NCBI GenBank assembly: GCA_016196035.1 | Contig: JACPYM010000113.1 | Span: 1 to 64,000 of the forward strand | Reading direction: 5' to 3' | From: Acidobacteriota bacterium | GTDB lineage: Bacteria; Acidobacteriota; Blastocatellia; RBC074 | DNA: 64,000 bases | Part shown: in pieces, positions 1 to 64,000 of the stretch | Numbering within the stretch: the stretch's first letter is position 1 | How the letters are laid out: every line of letters starts with the position of its first letter | Position numbers and translations under genes: made by a program | Notes under the pieces: model-generated | The model's input: the letters and a program-made list of their open reading frames with translations, nothing else | The model's database searches: none | What the model was told of the DNA's origin: nothing

Positions 1-3000
1 CTTTGCGTTTGGGCGATGCGGTTGGCGCCCTCGCCATTGCTCAGGAGCAAGCGCCAGATGCCGTTGTTCGCGCGCAACACGAAGTCGCTCTTGCCGTCCC
101 CATTGTAATCGGCCATTTGCGCCCGGGCCGCAAAAAAGGCGACGCCGATGTTGACCGTGTAGCTCTTTGAACCCGTACACGCGCCTTGGGTCGCACTGAT
201 CGTGAAGCTGTAGCTCCCCGCCGCCGCCGGATAGCCGAACAGCAAAGCTGCGCTGCTGAAAAAGCTCACCCCCGGCGGCAGGCTGCCCGTCAGCGTGTAG
301 GTGTAGCTCCCGGCGGGCGCGGCATTGACCGATTGGTTATAGAGCGTTCCGACCGTGCCCGTGGTAGCAATACTCGGCAGCGTGATGGTCGGACAGCCGC
401 CGCCGCCGATTGTGACACTGTAGCTGCGATTACCCGTGCAACCGCCAAAGCCGCTCGCCGTCACCGTGAAGTTAAACGTGCCGTTCGCCGTCGGCGTCCC
501 GCTCAGCAAGCCCGTCGCCGGATTGAGCGACAAGCCCGCCGGCAGCGCGCCGCTCGTCACGGCGTAGGTGTAATTGCCGCCTGCCGGACTAGCCGACAGG
601 CTTTGACTATACGCCGTGCCCACCGTGCCATTCGGCAGACTGGCCGGCGACACCGTCACCGCCGGACAACTGAGCACCAACGCGTAGCTTTGCGTGCCGC
701 TGCACCCGCCCGCCGTTTGCGCGCGCAGCGTGAACGTGTACGTCCCCGTCACCGTCGGTAGGCCGCTGATGACGCCGGTCGTCGTGTTCAGGCTCAAGCC
801 GCTCGGCAAGTTGCCCGTGATGATGGCGAAGGTGTAACTACCCGCCGGAGAAACGCTCACCGTTTGTGAATACGCGACTCCCGCCTGTCCATTCGCCAGC
901 GCGCCCAGCGTGATCGTCGGGCAAGCGATGGTTACGGTGTAGGTGTTGGAACCGTTGCAACCGCCCGCGCTGGCCGTGATGGTGAAGCTGAAACTGCCGC
1001 TTGCACTGGGCGTGCCCGTAATCGCACCGGTCGCCGCATTGAGCGTCAACCCGGTTGGCAACGCGCCCGCTGACACGGCGTAGCTATAGCTGCCCGCCGG
1101 TGAAGCCGACACCGTCTGACTGTAAGCCGTCCCCACCGTCCCGCCCGGCAAACTTGCAGGGCTGAGCGTGATCGTCGGGCAGAGCACCACGAGCGTGTAA
1201 TCGCGGAACCCCGTGCAACCGCCAAAGCCCGTCGCCGTGACGCGGAAGTTGAAGGTCCCGCCTTGCGCCGGCGCGCCACTGAAGCTGCCATTCGCGTTCA
1301 GCGTCAACCCCGCCGGCAGCAATCCGCTGGTGACCGCAAAGGTGTAATTGCCGCCTGCGGGCGAGGCCGTGATCGTCTGCGGATACGCCACATTGATCGT
1401 CGCGCTGGGCAAGGTCGCCGGATTCACCGTGATCGCCGGGCAGACGACCGTCACCGTGAATTGCGCATTGGTCGTTGCCCCGCAATTGTCCGTGATCGGC
1501 ACCGTCACCGTGTAATTGCCGATCAGCAAAGCATTGAGGACGGTCACCACGCCATTGCTCTGATTGAGCAGCACGCCTAGCCCGCCGTTATTGGGCGTCA
1601 CGCTCACACTGCCGATGGTGAACGTGCCATTGTCACTAGGGCCGCTAGCCGGCGGGATCGTCGGCGTCGTCGCCGCGACGACCGTTTGATTGTTGTAGCT
1701 GAGCATGGGCGGCATATTCGGCGTCACCGTCACCGTCAGCGTGCCTGTGCCCGTCGCACTCTGGTTGTCGGTCACGACGAGCGCAAAGGTCGCCGTCGTC
1801 GCCGCGCAGGTCGTGGCGATATTAGCCGTCACCGCGCCCGACGGTTGAATCGCCACACTGCTGACCGTCACGCCATTGCTCGACGCCGTCGTCGGGTTGC
1901 CGTTGATCGTGATGCCCAGTGTGTTGGCCGCTTGATCGGGATCAAACGCCGTCGCGATGGTGAAACTGGCCGCGCTGCTGCCCGCCTTGACCGGGACGTT
2001 GTCGCTCGTGATCGTCGGCGGCGTGTTGGTCAGCAAGGTCGCCGTCGCCGTGTTGCCCGTCCCGCCGTTGGTCGAAGTCACTGCTGTCGTCGTGTTGACG
2101 AAAGGCCCCGCCACCGTCGGCGTAACGTTGATGGTGATCGTGCAGGTGCTGCCCGTGTTGACCGTGCCGCCGGTCAGCTTGATCCCGACGTCGCCCGCAT
2201 TGAGTGCGCCGTTGGTGTTGTCGGTCAAAGACCCGCCGCAGCCATTGGTGAAGGTCAGCGGATTGGCGACGACCAGCCCCGCCGGGAAGTTGTCGGTAAA
2301 ACCGACGCCCGTCAGCGCCACCGTGTTGGCCGCCGGATTGGTGATGGTAATGGTCAGCGTCGAAGTCCCATTGATCGGCGTGGAAGGCGGCGTGAAGGCT
2401 TTGGCGATGCTGGGCGGCGCGACCACCGTGTGCGGTTCAGTGTCGTTGCCGCCGTTGAAATTGGTGTCGCCCGCATACGTCGCCGTCAACGTGCGGCTGC
2501 CTGGCGTCGTTAACGTGATGACGCAAGAACCTGCCGCGACCGTCCCCGTGCAGGTTTCTGCGCCGCCGCTGATAGTCACGACGACGTTGCCGGTCGGCGT
2601 GCCCGCGCCCGGCGCTGTCGCCACCACCGTGAAGACGACCGTCACGTTCTGTCCGACCGCCGACGAATCCGGATTGTCCGAAACAATCGTCGTCGTCGTA
2701 CTCGCCTGGTTGACCACCTGGCCGCCCGCTAGTACGCCCGTACTGGCGTTGTAATTCGTGGTGGCGCCATAAGTCGCGCTGACCGTATGCGGGCTGCCCG
2801 CGACCGTCAACGCGCTCGTCATAAAAGTCGCCTGCCCGCTACCGTTGAGCGCGACCGGCGCTTGCGATACGCCGTCAATAATGAAGGTCACGCTACCCGT
2901 CGGCGTGCCCCCGCCCGGGGAAACAGGTGCGACCGTCGCCGTGAAGGTCACCGGCTGGCCGAACACCGAAGGATTCTGCGAGGAACTGACCGTCGTCGTC

Positions 3001-6000
3001 GTGTCGGCGGCATTGACCTGATGCCCGGCGGTCGTGTTGCTGCCGTTGAAATTGCCATCGCCGCTGTAGGTAATGGTCAGCGTCTTGATGCCCGCCGAAG
3101 TGCTGGTCAACAAGCACGAAGTCGCTGGCAAGGTCGCCAGGCACGTCCCGCCCGTGCCGTCATTGACGCTCACCGTGCCGCCTGGCGTGCCCGTGCCGGG
3201 CAAGGTGACATTGAGCATGAAGCCAACGGTATACCCTTGTCCCGTGACCGATGGGTCGGGGCTGTCGGTAATGTTTGTGAGCGTCGTCGAGGCCTTGTTG
3301 ACGACTTGCCCGCCGGCGAGCGTGTTGCTGCTCGGGTTGAAATTGGTGCTGCCTTGGTAACTGGCCATGACCGAGTGCGGGCTGCCCGCGACCGTCAGCG
3401 CACTGGTCGTGAGCGCCGCCTGGCCGCTGCCGTTGAGCGCGACCGGGGTTGGCGCGCCGCCGTCAATGACGAAATTGACGTTGCCGGTCGGTATGCCCAT
3501 CCCAGGTGGGACGGCCATCACCGTCGCGGTAAAGGTGACCGCTTGACCGAAGACGGAAGGGTTGACGCTCGACACCACCATTGTGGTCGTATCGGCCTTG
3601 TTCACGGTCAGGGTCGCCGTCGCCGTGCCGCCCACGGCGCTTTCAGTGGCGCTGATCGTGCCCGTAGTATTGACCAGACTGCCGGGTTGGGTGGCCGTGA
3701 CCGTCACGCTGAACGTGCACGTTGCTGGCGACACCGCGAGTGTGCCACCTGTAAAGCTGATCATGTTCGGCGCGGTCGTCGTCAACGAACCGCCGTTACA
3801 AGCCGGTGTCGGCCCGCTGTTGCCGACTGTCATGCCGGCGGGTAACGTATCGGTGAAGCCGATGCCACTTAGTGCCACGGTCGTATTGTTATTCGTGATC
3901 GTGAAGCCCAACGAAGACGTTTGCCCGACGACCACCGTGGGCGGCGTGAAGGCTTTGGTCAGCACCGGCGCGCCGACCACCGTCAGCGTCGCTGTGTTAC
4001 TGGTCGCGCTGCCGCCGGTTTCCGCTGCTGTGACAGGGCCGGTCGTATTGGGTTTGAGTCCCGCCGTCGTGGCTTTGACCTGAATCGTGATCGTGCAGGC
4101 TGGCCCGCCGCCCGCGATGGAACCGCCGATATAACTGAAGCTGGTCGCGCCACCCGCCAAAGCAGGGCTGAACGAACCGCCGCAGGTGTTGGTCGAAACA
4201 ACCGGATTGTCTACCTCAAGGCCCGCCGGGAAAGTGTCGCTGAAACTGATGTTGGTCAGGTTCAGCGCCGCGTTCGGATTGGCGACGCTGAACGTCATCA
4301 CCGAAGTCTCGCCTACCTTGATTTGCGCGGGCGCAAAGCTCTTCGTCACCGTGGGCGGCGAAGCCACCGTGTGCGCCTCGGTGTCGGAACTGCCGTTGAA
4401 ATTCGTGTCGCCCGCATACGTTGCGGTCAGTATGCGATTGCCGGGCGTTGTCAGCGTGATGTTGCAAGTGCCTGACGCGACCGTACCCGTGCAAGTCTCA
4501 GCGCCGCCCGAAACCGTGACGACGACGTTGCCGCCGGGCGTGCCCGTGCCGGGCGCAACCGGGGCGACAGTGAAATTGACCGTCACGCTCTGGCCTGGCG
4601 ACGAAGGATCGGGCAAGTCGGAGTCAATCGTCGTCGTGGTATCGGCCTTGTTGACCAGATGGCCGGCCGTCGTATTGCTGGTGTTGAAATTGCCGTCGCC
4701 GCTGTAAGTGAGGGTCAGCGTTTTGCTGCCCGCCGTCGTGCTGGTGAGCGGACAACTGGTGGCCGGCAGGGTCGCAATACACATGCCGCCCATGCCGTCC
4801 GAAATCGTGACCGAGCCGGTCGGCGCGGTCGGCGTGGCCATGCCAGGCGCGGTGACGCTCAGCACGAAGCCTACCGTATAAGGCTGGCCGGTCACGGAGG
4901 GGTCGGGCGAATCCGTGATGCTGCCGAGCGACGTGTTGGCCTTGTTGACGGTGATGTTGGCCGTCGCGGGTGTGTTATTCGTGCCGCCGTTGGTGGACGA
5001 AACCGAACTGATGGTGTTGGTGTAGGCCACCCCCGAGGCCAGCGCGCCGGTGACGGTGACCGCATTGACGCAATTCGCGCCGCTGGCGAGCGAGCCGCCC
5101 GTCAGCGTGATGACGTTGGCGCTGACCGCCAGCGTGCCGTTGCAACTCGCGGTCGAGGAGTTCGGCGCGGTCAGCCCTGCGGGCAGCGTGTCGGTGAAAC
5201 TCAGACCGGTCAGCGTACCGGGATTGCTCGCTGGATTGGTGACCGTGATGTTCAGCACCGAAGTCTGGCCGGTCACGATGGGATTCGTCACGAAGGCTTT
5301 GCTGATCGTCGGCGGGCCGAACACATCCAGCGACGAGGTCGCCGTGGTCGAATTCGTGCCGGTCTCGGTCGTCGTCAGCGCGACCGAATTGTTCTTCGTC
5401 CCCGCCGTCGTGCCCGTGACGGTGACGCTGAAGCTGCACGTCCCGCTGGCCGCGAGCGCGCCGCCGGTCAGCGCGATGGTGCTCGGCGCGGTGGTCGAAT
5501 ACGTCCCGCCGCAAGCCGCCGTCGGCCCGGCGGTCGCCACCGTCAATCCGGCGGGCAGCGTGTCGGTGAAACTGACGCCGGTCAGGCCAAACGTCGCGTC
5601 GTTGTTGGTGAGGTTGAAGGTCAGCGAAGTCGTGCCGTTGAGCACAACGGACGCTGCGCCGAAGTTCTTCGTGAAGCTGGGCGCGGTCAGCACATTGAGC
5701 GTCGCGGTGTTGCTCGCCACACCCGCGTTGGCCTGCGTCGAAGTCGGGCCGCTGGTGGCGTTGGTCTTCGCGCCCGTGCTGGTCGAACTGACTTTGAAAC
5801 TGATATTGCAATTGCCGCCCGCCGTGAGGCTGCCGCCGCTGAAACTCAACGCGGTCTGTCCGCCCGCCAGCGCCGGGGTAAAAATGCCGCCGCAGCCGTT
5901 GGCCAACGCAGGCGTCGCGTCTACCTGCAAGCCGCCGGTCAGCGTGTCGGTGAAGGCGATGGCGCTGAGCGCTTGCGATGGATTCGGATTGATCAGCGTT

Positions 6001-9000
6001 AGCGACAAGGTCGAAGTCGTCTGGTTCGTCCCGCTCAACGCGATGCTCGTCGGCGAGAAGGATTTGGCGATGGTGGGCGGTTGAATGACCGGCGTCGAAA
6101 GGTTGTTGCTCAGCACGGTCGAGAAGTTGCTGCCGCTGATGCTGGCTTGATTAGTGGTTGCCGTGCCGGCGAAGTCCGCCGCAATCGTCGCGTTGAACTT
6201 GATGATGACGCTCTTGCCCGCCGGGAGTGTGCCGACCGAGACATTGACGGTTTCGCCTGACATGGCGGCGTTCGGCGCGGCAGTAGCGGGCGGTGTGGAA
6301 AGGAAATGCGTGCCGCGATGATCGCCTGGTTTCGCGTACCTGGCTTGATCTTTCAGCGGCAAGCGGCGCTCGCCCACGGTCAGGTAGCCATACATCAGAT
6401 TGTCGCGGTCGGGCTGGGCGTAGGAATCATCGAGTCCCAGACAGTGCCCCGTTTCATGCAGGATGGCCGTGAGTAGATCAATGCGTCCGGCGGGCGCGCC
6501 ACTCGGATCGGTATAGCGGCGTGTGGCCGAAGCCGCGTGCGCAAAGCCTGCCTCATCCAGCGCCGTCGCGCCGATGAACCAGCCGTTACCACCCGCGTCT
6601 CGATCAACCAGAATGCGGTTACCCTCGGCTTCACTGAGATAAGCGCCGGGCAAATCAATGATCTGGAATTTGATGCCGCGCAAGAAGGCAAGCTGTTCGC
6701 GTGTTAAGCCAGCGGCTGACCAACGCGCAATGACCGCTGCGACAGCCGCTTCGAGTTGCGGTTGACTAAGCGAAGTAGTGACGGAACTCACCGGCGCAGC
6801 AATGGAAGGCGCCGTAACGCTGGGGCGATAAGCCGGGTTCGTGGTGAAAGGGACAGGATCAACGGATGCATAATCTGTGACCGTCCAATGTGCGGCGCTA
6901 AACATGGAGAATAAAGAGAGCGGGTCAGACAAAGGCGACACGCCGCCAAAAGCCAGGAACAACGGGCAGGCCCCGCCCCCGACAAAACCTACGGTTCCAG
7001 CCGCCGAATTGCATGACGCCCCGCCATTATTGCCAGAGACGAAGGCGTTAACAGCAGTCGTGTCGAGTGCGGTGCCCCCATACCCTGGTAACTTCAGCGT
7101 GGTGCTGTTGTTGTTATTGGTCACGCGGATGAAGTTACTAGCTTGCCAGGCGCCGCTGATGATGTTTGGCTCACCCGCTGACGGGCCCCCGATCTCTGCG
7201 CACACCGAGGTATTCGCGCCGCCGCTGTTGCCGGGCGACACCACAATCGCGCGTTGCAACGCGGGCGAGCCAGTCGTGTCCGGCTCCGTCAACGTATTGT
7301 TCTTGATCTTTACGCTTGAAGTAAAAGTCGCGCCTCCCCCAACCGTGTTCACGAAGTTGATGCCCACGCTGTTGACTTGGCGAATATCGTTGCTCATTAC
7401 GGTCGGATTGAAGGCACCCGCAACTCCCGGCAACAGTCCGAGGCCCGCGCAGCTATTCGCGCAGCCAGAACTCAGGGCTCCGGCCTTCCCAATCTTGTTG
7501 CCGGTGAATGAGCCGTTGAGGTGCGACGAGGCAACCGTAGACGCACCGCTGATCGTTACCGCATAAATTGCGCCTTTCAAACCGTCCGCGCCCCAGAAGG
7601 TGTTGTTCGTGATCGTATAGTCAACCTTGGCGTTGCTGCCATTGCTGACCAGCACGCTGAACGGCGGCGGATTGGTGATCGTCGTGCCGGGGTTGTTGAC
7701 CGGCGCACCAGTGTTCACCTCGGTGCCGAAGCCGGACTGATTCAGCGTCGCATTCATGATGGAATCGCCCGCTGCGGTAGCGACAAACCCGTAAGTGCGG
7801 TTGTCAAAAAAGAACGAGTTCTGCACGTTCGCAGTCACGTTCGCGGCACTGGCGCCGGTGTTGCCGCCTTCGAATTGCAGCAGCGCTTTGTTTTGCGTAG
7901 CGTTGCCCGTGCCCACGCCGGTGAAAGTGCAGCCCGTGATGTTTACCGTAATCGTCCCACCGGCGTTGTTGTCCACCAGCATACCTGAGAACGCATTCAC
8001 GGTGATCGCCATGTTCATGGACTTCAACGTCACGTTGCCACTGGCGGTGAGAAAGTAGGCCGGAGCATTGCCGATCACACCGCCCGTGATGTTTTGGATA
8101 GTTCCGCCAGAGCCGTTGGCAAGGCCGCTGTTATCGCCCGTCACCGTGAAATTGAGACTCGCGGGCGTGCTGGTCAGCGCGAGACCCGTGGTTGCGCCAT
8201 TCGCTGAAAGACTGCGGAAGGTAAACGTGCCGCCGACGTTATTGAGCGAGACCGTCGTGCCCGTCGTGGTTGTGACCGTGATGCCATTCGTCGCCGTCGT
8301 GGGCGAATCGCCCACCGTGAGACCCGTCAGACCGCCTGAACCGGTGATGCCCGTGCTGGCTCCGGTGGACATACTGATCGCCAGAACCGTCACGCCGTTC
8401 GCCAGTGTGAGCGTGTTGGTGAGCGTGGGCTTGGCGGTGGCGCTGGGCAGCGTTGGGCCATTCGCCGCGGGCGTGAAGCCGAGCGTGGTGGAGTCGAGCG
8501 CATCGCCTTGCCCAATCAATCGCTCATTGGTCTTCAAAGTCAGCGCGCCGGCATAGCTGCTCGCTCCCTGATAGATGAAAATCCGGTCGCCGCTGGCATC
8601 CACGGCTGCCGAAATGAAAGCCGAGAGGCTGATGAAGGGGTGCGAGAAACGCCCGTTGCAACTGGAGGCGCAAGCGCCGCCCGTGTTGTTGATGAACCAG
8701 ATTCGGTTTGAGACGATGATGCTCACCGTGCCAGTGCTGCTGCCGGTGCTGTTCGTTAGCGTGTAGTGGAAGGTGTCAGTGCCAGTGAAGCCTGCGGCTG
8801 GTTCGTAGGTGAACGAGCCATCACCGGCCACGGCGACAGTCCCCCCATTCGTGCTGGTTGTGTCGGAGGCTGTAATCGTCGCCAGGGGATTGAGACCCAG
8901 ATAATCGTCGGCGAGCACCCCGGAACCGGCGCTAATCGAAATGGAAAGATTGCCCGTGCAAGGATAGCTGTCGTCAACTGCCACGGGCGAGGCCATTACC

Positions 9001-9458
9001 GAGCCACCGACCAACGTCAGATTGGCATTGAGCGTGTCGCTAAAGCTAAGTCCCGTCGCATCCATCGCGCCCGCGCCATTGCTGACCGTCACAGAGTACG
9101 TCAGCGTGTCGCCCGGATTGACGAAGCCAATGGCACCCAAGTCGCCGCCCGCAGCCAACACGGCTGCTTTGGTTGCCGTGATGTTCGGCGCAAAGAAGGC
9201 GGCTGGGGCGGCGAGACTGGCGGCTCTCCATTCAAAGCTCGGCAGCGAACTCGTTTCAATGTAACGTAATGGGCCAACGCGCGTGATCTTCGTACTGGCG
9301 CTGCGCTGCATAGCTTGCGCCTGGGTTGGCTGTGCTTGGCTGGCGCGTGGTGCGTTGCCAAAAGAAGCCCGTCCCGAAAGGAGCGAAATTGAGCCGAGGG
9401 CTGCAAAGATACAAAGTGCGACGAGCAAGGTGCGGGTCACCTGTGGGGTTGGGCGCAT
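1..9458 (-). CDS. Giant secreted multidomain surface protein with metzincin-like protease motif (C-terminus beyond window)
   Basis: The frame is open from ATG 9458 (GGAGG seven bases upstream) to the window edge, at least 3152 codons with no stop. Residues 1-30 are a signal peptide. Visible parts in order: a DUF11-like segment (about 110-150), a cadherin/Ig-like domain (about 153-240), a right-handed beta-helix-like stretch rich in N, T and G (about 250-850), then a protease-like segment (about 890-1045) with HETGHCLGLDD (H1001, E1002, H1005, D1011 as the third ligand position) and a Met-turn candidate NLMYG (M1022). After that come many DUF11-like and Ig-like repeats (about 1070-2590), five putative-Ig (He_PIG-like) repeats each opening with a CP-x-(I/V)-T pattern (about 2670-3110), and the start of an FG-GAP/VCBS repeat. 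It is probably a cell-surface or exported adhesin. Whether the protease motif is active is unknown. The collar-protein locus lies just upstream. Confidence 0.85.
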   Translation of the reverse strand, partial: MRPTPQVTRTLLVALCIFAALGSISLLSGRASFGNAPRASQAQPTQAQAMQRSASTKITRVGPLRYIETSSLPSFEWRAASLAAPAAFFAPNITATKAAVLAAGGDLGAIGFVNPGDTLTYSVTVSNGAGAMDATGLSFSDTLNANLTLVGGSVMASPVAVDDSYPCTGNLSISISAGSGVLADDYLGLNPLATITASDTTSTNGGTVAVAGDGSFTYEPAAGFTGTDTFHYTLTNSTGSSTGTVSIIVSNRIWFINNTGGACASSCNGRFSHPFISLSAFISAAVDASGDRIFIYQGASSYAGALTLKTNERLIGQGDALDSTTLGFTPAANGPTLPSATAKPTLTNTLTLANGVTVLAISMSTGASTGITGSGGLTGLTVGDSPTTATNGITVTTTTGTTVSLNNVGGTFTFRSLSANGATTGLALTSTPASLNFTVTGDNSGLANGSGGTIQNITGGVIGNAPAYFLTASGNVTLKSMNMAITVNAFSGMLVDNNAGGTITVNITGCTFTGVGTGNATQNKALLQFEGGNTGASAANVTANVQNSFFFDNRTYGFVATAAGDSIMNATLNQSGFGTEVNTGAPVNNPGTTITNPPPFSVLVSNGSNAKVDYTITNNTFWGADGLKGAIYAVTISGASTVASSHLNGSFTGNKIGKAGALSSGCANSCAGLGLLPGVAGAFNPTVMSNDIRQVNSVGINFVNTVGGGATFTSSVKIKNNTLTEPDTTGSPALQRAIVVSPGNSGGANTSVCAEIGGPSAGEPNIISGAWQASNFIRVTNNNNSTTLKLPGYGGTALDTTAVNAFVSGNNGGASCNSAAGTVGFVGGGACPLFLAFGGVSPLSDPLSLFSMFSAAHWTVTDYASVDPVPFTTNPAYRPSVTAPSIAAPVSSVTTSLSQPQLEAAVAAVIARWSAAGLTREQLAFLRGIKFQIIDLPGAYLSEAEGNRILVDRDAGGNGWFIGATALDEAGFAHAASATRRYTDPSGAPAGRIDLLTAILHETGHCLGLDDSYAQPDRDNLMYGYLTVGERRLPLKDQARYAKPGDHRGTHFLSTPPATAAPNAAMSGETVNVSVGTLPAGKSVIIKFNATIAADFAGTATTNQASISGSNFSTVLSNNLSTPVIQPPTIAKSFSPTSIALSGTNQTTSTLSLTLINPNPSQALSAIAFTDTLTGGLQVDATPALANGCGGIFTPALAGGQTALSFSGGSLTAGGNCNISFKVSSTSTGAKTNATSGPTSTQANAGVASNTATLNVLTAPSFTKNFGAASVVLNGTTSLTFNLTNNDATFGLTGVSFTDTLPAGLTVATAGPTAACGGTYSTTAPSTIALTGGALAASGTCSFSVTVTGTTAGTKNNSVALTTTETGTNSTTATSSLDVFGPPTISKAFVTNPIVTGQTSVLNITVTNPASNPGTLTGLSFTDTLPAGLTAPNSSTASCNGTLAVSANVITLTGGSLASGANCVNAVTVTGALASGVAYTNTISSVSSTNGGTNNTPATANITVNKANTSLGSITDSPDPSVTGQPYTVGFVLSVTAPGMATPTAPTGSVTISDGMGGMCIATLPATSCPLTSTTAGSKTLTLTYSGDGNFNTSNTTAGHLVNKADTTTTIDSDLPDPSSPGQSVTVNFTVAPVAPGTGTPGGNVVVTVSGGAETCTGTVASGTCNITLTTPGNRILTATYAGDTNFNGSSDTEAHTVASPPTVTKSFAPAQIKVGETSVMTFSVANPNAALNLTNISFSDTFPAGLEVDNPVVSTNTCGGSFSPALAGGATSFSYIGGSIAGGGPACTITIQVKATTAGLKPNTTGPVTAAETGGSATSNTATLTVVGAPVLTKAFTPPTVVVGQTSSLGFTITNNNTTVALSGIGFTDTLPAGMTVGNSGPTPACNGGSLTTTAPNMISFTGGTLAVSPATCTFSVTVTATQPGSLVNTTGTISATESAVGGTATATLTVNKADTTTMVVSSVNPSVFGQAVTFTATVMAVPPGMGIPTGNVNFVIDGGAPTPVALNGSGQAALTTSALTVAGSPHSVMASYQGSTNFNPSSNTLAGGQVVNKASTTLTNITDSPDPSVTGQGYTVGFMLNVTLPGTGTPGGTVSVNDGTGGTCLATLPATSCLLTSTSAGIKTLTITYSGDGNFNGSNTTAGHQVNAADTTTTVSSSQNPSVFGQPVTFTATVAPVSPGGGTPTGSVTFIIDGVSQAPVALNGSGQATFMTSALTVAGSPHTVSATYGATTNYNASTGVLAGGQVVNQASTTTTIVSDNPDSSAVGQNVTVVFTVVATAPGAGTPTGNVVVTISGGAETCTGTVAAGSCVITLTTPGSRTLTATYAGDTNFNGGNDTEPHTVVAPPSIAKAFTPPSTPINGTSTLTITITNPAANTVALTGVGFTDNFPAGLVVANPLTFTNGCGGSLTDNTNGALNAGDVGIKLTGGTVNTGSTCTITINVTPTVAGPFVNTTTAVTSTNGGTGNTATATLLTNTPPTITSDNVPVKAGSSAASFTIATAFDPDQAANTLGITINGNPTTASSNGVTVSSVAIQPSGAVTANIATTCAATTATFALVVTDNQSATGTGTLTVTVTPNMPPMLSYNNQTVVAATTPTIPPASGPSDNGTFTIGSVSVTPNNGGLGVLLNQSNGVVTVLNALLIGNYTVTVPITDNCGATTNAQFTVTVVCPAITVNPATLPSATINVAYPQTITASPAGGNYTFAVTSGLLPAGLTLNANGSFSGAPAQGGTFNFRVTATGFGGCTGFRDYTLVVLCPTITLSPASLPGGTVGTAYSQTVSASPAGSYSYAVSAGALPTGLTLNAATGAITGTPSASGSFSFTITASAGGCNGSNTYTVTIACPTITLGALANGQAGVAYSQTVSVSPAGSYTFAIITGNLPSGLSLNTTTGVISGLPTVTGTYTFTLRAQTAGGCSGTQSYALVLSCPAVTVSPASLPNGTVGTAYSQSLSASPAGGNYTYAVTSGALPAGLSLNPATGLLSGTPTANGTFNFTVTASGFGGCTGNRSYSVTIGGGGCPTITLPSIATTGTVGTLYNQSVNAAPAGSYTYTLTGSLPPGVSFFSSAALLFGYPAAAGSYSFTISATQGACTGSKSYTVNIGVAFFAARAQMADYNGDGKSDFVLRANNGIWRLLLSNGEGANRIAQTQ

Positions 9459-9752
9459 TGGGTTACCTCCGATGAAACAAGAACAAGTAATTTGCGATGT
9501 CTAGCGTAGCCGGTTGCTTCGGCGTTCAACCGGTTCGAGACAAAATGGCTTACCCGTAGATGACGAGCAAGCACGCTGCACTGATGGACGGTGGTTGGGA
9601 TGCGGAAAGATCAATCAGCAAAGCAAGTTCATTATCGAGTCCAGTGAGTGGTTAAAGGCGAAGCGCAGTCTAGGTGACGCGCTCGCAAGCTGTCAATAAA
9701 TGCACCATTGGAGAGATTACGAAAAAGGTGTTGAAAATGTGGTACCGTTTTT

Positions 9753-9897
9753 TAGCTCCGGAGGAGCGGCCTATTTATAGCTAACGTGCCCCAATTTTCC
9801 TAGCTCCGTGGGAGCGATATGTCAGATGCCACTCCTCCGGAGCTAGCCATGCTTACTACACACAGTTCTATAAACATGCCGCTCCTCGCGGAGCTAA
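9753..9897. repeat. Cluster of GCTCCG-NN-GGAGC palindromic dispersed repeats
   Basis: Short palindromes of the form AGCTCCGgaGGAGCGGC recur here several times, interspersed with TTTATAG and CAGATGCC words. The same family recurs at 39600-39790. The stretch 9459-10076 otherwise holds the promoter region of the giant gene and no supported gene. Confidence 0.7.
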
Positions 9898-10076
9898 TTT
9901 ACAAAACATCACTAAGCGCTTTTCTCAGGCCCGGTGCACTGGCGCTTGAAACAACAATGCCATCGGACAGCGAAATCCTGGCAGCAACTGGGGACTGCTC
10001 AATTCATCGCCCAACCGCCGCCTGCGCCTCCCAGGGAATAACTCCGAGTTTTTACAGGAAGAAACATTTTGAGTCT

Positions 10077-10298
10077 TCAGCGGAAAGCCGAGCCAGTAGC
10101 CTGACGCTTAGCAATCATTTCTCGAATGACAGAAACCAACTCGACGGGAACTTCCATCAGGGTTGGCGACGGATTTTCAAACGAGACCTCATCTTCGGCG
10201 ACAGCTTCATCCTCGGTTTGCGCCTCGTAATAATCCAACACACCGCGAACCTTTTCTTCGTCCCATCCGATAGGAAATTTCGATTGTGGCATGCTCAT
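10077..10298 (-). CDS. Small acidic protein, putative antitoxin partner
   Basis: This is a 73-residue protein of unrecognised family. It opens with a short basic/hydrophobic segment, has an acidic middle (EDEAVAEDEVSFENPSP), and ends in a helical segment with VELVSVIREMIAKRQA. Its ATG overlaps the stop of the upstream 94-residue DUF4258-like gene by four bases, so the two are translationally coupled. By position and size it could be the antitoxin, but no DNA-binding motif is evident. The function is inferred from pairing only. Confidence 0.6.
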   Translation of the reverse strand: MSMPQSKFPIGWDEEKVRGVLDYYEAQTEDEAVAEDEVSFENPSPTLMEVPVELVSVIREMIAKRQATGSAFR

Positions 10299-10579
10299 TT
10301 TCCTTTCTTTCTGCGCCGCCGCCGATAAGCCGTCAGAGGTTTGCCACTCAATTCATAAGCCGTGACGACAAACAAGCTGGCGGGCAGCGGGTCTGGCACA
10401 TAGATTACGCGAAGATAACGGCCCGCGCGAGTTTGCCCAATGGCAATGCGAGAATTATCACGCCCAAGGCGATCTTCGCCAGGACGATTCAACACATCTT
10501 CGACCTCTTCCTCTGTTATGCCGTGACCGTAAATATGAGGAACTCCGCTCACGGGATCAACATAAAAACGAATTTGCAT
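10295..10579 (-). CDS. DUF4258/BrnT-like small protein, putative toxin
   Basis: This is a 94-residue basic protein. It has the pattern of small RelE/BrnT/DUF4258-type proteins: an N-terminal strand, a helix with HGITEEEVEDVLNRP, a central GRYLRVIYVPDP strand pair, then VVTAYELSGKPLTAYRRRRR with a very basic tail. Families of this fold are often ribonuclease toxins or their orphan relatives. The neighbouring overlapping small gene fits a toxin-first type II module. The family assignment rests on pattern recognition and toxicity is inferred. Confidence 0.65.
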   Translation of the reverse strand: MQIRFYVDPVSGVPHIYGHGITEEEVEDVLNRPGEDRLGRDNSRIAIGQTRAGRYLRVIYVPDPLPASLFVVTAYELSGKPLTAYRRRRRKKGK

Positions 10580-10608
10580 CGGTCACCTAATCCCAGAGTT
10601 GCTGTGGC

Positions 10609-11178
10609 TCAAGCATACACGGGCGCTTGAAACAACGTCGCCACCGGACAGCAAAAGCCGGGCAACAGTGCATGACTGGTTACCTCCTCGCCCGCTGGCA
10701 GGATGGTGGATTTCGCCGGGGAGTCGTAGATGGTCACGGTCTGAAATTGCGGCGAGACCAGCCAGACCTGTTGCACACCCGCCGCAAAGTATTCGTAAAT
10801 CCTTTCGGTCATCTTTTCGAGTGTGTCATTGGGCGAGACGATCTCGACTGCCAAGTCCGGGGCAATTGTCCAGATACCCACCGGGTCGCCTTCGGGCGGA
10901 ATGTGTGTGGCCGCGACAAAAGCCGCATCAGGGATGCGCTCGTTCGCGCCGATGGTGAAGGTGGTATCCGGGCCGTAGATTTGACCGATGGGATGCTCGT
11001 CCAAATACACGCCCAATTTGGCGGTCAGCCGAGCGCCGATACGGCTATGCCTAGCCCCCGCTGCTTCTTTTACCTCCGCGTGTCCATTGACCCATTCAAG
11101 TTGTTTCTCCGGGTCAATAAGCTGAAACGCTGGCGGCACGGCCACAGGTTGCAAGGCGAGTTCAGCGGTTGCGGTCAT
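10609..11178 (-). CDS. Uma2 family (DUF820) PD-(D/E)XK nuclease-like protein
   Basis: This is a 189-residue protein with the hallmarks of the Uma2/DUF820 family. These are an early EWVNGHAEVKE segment, RIPDAAFVA with the conserved PD, DLAVEIVSPNDTLEKM (acidic residue plus downstream lysine), then YEYFAAGVQQVWLVSP and a C-terminal strand region ending in LLPGF. These features form a restriction-endonuclease-like core. Uma2 proteins are abundant in cyanobacteria and Acidobacteriota and their biological role is mostly unknown. A second, diverged Uma2 lies at 20407-21153. It follows the small gene pair on the same strand, with about 30 bases between the 94-residue gene and its stop. Confidence 0.88.
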   Translation of the reverse strand: MTATAELALQPVAVPPAFQLIDPEKQLEWVNGHAEVKEAAGARHSRIGARLTAKLGVYLDEHPIGQIYGPDTTFTIGANERIPDAAFVAATHIPPEGDPVGIWTIAPDLAVEIVSPNDTLEKMTERIYEYFAAGVQQVWLVSPQFQTVTIYDSPAKSTILPAGEEVTSHALLPGFCCPVATLFQAPVYA

Positions 11179-11271
11179 AAGACGATTTCCCTTTCTTGCA
11201 AATTTGCTTGTGAGCGTGGGTATGCTACTCCCGCGCGCGCCACGCTCACAAGCCGAGCCGACAAAACCGCC

Positions 11272-11796
11272 TCAGGTGCGCGGCGGGTAAACGCCTTGCA
11301 GCGCGATGCAGAAGTTGAGCGTCAGATACGGCTGCATATTGTTATGCGGTTGATCGCCCCCTGCCGGCGTAAATGCCTGAGGAGCCATGGTGGCCAGTTG
11401 CGTTGTCGTCGTGTCATAGAGCAAGCCGGGCGAGGGTGTCCCGAGAGATTCATTCGAATTGGGAATGCGCGAATCAGCCGCGTCGCCCGTGTAAGCTCTC
11501 ACGATGTGGTTGTGCGTTGGGATCTCGGATTGGAGCAGTGTGACGGTTTCACTGCCGCCCGTTTGTCCCAGATCGTAAAGCGACAAGCCCGGCCCCTGGC
11601 CAGCGTGGATTGGCACATTGCCTTGCATATTGGGTAGGGCAAAATTTGACTTGCCATCACCACCGTAGGTTGTCCCCAGCAAGGAAAACAAGGCAGTATT
11701 CTGGCTAAGCGGCAAAATCTGCCCGTCACAAAAGGCCCACCCCTTCGGCGCAAAGTTGAAAGGGAAGATTCTGATTTCGGCAACAAATGGATCCAT
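11272..11796 (-). CDS. Phage tail collar-domain protein (MdpB-like), third in tandem
   Basis: This is a 174-residue protein with an N-terminal tail-collar domain typical of microcystin-dependent-protein (MdpB)-like and phage short-tail-fibre families: EIRIFPFNFAPKGWAFCDGQ, LFSLLGTTYGGDG, FALPNMQGNVPIHAGQGPG, and a C-terminal QPHNNMQPYLTLNFCIALQG signature. Ten bases separate it from the collar gene upstream, so the three paralogues form one operon. No other phage structural genes are nearby, so this is not an ordinary prophage. The function in the host is unknown. Confidence 0.9.
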   Translation of the reverse strand: MDPFVAEIRIFPFNFAPKGWAFCDGQILPLSQNTALFSLLGTTYGGDGKSNFALPNMQGNVPIHAGQGPGLSLYDLGQTGGSETVTLLQSEIPTHNHIVRAYTGDAADSRIPNSNESLGTPSPGLLYDTTTTQLATMAPQAFTPAGGDQPHNNMQPYLTLNFCIALQGVYPPRT

Positions 11797-11806
11797 CGTA
11801 ATCTCC

Positions 11807-12310
11807 TTAAGTTTGTGACGGGAAAATCCCGAACAGCGAAATGATAAAGTTGACAGCTAGGTATGGTTGCAGATTGTTATGCGGCTGACTGCCGCCAATC
11901 TGTGTCATGGTGTTGGCGTTCAAGTTCGAATCCGGCGCCGAACTGTAATACATACTCAATGATGGCGGGGTTGCCACGACACCATTGTTCCCAGTGATCT
12001 GATTCGCCGCGTCGCCTGATGCGAGTAAAGCATGGGAATGGGCCGGAATTTGCGGCACCGTCAGTGTGATCTCTTCTACTCCGCCGGTTTCAGCCAGCGT
12101 GAAGCCGCTGCCCTGATGGAGCGGAACCCGGCTTTGCAAGTCTGGCAACGCAAACGTTGATTGCCCATCCCCGCCATACGTCGTGCCGATCAGGTTAAAG
12201 AGCGTTTCGTACTCAGAAATCGGAAGCAATTGCCCGCTGCAAAACATCCACCCCGCCGGAGCAAAGTTGCCTGCGAACATTCTGATTTCGCCTACATAGG
12301 GTTGTGCCAT
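11807..12310 (-). CDS. Phage tail collar-domain protein (MdpB-like), second in tandem
   Basis: This is a 167-residue collar-domain protein. It carries EIRMFAGNFAPAGWMFCSGQ, LFNLIGTTYGGDGQSTFALPDL, a PQIPAHSHALLASGD histidine segment and QPHNNLQPYLAVNFIISLFG. It is paralogous to both neighbours but clearly diverged in the middle region, where collar proteins vary. It lies 12 bases downstream of the first paralogue and 10 bases upstream of the third. Each gene has its own AGGAG-type ribosome binding site. Confidence 0.9.
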   Translation of the reverse strand: MAQPYVGEIRMFAGNFAPAGWMFCSGQLLPISEYETLFNLIGTTYGGDGQSTFALPDLQSRVPLHQGSGFTLAETGGVEEITLTVPQIPAHSHALLASGDAANQITGNNGVVATPPSLSMYYSSAPDSNLNANTMTQIGGSQPHNNLQPYLAVNFIISLFGIFPSQT

Positions 12311-12322
12311 TTTTTCTTCTCC

Positions 12323-12826
12323 TTAGGTTTGTGATGGGAAAATGCCTTGCAGCGCAATGCAGAAGCTAAGCACCAAAAACGGTTGCATGTTCAAGTGCGC
12401 CTGACTGCCACCGACGGCTGTGACCGACGCCGCGTTAAGCGCGGTGAGATTCGAGGGGTTATTGCGATAGGCGAAGGTCGTTACCCCGGCCAGCAAGTTG
12501 TTCGTCGGGTTGCCAGTCGTTGCATTCGCTGTGCGAACTTGCCCGAAGTGCACATGCTGCGGCAACTCAGACGTGCTCAGTGTGTGCCCCTGCTCACCGC
12601 CGCGCTCGCCCAGTGTATGGCCTTGGCCCATGTGAATCGGCGCGCGCGCGCGCAGGTCAGGCAACGCGAAGTTCACCCGACCATCGCCGCCATAGGTCGT
12701 GCCGAGCAGCGAAAAGAGCGCCTGATTCTGGTTGATCGGAAGTAGTTGTCCATCGCATAACGCCCAGCCTTTGGGCGGAAAACCGAAGGACATAATCCTG
12801 ATTTCGGACAGGAAAGGTTCAGCCAT
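12323..12826 (-). CDS. Phage tail collar-domain protein (MdpB-like), first in tandem
   Basis: This is a 167-residue protein and the promoter-proximal member of the triad. It shows EIRIMSFGFPPKGWALCDGQ, LFSLLGTTYGGDGRVNFALPDL, SELPQHVHFGQ, and QAHLNMQPFLVLSFCIALQG ending in FPSQT. The ATG is preceded by AGGAGACATCTTT. Tandem triplets of such proteins are a recurrent arrangement in bacteria. The related MdpB of Microcystis is linked to microcystin, but there is no evidence for that link here. Confidence 0.9.
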   Translation of the reverse strand: MAEPFLSEIRIMSFGFPPKGWALCDGQLLPINQNQALFSLLGTTYGGDGRVNFALPDLRARAPIHMGQGHTLGERGGEQGHTLSTSELPQHVHFGQVRTANATTGNPTNNLLAGVTTFAYRNNPSNLTALNAASVTAVGGSQAHLNMQPFLVLSFCIALQGIFPSQT

Positions 12827-13923
12827 AAAGATGTCTCCTGTGAAAGGTTCAAGTTCAGAAATTTACGTCGCGGCTTGCGACGCAGTGGAGTTGCGTGTGC
12901 TGCGTTTTAGAGGTGCAACGAGATGCGAAAGTCATCATTCAGGTCCGTCACTGTCGTCGCCTTACCAGGCAACAGCGTGCGCGCCTGTTGTCCTGCAGTC
13001 AGCTTGCCCGCAGTCAGCTTGCCTACAGTCAGCTTGATGGTGGCGAACACCGGTGCCAAAGTCATCATCCATCGGTCGAAACTCCTTTTTCAAAGTGGGA
13101 AGAGCAATACGCCAGGCGTGCGCCCGCGCAACAAATCAGCCAGACATGCTTTTGAGGAAAGGAAAGAAGTGATGACTAAGAAGGCCGCAGACCATCCCAC
13201 CAGCGACGGACGAGTGTGCGCTGGCGTCAGGGCACTACCTCGCCGCCCAGCTTGCTGCCAATCCGGGCACAAAACAGGCGCGTCCCATGAGACGCAAAAA
13301 ATCCCAGCCAACAGTGTTCTCCTTGCTCTAGGGGAAACGATCTCAGGCAGCGATAGCGTTGCTCACCGGAAACCGCGCGTGAAAGAAACATAGGCCAAAC
13401 CCGGACTGGCGTTTGACCCAGCTAGAGAGAACTACAGAGAGATGCTTGTAAGGAGACCAATTTCAAACTAACCACTGAAGGGCAACCGACTTTCGTTTGT
13501 TAGCAAACAGGAGATCGCGGGAGCGCGATCACTTGTTGTGGAATTGTGTGGCTTGCGAGCGGGATTCTACGTGAAATGCCTGAACTTGCAAGCGGAGGTG
13601 CTGCCACAAGCGAAAAAAAATTGCCGGACGGGGCTTTCAGTCGCCCCCCCCCCCGATGTTGGCCGGTGTAACAAAAGTTTCCTCACTTCACACACGAGTG
13701 TGTGCTTTGCTCATCTCTGTGCGGCACTTGAAGTATGAAATGCGGGCGTAACCCTGCGCCCTTTCTGCGGTTGTTTCCGATCTCTACCCATCGGCCCTGC
13801 TGACAACCGTTTTCCCTCCATCCCACCTGAAAATTGCGCCGTAGGTCTGCCTGTGTCCGGGTTGGCCGCGTCGGGGTTATCTCTGAGCGCGCGCGCGAAA
13901 TCACTCGTTAAGGAGCTTGAACC
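12827..13923. other. Intergenic stretch with no supported gene
   Basis: About 1.1 kb. It holds the divergent upstream regions of the collar operon and the DUF6916-like gene. It also has three near-copies of a 14-base GCAGTCAGCTTGCC unit (about 12998-13034), a GATCGCGGGAGCGCGATC hairpin near 13513, and an 11-base C run at 13644-13654. Open frames exist here but none has family features or convincing start signals. Confidence 0.6.
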
Positions 13924-14460
13924 ATGACTACCTCATTACAAACGAACTCGCTTGTTCTGCCGACGGTTGCGCGGCGGGCATTTTTACGGCAAGGAGCGCT
14001 GGCCTGTGCGGCGGCGGGCCTCGTTTGCCAAGCTGAAACACTGGCTTTCGGGCAGAATCCGGCAGCGGGTGCTCAAGGTAAGCTGGCCAACGCCAAGGTC
14101 GAGCCTGCCGCCCGGATGTTGACGCGTTCCATATTTACACCTTACCTGAGCGACCATTTTGAAACGGTCACCGAGAGCGGTGAACCGGTCATTCTGCTGC
14201 TGTTGGAGATTAACGATCTGCCCCCGCAGGCCAGGCAATTTGCCGCCGGCGGATGGCCGGAAACGGAAGTCGCGCGACAGCGCGAAGCTTCGTTTTCACT
14301 GATGTTTCGCGGCCCGGCGGATTGGCCGTTGCGCCAACGCAGCTACAACGTGGCGCACCCTAAATTGGGCAAGTTGGAGCTGTTTTTGGTACCCGTCGGG
14401 AAGGTCGAGAAAGACGCGGTTGCCCGCCTGTATGAAGCCGTCTTCAATCGCATGCCTTGA
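13924..14460 (+). CDS. DUF6916-like protein with Tat/Sec-type leader
   Basis: This is a 178-residue protein. Residues 15-45 look like an export leader (ARRAFLRQGALACAAAGLV, twin arginine followed by a hydrophobic stretch), and it probably acts outside the cytoplasm. The mature part, from SIFTPYLSDHFETVTESGEP, matches the 98-residue protein at 15966-16262 in layout. Both have an F-x-x-(Y/H)L-x-x-x-F start, a central FSLMFRGPADWPLRQRSY segment and a final FLVPVG-x-V...LYEAVFNRMP. This is the DUF6916 pattern. Family members commonly lie next to tail-collar proteins, as here. The biochemical role is unknown. Confidence 0.75.
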   Translation: MTTSLQTNSLVLPTVARRAFLRQGALACAAAGLVCQAETLAFGQNPAAGAQGKLANAKVEPAARMLTRSIFTPYLSDHFETVTESGEPVILLLLEINDLPPQARQFAAGGWPETEVARQREASFSLMFRGPADWPLRQRSYNVAHPKLGKLELFLVPVGKVEKDAVARLYEAVFNRMP

Positions 14461-14529
14461 GTCCATAAAAGGCTGGCGCCGGCTAAGAGGAAAGTTTGCT
14501 GATCCCCATTTGGCGTTGGCTATATGGCC

Positions 14530-14925
14530 TTAGTGTCCCTTCCACTCCTGCTGGAAAACGGCGTCCACTTTGGTTAAGCGCGCCTTGGTTGCGCGATCCA
14601 GCCGCTCGTCTTCGCCTAACAGGTTGCCGCTGACGCCGAGCGCCACTAGAGCGGTTTGCACTTCGGTATAGGGGAAAAGCGCGGCTTGGGACAGTACCGC
14701 GCGCGTCAGCAAGCGGCGCATCAAGTAACGCCCAGTGGCACAAACGTGCTGTCTCCGCTTGCTGACGCGCGCGGTACTGTCCCGGCGCAACCGTCCCGTA
14801 CATGCAATTGCAAACCGCTCTAAGCGCATCGCGTAGGTGTAGATTTCCTCCCGCAGGAGCGTTGCGCTGTAGCCGGGAAAACTGGCGTTGAGTTGTGCTT
14901 TGGTGCGCGGCAGTTCGATTTCCAT
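14530..14925 (-). CDS. Small unknown protein with an in-frame palindromic repeat insertion
   Basis: This is a 131-residue open frame starting at ATG 14925, with AAAGG seven bases upstream. Residues 1-35 (starting MEIELPRTKAQLNASFPG) and the last about 37 residues (LGEDERLDRATKARL... QQEWKGH) look like the two halves of a small helical protein of unknown family. The middle (about residues 35-92) is encoded entirely by the dispersed palindromic element at 14646-14824, so the element appears to have inserted without breaking the frame. Whether a functional product is made is uncertain. Confidence 0.45.
   Translation of the reverse strand: MEIELPRTKAQLNASFPGYSATLLREEIYTYAMRLERFAIACTGRLRRDSTARVSKRRQHVCATGRYLMRRLLTRAVLSQAALFPYTEVQTALVALGVSGNLLGEDERLDRATKARLTKVDAVFQQEWKGH
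14646..14824. repeat. Dispersed palindromic element, copy A (about 179 bp)
   Basis: The ends CTAGAGCGGTTTGCA and TGCAAACCGCTCTAAG are inverted repeats. Internal arms GGGACAGTACCGCGCGCGTC and GACGCGCGCGGTACTGTCCC are also inverted repeats around an unrelated loop. Other copies are at 35303-35467, 36336-36514 and 63600-63694. It encodes no transposase and is MITE- or REP-like. This copy lies inside an open reading frame. Confidence 0.85.
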
Positions 14926-15118
14926 AGTGTGCCTTTCGTACGCTGCCAGGCTACGGGCGGATCGCTCGTGTTCAACGCCAACGCTAGACGCGGCGAAATT
15001 GCCAAACGTGCCAAACGGATTTGACCAGGCAAAGCAAACAAGTGTTTTGAAGTTGATAGGTAAGCTTGCACAGATGGGCAGGTGTTTAGGCTGAGAAAAA
15101 AGCAGGAAAAATCACGGA

Positions 15119-15168
15119 GTCGCAATCTTCGAGGCAGGCATCCCCATAACTGCCTCGAAAATTGCGAC
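15119..15168 (-). terminator. Long hairpin, possible terminator of the GNAT/DUF6916 operon
   Basis: The arms at 15119-15137 and 15150-15168 pair over 19 bases with one mismatch (GTCGCAAT-TTCGAGGCAG type) around a 12-base loop. On the minus strand the stem is followed by T-rich sequence (GATTTTTCCTGCTTTTTTC). It lies about 290 bases beyond the 15461 stop. Nothing else is supported between 14926 and 15460. Confidence 0.45.
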
Positions 15169-15460
15169 CCGCTTAGCACCAAGCGTGTCTGACCGGTTTG
15201 TTCCCAACCAACAGCTTCAGCATTGAAACCGTTTTCACCTGATTGCCGCCAAGGCACCGCAGCAATCATTCCCATCCACACCGGCAAGAACAAAAACAAG
15301 ATACGCGATACCAGCCAAGGTGAACATCAGCCAAGCGCCGGTTTTTCATTCAGCAAGCAGGCCGAAAAAGCGTCAGAATTTGTCCTACATAAAATGAGTG
15401 ATTGGTATTGTTTGAGGCGCGCTAGCTAAAGTGATCTGTGAATCTGGCCAAACGAACTGC

Positions 15461-15955
15461 CTACGCGGTTCGGTCAGCACGCCATTCATACAGGACGTGG
15501 GCACCGTTGGTTGTCATAGGCACAAACCCGAGTTGTTCGAAAAGCGCCTGCGCCCAGTTCAACGGTTCCAGATGAATGTTCAGCGGTTTCCCGGCTGCCG
15601 CCGCTTCTTGCATCAGGTTACGGATCAATTCAGTCCCCGACGGATTGGCGCGCTGTGCAGGCGCCAGGGTGTAATCCAGCAGGCGGATTTCGTGGGCGCG
15701 GCGATGCACGTAGAGGCGTCCGGCGGCTTGCCCGTCAAAGAGCACCAGCAAGGGTTGCGCGTCAGGGTATTCGGTTTGATAGTGATTCTGCTGCGCCAGA
15801 TATTGAAAGCGGATAAACATCTCGCGCTGTGCGTCGTCCCAGGGAACCAAGGCCAACTCGGCTTCGCGCGTGCTGCCATAAAGGCGCACGAGGAATTCTT
15901 CATCGGTGGGCGACACCGGGCGCAGTTCGAGGTTTGATGGTCTAGTGGCAGTCAT
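15461..15955 (-). CDS. GNAT family N-acetyltransferase (collar-locus type 2)
   Basis: This is a 164-residue protein, taking ATG 15955. It begins with LELRPVSPTDEEFLVRLYGS, a GNAT-like first strand and helix also seen in the neighbouring acetyltransferase. It continues with FIRFQYLAQQNHYQTEYPDA, the DYTLAPAQR strand and helix region where acetyl-CoA normally binds, and the C-terminal NWAQALFEQLGFVP segment. The usual Q/R-x-x-G-x-G/A loop is degenerate (QRANPSG), so activity is uncertain. It is the last gene of a compact minus-strand operon after a DUF6916 gene, with a ten-base gap. Confidence 0.82.
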   Translation of the reverse strand: MTATRPSNLELRPVSPTDEEFLVRLYGSTREAELALVPWDDAQREMFIRFQYLAQQNHYQTEYPDAQPLLVLFDGQAAGRLYVHRRAHEIRLLDYTLAPAQRANPSGTELIRNLMQEAAAAGKPLNIHLEPLNWAQALFEQLGFVPMTTNGAHVLYEWRADRTA

Positions 15956-15965
15956 TGCGATGCGG

Positions 15966-16262
15966 TTACGAACGCGGGCGATTGAAGATGGCTTCGTAAT
16001 AAAGCGCGTGGGCGTCGCGGTGCACAGGCACGAGGAACATGCCGCCTGTGCCCAAGCTCGCATGTTCGATTTCAAAGAGTGTCTGAACGGGCGGGGCATC
16101 GAGCGGCGCGCGAAATTGCAGCGCGAATTGTTCCTGCTTGGGTGAAGGCGATTTGTCGGTGACCTCGACCAACTCGGCTTCCCAGGTTTGATGGCCCGCC
16201 CGCAACTGAAACTTGCTCTTCAGGTGCGGGACGAAATCGTCGTAATGCAAACTATCCAGCAT
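15966..16262 (-). CDS. DUF6916 family protein
   Basis: This is a 98-residue protein, taking ATG 16262 (MLDSLHYDDFVPHLKSKFQL). It consists of a single DUF6916-like domain: a start with F-V-x-x-L-x-x-x-F, VELVEVTDKSPSPK, a central FALQFRAPLDAPP, and a closing FLVPVHRDAHALYYEAIFNR. It has no signal peptide, unlike its paralogue at 13924. The start lies inside the end of the upstream GNAT gene (11-base overlap), which indicates translational coupling. The domain co-occurs with tail-collar proteins in other genomes (from memory of the family) and its role is unknown. Confidence 0.8.
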   Translation of the reverse strand: MLDSLHYDDFVPHLKSKFQLRAGHQTWEAELVEVTDKSPSPKQEQFALQFRAPLDAPPVQTLFEIEHASLGTGGMFLVPVHRDAHALYYEAIFNRPRS

Positions 16263-16794
16263 GAACGGTTTTCTCCTTGGCGGCGGCGCGCCATTCCAGA
16301 AACAGATGCGAGCCGCGATCTTCGAGCAGTTGAAAGCCCAGCCGCTCATACAAACGCCGCGCCGGATTTTCAGGCGCGACGTGCAAGCGCAGGGCGTGGT
16401 GATTGAGACGCGCCTCGGTCTGCAACCATTGCAGCAACGCCGTGCCGACCCCCTTGCCACAGTGTTCGGGCAGCAACGAAATATCCACCAACCGGATTTC
16501 AGGATCATCTCCACCAGGCCGTGAGGTCAGCATCCGTCCGATGGCGTGCGTCACCGGTTTGCCGAAAACCTGATCGGTATGTTCGATGATGTGGTTGGTG
16601 GCGTTGGGATAAGCCGCGTAATGCTGTTGTTGCGCCCGAAATTGCAATTGCAGGAACGCGGTTTGTTGGGCAGCATTCCAGCCATAACCGGCCAGTTCAG
16701 CGGCGCGCGTGCTGGCGTACAGTTGGTAAAGAAACATTTCATCGGCTGGTTCGGCCAGCCGTACAGAGAGCGCTTTGCTGCAAACAAGTGCCAT
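16252..16794 (-). CDS. GNAT family N-acetyltransferase (collar-locus type 1)
   Basis: This is a 180-residue protein from ATG 16794. It has the GNAT core: VRLAEPADEMFLYQLYAS at the N-terminus, IRLVDISLLPEHCGKGVGTA with an intact pyrophosphate-binding loop (CGKGVG), and HVAPENPARRLYERLGFQLL near the end. The acceptor is unknown. Association with DUF6916 and collar genes suggests modification of a component of that locus. An upstream extension in the same frame exists but runs through a 12-base tandem repeat encoding (KDCQ)n, so the ATG at 16794 is preferred. Confidence 0.88.
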   Translation of the reverse strand: MALVCSKALSVRLAEPADEMFLYQLYASTRAAELAGYGWNAAQQTAFLQLQFRAQQQHYAAYPNATNHIIEHTDQVFGKPVTHAIGRMLTSRPGGDDPEIRLVDISLLPEHCGKGVGTALLQWLQTEARLNHHALRLHVAPENPARRLYERLGFQLLEDRGSHLFLEWRAAAKEKTVHAG

Positions 16795-16796
16795 CT

Positions 16797-16860
16797 TCAA
16801 ATCCTTTTGGCAATCCTTTTGGCAGTCTTTCTGACAGTCCTTCGGGCAGTCCTTCTGGTT
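16797..16860 (-). repeat. 12-base tandem repeat immediately upstream of the GNAT gene
   Basis: On the plus strand there are about five units of GGCAGTCCTTTT and its variants. On the minus strand they read in frame with the downstream GNAT gene as repeated KDCQ units. It may lie in the 5' untranslated region or, less likely, encode an N-terminal extension. Confidence 0.7.
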
Positions 16861-17100
16861 TGTGTCCCGTTGGGCGTTTGAGAGTTGCTGTGTTTTCCCA
16901 AGGCAACGTGAATTTGTACTGAGGGGGGAAGACGGCGGGATAATGCCGCAGGGTCGTTTATTCGTCAACCACAAGCCGGACTGCGCGACTGCAACACTCT
17001 TCAACCACACGCAGCTTGCGCGAAGGGCGGCGCTATGTGATGATGCATGGGCATTCACACGACTCGTTCGACCCCAAACAAAAATTTGCAGGAGGATCCT

Positions 17101-17820
17101 TTGAACGCGGAACTGAGCCAATTGATCTCGCTCCAGGAGACTGACCTTGATATTCGGCGGCTCATCGAAGAAATTGCCGCTTTACCCAGCCGACAGGAGC
17201 AAGTCGAACGCCAGTTTGCCGATGCCAATCGCGAATTCCACGACCTGCACGCGGAATACGAAGCCGCCAAAGCCAAGCGCCGTAGCACCGAAGCCGACCT
17301 CGAAGCCGAACAACAAAAACATCAGAAATTCAAAGACGACTTGATGAAAGCGCGCAATGAGCGCGAATACACCACCGCTTTGCGCGAGATTGATGTGACC
17401 AAAAAGACCATCAGTGCCCTTGAGACTGAAATCCTGAAGCTGATGGAACAGGTGGAAAAGCTCGAAGCGCAAGTGCAGGAGCGCACGCCCGCGATGGCTG
17501 CCCGCCGCGTTGAAGTGGACAAGGAGATTGCCGAAATTGCGGCCTCGGCGGTGGCGTCGGAACAAAAACTCAAGGCCTTGCAGACGGAACGCCAGCAACT
17601 TTTCAATACTCTCGGAAGCGAAGCCAAATCCACTTATCAGCGCCTCTCGCGTATGCGCAACGGCATCGTCCTGGCGGAAGCGCGCGATTATTCCTGTTTG
17701 TCTTGTCGCATGAAAATTCGCCCGCAGGTCTTCAGTGATATTAAACGCGCGCAAGTGATCATTACTTGTGAAAGCTGTGGCCGGATTCTGTATTTTCGCG
17801 CGGAAGTCGCCACGCCCTAA
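17101..17820 (+). CDS. C4-type zinc ribbon coiled-coil protein (zf-RING_7/CdsZ-like)
   Basis: This is a 239-residue protein. A TTG start at 17101 is chosen because CAGGAGGATCC lies directly upstream. A more distal ATG at 17047 would span this ribosome binding site. Residues 1-175 are a long charged coiled coil (for example RLIEEIAALPSRQEQVERQF). The C-terminus holds two CxxC pairs (CLSCRMKIRPQ and CESCGRILY) forming a zinc ribbon. Members of this family are widespread, often beside Nif3 or RNase H genes, and have been described as nucleic-acid-binding or envelope-related. No such partner is visible here. Confidence 0.9.
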   Translation: MNAELSQLISLQETDLDIRRLIEEIAALPSRQEQVERQFADANREFHDLHAEYEAAKAKRRSTEADLEAEQQKHQKFKDDLMKARNEREYTTALREIDVTKKTISALETEILKLMEQVEKLEAQVQERTPAMAARRVEVDKEIAEIAASAVASEQKLKALQTERQQLFNTLGSEAKSTYQRLSRMRNGIVLAEARDYSCLSCRMKIRPQVFSDIKRAQVIITCESCGRILYFRAEVATP

Positions 17821-17862
17821 CGCCTCATTCGCCACGCCCTAACGCCTCATTCGCCGCGCCCT
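17809..17862. repeat. Short tandem duplication at gene end
   Basis: The unit CGCCACGCCCTAACGCCTCATT spans the stop codon of the zinc-ribbon gene and is repeated nearly two and a half times. The duplication carries extra copies of the stop codon just downstream. Confidence 0.75.
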
Positions 17863-17924
17863 ATTCGGCCAAAGCCAGACACTCTCGAGTTCAACTCACA
17901 CAGCGCTTTGCCAAGAATTTTCGT

Positions 17925-18926
17925 TTATACCCGTTCAATCTCACTTAAGCGCCGGACATCAATCGTCACCACACCCTCTTTAGTAATCGGATTGAAAATA
18001 TTGGCGAACTTCGCCCCCCAGACCACTTCGTCCGCCTGGTAAGAAGAACGTGTATGCACTGTCTGCGAAAAGGTTTCGTCTATGCCGGAAAGCAGAATCA
18101 AGAACTCGGCATTGCGAGCGCGCAATACTTCGCCAGAAAGTCCGAAGAGCGGGCTTTCGTTATTGATGGGATGCACAATCGTCCAACTCAGACTGAAGAA
18201 GGTGACCTTGGCTAGTTCCAGCGGCAGCGGATAAAAACGCCGCGTCGGTTGGCCGTTGACCTCTTCAAATTGCGCGAAAATCACCGTGGCGCTGACATCG
18301 GTCAACTGATTGCTGCGCGCATTCGTGATGCGAAACATAAAGGCCTCGCCCTCTTGAAAGGGAGCCACGACGGCCCGCTCACTGAATAAAATCTTGGCCG
18401 TGGGTCGCGAGAAGCGCGCGAACAGCAAACCCGTGGCAAGCGTGACGCCCAGCAAGCCCGTCAACGATTCAATCGTGACGATGATGTTGGCCACCATTCC
18501 CACCGGGGTGATGTTGCCGTAGCCGATGGTGGCGAAGGTGTGCACGCTGAAAAAGAAGGCTTGCCAAAAACGATTGGCGATGGCCAGCCCGCCAGTTACG
18601 GCCAATGCTCCCGGCCCGGCGGCGAGATACGCCACGGCGAAAAGCAAGTTGGCGGCCAAATAACTCACCACTAATAAGCCCAGAAATTTGCCCCAGGAAA
18701 GCGTCAGCAGCGTATGGTAAAGGCTGAGCGACGACCAAAAGTTCAAGCCGCGGCGCTCGACGTTAAAACTGCCATCGCGATTGAGCAGCCGTTGCCCGCT
18801 GGTGCGCGCGACGATGGCGCCGAACCCAAGATCAGGGTTCCCCGTCTCATTATTCGTCGGCAACAGGCTGCCAGTGTTCAGATCATCAGTGGCCAAACGG
18901 CCGGATACGGTCTGTTTGCGTTGCAT
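17925..18926 (-). CDS. Inward-rectifier-type potassium channel (KirBac-like)
   Basis: This is a 333-residue protein. A first membrane helix lies around residues 80-105 (GKFLGLLVVSYLAANLLFAV). A pore helix follows, then the selectivity filter TIGYGN (133-138), and a second helix (about 145-170, ending in LLFARFSRP). The C-terminal half is the immunoglobulin-like cytoplasmic IRK domain (VIFAQFEEVNGQPTRRFYPL, SWTIVHPINNESPLFGLSGE). The length and order match KirBac channels. The start lies only 17 bases from the end of an IS256-family element, and no clear ribosome binding site is seen. Confidence 0.93.
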   Translation of the reverse strand: MQRKQTVSGRLATDDLNTGSLLPTNNETGNPDLGFGAIVARTSGQRLLNRDGSFNVERRGLNFWSSLSLYHTLLTLSWGKFLGLLVVSYLAANLLFAVAYLAAGPGALAVTGGLAIANRFWQAFFFSVHTFATIGYGNITPVGMVANIIVTIESLTGLLGVTLATGLLFARFSRPTAKILFSERAVVAPFQEGEAFMFRITNARSNQLTDVSATVIFAQFEEVNGQPTRRFYPLPLELAKVTFFSLSWTIVHPINNESPLFGLSGEVLRARNAEFLILLSGIDETFSQTVHTRSSYQADEVVWGAKFANIFNPITKEGVVTIDVRRLSEIERV

Positions 18927-18943
18927 AAGCTTACCAGCGTGAG

Positions 18944-20307
18944 GGTGTCAGGTGTTTTGTGTAAACGGCATTGCCAATGTTAAGGCTGAGCTGGTGCCAG
19001 CCCAGCCAACGGTAAGCGCTCTTCAAAGAGGATGGCAAGCTGTTGCAAGGCCGCTTTCCAATGCTTGATGGGCATCGTCCATTTGCGGCTGACTTGCTCC
19101 AGGCTTAGGTAAATGAGCCGGTAGACGGACGCGTCGTTAGGGAAAGCGCTGCGGCCTTTGAGAATTTTGCGCAGGCTGAAATTCAGCGACTCGATCACGT
19201 TGGTCGTGTAGACGGCCCGGCGAATTTCCGCGGGTAATTCAAACATCGGTCGAATGCGCGCCCAGTTCGCGCGCCAGGATTTGGCGAAGAGCGGGTACTT
19301 TTTGTCCCACTTGATTTGAAAGGCTTCCAACGCGCGCAGGGCTGCGCTTTCGGTCGCTGCCTGGTAGATGGTTTTCAAATCGGCAGTGACCTGTTGGCCA
19401 TCCTGGTCGCTGGTCATGCGCAAGCTGTAACGCACCAGATGCACCACGCAGGTCTGCACGGTCGTGTGCGGGAAAACGCTGGCGACCGCTTCGGGCAAGC
19501 CTTGCAAGCCGTCGCAGCAGAGGCTCAGGATGTCTTGCAAGCCGCGCGCTTGCAGTTCGGTCAGGACTTGTAACCAGAACTTGGCGCCTTCGCCTTGCGC
19601 CAGCCAGAGGCCCAGTAATTCTTTGCGGCCTTCCAGGTTGACGCCGACCGCGACATAGAGCGCTTTGCCGACGACGCGCCCCTCATCACGCACTTTCAAG
19701 TGCAAGGCGTCAAGGTAAACGATGGGCCAGACGGCGGCCAGCGGACGCTCGCGCCATTCGGCCACGCCCGTGCTGACGGCGCTGCACACGTCGGAGACGA
19801 ACTGCGGTGAAATCTCGACAGCGTACTTTTGGCGCAGCAAGTCTTGAATGTCGCGCGTGCTCATCCCGCGCGCATAGAGCGCCAGGATCAGTTCGTCAAA
19901 GCCCTCCCAACGGCGTTCGTACTTGCCGAGCAGTTGCGGCGCGAACGCCCCGTGGCGGTCGCGCGGAATCGCCAACTCCACCGTGGAGTCTTCCGTCTTG
20001 AGGGTTTTGCGGGATGTGCCGTTGCGTGAATTGCCGCTCTTGCGCCCGGCCACGGCGTGTTTTTCGTAGCCCAGCAGATGCGTCAATTCGCCTTGCAGGG
20101 CGTGTTCAATAAAGGCCTTGCGCAAATCTTTGAGCAAGTCTTCAATCTCGCCCGCCGTTTTGCGCTCCGCCAGCAGTTGTTGGAGTAGTTCCGGCGCAAA
20201 GGCCGGGGTGGTTGTTTGGGTATCAGTTTTTGCAGACATCGTGTGTTTCCTTTCTTCTCACCGAAGTGAGTGTTCACGTTGTCCGCTTACACAAAATTTC
20301 TAACACC
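18944..20307 (-). mobile_element. IS256-family insertion sequence
   Basis: Terminal inverted repeats of about 25 bases flank the transposase: GGTGTCAGGTGTTTTGTGTA at 18944 and, inverted, GGTGTTAGAAATTTTGTGTA ending at 20307. The total length is about 1.36 kb, normal for the family. I see no clear target duplication. The left end abuts the K+ channel gene and the right end lies next to a dispersed repeat at 20313. Confidence 0.85.
18980..20239 (-). CDS. IS256-family (mutator-type) transposase
   Basis: This is a 419-residue transposase, full length for IS256. The N-terminal region covers LLAERKTAGEIEDLLKDLRK and SRKTLKTEDSTVELAIPRDR. The Transposase_mut core contains YLDALHLKVRDEGRVVGKAL, LCCDGLQGLPEAVASVFP and QTCVVHLVRYSLR. 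The C-terminal part includes AVYTTNVIESLNFSLRKILK. The Asp residues of LDALH and CDGL fit the DDE triad. The frame is intact and the element looks capable of movement. Confidence 0.95.
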   Translation of the reverse strand: MSAKTDTQTTTPAFAPELLQQLLAERKTAGEIEDLLKDLRKAFIEHALQGELTHLLGYEKHAVAGRKSGNSRNGTSRKTLKTEDSTVELAIPRDRHGAFAPQLLGKYERRWEGFDELILALYARGMSTRDIQDLLRQKYAVEISPQFVSDVCSAVSTGVAEWRERPLAAVWPIVYLDALHLKVRDEGRVVGKALYVAVGVNLEGRKELLGLWLAQGEGAKFWLQVLTELQARGLQDILSLCCDGLQGLPEAVASVFPHTTVQTCVVHLVRYSLRMTSDQDGQQVTADLKTIYQAATESAALRALEAFQIKWDKKYPLFAKSWRANWARIRPMFELPAEIRRAVYTTNVIESLNFSLRKILKGRSAFPNDASVYRLIYLSLEQVSRKWTMPIKHWKAALQQLAILFEERLPLAGLAPAQP

Positions 20308-20312
20308 TTCGT

Positions 20313-20379
20313 TACGCTCCCTACTGGTCGCGGTACCGATTCAGTGCCCATCATTTTCAAGTTGATGAAGCACTAGGCG
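20313..20379 (+). repeat. Dispersed ~67-bp repeat, copy 1
   Basis: The sequence from CTCCCTACTGGTCGCGGTAC to TTGATGAAGCACTAGGC matches 35499-35565, with scattered substitutions. No coding role is visible. It directly borders the right end of the IS256-family element. Confidence 0.65.
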
Positions 20380-20406
20380 CGGAAAAGGCCGTGTCGCACT
20401 AACATC

Positions 20407-21153
20407 TCAGCTTTGTGCGCGCAGCCGGGCCAGATCTTCGCGCAAGCGGGCGAGTTCGGCCTCAGCTTGCTGGCGGGCCGCGGCCTCAGCCGCAGCATGC
20501 GCTTCGGCTTGCTGTTGCGCAGCTTCGGCTTGCTGTTGCGCAGCTTCGGCTTGCTGGCGCGCGGCTATCTCTTCTCGTCTAGTCGGCAAAAACAAACCGG
20601 TGCGCGGTTCACGTAAGCGCAACGTCTCGCCCGTGTCCACCACATCCAATCCCAAGGTTTCACTGTGCGCCACGCCATTCTCGATTTCGATTTCTTTGTA
20701 ATGCCCATCCACCAGCCGGAAAGCGGCCAAGCCTTCAGGTAACCAATCGTATTCGGGGTCATAGAGAAAGTATTCCCGCACACCCCAACGCGCGTACAAG
20801 GTGGACTTTTGCTGTGTGTCGTTGAGGATCGTACCGCGCGACGAAATCTCAAACACGGTCTCCGGCGCGCGCCCTTCTTCCCAAAGTTTGTAAATGCGCC
20901 GGACGTGTTTCGGCACGCCACGCACAACGAAGACGTCTGGCGCCACACGCTTCTTCCGATCACCTTGCACGTAGTAGATCAACAGATTGCTCGACACATA
21001 TACGTCTGTCTGGACTTCGTAATAGGCCTCCAAACTGGCATACAGTTCCAAGATCAAGTTGCGATGCAAGTCAGTTTCGGCCATCGGTTCACCATCTGTT
21101 TCGGGATAATAGATTTCTCTGGTTACGGTTTGTTTCGCTGGACTTGTGCTCAT
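20407..21153 (-). CDS. Uma2 family nuclease-like protein with repetitive coiled-coil tail
   Basis: This is a 248-residue protein. The core (about residues 10-175) is Uma2-like: YYPETDGEPMAETDLHR, RVAPDVFVVRG with the conserved PD, ETVFEISSRGTILNDTQQKS, then YARWGVREYFLYDPEYDWLP. The C-terminal 55 residues are a Q/A/E-rich coiled coil containing tandem AEAAQQQ heptads encoded by a 21-base repeat. Such tails are common on Uma2 proteins and vary in length between strains. The role is unknown. Confidence 0.88.
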   Translation of the reverse strand: MSTSPAKQTVTREIYYPETDGEPMAETDLHRNLILELYASLEAYYEVQTDVYVSSNLLIYYVQGDRKKRVAPDVFVVRGVPKHVRRIYKLWEEGRAPETVFEISSRGTILNDTQQKSTLYARWGVREYFLYDPEYDWLPEGLAAFRLVDGHYKEIEIENGVAHSETLGLDVVDTGETLRLREPRTGLFLPTRREEIAARQQAEAAQQQAEAAQQQAEAHAAAEAAARQQAEAELARLREDLARLRAQS

Positions 21154-21173
21154 GATTTACCTCGCAAAATATT

Positions 21174-25604
<4,431 letters not shown>

Positions 25605-25765
25605 AACACCTCTCTCAGATTGATTCACACTACAATTGGAAGGTCAGAGCCTCCTGCGCGCGCATTTCTTAGTGGGCAAGCCGGGGCCGTGATTCTCATT
25701 ACGGAAAGTGTGCGGTATCCTAAAGCCATTCCACGTCACAGACAAGATTTGTCACGGAGTAGCCG

Positions 25766-27577
25766 GTGCAACAAACTTCTCGAACTGCCTTCCGCAAAAT
25801 TCTGATCGCCAATCGCGGCGAGATCGCGCTCCGCATTATGCGCACCTGCCGCGCGCTGGGCATCGCCAGCGTCGCGGTGTATTCCGACGCCGATGCTGAC
25901 GCGCCGCACACGTGCTTTGCTGATGAAGCGGTGCGCATTGGCCCCGCGCCCAGCAGCGAGTCTTACCTGAACGGCGCGTGCATCGTCGAAACGGCCCAAC
26001 GCATGGGCTGCGATGCAATCCATCCCGGCTACGGTTTTTTGTCAGAGAACGCCGCGTTTGCCGAAGCGTGTACGGCGGCGGGCATGGTTTTCATCGGCCC
26101 GTCGCCAGCAGCGATTCGGCAGATGGGGTCGAAACGCGCCGCGCGGCAATTGGTCGCGGCGGCGGGTGTACCGACGGTGCCGGGTTACGATGGCGAACAG
26201 CAAAGCGTTGCGCATTTGCACGCAGAAATGCTGCGCATCGGCTTTCCCGTGTTGATCAAAGCTTCGGCGGGCGGCGGCGGCAAAGGGATGCGCGTGGTGC
26301 GTGCGGAAAGCGAGGTTGACGAGGCGCTGGCCGGAGCGCGGCGCGAAGCCGAGAAATCGTTTGGCGACGGCACACTGTTGCTCGAAAAGTTTATCGAACA
26401 GGCGCGCCACGTTGAGATTCAGATTTTCGGCGATGCGCACGGCAACCTCGTGCATCTGTTTGAACGCGACTGCTCGTTGCAACGGCGGCATCAAAAGATC
26501 ATTGAAGAAAGCCCTGCGCCCGCCGTCTCGCCGGAATTGCGGGCAGCGATGGGCGCGGCGGCGGTCAAGATTGGCGAGGCCATCGGCTACGTCAACGCGG
26601 GCACGGTCGAGTTCATCCTAGACCGTGACGGCGCGTTCTATTTCATCGAAGTCAACACACGCTTGCAGGTTGAACATCCAGTAACAGAGATGGTCACGGG
26701 GCTGGATTTGGTGCAACTGCAAATCGCCGTGGCCGAGGGCCAGCCGTTGCCGTTTGCTCAAACTGACCTGCATGTTCACGGGCACGCCATCGAGGCGCGG
26801 TTGTATGCTGAGGACCCGCGTAACGACTTCCTGCCCGCCACCGGCACGTTGCACGAGTGGACATTGCCGGAAGGCAGCGCGGGTTTGCGTATTGATGCGG
26901 GCGTCGAACGCGGCAGCGAGGTGGGGATTTACTACGATCCGCTACTGGCAAAGTTGATTGCGCACAGCGCGGATCGTGCTGAAGCGTTGCGCAAGCTGTG
27001 TTACGGCTTGCGCCGTCTGTCGGTGCAGGGCGTGACGACCAATCGGGACTTTCTGGTGCGCTTGCTCGACAGCGCTGGCTTCCGCAACGGGCAAGCGACG
27101 ACCGGCTTTATTGGCGAAAACCTGGCAGCCCTCTTGGCAGATGACCGCGCCGAGTTGGAACTGGCTTCGGCCATCGCGGTGATTTTGCAGTTGCAGCAGC
27201 AAGGGCAAGCTGGCGATGCGCTGGCGCGGGAATTACCACCGGGCTATCGCAACAACCCGTTTCGCAATCCTTCGCTTAAGCTGCTTATGGGCGAGCGTGA
27301 ACAGGAATTTGTTTGGCGCTGGTTGTCAGAGAACGCGGTTGAGTTTCTGCTGCCCAATACGACCGTGCGGGCCGTATTGCTGGCACACAACGACAACCAA
27401 GTGCGCCTGGCAATTGACGGTGTGCAACGTTCATTCACCATCACCAACGCGGACGAGCAATTCTATGTGCATTCCAGTTTGGGTTCCTGTACGCTGCGCA
27501 AGCTTTCACGGTACCCCGAACATCAAACCACTGCCGAGGCGGGTTCCGCCAATTCGCCCATGCCGGGCCGGTCTTGA
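25766..27577 (+). CDS. Biotin carboxylase subunit of an acyl-CoA carboxylase (truncated by frameshift)
   Basis: This 603-residue frame starts at GTG 25766, preceded by GGAG. It covers the biotin carboxylase N-domain (FRKILIANRGEIALRIMRTC), ATP-grasp (KASAGGGGKGMRVVRAESEV), the active-site region (FYFIEVNTRLQVEHPVTEM) and the C-domain (GHAIEARLYAEDPRNDFLPA). It then has the linker typical of methylcrotonyl- or propionyl-CoA carboxylase alpha subunits. It stops just after SPMPGR, exactly where the carrier domain should begin. One extra G in the CCGG-TCTTGAAG region near 27571 would join it to the biotin carrier domain. The neighbouring acyl-CoA dehydrogenase suggests branched-chain or fatty-acid catabolism. 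No carboxyltransferase subunit is in the window. Confidence 0.9.
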   Translation: MQQTSRTAFRKILIANRGEIALRIMRTCRALGIASVAVYSDADADAPHTCFADEAVRIGPAPSSESYLNGACIVETAQRMGCDAIHPGYGFLSENAAFAEACTAAGMVFIGPSPAAIRQMGSKRAARQLVAAAGVPTVPGYDGEQQSVAHLHAEMLRIGFPVLIKASAGGGGKGMRVVRAESEVDEALAGARREAEKSFGDGTLLLEKFIEQARHVEIQIFGDAHGNLVHLFERDCSLQRRHQKIIEESPAPAVSPELRAAMGAAAVKIGEAIGYVNAGTVEFILDRDGAFYFIEVNTRLQVEHPVTEMVTGLDLVQLQIAVAEGQPLPFAQTDLHVHGHAIEARLYAEDPRNDFLPATGTLHEWTLPEGSAGLRIDAGVERGSEVGIYYDPLLAKLIAHSADRAEALRKLCYGLRRLSVQGVTTNRDFLVRLLDSAGFRNGQATTGFIGENLAALLADDRAELELASAIAVILQLQQQGQAGDALARELPPGYRNNPFRNPSLKLLMGEREQEFVWRWLSENAVEFLLPNTTVRAVLLAHNDNQVRLAIDGVQRSFTITNADEQFYVHSSLGSCTLRKLSRYPEHQTTAEAGSANSPMPGRS

Positions 27578-27756
27578 AGATTCTGGTCGAAGCCGGTCAG
27601 CAGGTCGCACGCGGCGAAGCGCTGCTCATTCTTGAGGCAATGAAGATGGAACACACGATGCGCGCGGCAGTGGACGGCATCGTTGAAGCGATTTTGGTCA
27701 AACCCGGTGCGGTCGTCGCGCCCGGCGAAGTTCTCATTCACGTCAAACCAACTTGA
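27574..27756 (+). pseudogene. Biotin carboxyl carrier domain, detached by frameshift
   Basis: This short frame has KILVEAGQQVARGEALLILE followed by AMKMEHT, the biotinylation motif in which the lysine of AMKM is modified, and a final strand region ending in GEVLIHVKP. It is the missing C-terminal domain of the upstream carboxylase subunit, shifted by one base. It is either a sequencing or assembly error in a G run or a real disabling mutation. Confidence 0.85.
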
Positions 27757-27766
27757 CGAATACCGG

Positions 27767-27857
27767 TTCGACAAGCTGCCAGCTTGTCGGTGACTTGACT
27801 GGCAGCCCATTGGATCAAACGTCACACCTTCGACAGGCTGGCAGCTTGTCGAACATT
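27767..27857. repeat. Pair of TTCGACAAGCTGCCAGCTTGTCG palindromes
   Basis: Two near-identical palindromes occur between the carrier domain and the acyl-CoA dehydrogenase: CGACAAGCTGCCAGCTTGTC and CGACAGGCTGGCAGCTTGTC. Each could form a hairpin in RNA and may modulate read-through in the operon. Confidence 0.65.
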
Positions 27858-27874
27858 CTGCGGAGGAAACTTCC

Positions 27875-29047
27875 ATGACAACCGCTGCTGCACCAGCGAC
27901 CGAACGCACCTTCCCTTACTTCACCGAAGAACACGCGATGCTGCGTGACACAGTGAAGCAATTCTGTGAACGCGAAATCGCCCCGCACGCCGAAGACTGG
28001 GACGAAGCGGGCATCTTCCCGCGCGAGTTGTTCAAAAAGGCCGCCGACCTGGGCTTGTTCGGCATTCGCCTTAATCCGCATTACGGCGGCAGTGGCCTGG
28101 ATTGGTGGGCGACGGCGGCTTATTTGGAAGGCATTTCCTACGCCAACAATGGCGGCGTGGGAATGGCGTTGATGGTGCAATCCGACATCACGCTGCCGGT
28201 GCTGGATGAGTTGGGCACGCCCGAACAGAAGGAGGAATTCCTGCGTCCAGGGATTGCGGGCGATTGGATTGCGGCGCTGGGCATCAGCGAGCCGGGCGGC
28301 GGTTCGGATGTGGCGAATCTGAAAACTAAAGCTGTGATTGATGGCGATGATTTCGTCATCTCCGGTCAAAAGCTCTGGATCACCAATGGCACGCGCGCCG
28401 ATTTCATCATCCTGGCCGTGCGCACGGGCGACGAAGGGCACAAAGGTATTTCGATGGTGCTCTTCCCCACCAAAACGCCGGGCTTCAGCGTCGGCAAGAA
28501 GCTCAAAAAGATCGGCATGTTGTCTTCGGATACGGCGGAGTTGTTCTTTGACAACTGCCGCATCCCGCGCCGGTATCTGTTGGGCGAATTGAATCGCGGC
28601 TTCTATTACACGATGACCAACTTTCAGGGCGAACGACTGGCAGCGGCGTTGGGCGCGGTTTACAAGATGGAACGCTCGATTGAGTACGCCATCAATTACG
28701 GCAAGGAACGCAAGGCTTTCGGTCAGCCGATTGGCTCATTCCAAGTTTGGCGGCACAAATTCGCCGAGCATCTGGCGAGTATCGAAGCCGCCAAATGGCT
28801 CTGTTACCGCGCGCTCGACTTGCTCAATCGCGGCGAGCGGGCTGTGCGCGAGATCACGATGGCCAAGCTGGTGTGCAGTGAATTGGATCAAAAGGTGATG
28901 TATGACTGCATGCAGATCATGGGCGGCTTTGCGTATACGACCGAATATCCGATTGGCCGCGCCTGGCGTGATGCGCGCTTGAACACGATCGGCGCGGGCG
29001 CGTCAGAAATCATGAAAGAGATCATCGCCAAAGACGCCAAATTGTAA
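27875..29047 (+). CDS. Acyl-CoA dehydrogenase
   Basis: This is a 390-residue flavoprotein of normal length. It catalyses alpha,beta-dehydrogenation of an acyl-CoA with transfer of electrons to ETF. FAD-binding signatures are present ([33 protein letters not shown]), as is the C-terminal helical domain ([36 protein letters not shown]). The usual C-terminal catalytic Glu position reads IGAGASEI rather than YEGTSE. The candidate base is instead the Glu in NFQGERL, as in long-chain and isovaleryl-CoA dehydrogenases. GGAGG precedes the ATG. It probably works with the biotin carboxylase upstream. Confidence 0.93.
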
Positions 29048-29424
29048 GTTGGTTGTAGGGAGAAGTCTGACACTTAGCCACGGACTTCTTCCTATCGGCT
29101 TGTCTGAAAAAAAGCTTGCCTTGCCTAACCAATCTGAATATGCTCCGGCTCCCACGCTACAGAGCGCAACTCTGTGGTCTTCACTTTAGAAGAATCGCGA
29201 AGAAGGAATGGTTGGTGTTTGGTGTGATTGCGGTTCCCTGCTGCCATCTTACCTTGCTACGCACTGCGCCCATAAGAGAACGACGCCAGCCGTAAGGCAG
29301 TTAAACAGACAATCACCACGAGTTGCTTGTCGCGCAAACAGCAAACAGCCGGCGATGACGTCGCAGCCAGTTCTACGGCCGCCCGTGCCTGTCACGTTCG
29401 TTCGCCAGGATTGAGGGTCAGGGT
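29048..29424. other. Intergenic stretch before the kinase-like pair
   Basis: It contains a weak hairpin (GGAGAAGTC ... GACTTCTTCC, about 29059-29092) that could end the acyl-CoA dehydrogenase transcript, and an ACAGAGCGCAACTCTGT palindrome near 29159. No gene is supported. Confidence 0.4.
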
Positions 29425-32214
29425 ATGCAGGAATGGATTGGGCCAGGCATGGTGCTCGGCGACTACCAAATCGTTGCGAGAATCGAACACGAAGTCTTTC
29501 TTGTCCGCGCAGAGAATGGGAGCGCGGCCACGCTCAAATTGCTTGCCGGTCATCTGGCGTGGGAACCAGCCACGCTGAAGCGCTTTATCAATGCCGTCAA
29601 GGCCGCCCCGCCGCTCGATCATCGCAATATTTGCCGCACCTTCGATGCGGGCGCAACCCAAGGCGGGCGTCCCTTCGTCGTCAGCGAAGTGGTGCATGGC
29701 CGCCCGCTGAGCGCACTGGAAATCGGCTTAGGACGCACGCTGGCCGCGCGCCTGGAACTCGCCAGCCAAATCGCCGAGGCCGTCGCCGCCGCGCACGCCT
29801 GCGGGGTCTTGCATCTTGAGCTAACGCCCAACAAGGTCTTGGTGGAATATGACCGCCAACTCAAAGACGCCCATTGGATCAACGAATATGCAGACAAGGT
29901 GAATGAATCTTTGGTCGCGCTCAATTTTGCGGGCCGCGTCAAAGTCCTGGATTTCGCCGTTATGATGGCGGCCCTGGGCGCGCCGCTCAACCGCGATACC
30001 TTTTCGCTACAGCCCTTCACGTCGAAAGAAACACTGCCTTATTGCAGCCCCGAGTGGGTGAGCGGTGAAAAGCTGACCCCGCAATCAGACATCTTCAGCT
30101 TAGGCGTGCTGGTGTATGAATTGTTGACCGGCAATCGCCCGTTCGCCGGCGAAACGCTGGAGGAAATCCGCTGGTCAATTTTCACCGATGAGCCGCAATC
30201 GCTGACGGATTTCGTCCCCGAACTCAGTCTCTCGATCAATCAAGCGGTCTTAAAGGCTTTGGCCAAAGACCCCGAACAACGGTTTCGCACAGCAGGCGCG
30301 TTCGCCCAAGCCTTGCGCGGCCTGATGCATGAGGAAACCGAAAGCGAGTTGCAACGCGCCGCCGCCGCCGCCCGCGAGGCGCGCTCGCTCAAGCTACGCT
30401 GGCAGGGGTTTTGGCCGCAGGTGCTGGCTTGGTTGAATAATCATTGGCGGCGCGGTGTGGCAGGCAGCATTGTGCTGTTTGAGATTTTCTTTATCGCCGC
30501 GATCTTGATTCACTCGCAGCGCGGTGCGCGCGAAGAAGCCGCCATTGACGGCCCGCGCGAAGGGGTGCCCCTGACACGCCTGACGCACCAAGGCACCGTC
30601 CACGCGGCGGCGCTGGCACCCGATGGAAAAGGGTTGGCGTATCTGATCGAAGAACCTGAACGTCAGAGCATTCTGTTCAATCCCTTTGGCCAGCAAACCA
30701 AGGACGGCAAACCCCTGCCCGAAATCTTGCTGGTGACTTCCAAAACCGCCCAACTCTCGGCGTTGACCTGCGCCCCCAGCGGCGATTTTGTTTATTACTT
30801 AAGCAACTTGCCCGGTGCCGCTGCGGAATTGAAACGCGTGCCGCTTAGTGGCGGGCCAGTACAAAGCCTCTTGCCTGAGGCCGCCAGTCCGGTGGGCTTT
30901 GCGCCGGATCGTAAACAATTCGCCTTGGCGCGTTCGCAAGGCGAGCAGACCCAAATCGTCATTAGCGGACTAAATGGACAGAGCTTGCGTGTGCTGGGTA
31001 GCTGGCCGATCTCAAATGCCTTGGCGAATGTCGCCCCGGCCTGGTCGCACGATGGCAAGACAATCGTTTGCGGATTGCGGCCTGCCGGGCATGATTTCGG
31101 CTATGCGTTAATCGCCCTGGACGTGGCGAGCGGTCAGCAACGCACGCTGGCGGATGGTCAATGGGTTGAAATCTACGGGCTGGGCTGGCTGCCCGGCGAT
31201 CAAGCCTTATTCGTGAATGCGCGCCGGCTCGGCACTGATAAAGGCCAAATCTGGCGGGTCAACACGGAGACTCGGCAGCTTACAGCCTTGACGCAAGGCG
31301 TAGACGATTATCGCGGTCTGAGTTTGAGTGGCGATGGCAGCCGCTTGCTCACGGTTTATACCGAACACAGAGCCTCGCTTTGGCTGGGGCTGGATGAACA
31401 GGCGCAGCCCTTATCCGCAACCAACATTGAAGCACACGCCGGGTTCACCTGGCTGAATGACAATCAGCTTGTTTACGCAGTCGCGCGCGCCGCTGAAATG
31501 GAATTGCGCGAAACGGCCACCGATGGCAAACCATCAAAACTCTTTGGCAAACTCGAGGCGGGCATCAGGCCATTGGGGTTTGCCGCCGCCAGCACCACCG
31601 ACACGCAAAATCCTGGCGTGATTTTTGCGGCAGCCCAAGAGCGCACTCTCAACCTTTGGCAAGGCGTACATGGCAGCGCCATCCGGCCACTTACTACATT
31701 GCCGTTTGCGCTGTGGCCGCAGTTGACCGCGGAGGGTCACAAGTTGCTTTATTCGAAACTGGTCAATGGCAAAGCCACGCTGGAACTCAAACCGCTTGGC
31801 GCTGAGACAGGCACGCAGCTTTTAGAACGCGGCGTTTGGGGCGGCGTCGCTTCGCCAAAGGGCGATTTGTTGGCCGCCAATGCGTTTGTTGAAAAACTGG
31901 GCCAATGGCAATTGCGCATCTGGCCTTTGAACGGTGGCCCGGCGGTGCAAGTCTTCGAGTTGCCGGGGGGCCAGCCGCGACGCTTGCGCTGGACGCCGGA
32001 TGGCAGCGCGCTGGTTTATACAGTGGCCGAGCATGGCGCAGACAATCTTTGGCAACAGCCTCTCGCGGGTGGATCGGCTACCCCGCTGACCAAACTTAGC
32101 AAACAACACCTTTATGATTTCGCCTGGTCACCGGCGGGAAAACACCTTGCGCTTTTACGGGGTGAACCGCAAAGCGATGCCGTTTTGCTTGCAACAGACA
32201 AGCTGCCACATTAA
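29425..32214 (+). CDS. Membrane pseudokinase with periplasmic beta-propeller, paralogue 1
   Basis: This is a 929-residue protein. Residues 8-290 are a Ser/Thr-kinase-like fold: K38 in ATLKLL, SPEWVSGEKLTPQSDIFSLG and VLKALAKDPEQRFRTA are conserved. The glycine loop is absent, however, and the catalytic loop reads HLELTPNK (H130 to K137). The catalytic Asp is therefore Glu, the Lys is Thr and the Asn is Lys. DFG is DFA (D176). A membrane helix follows (about 342-363, SIVLFEIFFIAAILI). The rest is a WD40/PD40 TolB-like propeller (LTHQGTVHAAALAPDGKGLA, PAWSHDGKTIVCGL). The architecture is typical of Acidobacteriota sensor kinases, but this one is probably catalytically dead. Confidence 0.88.
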   Translation: MQEWIGPGMVLGDYQIVARIEHEVFLVRAENGSAATLKLLAGHLAWEPATLKRFINAVKAAPPLDHRNICRTFDAGATQGGRPFVVSEVVHGRPLSALEIGLGRTLAARLELASQIAEAVAAAHACGVLHLELTPNKVLVEYDRQLKDAHWINEYADKVNESLVALNFAGRVKVLDFAVMMAALGAPLNRDTFSLQPFTSKETLPYCSPEWVSGEKLTPQSDIFSLGVLVYELLTGNRPFAGETLEEIRWSIFTDEPQSLTDFVPELSLSINQAVLKALAKDPEQRFRTAGAFAQALRGLMHEETESELQRAAAAAREARSLKLRWQGFWPQVLAWLNNHWRRGVAGSIVLFEIFFIAAILIHSQRGAREEAAIDGPREGVPLTRLTHQGTVHAAALAPDGKGLAYLIEEPERQSILFNPFGQQTKDGKPLPEILLVTSKTAQLSALTCAPSGDFVYYLSNLPGAAAELKRVPLSGGPVQSLLPEAASPVGFAPDRKQFALARSQGEQTQIVISGLNGQSLRVLGSWPISNALANVAPAWSHDGKTIVCGLRPAGHDFGYALIALDVASGQQRTLADGQWVEIYGLGWLPGDQALFVNARRLGTDKGQIWRVNTETRQLTALTQGVDDYRGLSLSGDGSRLLTVYTEHRASLWLGLDEQAQPLSATNIEAHAGFTWLNDNQLVYAVARAAEMELRETATDGKPSKLFGKLEAGIRPLGFAAASTTDTQNPGVIFAAAQERTLNLWQGVHGSAIRPLTTLPFALWPQLTAEGHKLLYSKLVNGKATLELKPLGAETGTQLLERGVWGGVASPKGDLLAANAFVEKLGQWQLRIWPLNGGPAVQVFELPGGQPRRLRWTPDGSALVYTVAEHGADNLWQQPLAGGSATPLTKLSKQHLYDFAWSPAGKHLALLRGEPQSDAVLLATDKLPH

Positions 32215-32461
32215 CCCGCTTCCGCCTTCCCAACCGCCGCGCAGCAAGAAAAAAATCCCGTCGTGCCGTCAGCGAGCCTCAGTGTCGCAGGTTTACACCG
32301 GTCTCGCCGTAGCGCAACGTCCTCATCCTCATACTCTCAGGCCATCTTTGGTTGAAAATTGCAAAAAAACCTCGCTATCTACCAGTCATTTTGTTTATTA
32401 TCCAGACGTTCCCTGTCCCTAACAGAGGTGATTGAAGACTCAAGTTGAGTGGAGATCGGTG

Positions 32462-35158
32462 ATGAAGGAATGGTTACGCTCTGGCACGATGATTCAGCAG
32501 TATCGCATTGTGATGCGCATCGGTGTCAGTGCAATTGGTGAAGTTTATCAGGTACGTGATGATGTCAATTTCCGCGACTGCGCGTTGAAATTGCTCTCGG
32601 CCAATCTTTTGTGGGATGACAACAGCCGGCAACGATTTCTGCAAATCGTAAAATCCGCCCCGCCCCTCGATCATCCGAACATCAGCAAAATTCTGGATGC
32701 CGGTGTGACAGCCAGTGGTCAGCCGTTTGTCGTCACCGAGATTGTGCATGGCCGCACGCTGGATGAAATCGGCATCGGCCTGGCACGCAAACTTGGGGAC
32801 AAGATTCAAATTGCGATTGAAACAGCAGACGCGCTGGCCGCCGCGCATGCCCAGGGCATTTTGCATTTGGGGCTGAAGCCCGCCAATGTGATGCTCGATC
32901 ACCAAAGCAAAATCCGCGTGCTGGATTTTGCCGTCACCCTGGCGACGCAAATTGCGTTGATGTCGCGCGGCCCCAAAGCCCCGCCCCAGCAAATGACCAT
33001 CGGCAAGGCGCGTTATCTCAGCCCGGAACAGATTCGGGGTGAAAAACCGACGCCGCAATCCGATATATTCAGCTTGGGCATCCTGGTCTACGAACTCTTT
33101 TCCAGTCAGTTGCCGTTTCCTGGCAAATCCATTGAAGAGGTTTGCCACAATATCTTGAACACCGAGCCGGAACCGCTCACCCTCGAAAACCACGAGGTCC
33201 CGCCTGCGGTAAACCCGATTTTGATGAAAGCGCTCGCCAAAAACCCGGCGCAACGTTACCGCACAGCCGCCGAATTCGCCGCCGCCTTACGCCAATTGGC
33301 TGTTGAAGAAAAGACGGCGGAACTAGCCCGATCAAAAGGCAAACTCAAAAAGGACAATGAAGGGGCGGAGGAACTGGAGACCCAAAGCTGGCTGGAATTG
33401 CTGAAAGAGTTGCTCAAGAAACTCCAAAAGCAATTGATCATCTCACTCATCTTCGCCATCACGGCGGCGGCGTTTGGGCTGACTTACTATTATCGCAAAG
33501 ACCAAAACTTCAAACTTCCCGAAGAGTTATTGCCCTTCACCAAAATCACCACCAGCGGCAAGGTGCTCGAGGCGGTGCTTTCCCCGGATGGCAAGGGCCT
33601 TGCGTATTTGGTTGAAGATGGGCCGCGCCAAAATCTGCTATATCAAAATCTCAAAGACCGGCGCGACCGCTTGATCTATTCCACCAAAGACACCGAGATT
33701 GGCGGACTCACTTTTTCGCGGTTCAATGATTTCGTTTATTTCGTGAAGTCCGCCCCTGCACCCAGCGAACTATACAAAGTTCCTATCACCGGCGGCGTCA
33801 CGCCGAAAATTCTGGCGAACATCGCCAGTCCGGTGACGACCTCACCGAGCAACCAGCAAATCGCCTTTGTGCGGCAGAACGGCGCTGAGTCACAGTTGGT
33901 GAGCTACGATCTCAAAAACCAAACCGAAAACGTCATCACCACGCGCCAAAGCCCCACCCAATTTGTCGCCAGCGGCCCGGCCTGGTCGCAAGATGGCAAG
34001 CTGATCGCTTGTGCAGTGAAGAAGGCCACCGATGATTTGACGTTCGATATTGTGTTGATTGATGTCGAGGGGGGCATCGAAAAACCATTTGTTTCCGGGC
34101 CTTGGGTTGAAATCAGCCGCCTCGCCTGGATGGCTGGCGATGAAGGGTTATTGGTCAACGGGCGGACACTCGAAGCGCAGCAATGGCAAATCTGGCGTAT
34201 TCTGCGCGCCACTGGTGAAGTGCGGGCCATGACCAACGGCGTCAATGACTATCGCGGCTTGAGCCTGACCAATGACCGGCGCCTGGCACTCAGCGTCAAT
34301 TTTGTGCGTGATGTCGTGCTTTGGCTGGGCACCAGCGACAGCGCGCAGCAATTGACCATCGGCCAGGATGACGGGGTCAGCGGTTTGGCATGGGCTGGAA
34401 ATCACCAATTGATTTATACCTCGCGCGCCAACCATCGCGACGAACTCTGGTTGAAAAAAACCGACAGCACGCCGACACAATTCCTGAAAACCTTTTGGCC
34501 ACCGAACTCCCGCGCGGTCTTAAATCCAATTGGCACGGCAACCGGCCAGAGCGCGATCTTCGCCGCTGTCGTGGGCGATCAGGCGCAACTCTGGCAGGGC
34601 GATCTTTCCGGCGACAACAAAATGCAGCAACTGACAAACGGCCAGGTCACGCTCTTCCCGCAATTGAGCAGTGATGGCGGGACGTTGTTCTATTCACTGC
34701 TTGCCAACGGTCGCGCGTCCATCGCCAAACGAAAGCTGAGCAATGGCGAAACGGCGGTCTTGCTCGAAGGCCACGCCTGGGGCGGCGTTGTTTCGCCTGA
34801 TGGCAGCCGGATGGCGTGCAACTTCTTCGATGAGGCCAGCAATTCCTGGAAACTGCTGGTCGCACCAGTGGCGGGCGGCGCCCCCGCCGTCAAATTTGAT
34901 TTGCCTGGCACGGCCCACCGCCTGTTGCGCTGGCTTCCTGATGGCTCGGGCATCGCCTATCCGGTTACGCAACGCGGCGTGACGAATTTATGGAAACAGC
35001 CCTTGGATGGTAGCGCCCCCAGCACACTCACCACGTTTACGAAACATCGCATTTACAACTTTGCCTGGTCGCCCGACGGCCAACAACTGGCGGTTTCCCG
35101 TGGCCGGCGCATCAGCGATGCCGTCACCATCAGCGGCTGGGCCACCGACAAACGCTAA
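32462..35158 (+). CDS. Membrane pseudokinase with periplasmic beta-propeller, paralogue 2
   Basis: This is an 898-residue protein, taking ATG 32462 with GGAG eight bases upstream rather than a TTG 30 bases earlier. The kinase-like domain (about residues 10-285) keeps K43 (CALKLL), KPAN and SPEQIRGEKPTPQSDIFSLG. The catalytic HRD is HLG (H135 to G137) and DFG is DFA (D155), so the catalytic Asp is missing. One membrane helix lies at about 324-346 (ISLIFAITAAAFGLTYY), followed by a PD40 propeller (VLSPDGKGLAYLVE, PAWSQDGKLIACAV, FAWSPDGQQLAVSRG). It arose by duplication with the upstream gene and the two probably act together. Confidence 0.88.
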   Translation: MKEWLRSGTMIQQYRIVMRIGVSAIGEVYQVRDDVNFRDCALKLLSANLLWDDNSRQRFLQIVKSAPPLDHPNISKILDAGVTASGQPFVVTEIVHGRTLDEIGIGLARKLGDKIQIAIETADALAAAHAQGILHLGLKPANVMLDHQSKIRVLDFAVTLATQIALMSRGPKAPPQQMTIGKARYLSPEQIRGEKPTPQSDIFSLGILVYELFSSQLPFPGKSIEEVCHNILNTEPEPLTLENHEVPPAVNPILMKALAKNPAQRYRTAAEFAAALRQLAVEEKTAELARSKGKLKKDNEGAEELETQSWLELLKELLKKLQKQLIISLIFAITAAAFGLTYYYRKDQNFKLPEELLPFTKITTSGKVLEAVLSPDGKGLAYLVEDGPRQNLLYQNLKDRRDRLIYSTKDTEIGGLTFSRFNDFVYFVKSAPAPSELYKVPITGGVTPKILANIASPVTTSPSNQQIAFVRQNGAESQLVSYDLKNQTENVITTRQSPTQFVASGPAWSQDGKLIACAVKKATDDLTFDIVLIDVEGGIEKPFVSGPWVEISRLAWMAGDEGLLVNGRTLEAQQWQIWRILRATGEVRAMTNGVNDYRGLSLTNDRRLALSVNFVRDVVLWLGTSDSAQQLTIGQDDGVSGLAWAGNHQLIYTSRANHRDELWLKKTDSTPTQFLKTFWPPNSRAVLNPIGTATGQSAIFAAVVGDQAQLWQGDLSGDNKMQQLTNGQVTLFPQLSSDGGTLFYSLLANGRASIAKRKLSNGETAVLLEGHAWGGVVSPDGSRMACNFFDEASNSWKLLVAPVAGGAPAVKFDLPGTAHRLLRWLPDGSGIAYPVTQRGVTNLWKQPLDGSAPSTLTTFTKHRIYNFAWSPDGQQLAVSRGRRISDAVTISGWATDKR

Positions 35159-35302
35159 CAGCGTTTGCCAAACAATCTTCACCCACAAATTCCTGGCTGT
35201 GAACAGCGCCCGGCCGATGGGGTACTTACCTTTGCCACTGGTCAACCTCAAGCGGGCCGCGCGCTAGCGACATTTTCCTTCCTTTGCGGCAAAATCTGTC
35301 GC

Positions 35303-35467
35303 CTAGATCAGTTTTCACTTCAGTACGGGACGGTACCGCGCGCGTCAGCAAGCGGCGCGTCAAGTATGACGCAGTGGTGCAACTGCGCGGTCTCCGCTTG
35401 CTCACGTGCGCGGTACCGTCCTGGCACTGTGCGCCTTACCGTACACGCGAATGAAAACCGATCTAAG
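35303..35467. repeat. Dispersed palindromic element, copy B
   Basis: The ends CTAGATCAGTTTTCACTTC and GAAAACCGATCTAAGG, with internal arms GACGGTACCGCGCGCGTC and CGTGCGCGGTACCGTC, match copies A and C. This copy is intergenic, downstream of the second pseudokinase. Confidence 0.8.
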
Positions 35468-35498
35468 GCTCCACATTCCAAAGCGTAACCTTCAGGCT

Positions 35499-35565
35499 GT
35501 GCCCTTACCGGTCGCAGTACTGACTCGGCAGCATCCCTCAAAATCAGCTTGATGGAGTACTAGGC
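35499..35565 (+). repeat. Dispersed ~67-bp repeat, copy 2
   Basis: It aligns with 20313-20379 (GGTCGCAGTACTGACTCGGC ... TTGATGGAGTACTAGGC), with scattered substitutions. It is non-coding. Confidence 0.65.
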
Positions 35566-35573
35566 CCTGTCTC

Positions 35574-35665
35574 CACGCGCGTATTGAACCGCCGCCAGAA
35601 CAATGACAACATAATCACCGGCAAATTCGCCGAAGCTGCCAGCGCAAAGGCTAACGCAACCAGCC
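35574..35665 (-). pseudogene. Fragment of a sodium:solute symporter gene
   Basis: About 90 bases match the symporter gene at 40142-40232 at nearly every position (for example TATTGAACCGCCGCCAGAAC and ATCACCGGCAAATTCGCCGA). They correspond to the membrane segment reading [20 protein letters not shown]. It has no start, stop or flanking gene context, so it is a partial duplication or a remnant of a deleted paralogue. Confidence 0.7.
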
Positions 35666-35676
35666 AATAGTTTGGT

Positions 35677-35928
35677 CAGATTGCTCCCTGCACCGCACAA
35701 ATCGCTCCCTACACCGCGCAAGTTGCTCTATACACTGCACAAGTCGCCCTCTACAGCGCGCAAGTCGTTCCGTACACCGCACGAGCCGTTCCGTACACCG
35801 CGCAAATCGCTCTTTACACCGCTCAGATCGCACCCCGCAGCGTCCAAATCGCTTCCTACGCCGCGCAACTTGCTCTTTACACCGCTCAGATCGCATTCCG
35901 CAGCGTCCAAATCGCTTCGTACAGTCAG
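35677..35928. repeat. Twelve-unit 21-bp tandem repeat
   Basis: The consensus is about CAAATCGCTCTCTACACCGCG, repeated twelve times with variation. Because 21 is a multiple of three, several frames stay open and give heptad peptides (AQIALYT on plus, RCKERLA-like on minus). No credible start site or family match supports translation. Confidence 0.85.
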
Positions 35929-35960
35929 AAATCTGCTTATTTTCCTTCGCTAGGGCTGAT

Positions 35961-36224
35961 GTCAGGACACTTTTGAAAAAACGGCTTTGGTTTTCGCCGC
36001 GTTAGCGGCGGCTGACTTTAGCCCGGCGTTTCAACGCCGGGAGGTGGCACCCGAATTGCCGCGCGTCGCGTAGCGACGGTTGAAATTGGAGCCATTGTCG
36101 TGCGAGTTTCAAGCGACGCGAATCTGCTTTGCTCGCTCACTCAGCCCTAAAGGATTGTGGCTCAAGTCAGCCGCCACTAACGCGGCGAAGAACGGAAGTT
36201 TCCGGTAAAACAAAAGTGTCCTGA
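35961..36224. repeat. MITE-like element with TCAGGACACTTTTG inverted ends (~264 bp)
   Basis: The ends GTCAGGACACTTTTG and CAAAAGTGTCCTGAT are inverted. A second inner inverted pair is CGCCGCGTTAGCGGCGGCTG and CAGCCGCCACTAACGCGGCG. A GCCCGGCGTTTCAACGCCGGG palindrome lies inside. No transposase frame is present, so it is probably a non-autonomous element. Confidence 0.75.
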
Positions 36225-36335
36225 TTTTAGAAGCAGGATAGACAGATTCGACCTTCGCCCAGCCTGTAAATCCTAAAAATCGTGGTAATCCTGTGCCAAT
36301 CTTTGTGGTTCTGATTTAGCCGCTCTTTGCGGAGG

Positions 36336-36514
36336 CTTAGATCGGTTTTCACTTCGGTGTACGGGAAAACCGCGCAGCGGGACAGTACCGCGCGCGTCAG
36401 CAAGCGGTGTTTGAGCCGTTGAACCACTGGTGCAACGACGCTGCGCCGCTTGCTGACGCGCGCGGTACCGTCCCCACACGCTGCCCCGTACACGCAATTG
36501 CAAACTGATCTAGG
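36336..36514. repeat. Dispersed palindromic element, copy C
   Basis: The ends CTTAGATCGGTTTTCACTTC and GCAATTGCAAACTGATCTAG, with inner arms GGGACAGTACCGCGCGCGTC and GACGCGCGCGGTACCGTCCC, make this the best match to copy A. From 36515 to 37344 I find no supported gene. Confidence 0.85.
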
Positions 36515-37344
36515 TCGCCGAACGTTCCCCGTGCTGTCTCGGCGACTGCGCCGTTTTGCCGTAACCCCCAGCGCAACCCGCTCACATTCCTTGTCAGATC
36601 GCACCGGCTCAGGTAAATTCGCGCCCGTCTTGGGCCGCTTCGGTTTACGTTCAGTTTGCTTTTGGCAGCGCGCGTTCCAGCGCATTTCGCCGCCGCTAAA
36701 CACGTCATTTTTATGGAGTGCAACATTACATCGAAACGCGCTGGCGCAAAGACACGCCGGGCAGCGCGGCAATAATGGTATGAACATTGGTGCGGCGGTG
36801 TGTCAGGCGCGTTTTACGACTTCAACACTACAGTGCAAAAATGGGAGTGGTCGAACGCGCTGAACCTCTTGTAAACATTGACTCTGACATGCGTCGAGTG
36901 CAACAGAATGATTGAAGTGTTGAATTGATGGCAACACTTTAGGTGTAAGGTTGTTATCGTCAATACTCATCACGGCCAGCACCCTATTTTGACCGGTGAC
37001 GCCGAAGAGCCATTGGCGGCAGCTTTCTCGGCCTCGTCGTTTTTGTTGCAAACTGCTTGCAGTTAGCGATTATCAGGCATAAGTTTCGTTTTCGCGTTTG
37101 GTGGCGCAGGCACTTTCCGATTAGTGAACAGTGTGACCACTGGCCATTCAGGTTATCAAACCAGTAATCTAAGGTTTCCGATAGTGGAAAGGCGAAACTT
37201 TCCATAAGCAACAAGCAGCTACTCTAATTTCGCCTCCTGCTTCGTCCTGATACACGATGCCGCATGCAACATGGCTGTTGGCGAGTCCCCTAACCCCTGG
37301 CGCATCGAGTCTGTGATTGCGCAAAACTAACAAGGTAAATCACG

Positions 37345-37716
37345 ATGTCAATTGATCATGACCAATTTCTAGCCCAAACAGTATCGATCGCCGAGAGATT
37401 CACCCTGCTTCGAGACTTGAGACATGCAGATGGCATGAATGATCGGAAGCCGCAAACGGACCTAGAGCAACAAGTCTCCCAACAAACAGAGGCGGCAGAG
37501 AAGATTGCCAATGACCCCTCAATTCGCGCGAGAATCTGCGCAGGAGCACAAAGTGCAACGGCAAATATCAAAGACATCGCTAAATTAGTTGTAGCTTCGG
37601 CCCTGCCACTTAGCCTTGCGGGCACAATAACGATCCCCTTCACTCCCATTCTGGCGGCTGCGGTAGTGATCATCATCATTGACTCCGGCATATCCGCATA
37701 CTGCAAGGAGAAATGA
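37345..37716 (+). CDS. Small membrane protein of unknown function (cassette gene 1)
   Basis: This is a 123-residue protein with no family recognised. Residues 1-75 are soluble and helical, with a coiled-coil-like DLEQQVSQQTEAAEKIANDP segment. Residues about 78-117 hold one long or two short hydrophobic helices (KLVVASALPLSLAGTI, TPILAAAVVIIIIDSGI), with a short KEK tail. It is followed after four bases by the HExxH peptidase gene, whose ribosome binding site overlaps its last codons. The base composition is clearly more A+T-rich than the surroundings, and the unit ends in an attC site. It could be a substrate, anchor or regulator of the peptidase. Confidence 0.65.
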   Translation: MSIDHDQFLAQTVSIAERFTLLRDLRHADGMNDRKPQTDLEQQVSQQTEAAEKIANDPSIRARICAGAQSATANIKDIAKLVVASALPLSLAGTITIPFTPILAAAVVIIIIDSGISAYCKEK

Positions 37717-37720
37717 CAAG

Positions 37721-38959
37721 TTGGAACCTAATCTCATACAAAGCGAGAAGGCAAAGGCCCTTGTTTCGGGCTTAGAGTCCCAATTTGAGGGGAAGGGTCG
37801 CTACGGCAATAGAGACCACGAGCCATTCATCAGCAATTACGTTGCTGAGTTTGCGGAACGCAATGGTATTAGCACCGCTGAAGCGACACGCCTGACGCGA
37901 GAGCTAATCTCTGAGTTTGAGTGCTTTCGAATAACTGGAAAAGAAAATCCGATATACTTTTCTAAGTGCTGCCAAATCGCATCAAAGGCATTGTCGCTGC
38001 TCAGCGGCAACAATCTAGACCTGCCCAACTATGTGTCCGTGGGCCTTGTTGAAAGGCATGAGATTACGAGTTTGGCTCTTCCAAGCCTCGACCCACCGCT
38101 ATTGCTATTCTCAAGTGGGCAGTTTGAGCTTATCGGCGACATAGCGTTTCTCTGCGCCAACCCAATTCTCAGGGCCGCGCAGCAGGGATTGCTGATTGGA
38201 GTCACCGGACTTGATGAAGAAGAAGCTACACTCCTCTCCGAGATCGTCGCTTATCACGCCTTGTCGAGTCAGAGTTTCTCATCTTCAAATGGCCAATCCA
38301 TTTTCATCGAAGATCGCCATATCGACCCACCTGTATTGCAAGCAAGAGTCAGTGGAGATTCGCACCGGAAACACTTCCTGAACCTCTTCCATTCAGGTAA
38401 AGAGGAGCTATATAACTTCGTGATTGCCCACGAAGTCGCTCATACATCAACGCAGGCAAAAGACTTCGCTGGCAATTCTGCAAGGGAGCCCCAGGAGTTA
38501 TTCTGCGACAGAGTCGCAATTTGGTATGCCATAACTCAGACGCTGAATTCATCAGCGCAAATGCAAGACCATCCTAGAATGGTGTACGCCAAACTAATGA
38601 TGCTTCTTTCCTATATTCAGATTAGTACATTCGTGGAGATGGCGAAGATTGCAGAGAGAAAGGGTATTGGCGCACTTGACGTTTCTAGTTCCAAGCGACA
38701 CTCCGAGTACCCTTCCTTTCAGGTCAGGATGAACTCCGCGAAGGCGACACTCTTCGAGTTTATGTCAGACATGTTCGGTCCCTCTGCAGAGCAGAACGTA
38801 GAGGCGTTGTGGAACGAAGTGGGTGGACAGAACGGTGAGGCATTTCGGGCCATGGCTCCCGAGATCGACTCGCACCTAAAGAGAGTCTACGATCCGTGCG
38901 CCATGGTAGAGTTTCTCCGAGAACAACACTATGATGATGGCACGTCGCAAGGCTCATGA
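37721..38959 (+). CDS. HExxH zinc-metallopeptidase-like protein (cassette gene 2)
   Basis: This is a 412-residue protein. TTG 37721 is chosen because AAGGAG lies ten bases upstream; an ATG at 37712 is in another frame and stops quickly. A zinc-peptidase signature is present: IAHEVAHTSTQ (H237, E238, H241), followed about 20 residues later by EPQELFCDRVAIWY, whose Glu and Asp suit the third ligand and support residues of gluzincin-like peptidases. The N-terminal half (residues 1-190, including AERNGISTAEATRLTRELIS) is helical and unrecognised. There is no signal peptide, so it is probably cytoplasmic. It lies in an operon with the small membrane gene. Context suggests a mobile accessory function such as defence or toxin activity, which is inference only. 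Confidence 0.72.
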   Translation: MEPNLIQSEKAKALVSGLESQFEGKGRYGNRDHEPFISNYVAEFAERNGISTAEATRLTRELISEFECFRITGKENPIYFSKCCQIASKALSLLSGNNLDLPNYVSVGLVERHEITSLALPSLDPPLLLFSSGQFELIGDIAFLCANPILRAAQQGLLIGVTGLDEEEATLLSEIVAYHALSSQSFSSSNGQSIFIEDRHIDPPVLQARVSGDSHRKHFLNLFHSGKEELYNFVIAHEVAHTSTQAKDFAGNSAREPQELFCDRVAIWYAITQTLNSSAQMQDHPRMVYAKLMMLLSYIQISTFVEMAKIAERKGIGALDVSSSKRHSEYPSFQVRMNSAKATLFEFMSDMFGPSAEQNVEALWNEVGGQNGEAFRAMAPEIDSHLKRVYDPCAMVEFLREQHYDDGTSQGS

Positions 38960-39019
38960 CGGAAACGTAGGCGTCATGTTATCGACTAGGCGTCCACGTT
39001 GAAATGTGGGGGCGTTGAG

Positions 39020-39110
39020 GCTTAACCCTTCGCTCAAGCGGAGCGCCAAAGGCAGGACGCTAGCCCGAGTCTGGCGTCCTGCCGCCGCCCGTTTAGCTCG
39101 AACGTTAGGC
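39020..39110 (+). other. Integron attC recombination site
   Basis: All parts of an attC site are visible: R'' GCTTAAC (39020-39026), the diagnostic TAACCCTTCGCTCAAG spacing through L'', a strong central hairpin (GGCAGGACGC and GCGTCCTGCC), an L' arm GTTTAGCTCGAA and R' GTTAGGC (39104-39110). The L'' and L' arms pair with an unpaired base, as expected. It lies about 60 bases beyond the peptidase stop, making the two genes a cassette. No integrase gene or second attC is seen in the window. Confidence 0.82.
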
Positions 39111-39604
39111 GAATGATGGCAACAGTACAGGTGTTTTGTTGCCATCCTCTGCCGTTTTTCGAGCTAATCGCCAACGTTACACCCTCAACTTGAAAAGCAT
39201 TTTCCGTCCGGTTGTACTCGCCGAAGCCGCCTCCTTGATTTTATTAGCTTCTCCGCGCGCCCGAACAGGCAAGAATTCAACTGTAGTGTTGCACTCGTCA
39301 CGCACTCTAAGTTTTATGCTGCTTATGCTGCTGCTGCCGCCCGCCTTCGCGGCCTAAACACCAAATCACAATCCTCAAGCTGGCTGGCGCTGTAGAAACT
39401 TCCGCCTGAATGTGCGCCGTTAAGGAATTTGCCGTGCGGCCCAGTCCTCGAATGAAATGAAGCTTGCACCAGCGAAGACTTCGATTTTGTAAACCGGATG
39501 GATTTCCCAAACGGCTCGCCGCAGGGGATTACCGCCGCCGGGTGACGCAGTGCACGGCGCAGGCAGATGACTGCAGTCAAAGAAAAGCTGTAAGCTCCGT
39601 ATCC

Positions 39605-39790
39605 GGCTCCGTAGGAGCCAAATGTTTATAGAAACCGCATGGTGATTGCTCCCAAGCTCCGTAGGAGCGGCATCTGTCAGATGCCGCTCCTGTCAGATGC
39701 CGCTCCTGTCAGATGCCGCTCCTGTCAGATGCCGCTCCTACGGAGCTTGGGAATAGATAGAAGCTCACCAAAACTATAAACATGCCGCGC
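39605..39790. repeat. GCTCCGTAGGAGC repeats with an 18-bp tandem array
   Basis: It contains GCTCCGTAGGAGC palindromes and TTTATAG words related to 9753-9897, plus four tandem copies of CTGTCAGATGCCGCTCCT. The rest of 39111-39893 shows no supported gene. Confidence 0.8.
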
Positions 39791-39893
39791 CGCTGGCGCT
39801 AAAACCGTTACAAACACAAGTCATGAATTACGCACAGGCTTCAACTAACCACACATGAGCCGCGTTTTTTATGCGTTCTGGGGCCGCCATCGG

Positions 39894-41456
39894 TCAATGC
39901 GAACTGGCTTTCTCCGCGCCCAAACCGGTCGTGGCCCGCACATTCAATTCGGTGAACTTCGCTTCCGCGTGTGGTTCGCGTCCAGTCAGCGTGCCAATCA
40001 CCGCGCCCAGAAAACCCAGCGGGATGCTGACGATGCCGGGGTTTTCCAGCGGAAAGATTGCCGCCGTTTTCAAAATGCTCGGACTGAGCAGAATCAACAC
40101 CAGCGATGACAGCAAGCCTGTCGCCAAACCCGCCACCGCCCCACGCGTATTGAACCGCCGCCAGAACAACGACAGCACAATCACCGGCAAATTCGCCGAC
40201 GCCGCCACCGCAAAGGCCAGCGCGACCAGGAAGGCCACATTCGCATTCGGCCCCAGCACAATCGCAATCGTGATCGCCACCGCGCCAACTACAAACGCCG
40301 TCACCCGCGCCACACGTACCTCTTCGCCCGGCGCGCGTTCCTTGCCGTGATGCAACACATTCGTCCAGAAATCGTGCGCAAACGATGTTGACGCGGAAAT
40401 TGTCAACCCGGCAACAACCGCCAGGATCGTCGCAAACGCAATCGCCGAGATGAACGCGAAAAACAAATCCCCGGCGAGCGCCTGCGCCAACAGCGGCGCG
40501 CTCATATTCGTCCCGCCATTCTTGGCGATGAAATCGCGCCCGACAATCGTCGCCGCGCCGAAGCCCAGAAACGTCGTCAGAATGTAAAAGCTGCCGATGA
40601 TGACCATCGCCCAGACGACGCTGCCGCGCGCCGTCTTCGCATCGGGCACTGTGTAAAACCGCACGAGGATGTGTGGCAAGCCCGCCGTGCCGAAGATCAG
40701 CGCCAGCCCCAGCGAGATCAAATCCAACGCACCATACGGTGGTTTGTAGCGCAGCCCCGGCGTCAGAAAGTCTTGCGTGACAAGTTTGCCGCTCGCATCG
40801 TGGTACGTCACATTCGCAATCGCATTGAAAAATTCGCCAAAGCTGAAGTGGAAATGTTTGAGCACCAGAATGCTCAACAGAATCGTGCCGCTCATCAGCA
40901 AAATCGCCTTGATGATTTGTACCCAGGTCGTCGCCAGCATTCCGCCGAAAACCACATATACGATCATCAAAATCCCAATCGCGATGACCGCCGTGCGAAA
41001 GGTGATGCCCGTGTCTTTAAGCAACAGCGACACCAGCGCGCCCGCTCCGACCATCTGCGCGATCATATAAAACGTGCTGACCGTCAGTGTGCTCAACGCG
41101 CCCATCGCCCTAACGGGGCGCGGACTCAACCGGTACGCCAACACATCCGCCATCGTGTATTTGCCCGCATTGCGCAACGGTTCCGCTACGATCAGCAGCA
41201 CAGTTAGGTAGGCCACCAGCCAGCCGACCGAATACATAAACCCATCGTAACCCTGAAAGGCGATAATTCCGGCTATGCCCAGGAATGAAGCGGCGCTCAT
41301 ATAATCGCCCGCCACCGCGATGCCGTTCTGCCACGCCGTCAGCGAACGCCCAGCGGCGAAAAAGGCATTCGACCCCGTATTCTTGCGCGCGGCCCAATAC
41401 GTGATCACCAGCGTGATCGCAATGAAGACCAGAAACATCAACAGAGCAGCATTCAT
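39894..41456 (-). CDS. actP: Cation/acetate symporter (sodium:solute symporter family, ActP-like)
   Basis: This is a 520-residue membrane protein with about 13 predicted helices. SSS-family signatures include [40 protein letters not shown], and [20 protein letters not shown] typical of ActP. Further helices follow, including [20 protein letters not shown]. The length fits ActP (about 550). A DUF485 protein is encoded three bases upstream, the usual yjcH-actP arrangement, which strengthens the assignment to acetate or related short carboxylate uptake. A 90-base fragment of a paralogue lies at 35574-35665. Confidence 0.92.
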
Positions 41457-41459
41457 CGG

Positions 41460-41894
41460 CTAGTTTTCCCCTTTCACTTTACGGCGGATGCTCTGCGCCA
41501 TTGCATCGAAGCGGCCCGCCGCGCGCACATACAGCGCCGCGATGCCCCAGGCCATGAAAAATTGCGAGAGCGCGAACAGGTAGGCGACGTTAATGACGCC
41601 CAGCACGCGCCGGCTCATCAGCCCCGGCGCGTAACCCACCAGCACCGGCAGCGCAAAGTAATAGACCACGAAAAAGATCGTCGCCGGGATGATGAATTTG
41701 CGCTTCGCCGCGACCAGCCGCTTGAATTCATCAAGAGCCGCGACGCGCTCCCAATCGGCCACGTCAATGTCTTCGTCAGCGGTTAATTCGTGCGCGGGTT
41801 TGTGCTGCCGACCCAGCGGGGCCACGTCGGTGGCCGCACCTGCACTTGGGGTAAGGTCTTCTTCGGATAAGCCGAAGCGTTTTTCCTGACTCAT
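41460..41894 (-). CDS. DUF485 family membrane protein (YjcH-like)
   Basis: This is a 144-residue protein from ATG 41894, with CAGGAG upstream. A longer frame begins at 41954 but lacks a ribosome binding site. The N-terminal 65 residues are soluble. DUF485 features follow: ALDEFKRLVAAKRKFIIPAT, then two membrane helices (IFFVVYYFALPVLVGYA and NVAYLFALSQFFMAWGIAAL). Homologues pair with ActP and are thought to assist the symporter. The gap to actP is three bases. Confidence 0.9.
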   Translation of the reverse strand: MSQEKRFGLSEEDLTPSAGAATDVAPLGRQHKPAHELTADEDIDVADWERVAALDEFKRLVAAKRKFIIPATIFFVVYYFALPVLVGYAPGLMSRRVLGVINVAYLFALSQFFMAWGIAALYVRAAGRFDAMAQSIRRKVKGEN

Positions 41895-42089
41895 CAAGAG
41901 GCTCCTGATTGGTGAAAGTGAAACTACTTTGGGTGCGGGAAGTTGATATTGCAAAATTCAACGTCAGCAACGCTCGTTGGCCGAACGATAGCGTTCATCG
42001 CGTAATTCCACAATCTCTTTGTGCCTGAGGCAGGCGGCTCGTCAGGGCTTTTGCCAAGTCGCCAGCGAGAGCGTTCAAACGGTTTGGCG

Positions 42090-42181
42090 GATTCCCGATT
42101 CCTGACTCCTGATTCACGACAAATTGAAAATCAGCCGATATTTTTTGCTTATCAGGAATCAGGAGTCAGGAATCGGGAGTC
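42090..42181. repeat. 26-bp inverted repeat with 40-base loop
   Basis: The arms at 42090-42115 and 42156-42181 (GATTCCCGATTCCTGACTCC type) are perfectly or nearly perfectly complementary. It lies between the DUF485 gene and the TonB receptor gene. It could form a strong hairpin or be a mobile-element remnant. Confidence 0.8.
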
Positions 42182-42250
42182 AGTCAAAGGTCTTTGGCGG
42201 ATGGTTTGTCGTTTTTGCCTATCAACTTGAGTGCTGGCAGGTTGAAAGAA

Positions 42251-42283
42251 GAGGGCAGCCGGACGAGTTGTCCGGCTGCCCTC
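42251..42283 (-). terminator. Intrinsic terminator of the TonB receptor gene
   Basis: A perfect 14-base stem, GAGGGCAGCCGGAC with GTCCGGCTGCCCTC, around a five-base loop is followed on the minus strand by TTCTTTC. It starts 28 bases beyond the receptor stop. Confidence 0.8.
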
Positions 42284-42310
42284 TGTTTGAGCGTGACGGC
42301 CCGCGCACGC

Positions 42311-45300
42311 TTAGAAGATCAGTTTCAACGCCAACTGCCCGATGCGCGGGTCAGCCGCGCCACGCGGATTGCCGAAGTCATTGCGGCGGGTCAGTGTGGG
42401 TGTCACACCTGCGGTGTTGACACCGGTGACGTTGTACAACTGACCGTTAACCAGGTTGCCGGGAATGTTGATGCGATTGAAGAGATTGAAAAACTCGGCG
42501 ATGAATTGCAGCCGGAATTTTTCGGTGATGAAGAAATTCTTCGTCGTGCGGAAATCGAAGGTGACGAAATGACCCTGGTAAAAGGAATTGCGTCCGAAGC
42601 CCGGTGCGCGATCCGAATTCCGGTTGCCGTCGTTGTTCAGGTCAACGTTCGCCGCCAGCCGCGCCGAAAAGGGCAGATTGCTGCTCGCCTGCAAAATGCC
42701 GCTCACTTCCCAACCGCCCAGCAGTTGGCGGGCCGGGCCAGTGCCTTTGAAATAATCCAGATTCCACAACCCGCTGACCACCACGCGATGCGGGACGTTG
42801 GCATTGCCGACGCCGCGTTCGTCGCTGAGCAGCGTGCTGTATTGCGCTTGCTTGGTATCATCGCCCGCGTTGGCCGTCACGACCGAAGTGGCATCCGGCG
42901 CGTCGTCAATCACCTTCGAGAACGTGTAGGCGAAAAGGTATTGATAATGCTTCGCGAAGCGTTTGTTGATCTGCAAGATCAGCGCGTTGTAGCTGGAATT
43001 GGCGTTGCTCTCGAATTCGGCAATGCGGCCAAAGCCAGTGATGGGCCGTGTCGGGCTGGCCGTGCCCGGATAACGCAGGAAGGTCGAGACAATGCCGCCG
43101 GAAATCGCTGAAGCCACGGGCACCGGCAGATTGATGTCGCGCGTGCGTTGCAAGTGACGGCCTTGTACGGAGAGATAGGACGCATTAACCGAGAGGTCGT
43201 TGGTCAAGCCGTATTCGACGCCCAGGCTGCCCTGCATCGTGTAAGGCTGTTGGTAGTTACGCTCGAAGACGAACAGGTTGAGTGCCGCCGGTTGTCCGCC
43301 GCGCGCCTGAATGTCGGCGAGACTGGCAAAGCGGAACGGATAAACGAGGCCGGTCGGATTAGTCAGCGTGACGCTGATCGAGTTCAAGCCGTTGTTGGAA
43401 TGCGCCGTGCCGAGCGCGATTGACGGCGTGCGGCCATAAAACAGGCCATAACCGCCACGCACGACCAGCCGGTCGTTCTTTGCCGGACTCCAGGCGAAAC
43501 CGAAGCGCGGGGCAAAGTTATTGTGATCGTTGTTATTCCGCGAGGTATCAATCCCAGCGGCGGTCAAGGCCGCGTTCGGATTGCGCGTTGGTCCCTGCTT
43601 CAACTGCTGCACGTCATAACGCAAGCCGAGGTTGATCGTCAGGCTTTTCTGGGCGCGCCAATCGTCCAGGGCAAAAAAGCCGTATTCGTCGAAGTTGGGA
43701 AAGGTCGTGAAACCCGTCGTGCCGTCGCCCGCGAAGGCTTGTGTGTAACTGGCGACGATGTTGTTGGTGAAATTGGCGTAGCTCGTGAAGGTGTAACCCG
43801 CGCCCTGGAAGCCGGGGAAGAAATTCTTGATGCGTTCGAAGTTGAGATCAGCGCCGCCCTTCAGGCTGTGCTGGCCTGCGATATAAGAGACGTTGTCAAT
43901 AAACTGGTACTTCTTCTCGGTGGTTTCGCGCGGGCTGAAATTGTTGCGCCCGATGGTGAGCGCCGCCTGGCCGCCGTTAGTAATGACGGCTTCGGGCGCG
44001 TCGGAATTCGCCAGACCAGGCTCGCGGTCGCGCGCGAGTTGCAGGCGGAATTCATTGAGCAAACGCGGCGTGAGGGTGGTGTTGAGCGTGACCGAGAATG
44101 AATCGGTCGTCACCAGACTGTTGCCGCTGTGTTCCTGCGCGACGTTCGCGCCGTTGCTTTCCAGATTGACGCCCGTGAATTTCTGCCGGTTGTAGCGGAA
44201 GCTCAGCCGATTCGCCGCTGTCAGTTGCCAGTCCGCCTTGGCCAAATAGACATCCTGATTGAATCCGCGCACATAGTTGTTCGCCAACGGCAGCAACCGA
44301 TTGCGGCCTGCGACCGAAGCCGGGTCTGTCGCGGTGGCGGCGGGCAGCACGTTAAGGATGTTGGGTTGCGTGTTGCGCTGCCCGTCGTAATTGAAGAAGA
44401 AGAACGCATGATCTTTCTTGATGGGGCCGCCCAGATTGCCGCCGAATTGGTGGAAGTGATACGGCGGTTTGTCGCGGCTGCCGACGATGCTCGACGTGGC
44501 GGAATCGAAACGGAAGCCGTTGGGAATCAGCGCCGGTCTGCCGCCGGTGAAGGTCTCCAACCCAGCATCGTAACGCAGACTGTTGGCGTTGAGCGAACGG
44601 TCGCGGAAGAACTCAAAGCCGGTGCCGTGAAAATCATTGCCGCCCGATTTGGTGATGACATTGATCGTGCCCCCGGCGGCGCGTCCGAATTCCGCCGAAA
44701 AGCTATTGGTGTTGACCTGGAATTCCTGCACGGCGTCCTGGCTGAACTGATAGGGCGCGCGGCCCGAACCTGTGCGTCCGAGCGATTGCCCGAAAAACAG
44801 ATTGTTGTTGTCTACGCCGTCAATCTGGATGCTGTTGAGCGTGCCTTTCTGTCCGCCGAACGAGAGGTCGCCGCCGCGCGGATCGCGCACCACGCCGGGC
44901 GTGAGCGTGACGAAGTCCAGAAAGTTGCGGCCATTGACGGGCAGGGAACTCACCTGCTTGGCGCCGACCGAACTGGCCACATTGGTGCGTGTGGTTTCGA
45001 CGACAGGTGCTTGCTCAATAATAGTAATGCTTTCGCTGCTCGCGCCCACGGTGAGTGCGACATCCAGATTGAGCTTTTGGCCCACGGTCAGCACGATGCT
45101 GCTGCGCTTGGCTTCGGTGAAATTGGGCGCGCTGACGCTCAGGTCATAAGTGCCCGGCTGCAAGGCCACGAAACGATAGACGCCTGAGCCATCGGTTTGC
45201 AGTTCGCGCGTGAGGCCGTTCTGTTGATTCTTAATGACGAGTTTGGCATTGGCGATGACCGCGCCTTGCGGGTCGGTGACCACGCCTTCGAGTGTGGCGG

Positions 45301-45412
45301 TGGCCGCTTGTTGCGCCCGCACAGGCGCAAAGACCGCCAGCGCCAGCAGCAGCGCGCCAAGCGCGGTTCTAAAGTAAGCAAAGGGATGACGATTTCGCAT
45401 AAACATAAACAT
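42311..45412 (-). CDS. TonB-dependent receptor, Oar-like, with carboxypeptidase-regulatory domain
   Basis: This is a 1033-residue outer-membrane protein. ATG 45412 is chosen because GAGAGG lies upstream and a signal peptide follows directly (FRTALGALLLALAVFAPVRA). Residues about 38-120 are a carboxypeptidase-regulatory-like domain (LEGVVTDPQGAVIANAKLVI). The plug region follows (QVSSLPVNGRNFLDFVTLTP, AVQEFQVNTNSFSAEFGRAA), then a long beta-barrel (ERIKNFFPGFQGAGYTF, LSVNASYLSVQGRHLQRT) ending in LALKLIF with a terminal aromatic. This Oar-type class is greatly expanded in Acidobacteriota. The substrate is unknown. Confidence 0.95.
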   Translation of the reverse strand: MFMFMRNRHPFAYFRTALGALLLALAVFAPVRAQQAATATLEGVVTDPQGAVIANAKLVIKNQQNGLTRELQTDGSGVYRFVALQPGTYDLSVSAPNFTEAKRSSIVLTVGQKLNLDVALTVGASSESITIIEQAPVVETTRTNVASSVGAKQVSSLPVNGRNFLDFVTLTPGVVRDPRGGDLSFGGQKGTLNSIQIDGVDNNNLFFGQSLGRTGSGRAPYQFSQDAVQEFQVNTNSFSAEFGRAAGGTINVITKSGGNDFHGTGFEFFRDRSLNANSLRYDAGLETFTGGRPALIPNGFRFDSATSSIVGSRDKPPYHFHQFGGNLGGPIKKDHAFFFFNYDGQRNTQPNILNVLPAATATDPASVAGRNRLLPLANNYVRGFNQDVYLAKADWQLTAANRLSFRYNRQKFTGVNLESNGANVAQEHSGNSLVTTDSFSVTLNTTLTPRLLNEFRLQLARDREPGLANSDAPEAVITNGGQAALTIGRNNFSPRETTEKKYQFIDNVSYIAGQHSLKGGADLNFERIKNFFPGFQGAGYTFTSYANFTNNIVASYTQAFAGDGTTGFTTFPNFDEYGFFALDDWRAQKSLTINLGLRYDVQQLKQGPTRNPNAALTAAGIDTSRNNNDHNNFAPRFGFAWSPAKNDRLVVRGGYGLFYGRTPSIALGTAHSNNGLNSISVTLTNPTGLVYPFRFASLADIQARGGQPAALNLFVFERNYQQPYTMQGSLGVEYGLTNDLSVNASYLSVQGRHLQRTRDINLPVPVASAISGGIVSTFLRYPGTASPTRPITGFGRIAEFESNANSSYNALILQINKRFAKHYQYLFAYTFSKVIDDAPDATSVVTANAGDDTKQAQYSTLLSDERGVGNANVPHRVVVSGLWNLDYFKGTGPARQLLGGWEVSGILQASSNLPFSARLAANVDLNNDGNRNSDRAPGFGRNSFYQGHFVTFDFRTTKNFFITEKFRLQFIAEFFNLFNRINIPGNLVNGQLYNVTGVNTAGVTPTLTRRNDFGNPRGAADPRIGQLALKLIF

Positions 45413-46000
45413 GGATTCCTCTCTCCTCAGTTGATGCCAGGACAGGCAAGACAGCGTCGCCTGTGCGGGCAGGTTAGGATAGGTAACCAGAGCGTGCCGC
45501 TCTGAGTGTAAGTTTGCGGCGCAAAGTGCCAATGATTGATGAACTTTTTCCCGGCAAGGCTAGTCTTAAGCGAGCTTGTAAGATTGATGTTTATCGCTTT
45601 CAGTAGTAGGCCAGGATGCTACTGCATCGTTTTGGCAATGGCAAATCGCCGGACGACGGTGCGGCGCGGGCCGTCGGGGGCAGGCTTGTTGAGGTGCGGA
45701 ACGCTACCAGAAACGGCCTCTGATCGTTCTCAACCGGCCGCCGCCTTGACACTCGCGGAAAGACCCGCTTAGATAGGCAGCGAATCGTCATAGCCCCCTG
45801 AGATACAGCAACTTTCTTAATTGACATGGCCGGTCGGCGTGATCGGCGAGTGCGGTTTGCGCAGCGGTTGGCCTGCGGGTGCTTGCAAATCTTCCATTGT
45901 TACAGACATTGTTACAGGGCAATCAATACCATAGCCAAAGCTGTGCGGCGCGCGCAATATCAAACGTGGCAGCGACAGACTGTCAACAGGAGACCAGTAA
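45413..46000. other. Divergent intergenic region
   Basis: It holds the upstream regions of the TonB receptor (minus) and the TIGR03437-type gene (plus). I see no supported gene or clear regulatory motif in the roughly 590 bases. Confidence 0.5.
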
Positions 46001-47731
46001 ATGAAACTCAACTCGAAACCAATCTATTTGCCGATTTATCCGGCGAAGCTGTCCGCAAGGGCGGCTGGCTTGCTCGCGCTGCTGGCAGTTGCGACGGGTG
46101 CTTTCCTTTTCAGGGCCGGGCTGCTGGCGCCCGTCGCGGCGCAACAGGCGCAAGTGGCGGTGCTCAACGCCGCCAGCTTTAACCCCGATCGCCGCATTGC
46201 CCCGGATTCACTGGCGGCGGCCTTCGGACAGTTTGTCACGCAGAACAATCAAAATTTTAGCGCACCTGCTGGCGTGTTGCCGCTGCCGACGACGTTGGGC
46301 GGCGTGCAATTGCGTATTAACGGCGTGAGTGCGGGTTTGCTCTTTGTCGGCACACAGCAGCTTAACTTCCAGGTGCCGCCCGCATTGACCGATGCGCCGA
46401 GCGCCACGGTGACGGTGACGAATTCGGACAACTCGACGCGCACGGGCACCGTCACGGTACAACGCGCCGCGCCGGGCCTCTTTTCGGCGGCGGCCAACGG
46501 GCAAGGCGTCGGCGTGGCGCTGACCACGTTTGATGGCGTGACCTACCAATCCGTTTTTAATCCCGGCAATCCGCCGACTGAACGCGATGTGGACGCCGGT
46601 ACGCCGCAGCGCCGCAATGTGCTGGTGTTGTTCGGCACGGGGCTGAAACTGGTCGGCAAGCAAAACATCGGAGTGACTTTGCAAGGCGTGCCTTTGCAGG
46701 TGGATTTTGTCGGCGCGGTCGGCGGGCTGGCGGGCTTGGATCAGATCAACGCCTTTCTGCCGCCTGAAGCAGCGGGCCTGGGATCGGTGGACATTCAAGT
46801 GAACGCCACGATCCCAAGTGACAGCGCGTTGCAACGCTCGAATAAGACCACCATTAGAATGGGCGGGCAATTGCCGCTGATCCGTGTGCTGCCGATTACC
46901 GTGAACACGCCCGTGGATGGCGAGTTGACGGCGGATGACCAGATTCAACAACTTAATGACGGCACGAAGCGGACGTATTTCTTCGACGCCTATCGCTTCA
47001 CGACCACGCAAGCGAATACCACGGTCGCCATTGATATGCGTGTGCGCGGTAATTCGACCGTTGACCCAGCCGTGTTGCTTTATCGCGTCAATAACGGCTC
47101 GCTGGCCTTCTTTGGCGAAGACGACCAATCGGGCGGGTATGGCAATGGCAGCATCGTCAATAACAATGCGCTTTATTTTGCCGTGTTGCCGACGCCGGGC
47201 GATTACGTGATCTTTGCGACCAGCGCCAATGAACAACCGGACGGCTTGGGTACGTATACCTTGCGCTTGCGCGACAATGTCATTACCCAAACCAGCTATG
47301 GTTCAACCGTGAACGGCACGATTGCGACCACCGATGTGCAAACTGCGGCGGGCACCTATCTGAAAGCGTATTGGTTCTCGGCGGCCGCCAATGACAACGT
47401 TGATGTGCGCTTGAATGCGACGGCTTTCGACGCCTTTCTGATTTTGCAGGCGAATGAAGGCGGCTTGCCGATTGCCAGTGACGATAATGGTGGCGGCGGC
47501 ACGAACTCGCGCATTCAGCGCCGCTTGGGCACAGAAGGCATTTATGTTTTACTCGCCACGCCCTACGAGCCGAATCGAACGGGTGCCTTCACGCTCATCA
47601 CCAACCGGGTCTCCAGTCTGACCGAAGAGGAGACGCCGGTGGCCGGCCCGCAGCGCGGCTTGCACGACACGCGCGGCGAGTTGCGCCCCCGCATGACCGG
47701 CCGCAGCGGTGCGCGCGTGATTGAACAATAA
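46001..47731 (+). CDS. Secreted protein with Solibacter-type TIGR03437 domain and PPC-like repeats
   Basis: This is a 576-residue protein. AGGAG lies eight bases before the ATG. The signal region covers residues 18-48 (LSARAAGLLALLAVATGAFL). The segment about 50-270 is the Acidobacteriota-specific TIGR03437-like domain: VLNAASFNPDRRIAPDSLAA, QLNFQVPPALTD, VLVLFGTGLKLVGKQNI and GLAGLDQINAFLPPEAAGLG. Two PPC-like beta domains follow (YFFDAYRFTTTQANTTVAID and YLKAYWFSAAANDNVDVRLN). It is probably extracellular, of unknown function, and is strong evidence for the host phylum. Confidence 0.88.
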   Translation: MKLNSKPIYLPIYPAKLSARAAGLLALLAVATGAFLFRAGLLAPVAAQQAQVAVLNAASFNPDRRIAPDSLAAAFGQFVTQNNQNFSAPAGVLPLPTTLGGVQLRINGVSAGLLFVGTQQLNFQVPPALTDAPSATVTVTNSDNSTRTGTVTVQRAAPGLFSAAANGQGVGVALTTFDGVTYQSVFNPGNPPTERDVDAGTPQRRNVLVLFGTGLKLVGKQNIGVTLQGVPLQVDFVGAVGGLAGLDQINAFLPPEAAGLGSVDIQVNATIPSDSALQRSNKTTIRMGGQLPLIRVLPITVNTPVDGELTADDQIQQLNDGTKRTYFFDAYRFTTTQANTTVAIDMRVRGNSTVDPAVLLYRVNNGSLAFFGEDDQSGGYGNGSIVNNNALYFAVLPTPGDYVIFATSANEQPDGLGTYTLRLRDNVITQTSYGSTVNGTIATTDVQTAAGTYLKAYWFSAAANDNVDVRLNATAFDAFLILQANEGGLPIASDDNGGGGTNSRIQRRLGTEGIYVLLATPYEPNRTGAFTLITNRVSSLTEEETPVAGPQRGLHDTRGELRPRMTGRSGARVIEQ

Positions 47732-47782
47732 GCGTAACGGCGTCCCTGACGTTGGAAAGGGACGACCCACACGCACAAGTGG

Positions 47783-47862
47783 GGAAAGAGCATGGCGTAT
47801 GGGTGCAGGCTTTTAAGCAGCGCCCAAGGCTGCTTTGAGAAAGCAACGCCATGCTCTTTTCC
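47783..47862 (+). terminator. Intrinsic terminator after the TIGR03437-type gene
   Basis: The arms GGAAAGAGCATGGCGT and AACGCCATGCTCTTTTCC pair around a loop of about 45 bases, and the second arm runs into CTTTTCCGTTTTCC. The position suits termination of the upstream plus-strand gene. Confidence 0.65.
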
Positions 47863-47905
47863 GTTTTCCCGGTGACGGCCAAGACCTGCTTGACCAGGCC
47901 TGTTG

Positions 47906-48703
47906 ATGATTTCTCAAACGATAACCCTCGTCATCGTCTTAGGAGCCTTGGCCCAAAACGCCAAGGCCACACCTGGCGCGGGTTCGCTCAGCGCCATTTT
48001 GCTCAGCGGTTTTTTGGTCGGCCTGTTGCACGCGCTGGACGCCGATCATCTGGCGGCCGTCTCGACGTTGGTCAGCGAGCGCCGCAGCCTGTTGAGTTCT
48101 TCGTTGATCGGCGGCTGGTGGGGGTTGGGGCATACGCTGTCGTTGTTGCTGGCCGGCGCGGCCGTCATCTTATTGCAGGTTCAAATCAGCCCGCGGTTGG
48201 AACAAACCTTTGAATTCGGGGTCGCGCTGATGTTGATCACGCTGGGCGCAAACGTGCTCTACAAATTATACAAAGGCGGGCAACTGCACGTGCACGTTCA
48301 TACGCACGGCGCGCGTCAGCATATTCATCCGCACTTGCATGCGCCGGCGACAACGGCTGAACCGCAATCACAGCCACAATCACATCACGGCCTTAGATTG
48401 GGCGCGCGCCCGCTGCTGATCGGCATGGTGCATGGTTTGGCGGGGAGCGCCGGGTTGTTTTTATTGGGTGTGGCGGCGATTCAGTCGGTGGTGGGGAAAT
48501 TCGCCTACATCGTTGTGTTTGGCGTTGGTTCGATTGGCGGCATGATGCTGATGAGTTCGCTGTTAAGCCTGCCTGCGTATTTGGCAGTGGCGCGTTACAC
48601 TCGTGCCTATCGCGCGGTGCGGTTGCTGGCGGGTTGTTTCAGCTTCGGGTTCGGCTTGTGGCTGGCCTATGAAATCGGGATCGGCAAGGGGCTGTTGCGC
48701 TAA
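47906..48703 (+). CDS. Nickel/cobalt transporter family membrane protein
   Basis: This is a 265-residue protein from ATG 47906. The helix with LHALDADHLAAVSTLVSE carries the HAxDADH-type metal-binding motif of NiCoT/UreH-like permeases. A second HGLAGSAGLFLLG motif comes later. Six or so membrane helices are predicted. A central cytoplasmic or periplasmic loop is histidine-rich (HVHVHTHGARQHIHPHLHA), as expected for Ni or Co binding. No urease or hydrogenase genes are nearby, so the metal and use are uncertain. Confidence 0.85.
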   Translation: MISQTITLVIVLGALAQNAKATPGAGSLSAILLSGFLVGLLHALDADHLAAVSTLVSERRSLLSSSLIGGWWGLGHTLSLLLAGAAVILLQVQISPRLEQTFEFGVALMLITLGANVLYKLYKGGQLHVHVHTHGARQHIHPHLHAPATTAEPQSQPQSHHGLRLGARPLLIGMVHGLAGSAGLFLLGVAAIQSVVGKFAYIVVFGVGSIGGMMLMSSLLSLPAYLAVARYTRAYRAVRLLAGCFSFGFGLWLAYEIGIGKGLLR

Positions 48704-48721
48704 TCAAAGCGAGGAAAATCA

Positions 48722-49816
48722 ATGCGTCAACGAATGGTTATTCTGCTGTGTCTGTGCTGCGTGGCAAGCTGGCCAGCCACCTGCTTAGTGCGTGCGCAAA
48801 CAACGCCCGCGCCGGTCGAGGGCGATTATGTAGCGCGCGACTTCCGCTTTGAGAGCGGCGAGACCTTGCCCGCCTTGCAATTGCATTACCGCACGCTGGG
48901 CCAGCCCCTAAAAAATGCGGCAGGCCAAGTGCGCAATGCCGTCTTGGTTATGCACGGCACGACTGGCGCGGGATCAGGCTTTCTGTCGCCCTCGTTCGCG
49001 GGCGTGCTCTTCGGCGCGGGGCAACTGCTCGACGCCAGTAAGTATTTCATCATCCTGCCCGATGCTATCGGCCACGGAAAATCGTCGAAGCCCAGCGATG
49101 GCTTGCACGCTAAATTCCCGCACTACAATTACAACGACATGGTGACGGCGGACTATCGCCTGTTGACGGAAAAGCTCGGCGTCAATCATCTGCGGTTGGT
49201 GATGGGGACTTCGATGGGCGGGATGCATACCTGGGTTTGGGGCGAAAAGTATCCTGATTTTATGGACGCGCTGCTGCCGCTCGCCAGCCTGCCCGTGGCG
49301 ATTGCGGGCCGCAACCGGTTCATGCGGCGCATGGTCATTGATTCGATCAAAGGCGATCCCGATTGGCAAAACGGCGAATACAAAACGCAACCCGTGCGTG
49401 GGCTGACGGCGGCGATTTATACGCTGATGTGGATGGTCAGCACGCCGCTGCAACAATACAAACAGGCGCCGACACGCGAGGCCGCCGACAAACTCTTCGA
49501 CAATCAGGTGCGTTCCTACCTTAGTCGTATGGATGCCAATGACATGCTTTACGCCTATGACTCGTCGCGCGATTACGACCCCGCGCCCAAACTCGAAACG
49601 ATTCAGGCACCGCTCGTAGCGATCAATTCCGCCGACGATCAAGTCAATCCGCCCGAACTCGGCGTCGCCGAACGCGAGATCAAACGGGTGCAGCGTGGCC
49701 GCTTCATCCTCATTCCCATCAGCGACCAGACGCGCGGGCACGGTACACATTCGCTGCCGGCGTTATGGCAGCAGCATCTGGCAGCGTTATTGAAAGAATC
49801 AGAACACCCTGAATGA
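48722..49816 (+). CDS. Secreted alpha/beta hydrolase, homoserine acetyltransferase (MetX)-like
   Basis: This is a 364-residue protein with a signal peptide (residues 5-26, VILLCLCCVASWPATCLVRA). It has the MetX-like alpha/beta fold: FESGETLPALQLHYRTLGQP, AVLVMHGTTGAGSGF, the nucleophile elbow GTSMGGMH, the acid in INSADDQVNPPE, and the catalytic His in GHGTHSLPALW. True MetX is cytoplasmic, so an exported member probably hydrolyses or transfers another acyl group. It overlaps the downstream glycosyltransferase start by four bases. Confidence 0.88.
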   Translation: MRQRMVILLCLCCVASWPATCLVRAQTTPAPVEGDYVARDFRFESGETLPALQLHYRTLGQPLKNAAGQVRNAVLVMHGTTGAGSGFLSPSFAGVLFGAGQLLDASKYFIILPDAIGHGKSSKPSDGLHAKFPHYNYNDMVTADYRLLTEKLGVNHLRLVMGTSMGGMHTWVWGEKYPDFMDALLPLASLPVAIAGRNRFMRRMVIDSIKGDPDWQNGEYKTQPVRGLTAAIYTLMWMVSTPLQQYKQAPTREAADKLFDNQVRSYLSRMDANDMLYAYDSSRDYDPAPKLETIQAPLVAINSADDQVNPPELGVAEREIKRVQRGRFILIPISDQTRGHGTHSLPALWQQHLAALLKESEHPE

Positions 49817-51300
49817 AACGCCTTACCCTCGCAATCGCAAACGTCAACGTTGCACCACAAGCGCAAGAATTGGCGGCCTGGCCGGCGCATCCGCTGGTCG
49901 AGCGTATTCTTTGGTTGCGCCAGCCAACCGCGCCGCCCGCGCCCGCCGGCACCCAAGAGTTAATTACCGACAGCTATTTTTCCGGCCCGCTCATCAATAA
50001 ACTGCTGGCGCTATGCCGCACTGATTATCTGTTGTTGCTGTTGCCGGGCGGCGCGGTTGAACTGGGCGCGCGCGCTTTGGAGCGGCTGGTGCAAGTCGCT
50101 GATGACACCGAAGCCGGGTTGCTTTACAGCGACTATCGCGAACGCCAGGGCGTGGAAATCAGCGAGCATCCGCTCATTGATTATCAAACGGGCAGTCTGC
50201 GCGACAACTTCGATTTCGGCGCGCTGCTGCTGCTCTCGCGCCAGGCCGCGCAGGTCAGTTTGCAGGAATACGGGGCCGTGCCTGACAGCGTGCGCTGGGG
50301 CGGCCTGTATGACCTGCGGCTCAAGCTCTCCACTGATTTCGATGTAGTGCGTGTGCCCGAACCGCTTTACACGCGCGCGGCGGTGGACACACGGGCGAGC
50401 GGCGAAAAGTTGTTTGATTATGTTGACCCGCGCCAGCGCGAATACCAGCTTGAGATGGAGCGCCTCGCCACCGAACACTTGCAACGCATTAACGCCTGGC
50501 TCGCGCCTGAATTTGTCGCCGTGCCCGAAGCTGACGAAGCCTTTCCGGTCAAAGCCAGCATCATCATTCCCGTGCGCAATCGCGCCAAAACGATTGCCGA
50601 GGCCATGCGCAGCGCTTTGACGCAGCAAGCCGATTTCGACTTCAACGTCATCGTCGTGGATAACCACTCCACCGACGGCACGACCGAGTTGTTGCGCGCA
50701 CAGGCGGCTGATAACGGGTCACTGATTCATCTCATTCCCACCCACACCGATTTGGGCATTGGCGGTTGTTGGAACGAAGCGCTCTATGCGGCGCACTGCG
50801 GACGCTACGCCGTGCAGCTTGATTCCGACGACATCTATGCGGGGGCGGATACCCTGGCGCGCATTGTGGCGGAATTTGAGCGCGGCCCGTATGCGATGGT
50901 CATCGGGTCGTACACGATTGTGGATTTCGACCTTAACGAATTGCCGCCCGGATTGATTGATCACCGCGAATGGACGCGCGCGAACGGGCGCAACAACGCG
51001 TTGCGCATCAACGGGCTGGGTGCGCCACGCGCCTTTGATGTTTCGGTCTTGCGCCAAATCGGTTTGCCGAATGTGAGCTATGGCGAAGATTACGCCGTAG
51101 CCTTGCGGCTCAGCCGCACGTATGAAATTGGCCGCATCTACGACTCGCTTTATTTTGCGCGGCGCTGGTCAGGCAATTCCGACAGCGCTCTGCCGCTGGC
51201 GACGGCGAACCGCTACGACAGCTATAAAGATCATCTGCGCACCGTCGAGATCGAAGCCCGGCGGCAATTCAATGCCAAGGCGGGCTTGCGGCAAACATGA
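49813..51300 (+). CDS. Family 2 glycosyltransferase with duplicated N-terminal region
   Basis: This is a 495-residue protein. The C-terminal domain (about 245-490) is a GT2 catalytic domain: ASIIIPVRNRAKTIAEAMRS, NVIVVDNHSTDGTTELL, and the DxD-type metal site DSDD (337-340). The N-terminal 230 residues look like a degenerate second GT-A domain (DYLLLLLPGGAVELGARALE, GLLYSDYRERQG). Coupling by ATGA overlaps both upstream and downstream places it in an operon with the DUF4922 and SpoIID genes, suggesting envelope glycan work. Confidence 0.88.
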   Translation: MKRLTLAIANVNVAPQAQELAAWPAHPLVERILWLRQPTAPPAPAGTQELITDSYFSGPLINKLLALCRTDYLLLLLPGGAVELGARALERLVQVADDTEAGLLYSDYRERQGVEISEHPLIDYQTGSLRDNFDFGALLLLSRQAAQVSLQEYGAVPDSVRWGGLYDLRLKLSTDFDVVRVPEPLYTRAAVDTRASGEKLFDYVDPRQREYQLEMERLATEHLQRINAWLAPEFVAVPEADEAFPVKASIIIPVRNRAKTIAEAMRSALTQQADFDFNVIVVDNHSTDGTTELLRAQAADNGSLIHLIPTHTDLGIGGCWNEALYAAHCGRYAVQLDSDDIYAGADTLARIVAEFERGPYAMVIGSYTIVDFDLNELPPGLIDHREWTRANGRNNALRINGLGAPRAFDVSVLRQIGLPNVSYGEDYAVALRLSRTYEIGRIYDSLYFARRWSGNSDSALPLATANRYDSYKDHLRTVEIEARRQFNAKAGLRQT

Positions 51301-52304
51301 ATTGGGCCACGCGCATCCTCAGTCAGGTTGAACTCGAACCCTATGCGGCAGCGCCGCTGGCAGGGAATTGGCCCGCACAAGTAAACGCGCTGCTCGCGCA
51401 GCAGCAACAGACCTGGCCGCAATTGCGCGAAGCTACGGACGGGTTGCAGCAAGTCGAATATCGGCGCTTCAACATCAAAGGCGCAGAAGTGCTGGCCCAG
51501 TTCAATCCCAAACGCCTCGTCAGCACGGCGGCCAAAGTGGATGCGGCTTCGATTCAAGCGCGCCCGTGTTTTTTATGCGTCGGCAATCTGCCCGAAGAAG
51601 AGCGCGGCTTGCCGTTTGGTGATGATTTCGTCGTGCTCTGCAATCCGTTTCCAGTCCTGCCCAAACATTTGGTTGTTACCGCGCGGCAGCATACGCCCCA
51701 AGCCGTCGCGGCCAGCTTCGGCAGTTTGCTGGACGTGACGCGGGCATTGGGCGCAGACTTTTTCACGCTTTACAACGGGCCGAAATGCGGCGCGTCGGCC
51801 CCCGATCACTTGCACTTTCAAGCCGCAGAAGCCACGCGGCTGCCACTCTGGCGTGAACTTGAACGCGGGCCTTTACAACGTTGGCCGTCAGCCTCGGCAG
51901 TCGAGACCTTCACGCTGCCCTGCTATCGCATCAATATGCTAGGCGCATTCGGCAGCGACCGTACTGCTTTGCTGGCCTGGTTTGAACGGGCCTTGTCTAC
52001 ACTGGCGGCGCTTACGGAAAGCAAGGATGAGCCGTTGCTGAACCTGCTGGCAACCTTCAACAACGGCCGCTGGTGCGTCTTGCTCTTGCCGCGCCAGCGG
52101 CATCGCCCGACCTGTTACGACGCCGAAGGCGATGCCAGGTTGACCATCAGCCCGGCGGCGATTGATCTGGGCGGCGTGCTGGTCGTGCCGCAGCCAGAGC
52201 ATTTCGCGCGGCTGACGGCCGTGGCGTTGGGACAGATTTATACTGAGGTCACGTTGCGAGACGATTTGTTTACTGCTTGGTTGACACAACTTACCCAGGA
52301 TTGA
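51297..52304 (+). CDS. DUF4922 family protein (HIT/galactose-phosphate uridylyltransferase-like)
   Basis: This is a 335-residue protein. The N-terminal part (about 1-95) includes VEYRRFNIKGAEVLAQFNPK and ARPCFLCVGNLPEEERGLPF. The HIT-like core has LCNPFPVLPKHLVVTARQHT, a conserved ALGADFFTLYNGPKCGASAP, and DHLHFQA, an HxHxQ-type active-site motif. Relatives of this fold are nucleotide-sugar phosphorylases or transferases. The ATGA overlap with the glycosyltransferase suggests it supplies or recycles an activated sugar, which is inference. Confidence 0.85.
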   Translation: MNWATRILSQVELEPYAAAPLAGNWPAQVNALLAQQQQTWPQLREATDGLQQVEYRRFNIKGAEVLAQFNPKRLVSTAAKVDAASIQARPCFLCVGNLPEEERGLPFGDDFVVLCNPFPVLPKHLVVTARQHTPQAVAASFGSLLDVTRALGADFFTLYNGPKCGASAPDHLHFQAAEATRLPLWRELERGPLQRWPSASAVETFTLPCYRINMLGAFGSDRTALLAWFERALSTLAALTESKDEPLLNLLATFNNGRWCVLLLPRQRHRPTCYDAEGDARLTISPAAIDLGGVLVVPQPEHFARLTAVALGQIYTEVTLRDDLFTAWLTQLTQD

Positions 52305-52321
52305 GTGGGGGCAGAAGCGTG

Positions 52322-52670
52322 AGTAGTGCAACCTGCCGAGGTTGCGCGGTGTCACGGCTACGGCCAAGGCTTCACTTGCGGCACCACGCAACCTCGGTAG
52401 CATTCGTTTCTACATAAGTCTGACGCTCTGTGTCTTTGCCCTGAAAGGGCAGCATTCAATAGCCGTGGGCAACGCCCACGGTAGGCCGTCAGCAGGTTCT
52501 ACGGCCCTGCCGGGGCCGGACTCGACGTCGAATGCGGCCCCGGCAGGGCCGAAAATTCTTCCCGAACCGTTCCGTGGGCGTTGCCCACGGCTATTGAATT
52601 ACGCCCTTTCAGGGCTTTTCTCGGAGCCGGTAGACTTGTGTAGAAACGAATGCTCGGTAGGTTGCGCTAC
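52322..52670. repeat. Nested inverted-repeat element (~350 bp)
   Basis: Outer arms with GTAGTGCAACCTGCCGAGGT and, inverted, CTCGGTAGGTTGCGCTAC enclose CCTGAAAGGGC / GCCCTTTCAGG, TCAATAGCCGTGGGCAACGC / GCGTTGCCCACGGCTATTGA, and an innermost GGCCCTGCCGGGGCCG / CGGCCCCGGCAGGGCC pair. No open frame of note is present. It fills most of the gap 52305-52818. Confidence 0.8.
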
Positions 52671-52818
52671 CAATGCCAGCCGCTTGGTTGTTGATTGAGG
52701 AGTAGCGTGGTGTGGCAAACCGATTCTGCTTGTTTTGAGGTGGCCATTCTGGTGTTGGACGAGTGAACCCAAAGACAAGTATTACGAAATGCTGAAGGTC
52801 AAACGGTAACGAGTAACA

Positions 52819-54186
52819 ATGCTGGCATTGCTTCAAGCGGAACCAAGGGTGAAGGTCGGGTTGCTCACGCGTGCGACGCAGGTCGGCTTTGCGCTCGCGG
52901 GCGCTTGCCTGGCAACCAACGGACATCGGTTTTCAAAAGGCGAATATCTAGCGACCGTTGAAAGCGACGGGAGCATCGCGATCACTGCTGCGCAGGGCGG
53001 TGTTGTCAGGTTCGCACCTGCCACTGACATTGAATTGACCTGCGCGCAAGCGGCTGCTTTCACTTTGCGCGGCGTGACCATCGGGATTGATTTTCATTGG
53101 CAGCAGCAGGAAGACCAGACTTTTACCGGGGCTTTGCTCTTGCATACCGATTCGCAAGGACGCCTGACGGTCATCAACCGCGTGCCAGTCGAAGAGTACG
53201 TGACCAGCGTGATCGCTTCGGAAATGAGCGCGACGGCGCACCCCGAATTGCTCAAGGCGCACGCCATCATTTCGCGCAGTTGGTTGCTGGCGCAGCTTGC
53301 CCCTTGGAAAAACGCGAGAGCCAACGCCGGCCAAATCCAAACGGCTGAAGAAATTGTGCGCTGGTACGACCGCGAGAACCACACGGGCTTCGATATTTGC
53401 GCCGATGACCATTGCCAGCGTTATCAAGGCGTAACCAAAGTGACCGCCGCGAACGTCTTTGAGGCTATCAATGCGACGCGCGGGCGGGTTTTGGCCTATG
53501 CGGGCGAGTTATGCGATGCGCGCTTCTCGAAATCCTGCGGCGGTTTCACCGAACTGTTCAGCACGGCTTGGGAAGATGCGGACGTGCCGTACTTGCAGGC
53601 GTTTTATGACGGCGAGACTTTACCGGCTGATGGCCGCTTGCCGTTGAGTGACGAAGCCAACGCGGCGGCCTGGATTCAGCAAACGCCACCCGCGTTTTGC
53701 AATGCACCTGAGCCGGCGATCCTGACGAAGATTCTGCCCAACTTCGATCAGGCGACGACGGACTTTTACCGCTGGCAGGTGACGCTGGAACAGGCCGAGC
53801 TACAGGCTTTGCTTGAACGCAAGCTGGGTTTGAGCTTCGGCGCAATCCACGCGCTGGAACCGGTTGAACGCGGCGCTTCCGGACGGTTGAAACGGTTGCG
53901 GATCGCGGGCGCGCAACGCACGCTGATCATCGGCAAGGAATTGGAAATCCGGCGCGCCCTCTCGCCATCGCATCTTTACAGTTCGGCCTTTGTCATTGAA
54001 CCGGGCGCGGTGCAGAATGGCGTCCCCGCGCGCTTCACGCTCCGTGGCGCTGGTTGGGGGCACGGCGTCGGGTTATGTCAGATCGGAGCCGCGTTGATGG
54101 CCGAACAAGGCTACGACGCCGCGCAAATCTTGCAGCATTACTATCGTGGGACACAACTTTTCGAGTTATACCGAGGTGCTTCATGA
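52819..54186 (+). CDS. SpoIID/LytB domain protein
   Basis: This is a 455-residue protein. The SpoIID/LytB hallmarks are VPVEEYVTSVIASEMSATAH, ELLKAHAIISRSWLLAQLA, TRGRVLAYAGELCDARFSKS leading into CGGFTELFSTAWED, and the closing GAGWGHGVGLCQIGAALMAE followed by YYRGTQL. SpoIID proteins are lytic transglycosylases acting on denuded peptidoglycan, and LytB relatives enhance amidases. No signal peptide is obvious. GT2, DUF4922 and SpoIID genes are also neighbours in other bacteria (from memory), which supports a shared cell-wall glycan role. Confidence 0.9.
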   Translation: MLALLQAEPRVKVGLLTRATQVGFALAGACLATNGHRFSKGEYLATVESDGSIAITAAQGGVVRFAPATDIELTCAQAAAFTLRGVTIGIDFHWQQQEDQTFTGALLLHTDSQGRLTVINRVPVEEYVTSVIASEMSATAHPELLKAHAIISRSWLLAQLAPWKNARANAGQIQTAEEIVRWYDRENHTGFDICADDHCQRYQGVTKVTAANVFEAINATRGRVLAYAGELCDARFSKSCGGFTELFSTAWEDADVPYLQAFYDGETLPADGRLPLSDEANAAAWIQQTPPAFCNAPEPAILTKILPNFDQATTDFYRWQVTLEQAELQALLERKLGLSFGAIHALEPVERGASGRLKRLRIAGAQRTLIIGKELEIRRALSPSHLYSSAFVIEPGAVQNGVPARFTLRGAGWGHGVGLCQIGAALMAEQGYDAAQILQHYYRGTQLFELYRGAS

Positions 54187-54401
54187 ACGAGTATTACCGG
54201 CTCGAACTGCCACAGCGCCGCCGTCTGCTGGCGGATGAAGGTTTTGTCCGGGATTGGACGCGCATTTGGACGCATCCAGATGGCCGCGCCATTGGCGAGG
54301 GCGTCGCGGCAGCCTTAACCGATGAAGCCTTTTGCCGGTTCTTGCACGTCAGCGTGCCGCACGAACTCGCTGATCTCTGGGTCGAAAGCGCGCGCGCCTG
54401 A
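54183..54401 (+). CDS. 72-residue protein of unknown function
   Basis: ATG 54183 overlaps the SpoIID stop by four bases, which fixes the start. The protein is small and soluble, with aromatic-rich motifs (LLADEGFVRDWTRIWTHPDG) and ends with AFCRFLHVSVPHELADLWVE. No family was recognised. Tight coupling argues that it is real and works with the SpoIID or glycosyltransferase gene. Confidence 0.6.
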   Translation: MNEYYRLELPQRRRLLADEGFVRDWTRIWTHPDGRAIGEGVAAALTDEAFCRFLHVSVPHELADLWVESARA

Positions 54402-54455
54402 TGAGGCGAAGTTGCGAACCTTTCTTCTTACCTTTCCTAACCGTCTGCGAGGTGT

Positions 54456-55259
<804 letters not shown>

Positions 55260-55306
55260 ACTACATCAACGTGAAGACAAGTGATGCTTGATTAGTGCCG
55301 TAACCT

Positions 55307-56710
55307 TCATGCTTTGGGTAGTGATCTTAAAGCAGGCATTTCGCTGCTCTGGGCGTTCAAGGGTTGCAAACATTCGCGTTGACCGTGTTGTCGGTCATTT
55401 GCAACGAACCAAAGAAAGGTTTCCTGTTCAGCGTCAGCCTCACGACCATTGACTGAAACCAAAGGTGTCACGACACGATGCCTTATGCTGGCGGGATTGC
55501 CGATAAGCTCTAATGCCTGCCGAATATCTTGGTTCATCGAAGTACGGAAGGCTTGGCGCAACGGCTCAATAGCAAGTGGCGTCGCCGTAACTGTCCGCTC
55601 GCCGGCATACATGTCAGGCCAATCCTGTTGTTGAGCGTTAGCCGCGAGCCAGCATTCGCTATAACGCGGCGCAAAGAGTCCAGCGGGACTGTAACGCGCG
55701 TGCCGATTGATGCGGAAAAAGCCTACTGGTTCGATATTGACTGCACCTAAGCCCAGCGATTTTCCCATGCCCAGCTTGTGGCGGAACTCTGGCGTCGGCT
55801 TGAGTGTGTACAACAACAGCCCAAATTCCCGTGTGCTGAGATTGTCGAAATCTACGTGAAAATAAAACTCAGTCTGTGCTTTGATGGGTGTAATCTTGGT
55901 TTTTTGCTGGTTCCGCTCGCTGTTTCGTGTTTCCCAGGCTTTGGCATTGATGTCTTGCGGACGATGGTGTAAGTAAAACTTGCGGCCTTGTGGAATATGA
56001 ATTTGTGAGTTTAGTTCACCCTTCGAGATATGACGGTTATTACCAGCTTTTCTTTTGAAATATAAAGCAGGACTGGGAGGTTTTGGGCTGTCCAGAATTC
56101 GTAAAATTACAGGTGATAAAAGACAGTCATCCCCAGCATTTGTTTTACCGTGTGAAAAGTAAATGCGACTTCCCAAAGCAATCGCCGATTCCTCACTACC
56201 TGTTTTCTGATCCTCAACGAAACCAAATAGCTGTTCAGCGATTGAGATTTGCTCACTATACGAATCGAAAGGTAGAACCTCTGGGTCTATTTCAGCAAAA
56301 AACTTGAACAAAGAATCCAACTCAATTTTCCTTATTCGCCCCTGACTCCATTTTCGATAAGAATAAGCTGTATCTGCCAATACACGCATTGCTGAATTGC
56401 TAGCGGCCTCAGCGAGGCTAGAAATCAAGCCACGCAAAGAGGAAGCTGGGATTGCGGGCTTTTGATCAAGCAAGAAAGGCGAAACATCAGCCGGAGTTTG
56501 CTCACTGGCTTCTTTACGATTGGCCCCGATAAAAATCGGCGATTCAGTTGTAAGGCGACAAATGATACGGCCAGAAAAGGTTCTATCTACATATTTATCG
56601 TGACGCACCTGATTGACCTTCAAATCCTCGAAGTCCGCGACTGAAAGATCGTCTGGCCGTGCTTCATCAACGACAGGGACGAAATGGTAAGGATTGTGAT
56701 AGTGCGTCAT
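55307..56710 (-). CDS. RAMP superfamily protein, TIGR03986-like (CRISPR-associated type)
   Basis: This is a 467-residue protein and the last gene of the operon. It begins with YHFVPVVDEARP, typical of the TIGR03986 class. It contains FSGRIICRLTTESPIFIGAN, the RAMP glycine/serine helix AIPASSLRGLISSLAEAASN, and the late glycine-rich loop FRHKLGMGKSLGLGAVNIEP. Cas7-like RAMP proteins form the RNA-binding backbone of type III effectors. Its ATG overlaps the preceding RAMP gene's stop by four bases. The base composition is more A+T-rich than the upstream envelope genes. Confidence 0.85.
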   Translation of the reverse strand: MTHYHNPYHFVPVVDEARPDDLSVADFEDLKVNQVRHDKYVDRTFSGRIICRLTTESPIFIGANRKEASEQTPADVSPFLLDQKPAIPASSLRGLISSLAEAASNSAMRVLADTAYSYRKWSQGRIRKIELDSLFKFFAEIDPEVLPFDSYSEQISIAEQLFGFVEDQKTGSEESAIALGSRIYFSHGKTNAGDDCLLSPVILRILDSPKPPSPALYFKRKAGNNRHISKGELNSQIHIPQGRKFYLHHRPQDINAKAWETRNSERNQQKTKITPIKAQTEFYFHVDFDNLSTREFGLLLYTLKPTPEFRHKLGMGKSLGLGAVNIEPVGFFRINRHARYSPAGLFAPRYSECWLAANAQQQDWPDMYAGERTVTATPLAIEPLRQAFRTSMNQDIRQALELIGNPASIRHRVVTPLVSVNGREADAEQETFLWFVANDRQHGQRECLQPLNAQSSEMPALRSLPKA

Positions 56711-58311
56711 TGGTGATTCCTCTCTGTCTGAATGCGTCTGTGAAGCTCAGTTACCCATTGCTGCAAGATCGTTCGGGTTGCGTCATTGAGTGTGGTGGTT
56801 GAACTGAGCGTCGCCCATTGGGCAGGTGTTAATCCGGCTTTGAAGCTTGCTGGGCAATCGTCCCAGCTTGGCAATTTCAAGCTTTCAATTGTTAGTTTTG
56901 CTGTGCCATAACCTTTTGCCGCGCCTAAACCCAGGCGCACGTCGCCTTCCATAAAATCGCGTAAAACTAACGTCAGCAATCCAAGCGGCCAACCATTTCC
57001 GGCAATATGTCGTAAGCGCGCCAGATTAAGCGAGATTGTGCCGTGTAGTGTCGGACGATCAACCGATCTGGCATTGAATTTTTTGGCTTCAGCACCGCCC
57101 CCGGTAAAGCGGTCTATGGCGACAAATTCCTGTTGGAACAATTCGTTTTCCTGAACGGTATCTGTCGCCACAAAGTCAGAAAACCCAATCGTCGCCTTCC
57201 AACTGGTGCTGCCGAATAGCAGGCAGATTGGACAGAGCAGCTTGAGTTTATCGGTTAACTGTTCGTGAAGTTCATCCACATGACAGGCTTGGCGTTCCCC
57301 GTTGTCATTGAGATAACAAGCGCATTTTTCATTGCCGATAGTGCGCACGATCTTTTCAGCCTGCGCACGAAACGCGCCGCGCAGTGAAGTTGCTGGCAAT
57401 AGCGGCTTGCCATTGGCAGTCAGCAATGGCGTATGACCAGCTTTCTTCTCCCCAATGGTTCCTGTTCGACTGGGATCGTTGACCAAAAAGTTACTCAGAA
57501 AATCAAGTCGGGCCTTCAGCGTGACCGATTCCGTAGTGTTGGCAGTTGGATAAATCTGCTTGGCCTGTGATTCGAATGCTTGCCGTTCGTGAAGCGGAAT
57601 TGACTTTAATGCTGCATAACCAGTAGTTGGCGCGTCGCTGGCAATCCACGCCGCTACATCGTCTTTGGTCATTCGTTGCAGGTCGGTCAGTTCCCAGCGG
57701 AGCGTTCCATAACCGCTGCCTGTACCTGCGCCCAGCTTCAGCACCTCCACATTGAAATTGTTCAGTAGCCAGAGCAAATCAGTAATCTCGGCATCGGTAA
57801 AATCTTGTCCGCTGATGGCAATAGTAAAACTAACACCCGGAGGCACAAATTCCTCGTGAAATAGCCGCTGCTCACTGGCGGTTTTGGTCAGGCGATCCAG
57901 CGTGACAGCAGCGGTCACACCTGTCAGTCGGATTGGCTCCCAATGCGGTGGCTTATACGGAAACGCAACGGGAATTGGGTCAAGAATGCGGGCGTCATAA
58001 AACTCTGCTTTACCACCAACTGCAATTGGATTTCCGGCGGCGTCTTTTTTTTCAGGGTCTTCACTGCCAAACAATTGTTCCGAAGTTAGTAGCTGGGTCT
58101 TTTTTGCATGGGATCGCAGGACTCCTTTGAGTGAAGAACCTGGAATGTACGGACGTTCATTGCAATCTGTGCCGACAGCATTGATTTCTATCTTCCCCTG
58201 TGTTTTTTCATTCACGAAGTCCGGGCGCGCTGTTTCACTGCCATTGCCAATGTGTAAAGGGGCCTGCGTCGTGAGCCGCCCGACGATCATCCAACGATTA
58301 AGAAATGACAT
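56707..58311 (-). CDS. Double RAMP (Csm3/Cas7-like) protein
   Basis: This is a 534-residue protein. ATG 58311 is chosen because AAGGAG lies seven bases upstream; it overlaps the preceding gene by 14 bases. Two RAMP units are visible. Unit 1 has TTQAPLHIGNGSETARPDFV, YIPGSSLKGVLRSHA and GAGTGSGYGTL. Unit 2 has LLPATSLRGAFRAQAEKIV, a CPICLLFGS cysteine segment, AIDRFTGGGAEAKKF and LGLGAAKGYGTAKL. The Asp in ARPDFV sits where Csm3 carries its RNA-cleaving Asp, so backbone RNase activity is possible but unproven. Confidence 0.87.
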   Translation of the reverse strand: MSFLNRWMIVGRLTTQAPLHIGNGSETARPDFVNEKTQGKIEINAVGTDCNERPYIPGSSLKGVLRSHAKKTQLLTSEQLFGSEDPEKKDAAGNPIAVGGKAEFYDARILDPIPVAFPYKPPHWEPIRLTGVTAAVTLDRLTKTASEQRLFHEEFVPPGVSFTIAISGQDFTDAEITDLLWLLNNFNVEVLKLGAGTGSGYGTLRWELTDLQRMTKDDVAAWIASDAPTTGYAALKSIPLHERQAFESQAKQIYPTANTTESVTLKARLDFLSNFLVNDPSRTGTIGEKKAGHTPLLTANGKPLLPATSLRGAFRAQAEKIVRTIGNEKCACYLNDNGERQACHVDELHEQLTDKLKLLCPICLLFGSTSWKATIGFSDFVATDTVQENELFQQEFVAIDRFTGGGAEAKKFNARSVDRPTLHGTISLNLARLRHIAGNGWPLGLLTLVLRDFMEGDVRLGLGAAKGYGTAKLTIESLKLPSWDDCPASFKAGLTPAQWATLSSTTTLNDATRTILQQWVTELHRRIQTERNHQ

Positions 58312-60100
58312 GGGCTTCTCCTTGCCTGGGGTAACTGGTCCAGTGGACATCAAGGTTCACGGCGATTTCTCCATAGCCGCCTTCCGGTAAAAATGGACAG
58401 GTCGTCCAATGATTGCCATAGCGTTCAACAGCCCATTCTGGCAAAGGCAAGCCGTGCGCAAGCCACTGGTCAATGCAAGTCTGCGCGTCGGATGACAGCC
58501 CCGGTGTGGCTTGCAAAACGAAGACGCTGCCTGGATCGGTAAGTAACCACGGGCTATATGGTTTTCCTGCTTGAAAGCGATGCCAGAGATACTGACCGCC
58601 TGCCAGCGACTGCTGGGCAAAGAACTGCGCCAGTTGAAGCGTATTGCCGGAAAGTTGCGCCCATGCCGCTTGATAGGCAGTGTATAGATTTGATTGGAGA
58701 ATGCTGTCTTGGTCGCAAAGCAACGCCGGAGTTTGTAACGTCACAATCCAAACGCCATTGCGCGATGTATTTTGTGAGACGTGCATAGTGGCCAAGGGAG
58801 AGGTCAGTACTTCGACTGCAACGTGCGCTTTAGTTTTGCCAATCGCACCTATGCCATTCGACAACAGGTCAAGTAATTGTGCCTCGACTTTGCTTTGGTC
58901 GTGTTGAGGAACTGCGCCTAAATCAATCTGGCAGAACCAATCCGTTTTGTGAGGGACCACTTTTTCATAGGCAAAAAGCTGTTCGTCTTTAGCCTTGCGA
59001 CGATTGGAATCAATTGCTGTGCGGACTCGCAATTCGCGTCCGGGTTCCACCCAGCCAAACTTTTGTTGCACATCATTATTGGTTTTCCAATCTATGGCAA
59101 ACTCAGGGGCTACCAATTCATTGTTCTCATCTTGCAGGAGGAGTGGTGCTGCTGACCGCGCTACGTCATAAACCTTCTTACCAGCCTTTACGGTTGATAG
59201 CGGGGCAGTGACAGCGCGAGCAGTGTGCCCTTTTTCCACAGGAAAGGCGTGTGTAAAGCGTACCTTTTCAAAGTGACGGCAAAGCTCAGGGCGAACAGGG
59301 TCAGTATTGGTGTCAATCGTGCCCTGCATAGGTTGCCCCAACAATGCTAGCCAGGTACTTGCCAGACTTCCTTTGATGGCTGCACCGGGAAGAATGGAAT
59401 CCGATTCAAACAGATTGGGATCAATCCGACGACGCGCTATGCAGAATGGCGCACTTGGTGACAGCTTGAGTGAAAGCACATCCGCGCCTGTCGCCATGGT
59501 AGTTTTGGCTACAGTCGCAGCTTTTTGAAGTGGGCTAACTTTGACATTCAACAAACGCCCAAAACCAACCGAACGTTCCGCACCGAAGCTCGTGATCCAA
59601 CGCAATCCAATTTCCACCTGCTGCCTGATTTGGTCGGCGGTATTCGTATCGGCAGCGCTGAAACGAACTGCACCTGAAAACGTCACGGCTGCACCTACCT
59701 GATAAGGTGCATCTAGGACTTGATAGAACCCTTTTTTGACCGCACCGCTCTCAGCCTCAATGCTAATTCGATAACGTGTTTGGTCTTTATGCTGGCGCTG
59801 ACTGGTGAAATCGCCAAAATATAAGGCCCCGCGTAATGGAGCATACGAAGAAACGTTGTGGTGATCTGAGCGATTCCCCAACAATGTTGCCGTGTCAGGC
59901 TGAAAGACCGCGCCAACAGCAGATTGCAATTCCGTCCAGGCTTGTCGTAAGCGACCCTTGATTAATGTGCCAGGGAGGTAATGCTCATTTTTACTGTTGC
60001 GGGCGAAGGGGCTGGAAACACCACTCGTTCCCACAGCAGTCGAATGTGTCAGGATTGGCCCCTGTAAAACCAAATCAATTTTTAGATCATAATCAAGCAT
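58298..60100 (-). CDS. Double RAMP (Cas7-like) protein, diverged
   Basis: This is a 600-residue protein. ATG 60100 has AAGGAG upstream. Unit 1 includes LDYDLKIDLVLQGPILTHS, HYLPGTLIKGRLRQAWTEL and FGAERSVGFGRLLNVKV. Unit 2 includes ILPGAAIKGSLASTWLALLG and a GIGAIGKTKAHVAVE loop. A further about 130-residue C-terminal extension (LLCDQDSILQSNLYTAYQAA, WAVERYGNHW) is not recognised. It lies 11 bases after the Cas10-like gene. It probably joins the other RAMP proteins in a multi-subunit RNA-binding complex. Confidence 0.82.
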   Translation of the reverse strand: MLDYDLKIDLVLQGPILTHSTAVGTSGVSSPFARNSKNEHYLPGTLIKGRLRQAWTELQSAVGAVFQPDTATLLGNRSDHHNVSSYAPLRGALYFGDFTSQRQHKDQTRYRISIEAESGAVKKGFYQVLDAPYQVGAAVTFSGAVRFSAADTNTADQIRQQVEIGLRWITSFGAERSVGFGRLLNVKVSPLQKAATVAKTTMATGADVLSLKLSPSAPFCIARRRIDPNLFESDSILPGAAIKGSLASTWLALLGQPMQGTIDTNTDPVRPELCRHFEKVRFTHAFPVEKGHTARAVTAPLSTVKAGKKVYDVARSAAPLLLQDENNELVAPEFAIDWKTNNDVQQKFGWVEPGRELRVRTAIDSNRRKAKDEQLFAYEKVVPHKTDWFCQIDLGAVPQHDQSKVEAQLLDLLSNGIGAIGKTKAHVAVEVLTSPLATMHVSQNTSRNGVWIVTLQTPALLCDQDSILQSNLYTAYQAAWAQLSGNTLQLAQFFAQQSLAGGQYLWHRFQAGKPYSPWLLTDPGSVFVLQATPGLSSDAQTCIDQWLAHGLPLPEWAVERYGNHWTTCPFLPEGGYGEIAVNLDVHWTSYPRQGEAHVIS

Positions 60101-60111
60101 TAGCGGTCTCC

Positions 60112-61566
60112 TTAGACGAGATAATCCCAAAGGGCATTGGCGTGCAGCCAGAAGCTTTGTTCACCAAAAGAATTGAACAATTGCTGCAACGCATCTTCAG
60201 GCTTGCCAGCTTTGATGGCGGCGGATTGAAGGCGTTTTAGTAGCTGTTTGCGGGTGCTTTCTCGCTGCGTGACGCTATCGGTTGGGCGTAACGCCGTCAG
60301 TAGTTCTTCTGTTAATTCGTGGAGTGGTTTGCGCGGCAACTCTTCCGCATAGTCATAGACAAAATCACCCAACGCTGCCATTGTCATTCCATCCAGAATC
60401 AATGTTTCAGGATTAAGAGAATCAGTTGTTGTGACAGGTTGCGGGCTACGCTCGCGGCGATACGCTTCTAAATCGCGTCCGACGTGATCGAATGATTCTA
60501 GTACCTCGTAAGCAAAGAGATTTTGCGCACGGCTTTTGGCTTTCGCGAGTTTCGCTAGGTTTTGTGCCAGTGCCGTGATGCGATGAATCGGGGCGTTATG
60601 ATGACAGAAAACAAGCCCGCCTGAATGACGCAGCGGCTGCCCTTTGAATTGCCATTTTTCTGACTGTTGATAGAAGTATTGCAAAGCTTCCCATCCCTTC
60701 CACGCCGGGACAATCCACATCAATTCATCGCCGCCCCAAAGCAAGGTCTCAACCCGATGCTTGCCTTTGCAGGTTTGCCAGTCACTATCCGCTTCCATGC
60801 AATCTAGCAGTCCTTCTAACATCGCGCGGCGATAGGATTGCACCGTCTGATCAAACTTCAACCATTCGGCGCGGCTATTACTGACCGATCTTTTGATGAA
60901 GCCAAACTGGTTGCCGTCCAGATATATCAGCGCCATTTTGCCATTCAAATTACCTTTGGCTTTGTCCTCGGTTAGCTCATTCAATTCGTGTGTGAAGTTG
61001 CGTTGCAATGGCCTGCCGATGTGCTCTTCATAAAATTTCTGCTTGAGCTGTTGCCCAACCTGGCGACGTGTTGCTACCGATTCACTCACCCGCCAGGTTT
61101 TGTTTTCAGGCGCAGAAACATCGCGCGTTGCCGCCCGTACCAAATCAATTTCACAAACTTGGACACCCTGCGCGGAAGAAAGTGCAAGCGAAGGCGATTG
61201 CATCTGTTGCCAACGATTCTTTGCTTGTAACACTTCGATGTCGCGTGCGAAGGATTGGTCGTCGCTTTTAGGCTGAAAGCTGACTACAAATGTCGCGTGT
61301 TGTAACTTAGCGTCGTTGGCTAGCGTGGTCTGCACAGCATCGCGAACAGCCTGTGCGGTGGTTAAGTCCGTGGCTTCAAATTCATAAAGGCCAATAGATG
61401 CCCCAGTCGTTAAGACTTTTAAGTTGGTAGGCTGCACTAAGTCTGCCAGCTTTTCTACCGCATTTAAGAGTAGCAAGCCGCCTCCACGCACTGTGCTTAA
61501 ATCCTGTGTGTCATACACAAAGTTGCCGAGGTTGACGGCTTCCACTCGCAGAAAATATTGACTCAT
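60112..61566 (-). CDS. Compact Cas10-like palm-domain protein (GGDE)
   Basis: This is a 484-residue protein. An N-terminal palm-like region (about 1-130) includes DTQDLSTVRGGGLLLLNAVE. A second palm (about 208-400) includes GKMALIYLDGNQFGF (D217), LLWGGDELMWIV with GGDE at 278-281 in place of Cas10 GGDD, and the Cas10-typical GLVFCHHNAPIHRITALAQN. The C-terminus is helical. There is no N-terminal HD nuclease domain and no zinc finger, so it is smaller than usual Cas10. In Cas10 this site makes cyclic oligoadenylates. The second acidic residue is Glu here, so cyclase activity is plausible but open. Its ATG overlaps the S-4TM stop by four bases. Confidence 0.85.
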   Translation of the reverse strand: MSQYFLRVEAVNLGNFVYDTQDLSTVRGGGLLLLNAVEKLADLVQPTNLKVLTTGASIGLYEFEATDLTTAQAVRDAVQTTLANDAKLQHATFVVSFQPKSDDQSFARDIEVLQAKNRWQQMQSPSLALSSAQGVQVCEIDLVRAATRDVSAPENKTWRVSESVATRRQVGQQLKQKFYEEHIGRPLQRNFTHELNELTEDKAKGNLNGKMALIYLDGNQFGFIKRSVSNSRAEWLKFDQTVQSYRRAMLEGLLDCMEADSDWQTCKGKHRVETLLWGGDELMWIVPAWKGWEALQYFYQQSEKWQFKGQPLRHSGGLVFCHHNAPIHRITALAQNLAKLAKAKSRAQNLFAYEVLESFDHVGRDLEAYRRERSPQPVTTTDSLNPETLILDGMTMAALGDFVYDYAEELPRKPLHELTEELLTALRPTDSVTQRESTRKQLLKRLQSAAIKAGKPEDALQQLFNSFGEQSFWLHANALWDYLV

Positions 61567-62495
61567 TCCTGGCCCTTTCTCTTCAAGTAATCCTTAACCA
61601 AGCTTTCTGTGTTCACATTCATTTGCTCGTCATCTTTGGATTTATAACGGTTATAAATCCAATCAAAGATAAATGGCGCGCTTCGTCTATGATCGTAGAT
61701 TTCATTTTGCAGATTACGCGAGGCAAGCTGTAGTTGGTCATCGGTCAGCTCGCCCTTAAGCGTTTTTCCCCAAAGCCTCTGAATCTCCGCATAAAGGCGG
61801 TCAAGTGTACGGGCGGCTTCTTGTTGTTTCTTAGTTTCGCGAATACCCCATTGGAACGCAGGTAGAAATGGAATAAAAGTTTTGAAAACAAAATCTGTTA
61901 AAGCCATTCCATACCACATTCCAAAGAGCGTTAGTCCAACAAACAGGCTCGGTAGGCCGAAGGAGACGACTGTTGCATAGCGACGTCGCAAGGTTTTATC
62001 CCATCTGATGTTGGCGCGCTGACAAAGCAACCTTGCAACAGAGAGCGGGACCTCCCCAACACTGTTGGAATACCAATTCTTGAGTTTGGCAAAATCAGAG
62101 TCAACGCCACGATGTTTTTCAGCTTTTTCGTTAACCAACTCTTGTTCTGGGCGGACTTCTAGTTTCAACTCGTTCCATTCCAAGGCGAACAAATCACAAT
62201 CGAAGTTTTCCTGAACCCTAGCCGCTTGTTGAGCTAACTGCTTTTGCCGAGGTTCCAGTAGGAGCATATCGAGAAGGGCAATCAACATACTCAAAAACGC
62301 AGCTCCCTTTTCGATCCAAGGTTCAATCCAACGGCCTTTGGTAAGAATACCGAGTATTGAAAAAGCCACTGCCAAGCCAATGGTCAGAATCATTTGCCAT
62401 ACCAGAATTCCTTTGGCCTCAGAATATAGTTCGCGTTGTGCAGCTAATTCTTTGAGATGCTCTGGCTCATTTTGGTTTGCTGGAATTAAATTCAT
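61563..62495 (-). CDS. S-4TM family putative pore-forming effector
   Basis: This is a 310-residue protein and the first gene of the operon. Four hydrophobic segments are seen in two pairs: about 29-51 (ILVWQMILTIGLAVAFSILG), 60-80 (FLSMLIALLDMLLL), 179-200 (VVSFGLPSLFVGLTLFGMWY) and 203-225. S-4TM features are HLKELAAQRELYSEAKGI, AARVQENFDCDLFALEWNEL, KLKNWYSNSVGEVPLSVARL and LCQRANIRWDKTLRRRYATV. S-4TM proteins were proposed as membrane effectors of nucleotide-signalling (SMODS/CD-NTase) conflict systems. Here it is coupled to a Cas10-like gene instead. The last about 40 residues are soluble and charged. Confidence 0.82.
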   Translation of the reverse strand: MNLIPANQNEPEHLKELAAQRELYSEAKGILVWQMILTIGLAVAFSILGILTKGRWIEPWIEKGAAFLSMLIALLDMLLLEPRQKQLAQQAARVQENFDCDLFALEWNELKLEVRPEQELVNEKAEKHRGVDSDFAKLKNWYSNSVGEVPLSVARLLCQRANIRWDKTLRRRYATVVSFGLPSLFVGLTLFGMWYGMALTDFVFKTFIPFLPAFQWGIRETKKQQEAARTLDRLYAEIQRLWGKTLKGELTDDQLQLASRNLQNEIYDHRRSAPFIFDWIYNRYKSKDDEQMNVNTESLVKDYLKRKGQE

Positions 62496-62892
62496 AGCTT
62501 GGTAGTCAGTGATGAAAAGCTTGTTAAAGAGACATCAAACTGAAAAACAGGTGGGACGTGCCATTTCAAGCCCGAAAACCACTCACTTGTTATTGAATTA
62601 CGTATTGCGGTACTACGGAAGAAGTTGCTCGCGGCGTGTCCCTTCCCATCCATTTCGGTGCCAAGTGCGCTGAGCGGAGCGGAGTCTAGGCCAAATGGTT
62701 GGGGCCGTCAATGTTTAGCTGGAGTGCAAAACAATACGAATTGTCAGATTCTTGTTGGGCTACGAACGGGCATTTCTGGCCGCTGACAGATCAGAGCTAC
62801 GCTGTCGGGGGGCGTAGGCTTCGCTGCTGTGAGTCGGAAGGCGGCGCGGTAGTGGGGGCGGTAATTGCGGAGCATGCGGTTGGCTCAATGAT
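62496..62892. other. Intergenic region upstream of the S-4TM/Cas10-like operon
   Basis: About 400 bases that should contain the operon promoter. I find no array of direct repeats, no tRNA and no supported gene. Confidence 0.5.
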
Positions 62893-63576
62893 TCACACTA
62901 CAAACTTATAGCCCACCCGATGCACGGTGATGATGTGGTGGGGGTCGTGTGGCGTGTCTTCAATCTTTTGCCGCAGCTTGGCGATGTGCATGTCTACGGT
63001 GCGGGTGATGGGGAAGCTGCTGTAGCCCCAGACAGCGTCGAGCAATTGGTCGCGGGTGATGACTTCACCGCGATGTTCGATGAAGTACTTGAGGATTTTG
63101 AATTCGCGCGGTGAGATGTCGAGCGGCTGGCTGGCTTTGGTGACCTCGAATTTTTTGAAGCTGACTAACACGTCGGCAAACGTGAAATCATCGTGGTTGT
63201 CAGGCTGGCGTGTGGTGCGGCGCAAGAGGGCTTCGACGCGCGCCATCAGTTCCATGAAGCTGAACGGTTTGGTGACGTAATCATCCGCGCCGATCTTTAG
63301 GCCGACGACTTTGTCAATTTCCTGGCCGCGCGCCGTCAGCATGATGATGGGCGTGGCGTTGCCGGTGCTGCGCAGTTGTTTGCAGACATCGAAGCCGCTC
63401 AGCTTGGGCAACATCACATCCAGGATGATCAAATCCAAATCGCGTTCGGTGGCGAGTTTTAGGCCAGCCGAACCGTCACGCGCGACTTGCACGTTGTAGC
63501 CTTCGTATTCAAACCCATCGCGTAGGGCGACGGCCATGGCCTGATCGTCTTCGACAATTAAAACCTTGCTGTTCAT
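62893..63576 (-). CDS. OmpR/PhoB-family response regulator
   Basis: This is a 227-residue protein from ATG 63576 ([20 protein letters not shown]). Receiver domain: the acidic pair EDD, the phosphoacceptor Asp in [13 protein letters not shown], the Thr of IIMLTARG, and Lys in [10 protein letters not shown]. The C-terminal winged helix (about 130-227) has [40 protein letters not shown] and [10 protein letters not shown]. It lies after the histidine kinase gene, separated by a palindromic element that could extend this frame upstream. The internal ATG is the family-consistent start. Confidence 0.95.
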
Positions 63577-63599
63577 ATTTCTTAACCACGAACAAGACC

Positions 63600-63694
63600 G
63601 GGACAGTACCGCGCGCGTGAGCAAGCGCGCGGTCATCTGCCGGGCATTGGGATTAGTTACCAAGCGCCGCTTGCTCACGCGCGCGGTACTGTTC
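63600..63694. repeat. Dispersed palindromic element, copy D (short)
   Basis: The core arms GGGACAGTACCGCGCGCGTG and CACGCGCGCGGTACTGTTC match the inner arms of copies A-C, but the outer ends are missing. It lies between the histidine kinase and response regulator genes and may affect their relative expression. Confidence 0.8.
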
Positions 63695-63696
63695 AA

Positions 63697-64000
63697 TCAT
63701 ATTTCAGACTGAGAAATCGAGGTTGCCGCCCCCAGCAAACTGCCGGTGTTGGCTTGCTCGCGCGGTTGCGCGTGTTCGTCCACCGGCAAATGAATCGTAA
63801 AAGTGCTGCCTTTGCCGAGTTCACTTTCGACCGTAACTTTGCCCTGATGCGCCTCGACGATGTGCTGGACGATGGACAATCCCAGCCCGCTGCCTTTGAC
63901 GTCGTGCACCAGGCCGGTGCTGACGCGATAGAACTTTTCAAAGACTTTGGCGCGCTCATCCGCCGCAATGCCGATGCCGTAATCGGTGACGCTGATAGTG
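63697..64000 (-). CDS. Sensor histidine kinase, C-terminal ATPase domain (start beyond window)
   Basis: The frame is open from the window edge to a TGA at 63697, giving about 100 residues. It shows the HATPase_c end: [20 protein letters not shown] (G1 and F boxes), [20 protein letters not shown] (G2 box) and [15 protein letters not shown]. It is transcribed before the OmpR-type regulator, forming a two-component pair. The sensor part is outside the window. Confidence 0.93.

What the first reader, a model, noticed from the sequence alone, without database searches (positions are those of the whole stretch)
29425..35158. Tandem membrane pseudokinases fused to beta-propellers
Both paralogues keep the beta-3 Lys, the DF(A) Asp and the SPE motif but lose the catalytic Asp of the HRD loop (Glu in one, Gly in the other), and DFG is DFA in both. 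Different losses in the two suggest scaffolding or a sensing role rather than random decay. The periplasmic propellers may sense an envelope ligand.
Basis: seen in the sequence. Interest (0 to 1): 0.58.

Follow-up and report, generated by a model that had tools for sequence, protein, structure and literature searches.

The report
Dead-kinase receptors with periplasmic propellers
Two neighbouring genes of a soil-type bacterium encode membrane receptors whose kinase half has lost its catalytic machinery but is still kept by selection, so they probably signal by holding or switching partner proteins rather than by adding phosphate.

Summary
Window 29425-32214 (K1) and 32462-35158 (K2; ATG start) encode kinase-fold / one-TM / double beta-propeller proteins, 37% identical. 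Both keep the beta3 Lys, DFG Asp and SPE. One orthologue exists in a same-genus genome (HLS, DFV, alphaC Ile), so the loss is fixed at the same positions while letters vary. The three form one clade (100/100). Canonical residues are intact in 85 of 92 fully readable kinase ORFs of the genome, 30 of 30 congener kinases checked and 48 of 48 class relatives examined. The dead kinase domain is the best conserved part (dN 0.40, dS 1.6), so decay is unlikely. It is a genus-restricted pseudokinase receptor nested in a large expansion of active kinases. Best guess: a non-catalytic membrane receptor that docks partners; K2 may still bind nucleotide, K1 probably not. The hydrophobic N-lobe dimer residue is polar in all three, which argues against PknB/PknD-style trans-activation. 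New variant of a known kind; partners and ligand unknown.

The parts
29425..32214 (+). K1: 929-aa pseudokinase / TM / double-propeller protein
29425..30357 (+). K1 pseudokinase domain (residues 1-311)
   Evidence: PF00069 69.5 bits over residues 49-290; coordinates
29536..29538 (+). K1 beta3 Lys38 (kept)
29593..29595 (+). K1 Ala57 at the alphaC Glu position (lost)
29812..29820 (+). K1 HLE in place of HRD
29845..29922 (+). K1 about 26-residue insertion between catalytic loop and DFA
   Evidence: gap in K2 and orthologue; coordinates approximate
29950..29958 (+). K1 DFA in place of DFG
30454..30510 (+). K1 hydrophobic segment 344-362 (probable TM)
   Evidence: hydropathy
30562..32211 (+). K1 double beta-propeller
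   Evidence: PD40; mostly strands, pLDDT mainly 60-90
32462..35158 (+). K2: 898-aa pseudokinase / TM / double-propeller protein (ATG start)
32462..33331 (+). K2 pseudokinase domain (residues 1-290)
   Evidence: PF00069 103.2 bits; model matches PknA/PknB, Z 26-27
32588..32590 (+). K2 beta3 Lys43 (kept)
32645..32647 (+). K2 Ile62 at the alphaC Glu position (lost)
32864..32872 (+). K2 HLG in place of HRD
32885..32887 (+). K2 Asn142, Mg-binding Asn (kept)
32924..32932 (+). K2 DFA in place of DFG
33434..33490 (+). K2 hydrophobic segment 325-343 (probable TM)
   Evidence: hydropathy; helix 302-344 in the model, low pLDDT
33518..35155 (+). K2 double beta-propeller; second propeller TolB-like
   Evidence: PD40; 631-874 on TolB, Z 24, 2.3-2.6 A

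Best explanation
K1 and K2 are membrane receptors with a catalytically dead kinase domain, kept for a non-catalytic role. SHOWN from sequence: a PknB-type kinase domain without catalytic base, HRD Arg, alphaC Glu and DFG Gly; one hydrophobic segment; a double propeller whose second half is TolB-like; one ancestral loss shared by K1, K2 and a congener; continued constraint on the kinase fold. INFERRED: the propellers lie in the periplasm and bind an envelope protein or polymer; binding or clustering is passed through the TM helix to the pseudokinase, which docks a cytoplasmic partner (an active kinase paralogue, an FHA protein or a substrate) through its C-lobe and alphaD surface instead of phosphorylating it. 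K2 keeps Lys43, Asn142 and Asp155 and may still bind nucleotide as a switch; K1, without Gly-loop, Asn and catalytic Lys, probably does not.
For: Lost residues. Same positions lost in the congener orthologue L024. One clade 100/100 with all 20 comparison proteins outside it: (kinase domains only, 131 rows: 100). Constraint: K2 against orthologue, kinase domain 55.5% identical, dN 0.40 / dS 1.62; linker 25%, dN 0.97; propeller 43.6%, dN 0.59; the kinase-domain identity lies within the range of 23 reciprocal-best kinase pairs of the two genomes (53.5-83.9%), third lowest. Scaffold residues kept: HRD His, DFG Phe, SPE Glu, alphaF Asp, Arg265/286. Twelve of 91 columns invariant in the three are rare (<5%) in canonical kinases, among them I105, L107 and R109. 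Known precedents, EssB/YukC and MviN, are non-catalytic membrane pseudokinases (PMC12599244, parts 1-4 of 8 read).
Against: No partner, ligand or expression evidence. Neighbouring genes are not conserved with the congener (there an IlvD-like fragment upstream and a potassium-channel-like gene downstream, both my reading of the sequence; here acyl-CoA dehydrogenase upstream). The clade has only three members in two genomes; dS is near saturation; 'specific' columns from three sequences are weak. Some kinases without canonical residues are active. The K2 model is of modest confidence (pLDDT 65.7) and K1's kinase domain is not reliably modelled (pLDDT mostly below 50).
Confidence: 0.6

Rival explanations
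1. Allosteric activator: the pseudokinase forms the PknB/PknD-type N-lobe dimer with an active kinase paralogue and switches it on.
For: N-lobe dimerisation activates PknD and PknB (PMC3601408, passages); the MviN pseudokinase forms a dimer that resembles it (PMC12599244); three own kinases with intact sites carry a related double propeller (32, 30 and 27% identity; L125, L097, L124); the PknB D76 position is Asp in all three.
Against: The PknB L33 position is hydrophobic or aromatic in at least 170 of 175 canonical domains but Asn, Asn, Gln in the clade; PknB L33 mutants are in PDB titles, their link to dimerisation is recalled. The PknB R10 position is Gln/Thr in K2 and the orthologue (but Arg in only 50 of 175 canonical domains, so this says little); K1 is not aligned there.
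Confidence: 0.15
2. Unusual enzyme: K2 keeps the metal-binding Asn/Asp pair and beta3 Lys and transfers something other than phosphate (AMP as SelO, glutamate as SidJ), or phosphorylates weakly.
For: K43, K139, N142 and D155 are kept in K2 and the orthologue; SelO and SidJ show that the fold can do this (PMC12599244).
Against: K1, of the same clade, has lost the Asn and catalytic Lys and has no Gly-rich loop; the HRD position differs in all three (G, E, S), so no new base is fixed; the second Gly of the loop is Ser in K2 and the orthologue.
Confidence: 0.1
3. Decoy or sink: the propellers compete with active propeller kinases or winged-helix propeller regulators for one envelope ligand, and the dead kinase domain only anchors or stabilises the receptor.
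For: Related propellers occur on kinases with intact sites and on winged-helix (Trans_reg_C) proteins of the same genome.
Against: The kinase domain is better conserved than the propeller, so it is more than an anchor; propeller identity to those proteins is only 27-36%, so a shared ligand is unlikely.
Confidence: 0.08
4. Decaying duplicates on the way to loss.
For: K1 has a shortened Gly-loop, an insertion and a long branch (1.52).
Against: Two intact ORFs of about 900 codons; the loss predates the species split; dN well below dS in the kinase domain; fold-determining residues kept.
Confidence: 0.05

Closest known systems
PknD of Mycobacterium tuberculosis (active receptor kinase with a beta-propeller sensor)
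   Same: Kinase with an extracellular beta-propeller sensor (PMC2877116 and PMC3601408, passages).
   Different: PknD is active and has one six-bladed propeller; K1 and K2 lack the catalytic residues and have two PD40/TolB-like propellers.
Kinase-PD40/TolB propeller proteins with intact sites in relatives (e.g. L027, L028, L003; own L125, L097, L124)
   Same: Same domain order; 31-32% full-length identity to K2 (L027, L028, L003), 27-32% over the propeller alone (own L125, L097, L124).
   Different: All of those checked have intact Lys, Glu, HRD Asp, Asn and DFG.
MviN pseudokinase (ActPs3) and EssB/YukC
   Same: Bacterial, membrane-linked, kinase fold, non-catalytic (PMC12599244).
   Different: Those have all three motifs degraded; K1 and K2 keep beta3 Lys and DFG Asp; no propeller is described for them in the parts read.
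ActPs1 pseudokinases with a C-terminal PQQ_2 domain
   Same: Pseudokinase followed by a domain that I recall as a propeller-repeat domain (PMC12599244).
   Different: Mainly actinobacterial, all three catalytic residues replaced.

Membership tests
PknB-like (eukaryotic-type) Ser/Thr kinase fold | Sequence and fold match to the Pkinase domain | tested here: met
   PF00069 69.5 and 103.2 bits, cut-off 31.7; K2 model on PknA/PknB Z 26-27, 2.4-3.0 A over 254-262 residues; K1's kinase domain not reliably modelled
Catalytically active Ser/Thr kinase | HRD catalytic Asp | tested here: not met
   E132 in K1, G137 in K2, S137 in the orthologue
Catalytically active Ser/Thr kinase | beta3 Lys paired with alphaC Glu | tested here: not met
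   Lys kept, Glu replaced by A, I, I
Pseudokinase (definition in PMC12599244: beta3 Lys, HRD Asp or DFG Asp lost) | At least one of the three residues lost | tested here: met
   HRD Asp lost in all three clade members; absence of activity itself not tested
ActPs1, ActPs2, ActPs3, GLW families (as described in PMC12599244) | Divergence of all three motifs, beta3 Lys included | tested here: not met
   beta3 Lys and DFG Asp kept in all three; family profiles were not available to scan
DYD and DLHK families (as described in PMC12599244) | beta3 Lys replaced, HRD and/or DFG motif kept | tested here: not met
   the reverse pattern here: beta3 Lys kept, HRD Asp lost
CP1 family (as described in PMC12599244) | Linked to a COG3899 domain, no TM | tested here: not met
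   TM segment and PD40 propellers instead; COG3899 itself was not scanned
PknD-type propeller receptor kinases | Cytoplasmic kinase / TM / extracytoplasmic propeller | tested here: met
   Domain order and one hydrophobic segment; the side of the membrane is inferred
PASTA kinase PknB/Stk1 (NF033483) | Whole-protein curated cut-off | tested here: not met
   143.8, 214.7 and 227 bits against 450; no PASTA domain in the Pfam scan

The most novel reading that the evidence does not exclude
K1 and K2 are a divided-labour pseudokinase pair: K2 a nucleotide-responsive switch (Lys, Asn, DFG Asp kept) and K1 a nucleotide-free docking platform, joined through a new (non PknB-type) interface and reporting envelope state from their TolB-like propellers; this would be a phosphorylation-free receptor branch grown inside a kinome of nearly a hundred kinases with mostly intact sites.
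Probability: 0.12. Interest if true: 0.55.

Novelty: new variant of a known kind. Interest (0 to 1): 0.33.

Why it matters
Bacterial pseudokinases are little studied: the 2025 review sorts them into seven families, and the parts read describe none that keeps the beta3 Lys and DFG Asp while losing the catalytic Asp as its rule, nor one with TolB-like propellers. Here the dead branch lies inside a large active expansion with related propellers, so dead and live receptors with comparable sensors can be compared in one genome, a natural test of what a receptor kinase does without catalysis. The scope is narrow, two genomes of one genus so far.

Tried and rejected
Random decay: rejected on intact ORFs, constraint and pre-speciation loss. 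Orthologues elsewhere: none beyond the congener in 162 class genomes at E<=1e-150, in 396 phylum genomes at E<=1e-170, or in one scan of genome contigs (32 pattern stretches, 1 relative); the next match is G157 at 598 bits, canonical (L027). A plasmid search gave one 29% propeller-only match. K1 orthologue in the congener: not seen, but that assembly is 73% complete. Order of K1/K2 duplication against species split: unresolved. Operon logic: no promoter-like or terminator-like site of note between K1 and K2; terminator-like counts match shuffles, 14 found against a mean of 12.6. Fold of K1's kinase domain: model too poor to use. The second-look fold table is filled by kinase rows, so absence of other propeller families there says nothing. 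Literature for this combination: searches showed, by their listings, no paper on propeller-bearing pseudokinases in Acidobacteriota; only PMC open-licence papers are held, and the bSTK atlas cited by the review was not read. My census profile was trained on 60 sequences that carry HRD/DFG motifs, so it favours finding canonical kinases; and because 'canonical' was defined on six columns, the 175-of-175 values at those six columns are by construction; the HRD-Arg, L33 and HRD-His columns were not part of that definition.

Full report
WHAT IS THERE. The window is G000:C113, part of a 9.6 Mb genome in 139 contigs. Its one same-genus orthologue contig carries the title 'Acidobacteria bacterium isolate S-RSF-IL-17'; the window's own organism name was not given. 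Two ORFs lie head to tail: K1 29425-32214 (929 aa) and K2 32462-35158 (898 aa from the ATG; the TTG at 32432 adds ten residues that neither K1 nor the orthologue has). They are 37% identical over their full length. Both have a Pkinase domain, one hydrophobic segment (K1 344-362, K2 325-343) and about 545 residues with PD40 repeats. The AlphaFold2 model of K2 (pLDDT 65.7, three-row alignment) fits PknA/PknB over residues 1-285 (Z 26-27) and TolB over residues 631-874 (Z 24, 2.3-2.6 A); in the Foldseek search the propeller region aligned, loosely (rmsd 11-15 A over 557-668 columns), with axonemal proteins that I recall as having two propellers. The K1 model is usable for the propellers only.

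CATALYTIC RESIDUES. Against 175 distinct canonical kinase domains (85 own, 90 from relatives): beta3 Lys kept in both; alphaC Glu lost (A57, I62); HRD read as HLE and HLG; catalytic Lys T134 in K1, kept in K2; Mg-binding Asn K137 in K1, kept in K2; DFG read as DFA in both; SPE kept; HRD His, DFG Phe, SPE Glu and alphaF Asp kept. The Gly-rich loop is deleted in K1 and reads GVSAIG in K2. The HRD Arg, not used to define the canonical set, is Arg in 175 of 175 there and Leu in K1, K2 and the orthologue.

ORTHOLOGUE. L024 (405-3239), also G003:C1143, is 46% identical to K2. It reads HLS, DFV, alphaC Ile, with Lys43, Lys139, Asn142 and Asp155 kept. So the same positions are lost with other letters, and the loss is most simply one event before the K1/K2/orthologue splits. 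Its neighbours differ (window neighbours), and K1 has no counterpart in that 73%-complete assembly. No other orthologue was found in 162 class genomes, 396 phylum genomes or one genome-contig scan.

CENSUS. The genome has 106 Pkinase matches, read here as 99 ORFs, fragments included; 7 could not be read at all six sites; of the other 92, 85 are canonical and 7 are not. K1 and K2 are the only two of those 92 without the HRD Asp. L137 (HNH) also lacks it but is one of the seven partly read. L119 differs in other residues, and L111, L117, L133 and L135 have single differences that may be real or alignment effects. Congener: 30 of the 30 fetched kinases (of 57 matches) are canonical. Class relatives with a full-length match: 48 of 48 examined are canonical, of 49 listed besides the three clade members. 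Eleven family relatives fetched and five neighbouring kinase fragments were canonical too, some of them the same genes fetched twice. Three own kinases with intact sites carry a related double propeller (L125 32%, L097 30%, L124 27%), and the propeller also occurs behind a Trans_reg_C winged helix in L019 and L023.

CONSTRAINT. K1, K2 and the orthologue form one clade: 100/100 in a full-length tree of 23 proteins, and 100 in a kinase-domain tree of 131 rows. K2 against orthologue (Nei-Gojobori): kinase domain 55.5% identity, dN 0.40, dS 1.62; linker and TM 25%, 0.97, 1.67; propeller 43.6%, 0.59, 3.48. dS is near saturation, so ratios are rough, but the dead kinase domain is the best conserved part. 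Its identity is third lowest of 23 reciprocal-best kinase pairs between the two genomes (range 53.5-83.9%): fast, not free. Of 91 columns invariant in the three, 12 carry residues found in under 5% of canonical kinases, including I105, L107 and R109 and L136 of the HRD site. With three sequences this is a hint only.

MECHANISM. Shown: fold, missing residues, common origin, constraint. Inferred: dead enzyme, periplasmic propellers, non-catalytic docking. PknD and PknB are switched on by N-lobe dimerisation (PMC3601408, passages), so a dead partner could activate a live one. But the residue matching PknB L33 is hydrophobic or aromatic in at least 170 of 175 canonical domains and is Asn, Asn, Gln in the clade, which counts against that route. 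I therefore favour docking or scaffolding through another surface, with K2 possibly nucleotide-responsive and K1 not.

PLACE AMONG KNOWN KINDS. The review PMC12599244 (parts 1-4 of 8 read; none of the terms propeller, acidobacter, wd40, tolb in its text) lists seven bacterial pseudokinase families; the pattern here, Lys and DFG Asp kept with the catalytic Asp lost, fits none as described there (its CP1 family is mixed in this respect, but has other domains and no TM). Kinase homologues without the catalytic Asp, and kinases tethered to WD, PQQ or PD40 repeats, were both recorded long ago (PMC1262709, PMC2877116, passages). Large Ser/Thr kinase paralogue families in an acidobacterium are also in print (PMC3174227, passages). 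So this is a new variant of a known kind, of moderate interest.

Noticed in passing
L119:1581-4559 (-), G000:C22: A 993-aa protein with FHA, kinase-like domain (beta3 Arg, alphaC Gln, VRD, Asn to Thr, DFG read as GYN) and an MFS_1 transporter region: a second, unrelated probable pseudokinase, joined to a transporter.
   Followed up: partly
window 35664-35915: Direct repeats with a 21-nt period, nine overlapping 84-nt copies at 67-75% identity to the reference copy, just downstream of K2 in a gene-poor stretch.
   Followed up: no
window 35326-36490: About 1.1 kb bounded by a 32-nt perfect inverted repeat with further inner inverted and direct repeats; perhaps a mobile-element remnant.
   Followed up: no
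L019:1483-3759 (-) and L023:895-3174 (+): Winged-helix (Trans_reg_C) proteins with the same kind of propeller (34% identical to K2's by BLASTP): one sensor type wired to DNA-binding or kinase outputs.
   Followed up: partly
L063 (G000:C64:209600-227000): Five kinase ORFs in a row within about 17 kb.
   Followed up: no
window 37679-38959: 426-aa ORF with an HEVAH (HExxH-type) motif and no Pfam match at 1e-5; possibly an unassigned metalloprotease-like protein.
   Followed up: no
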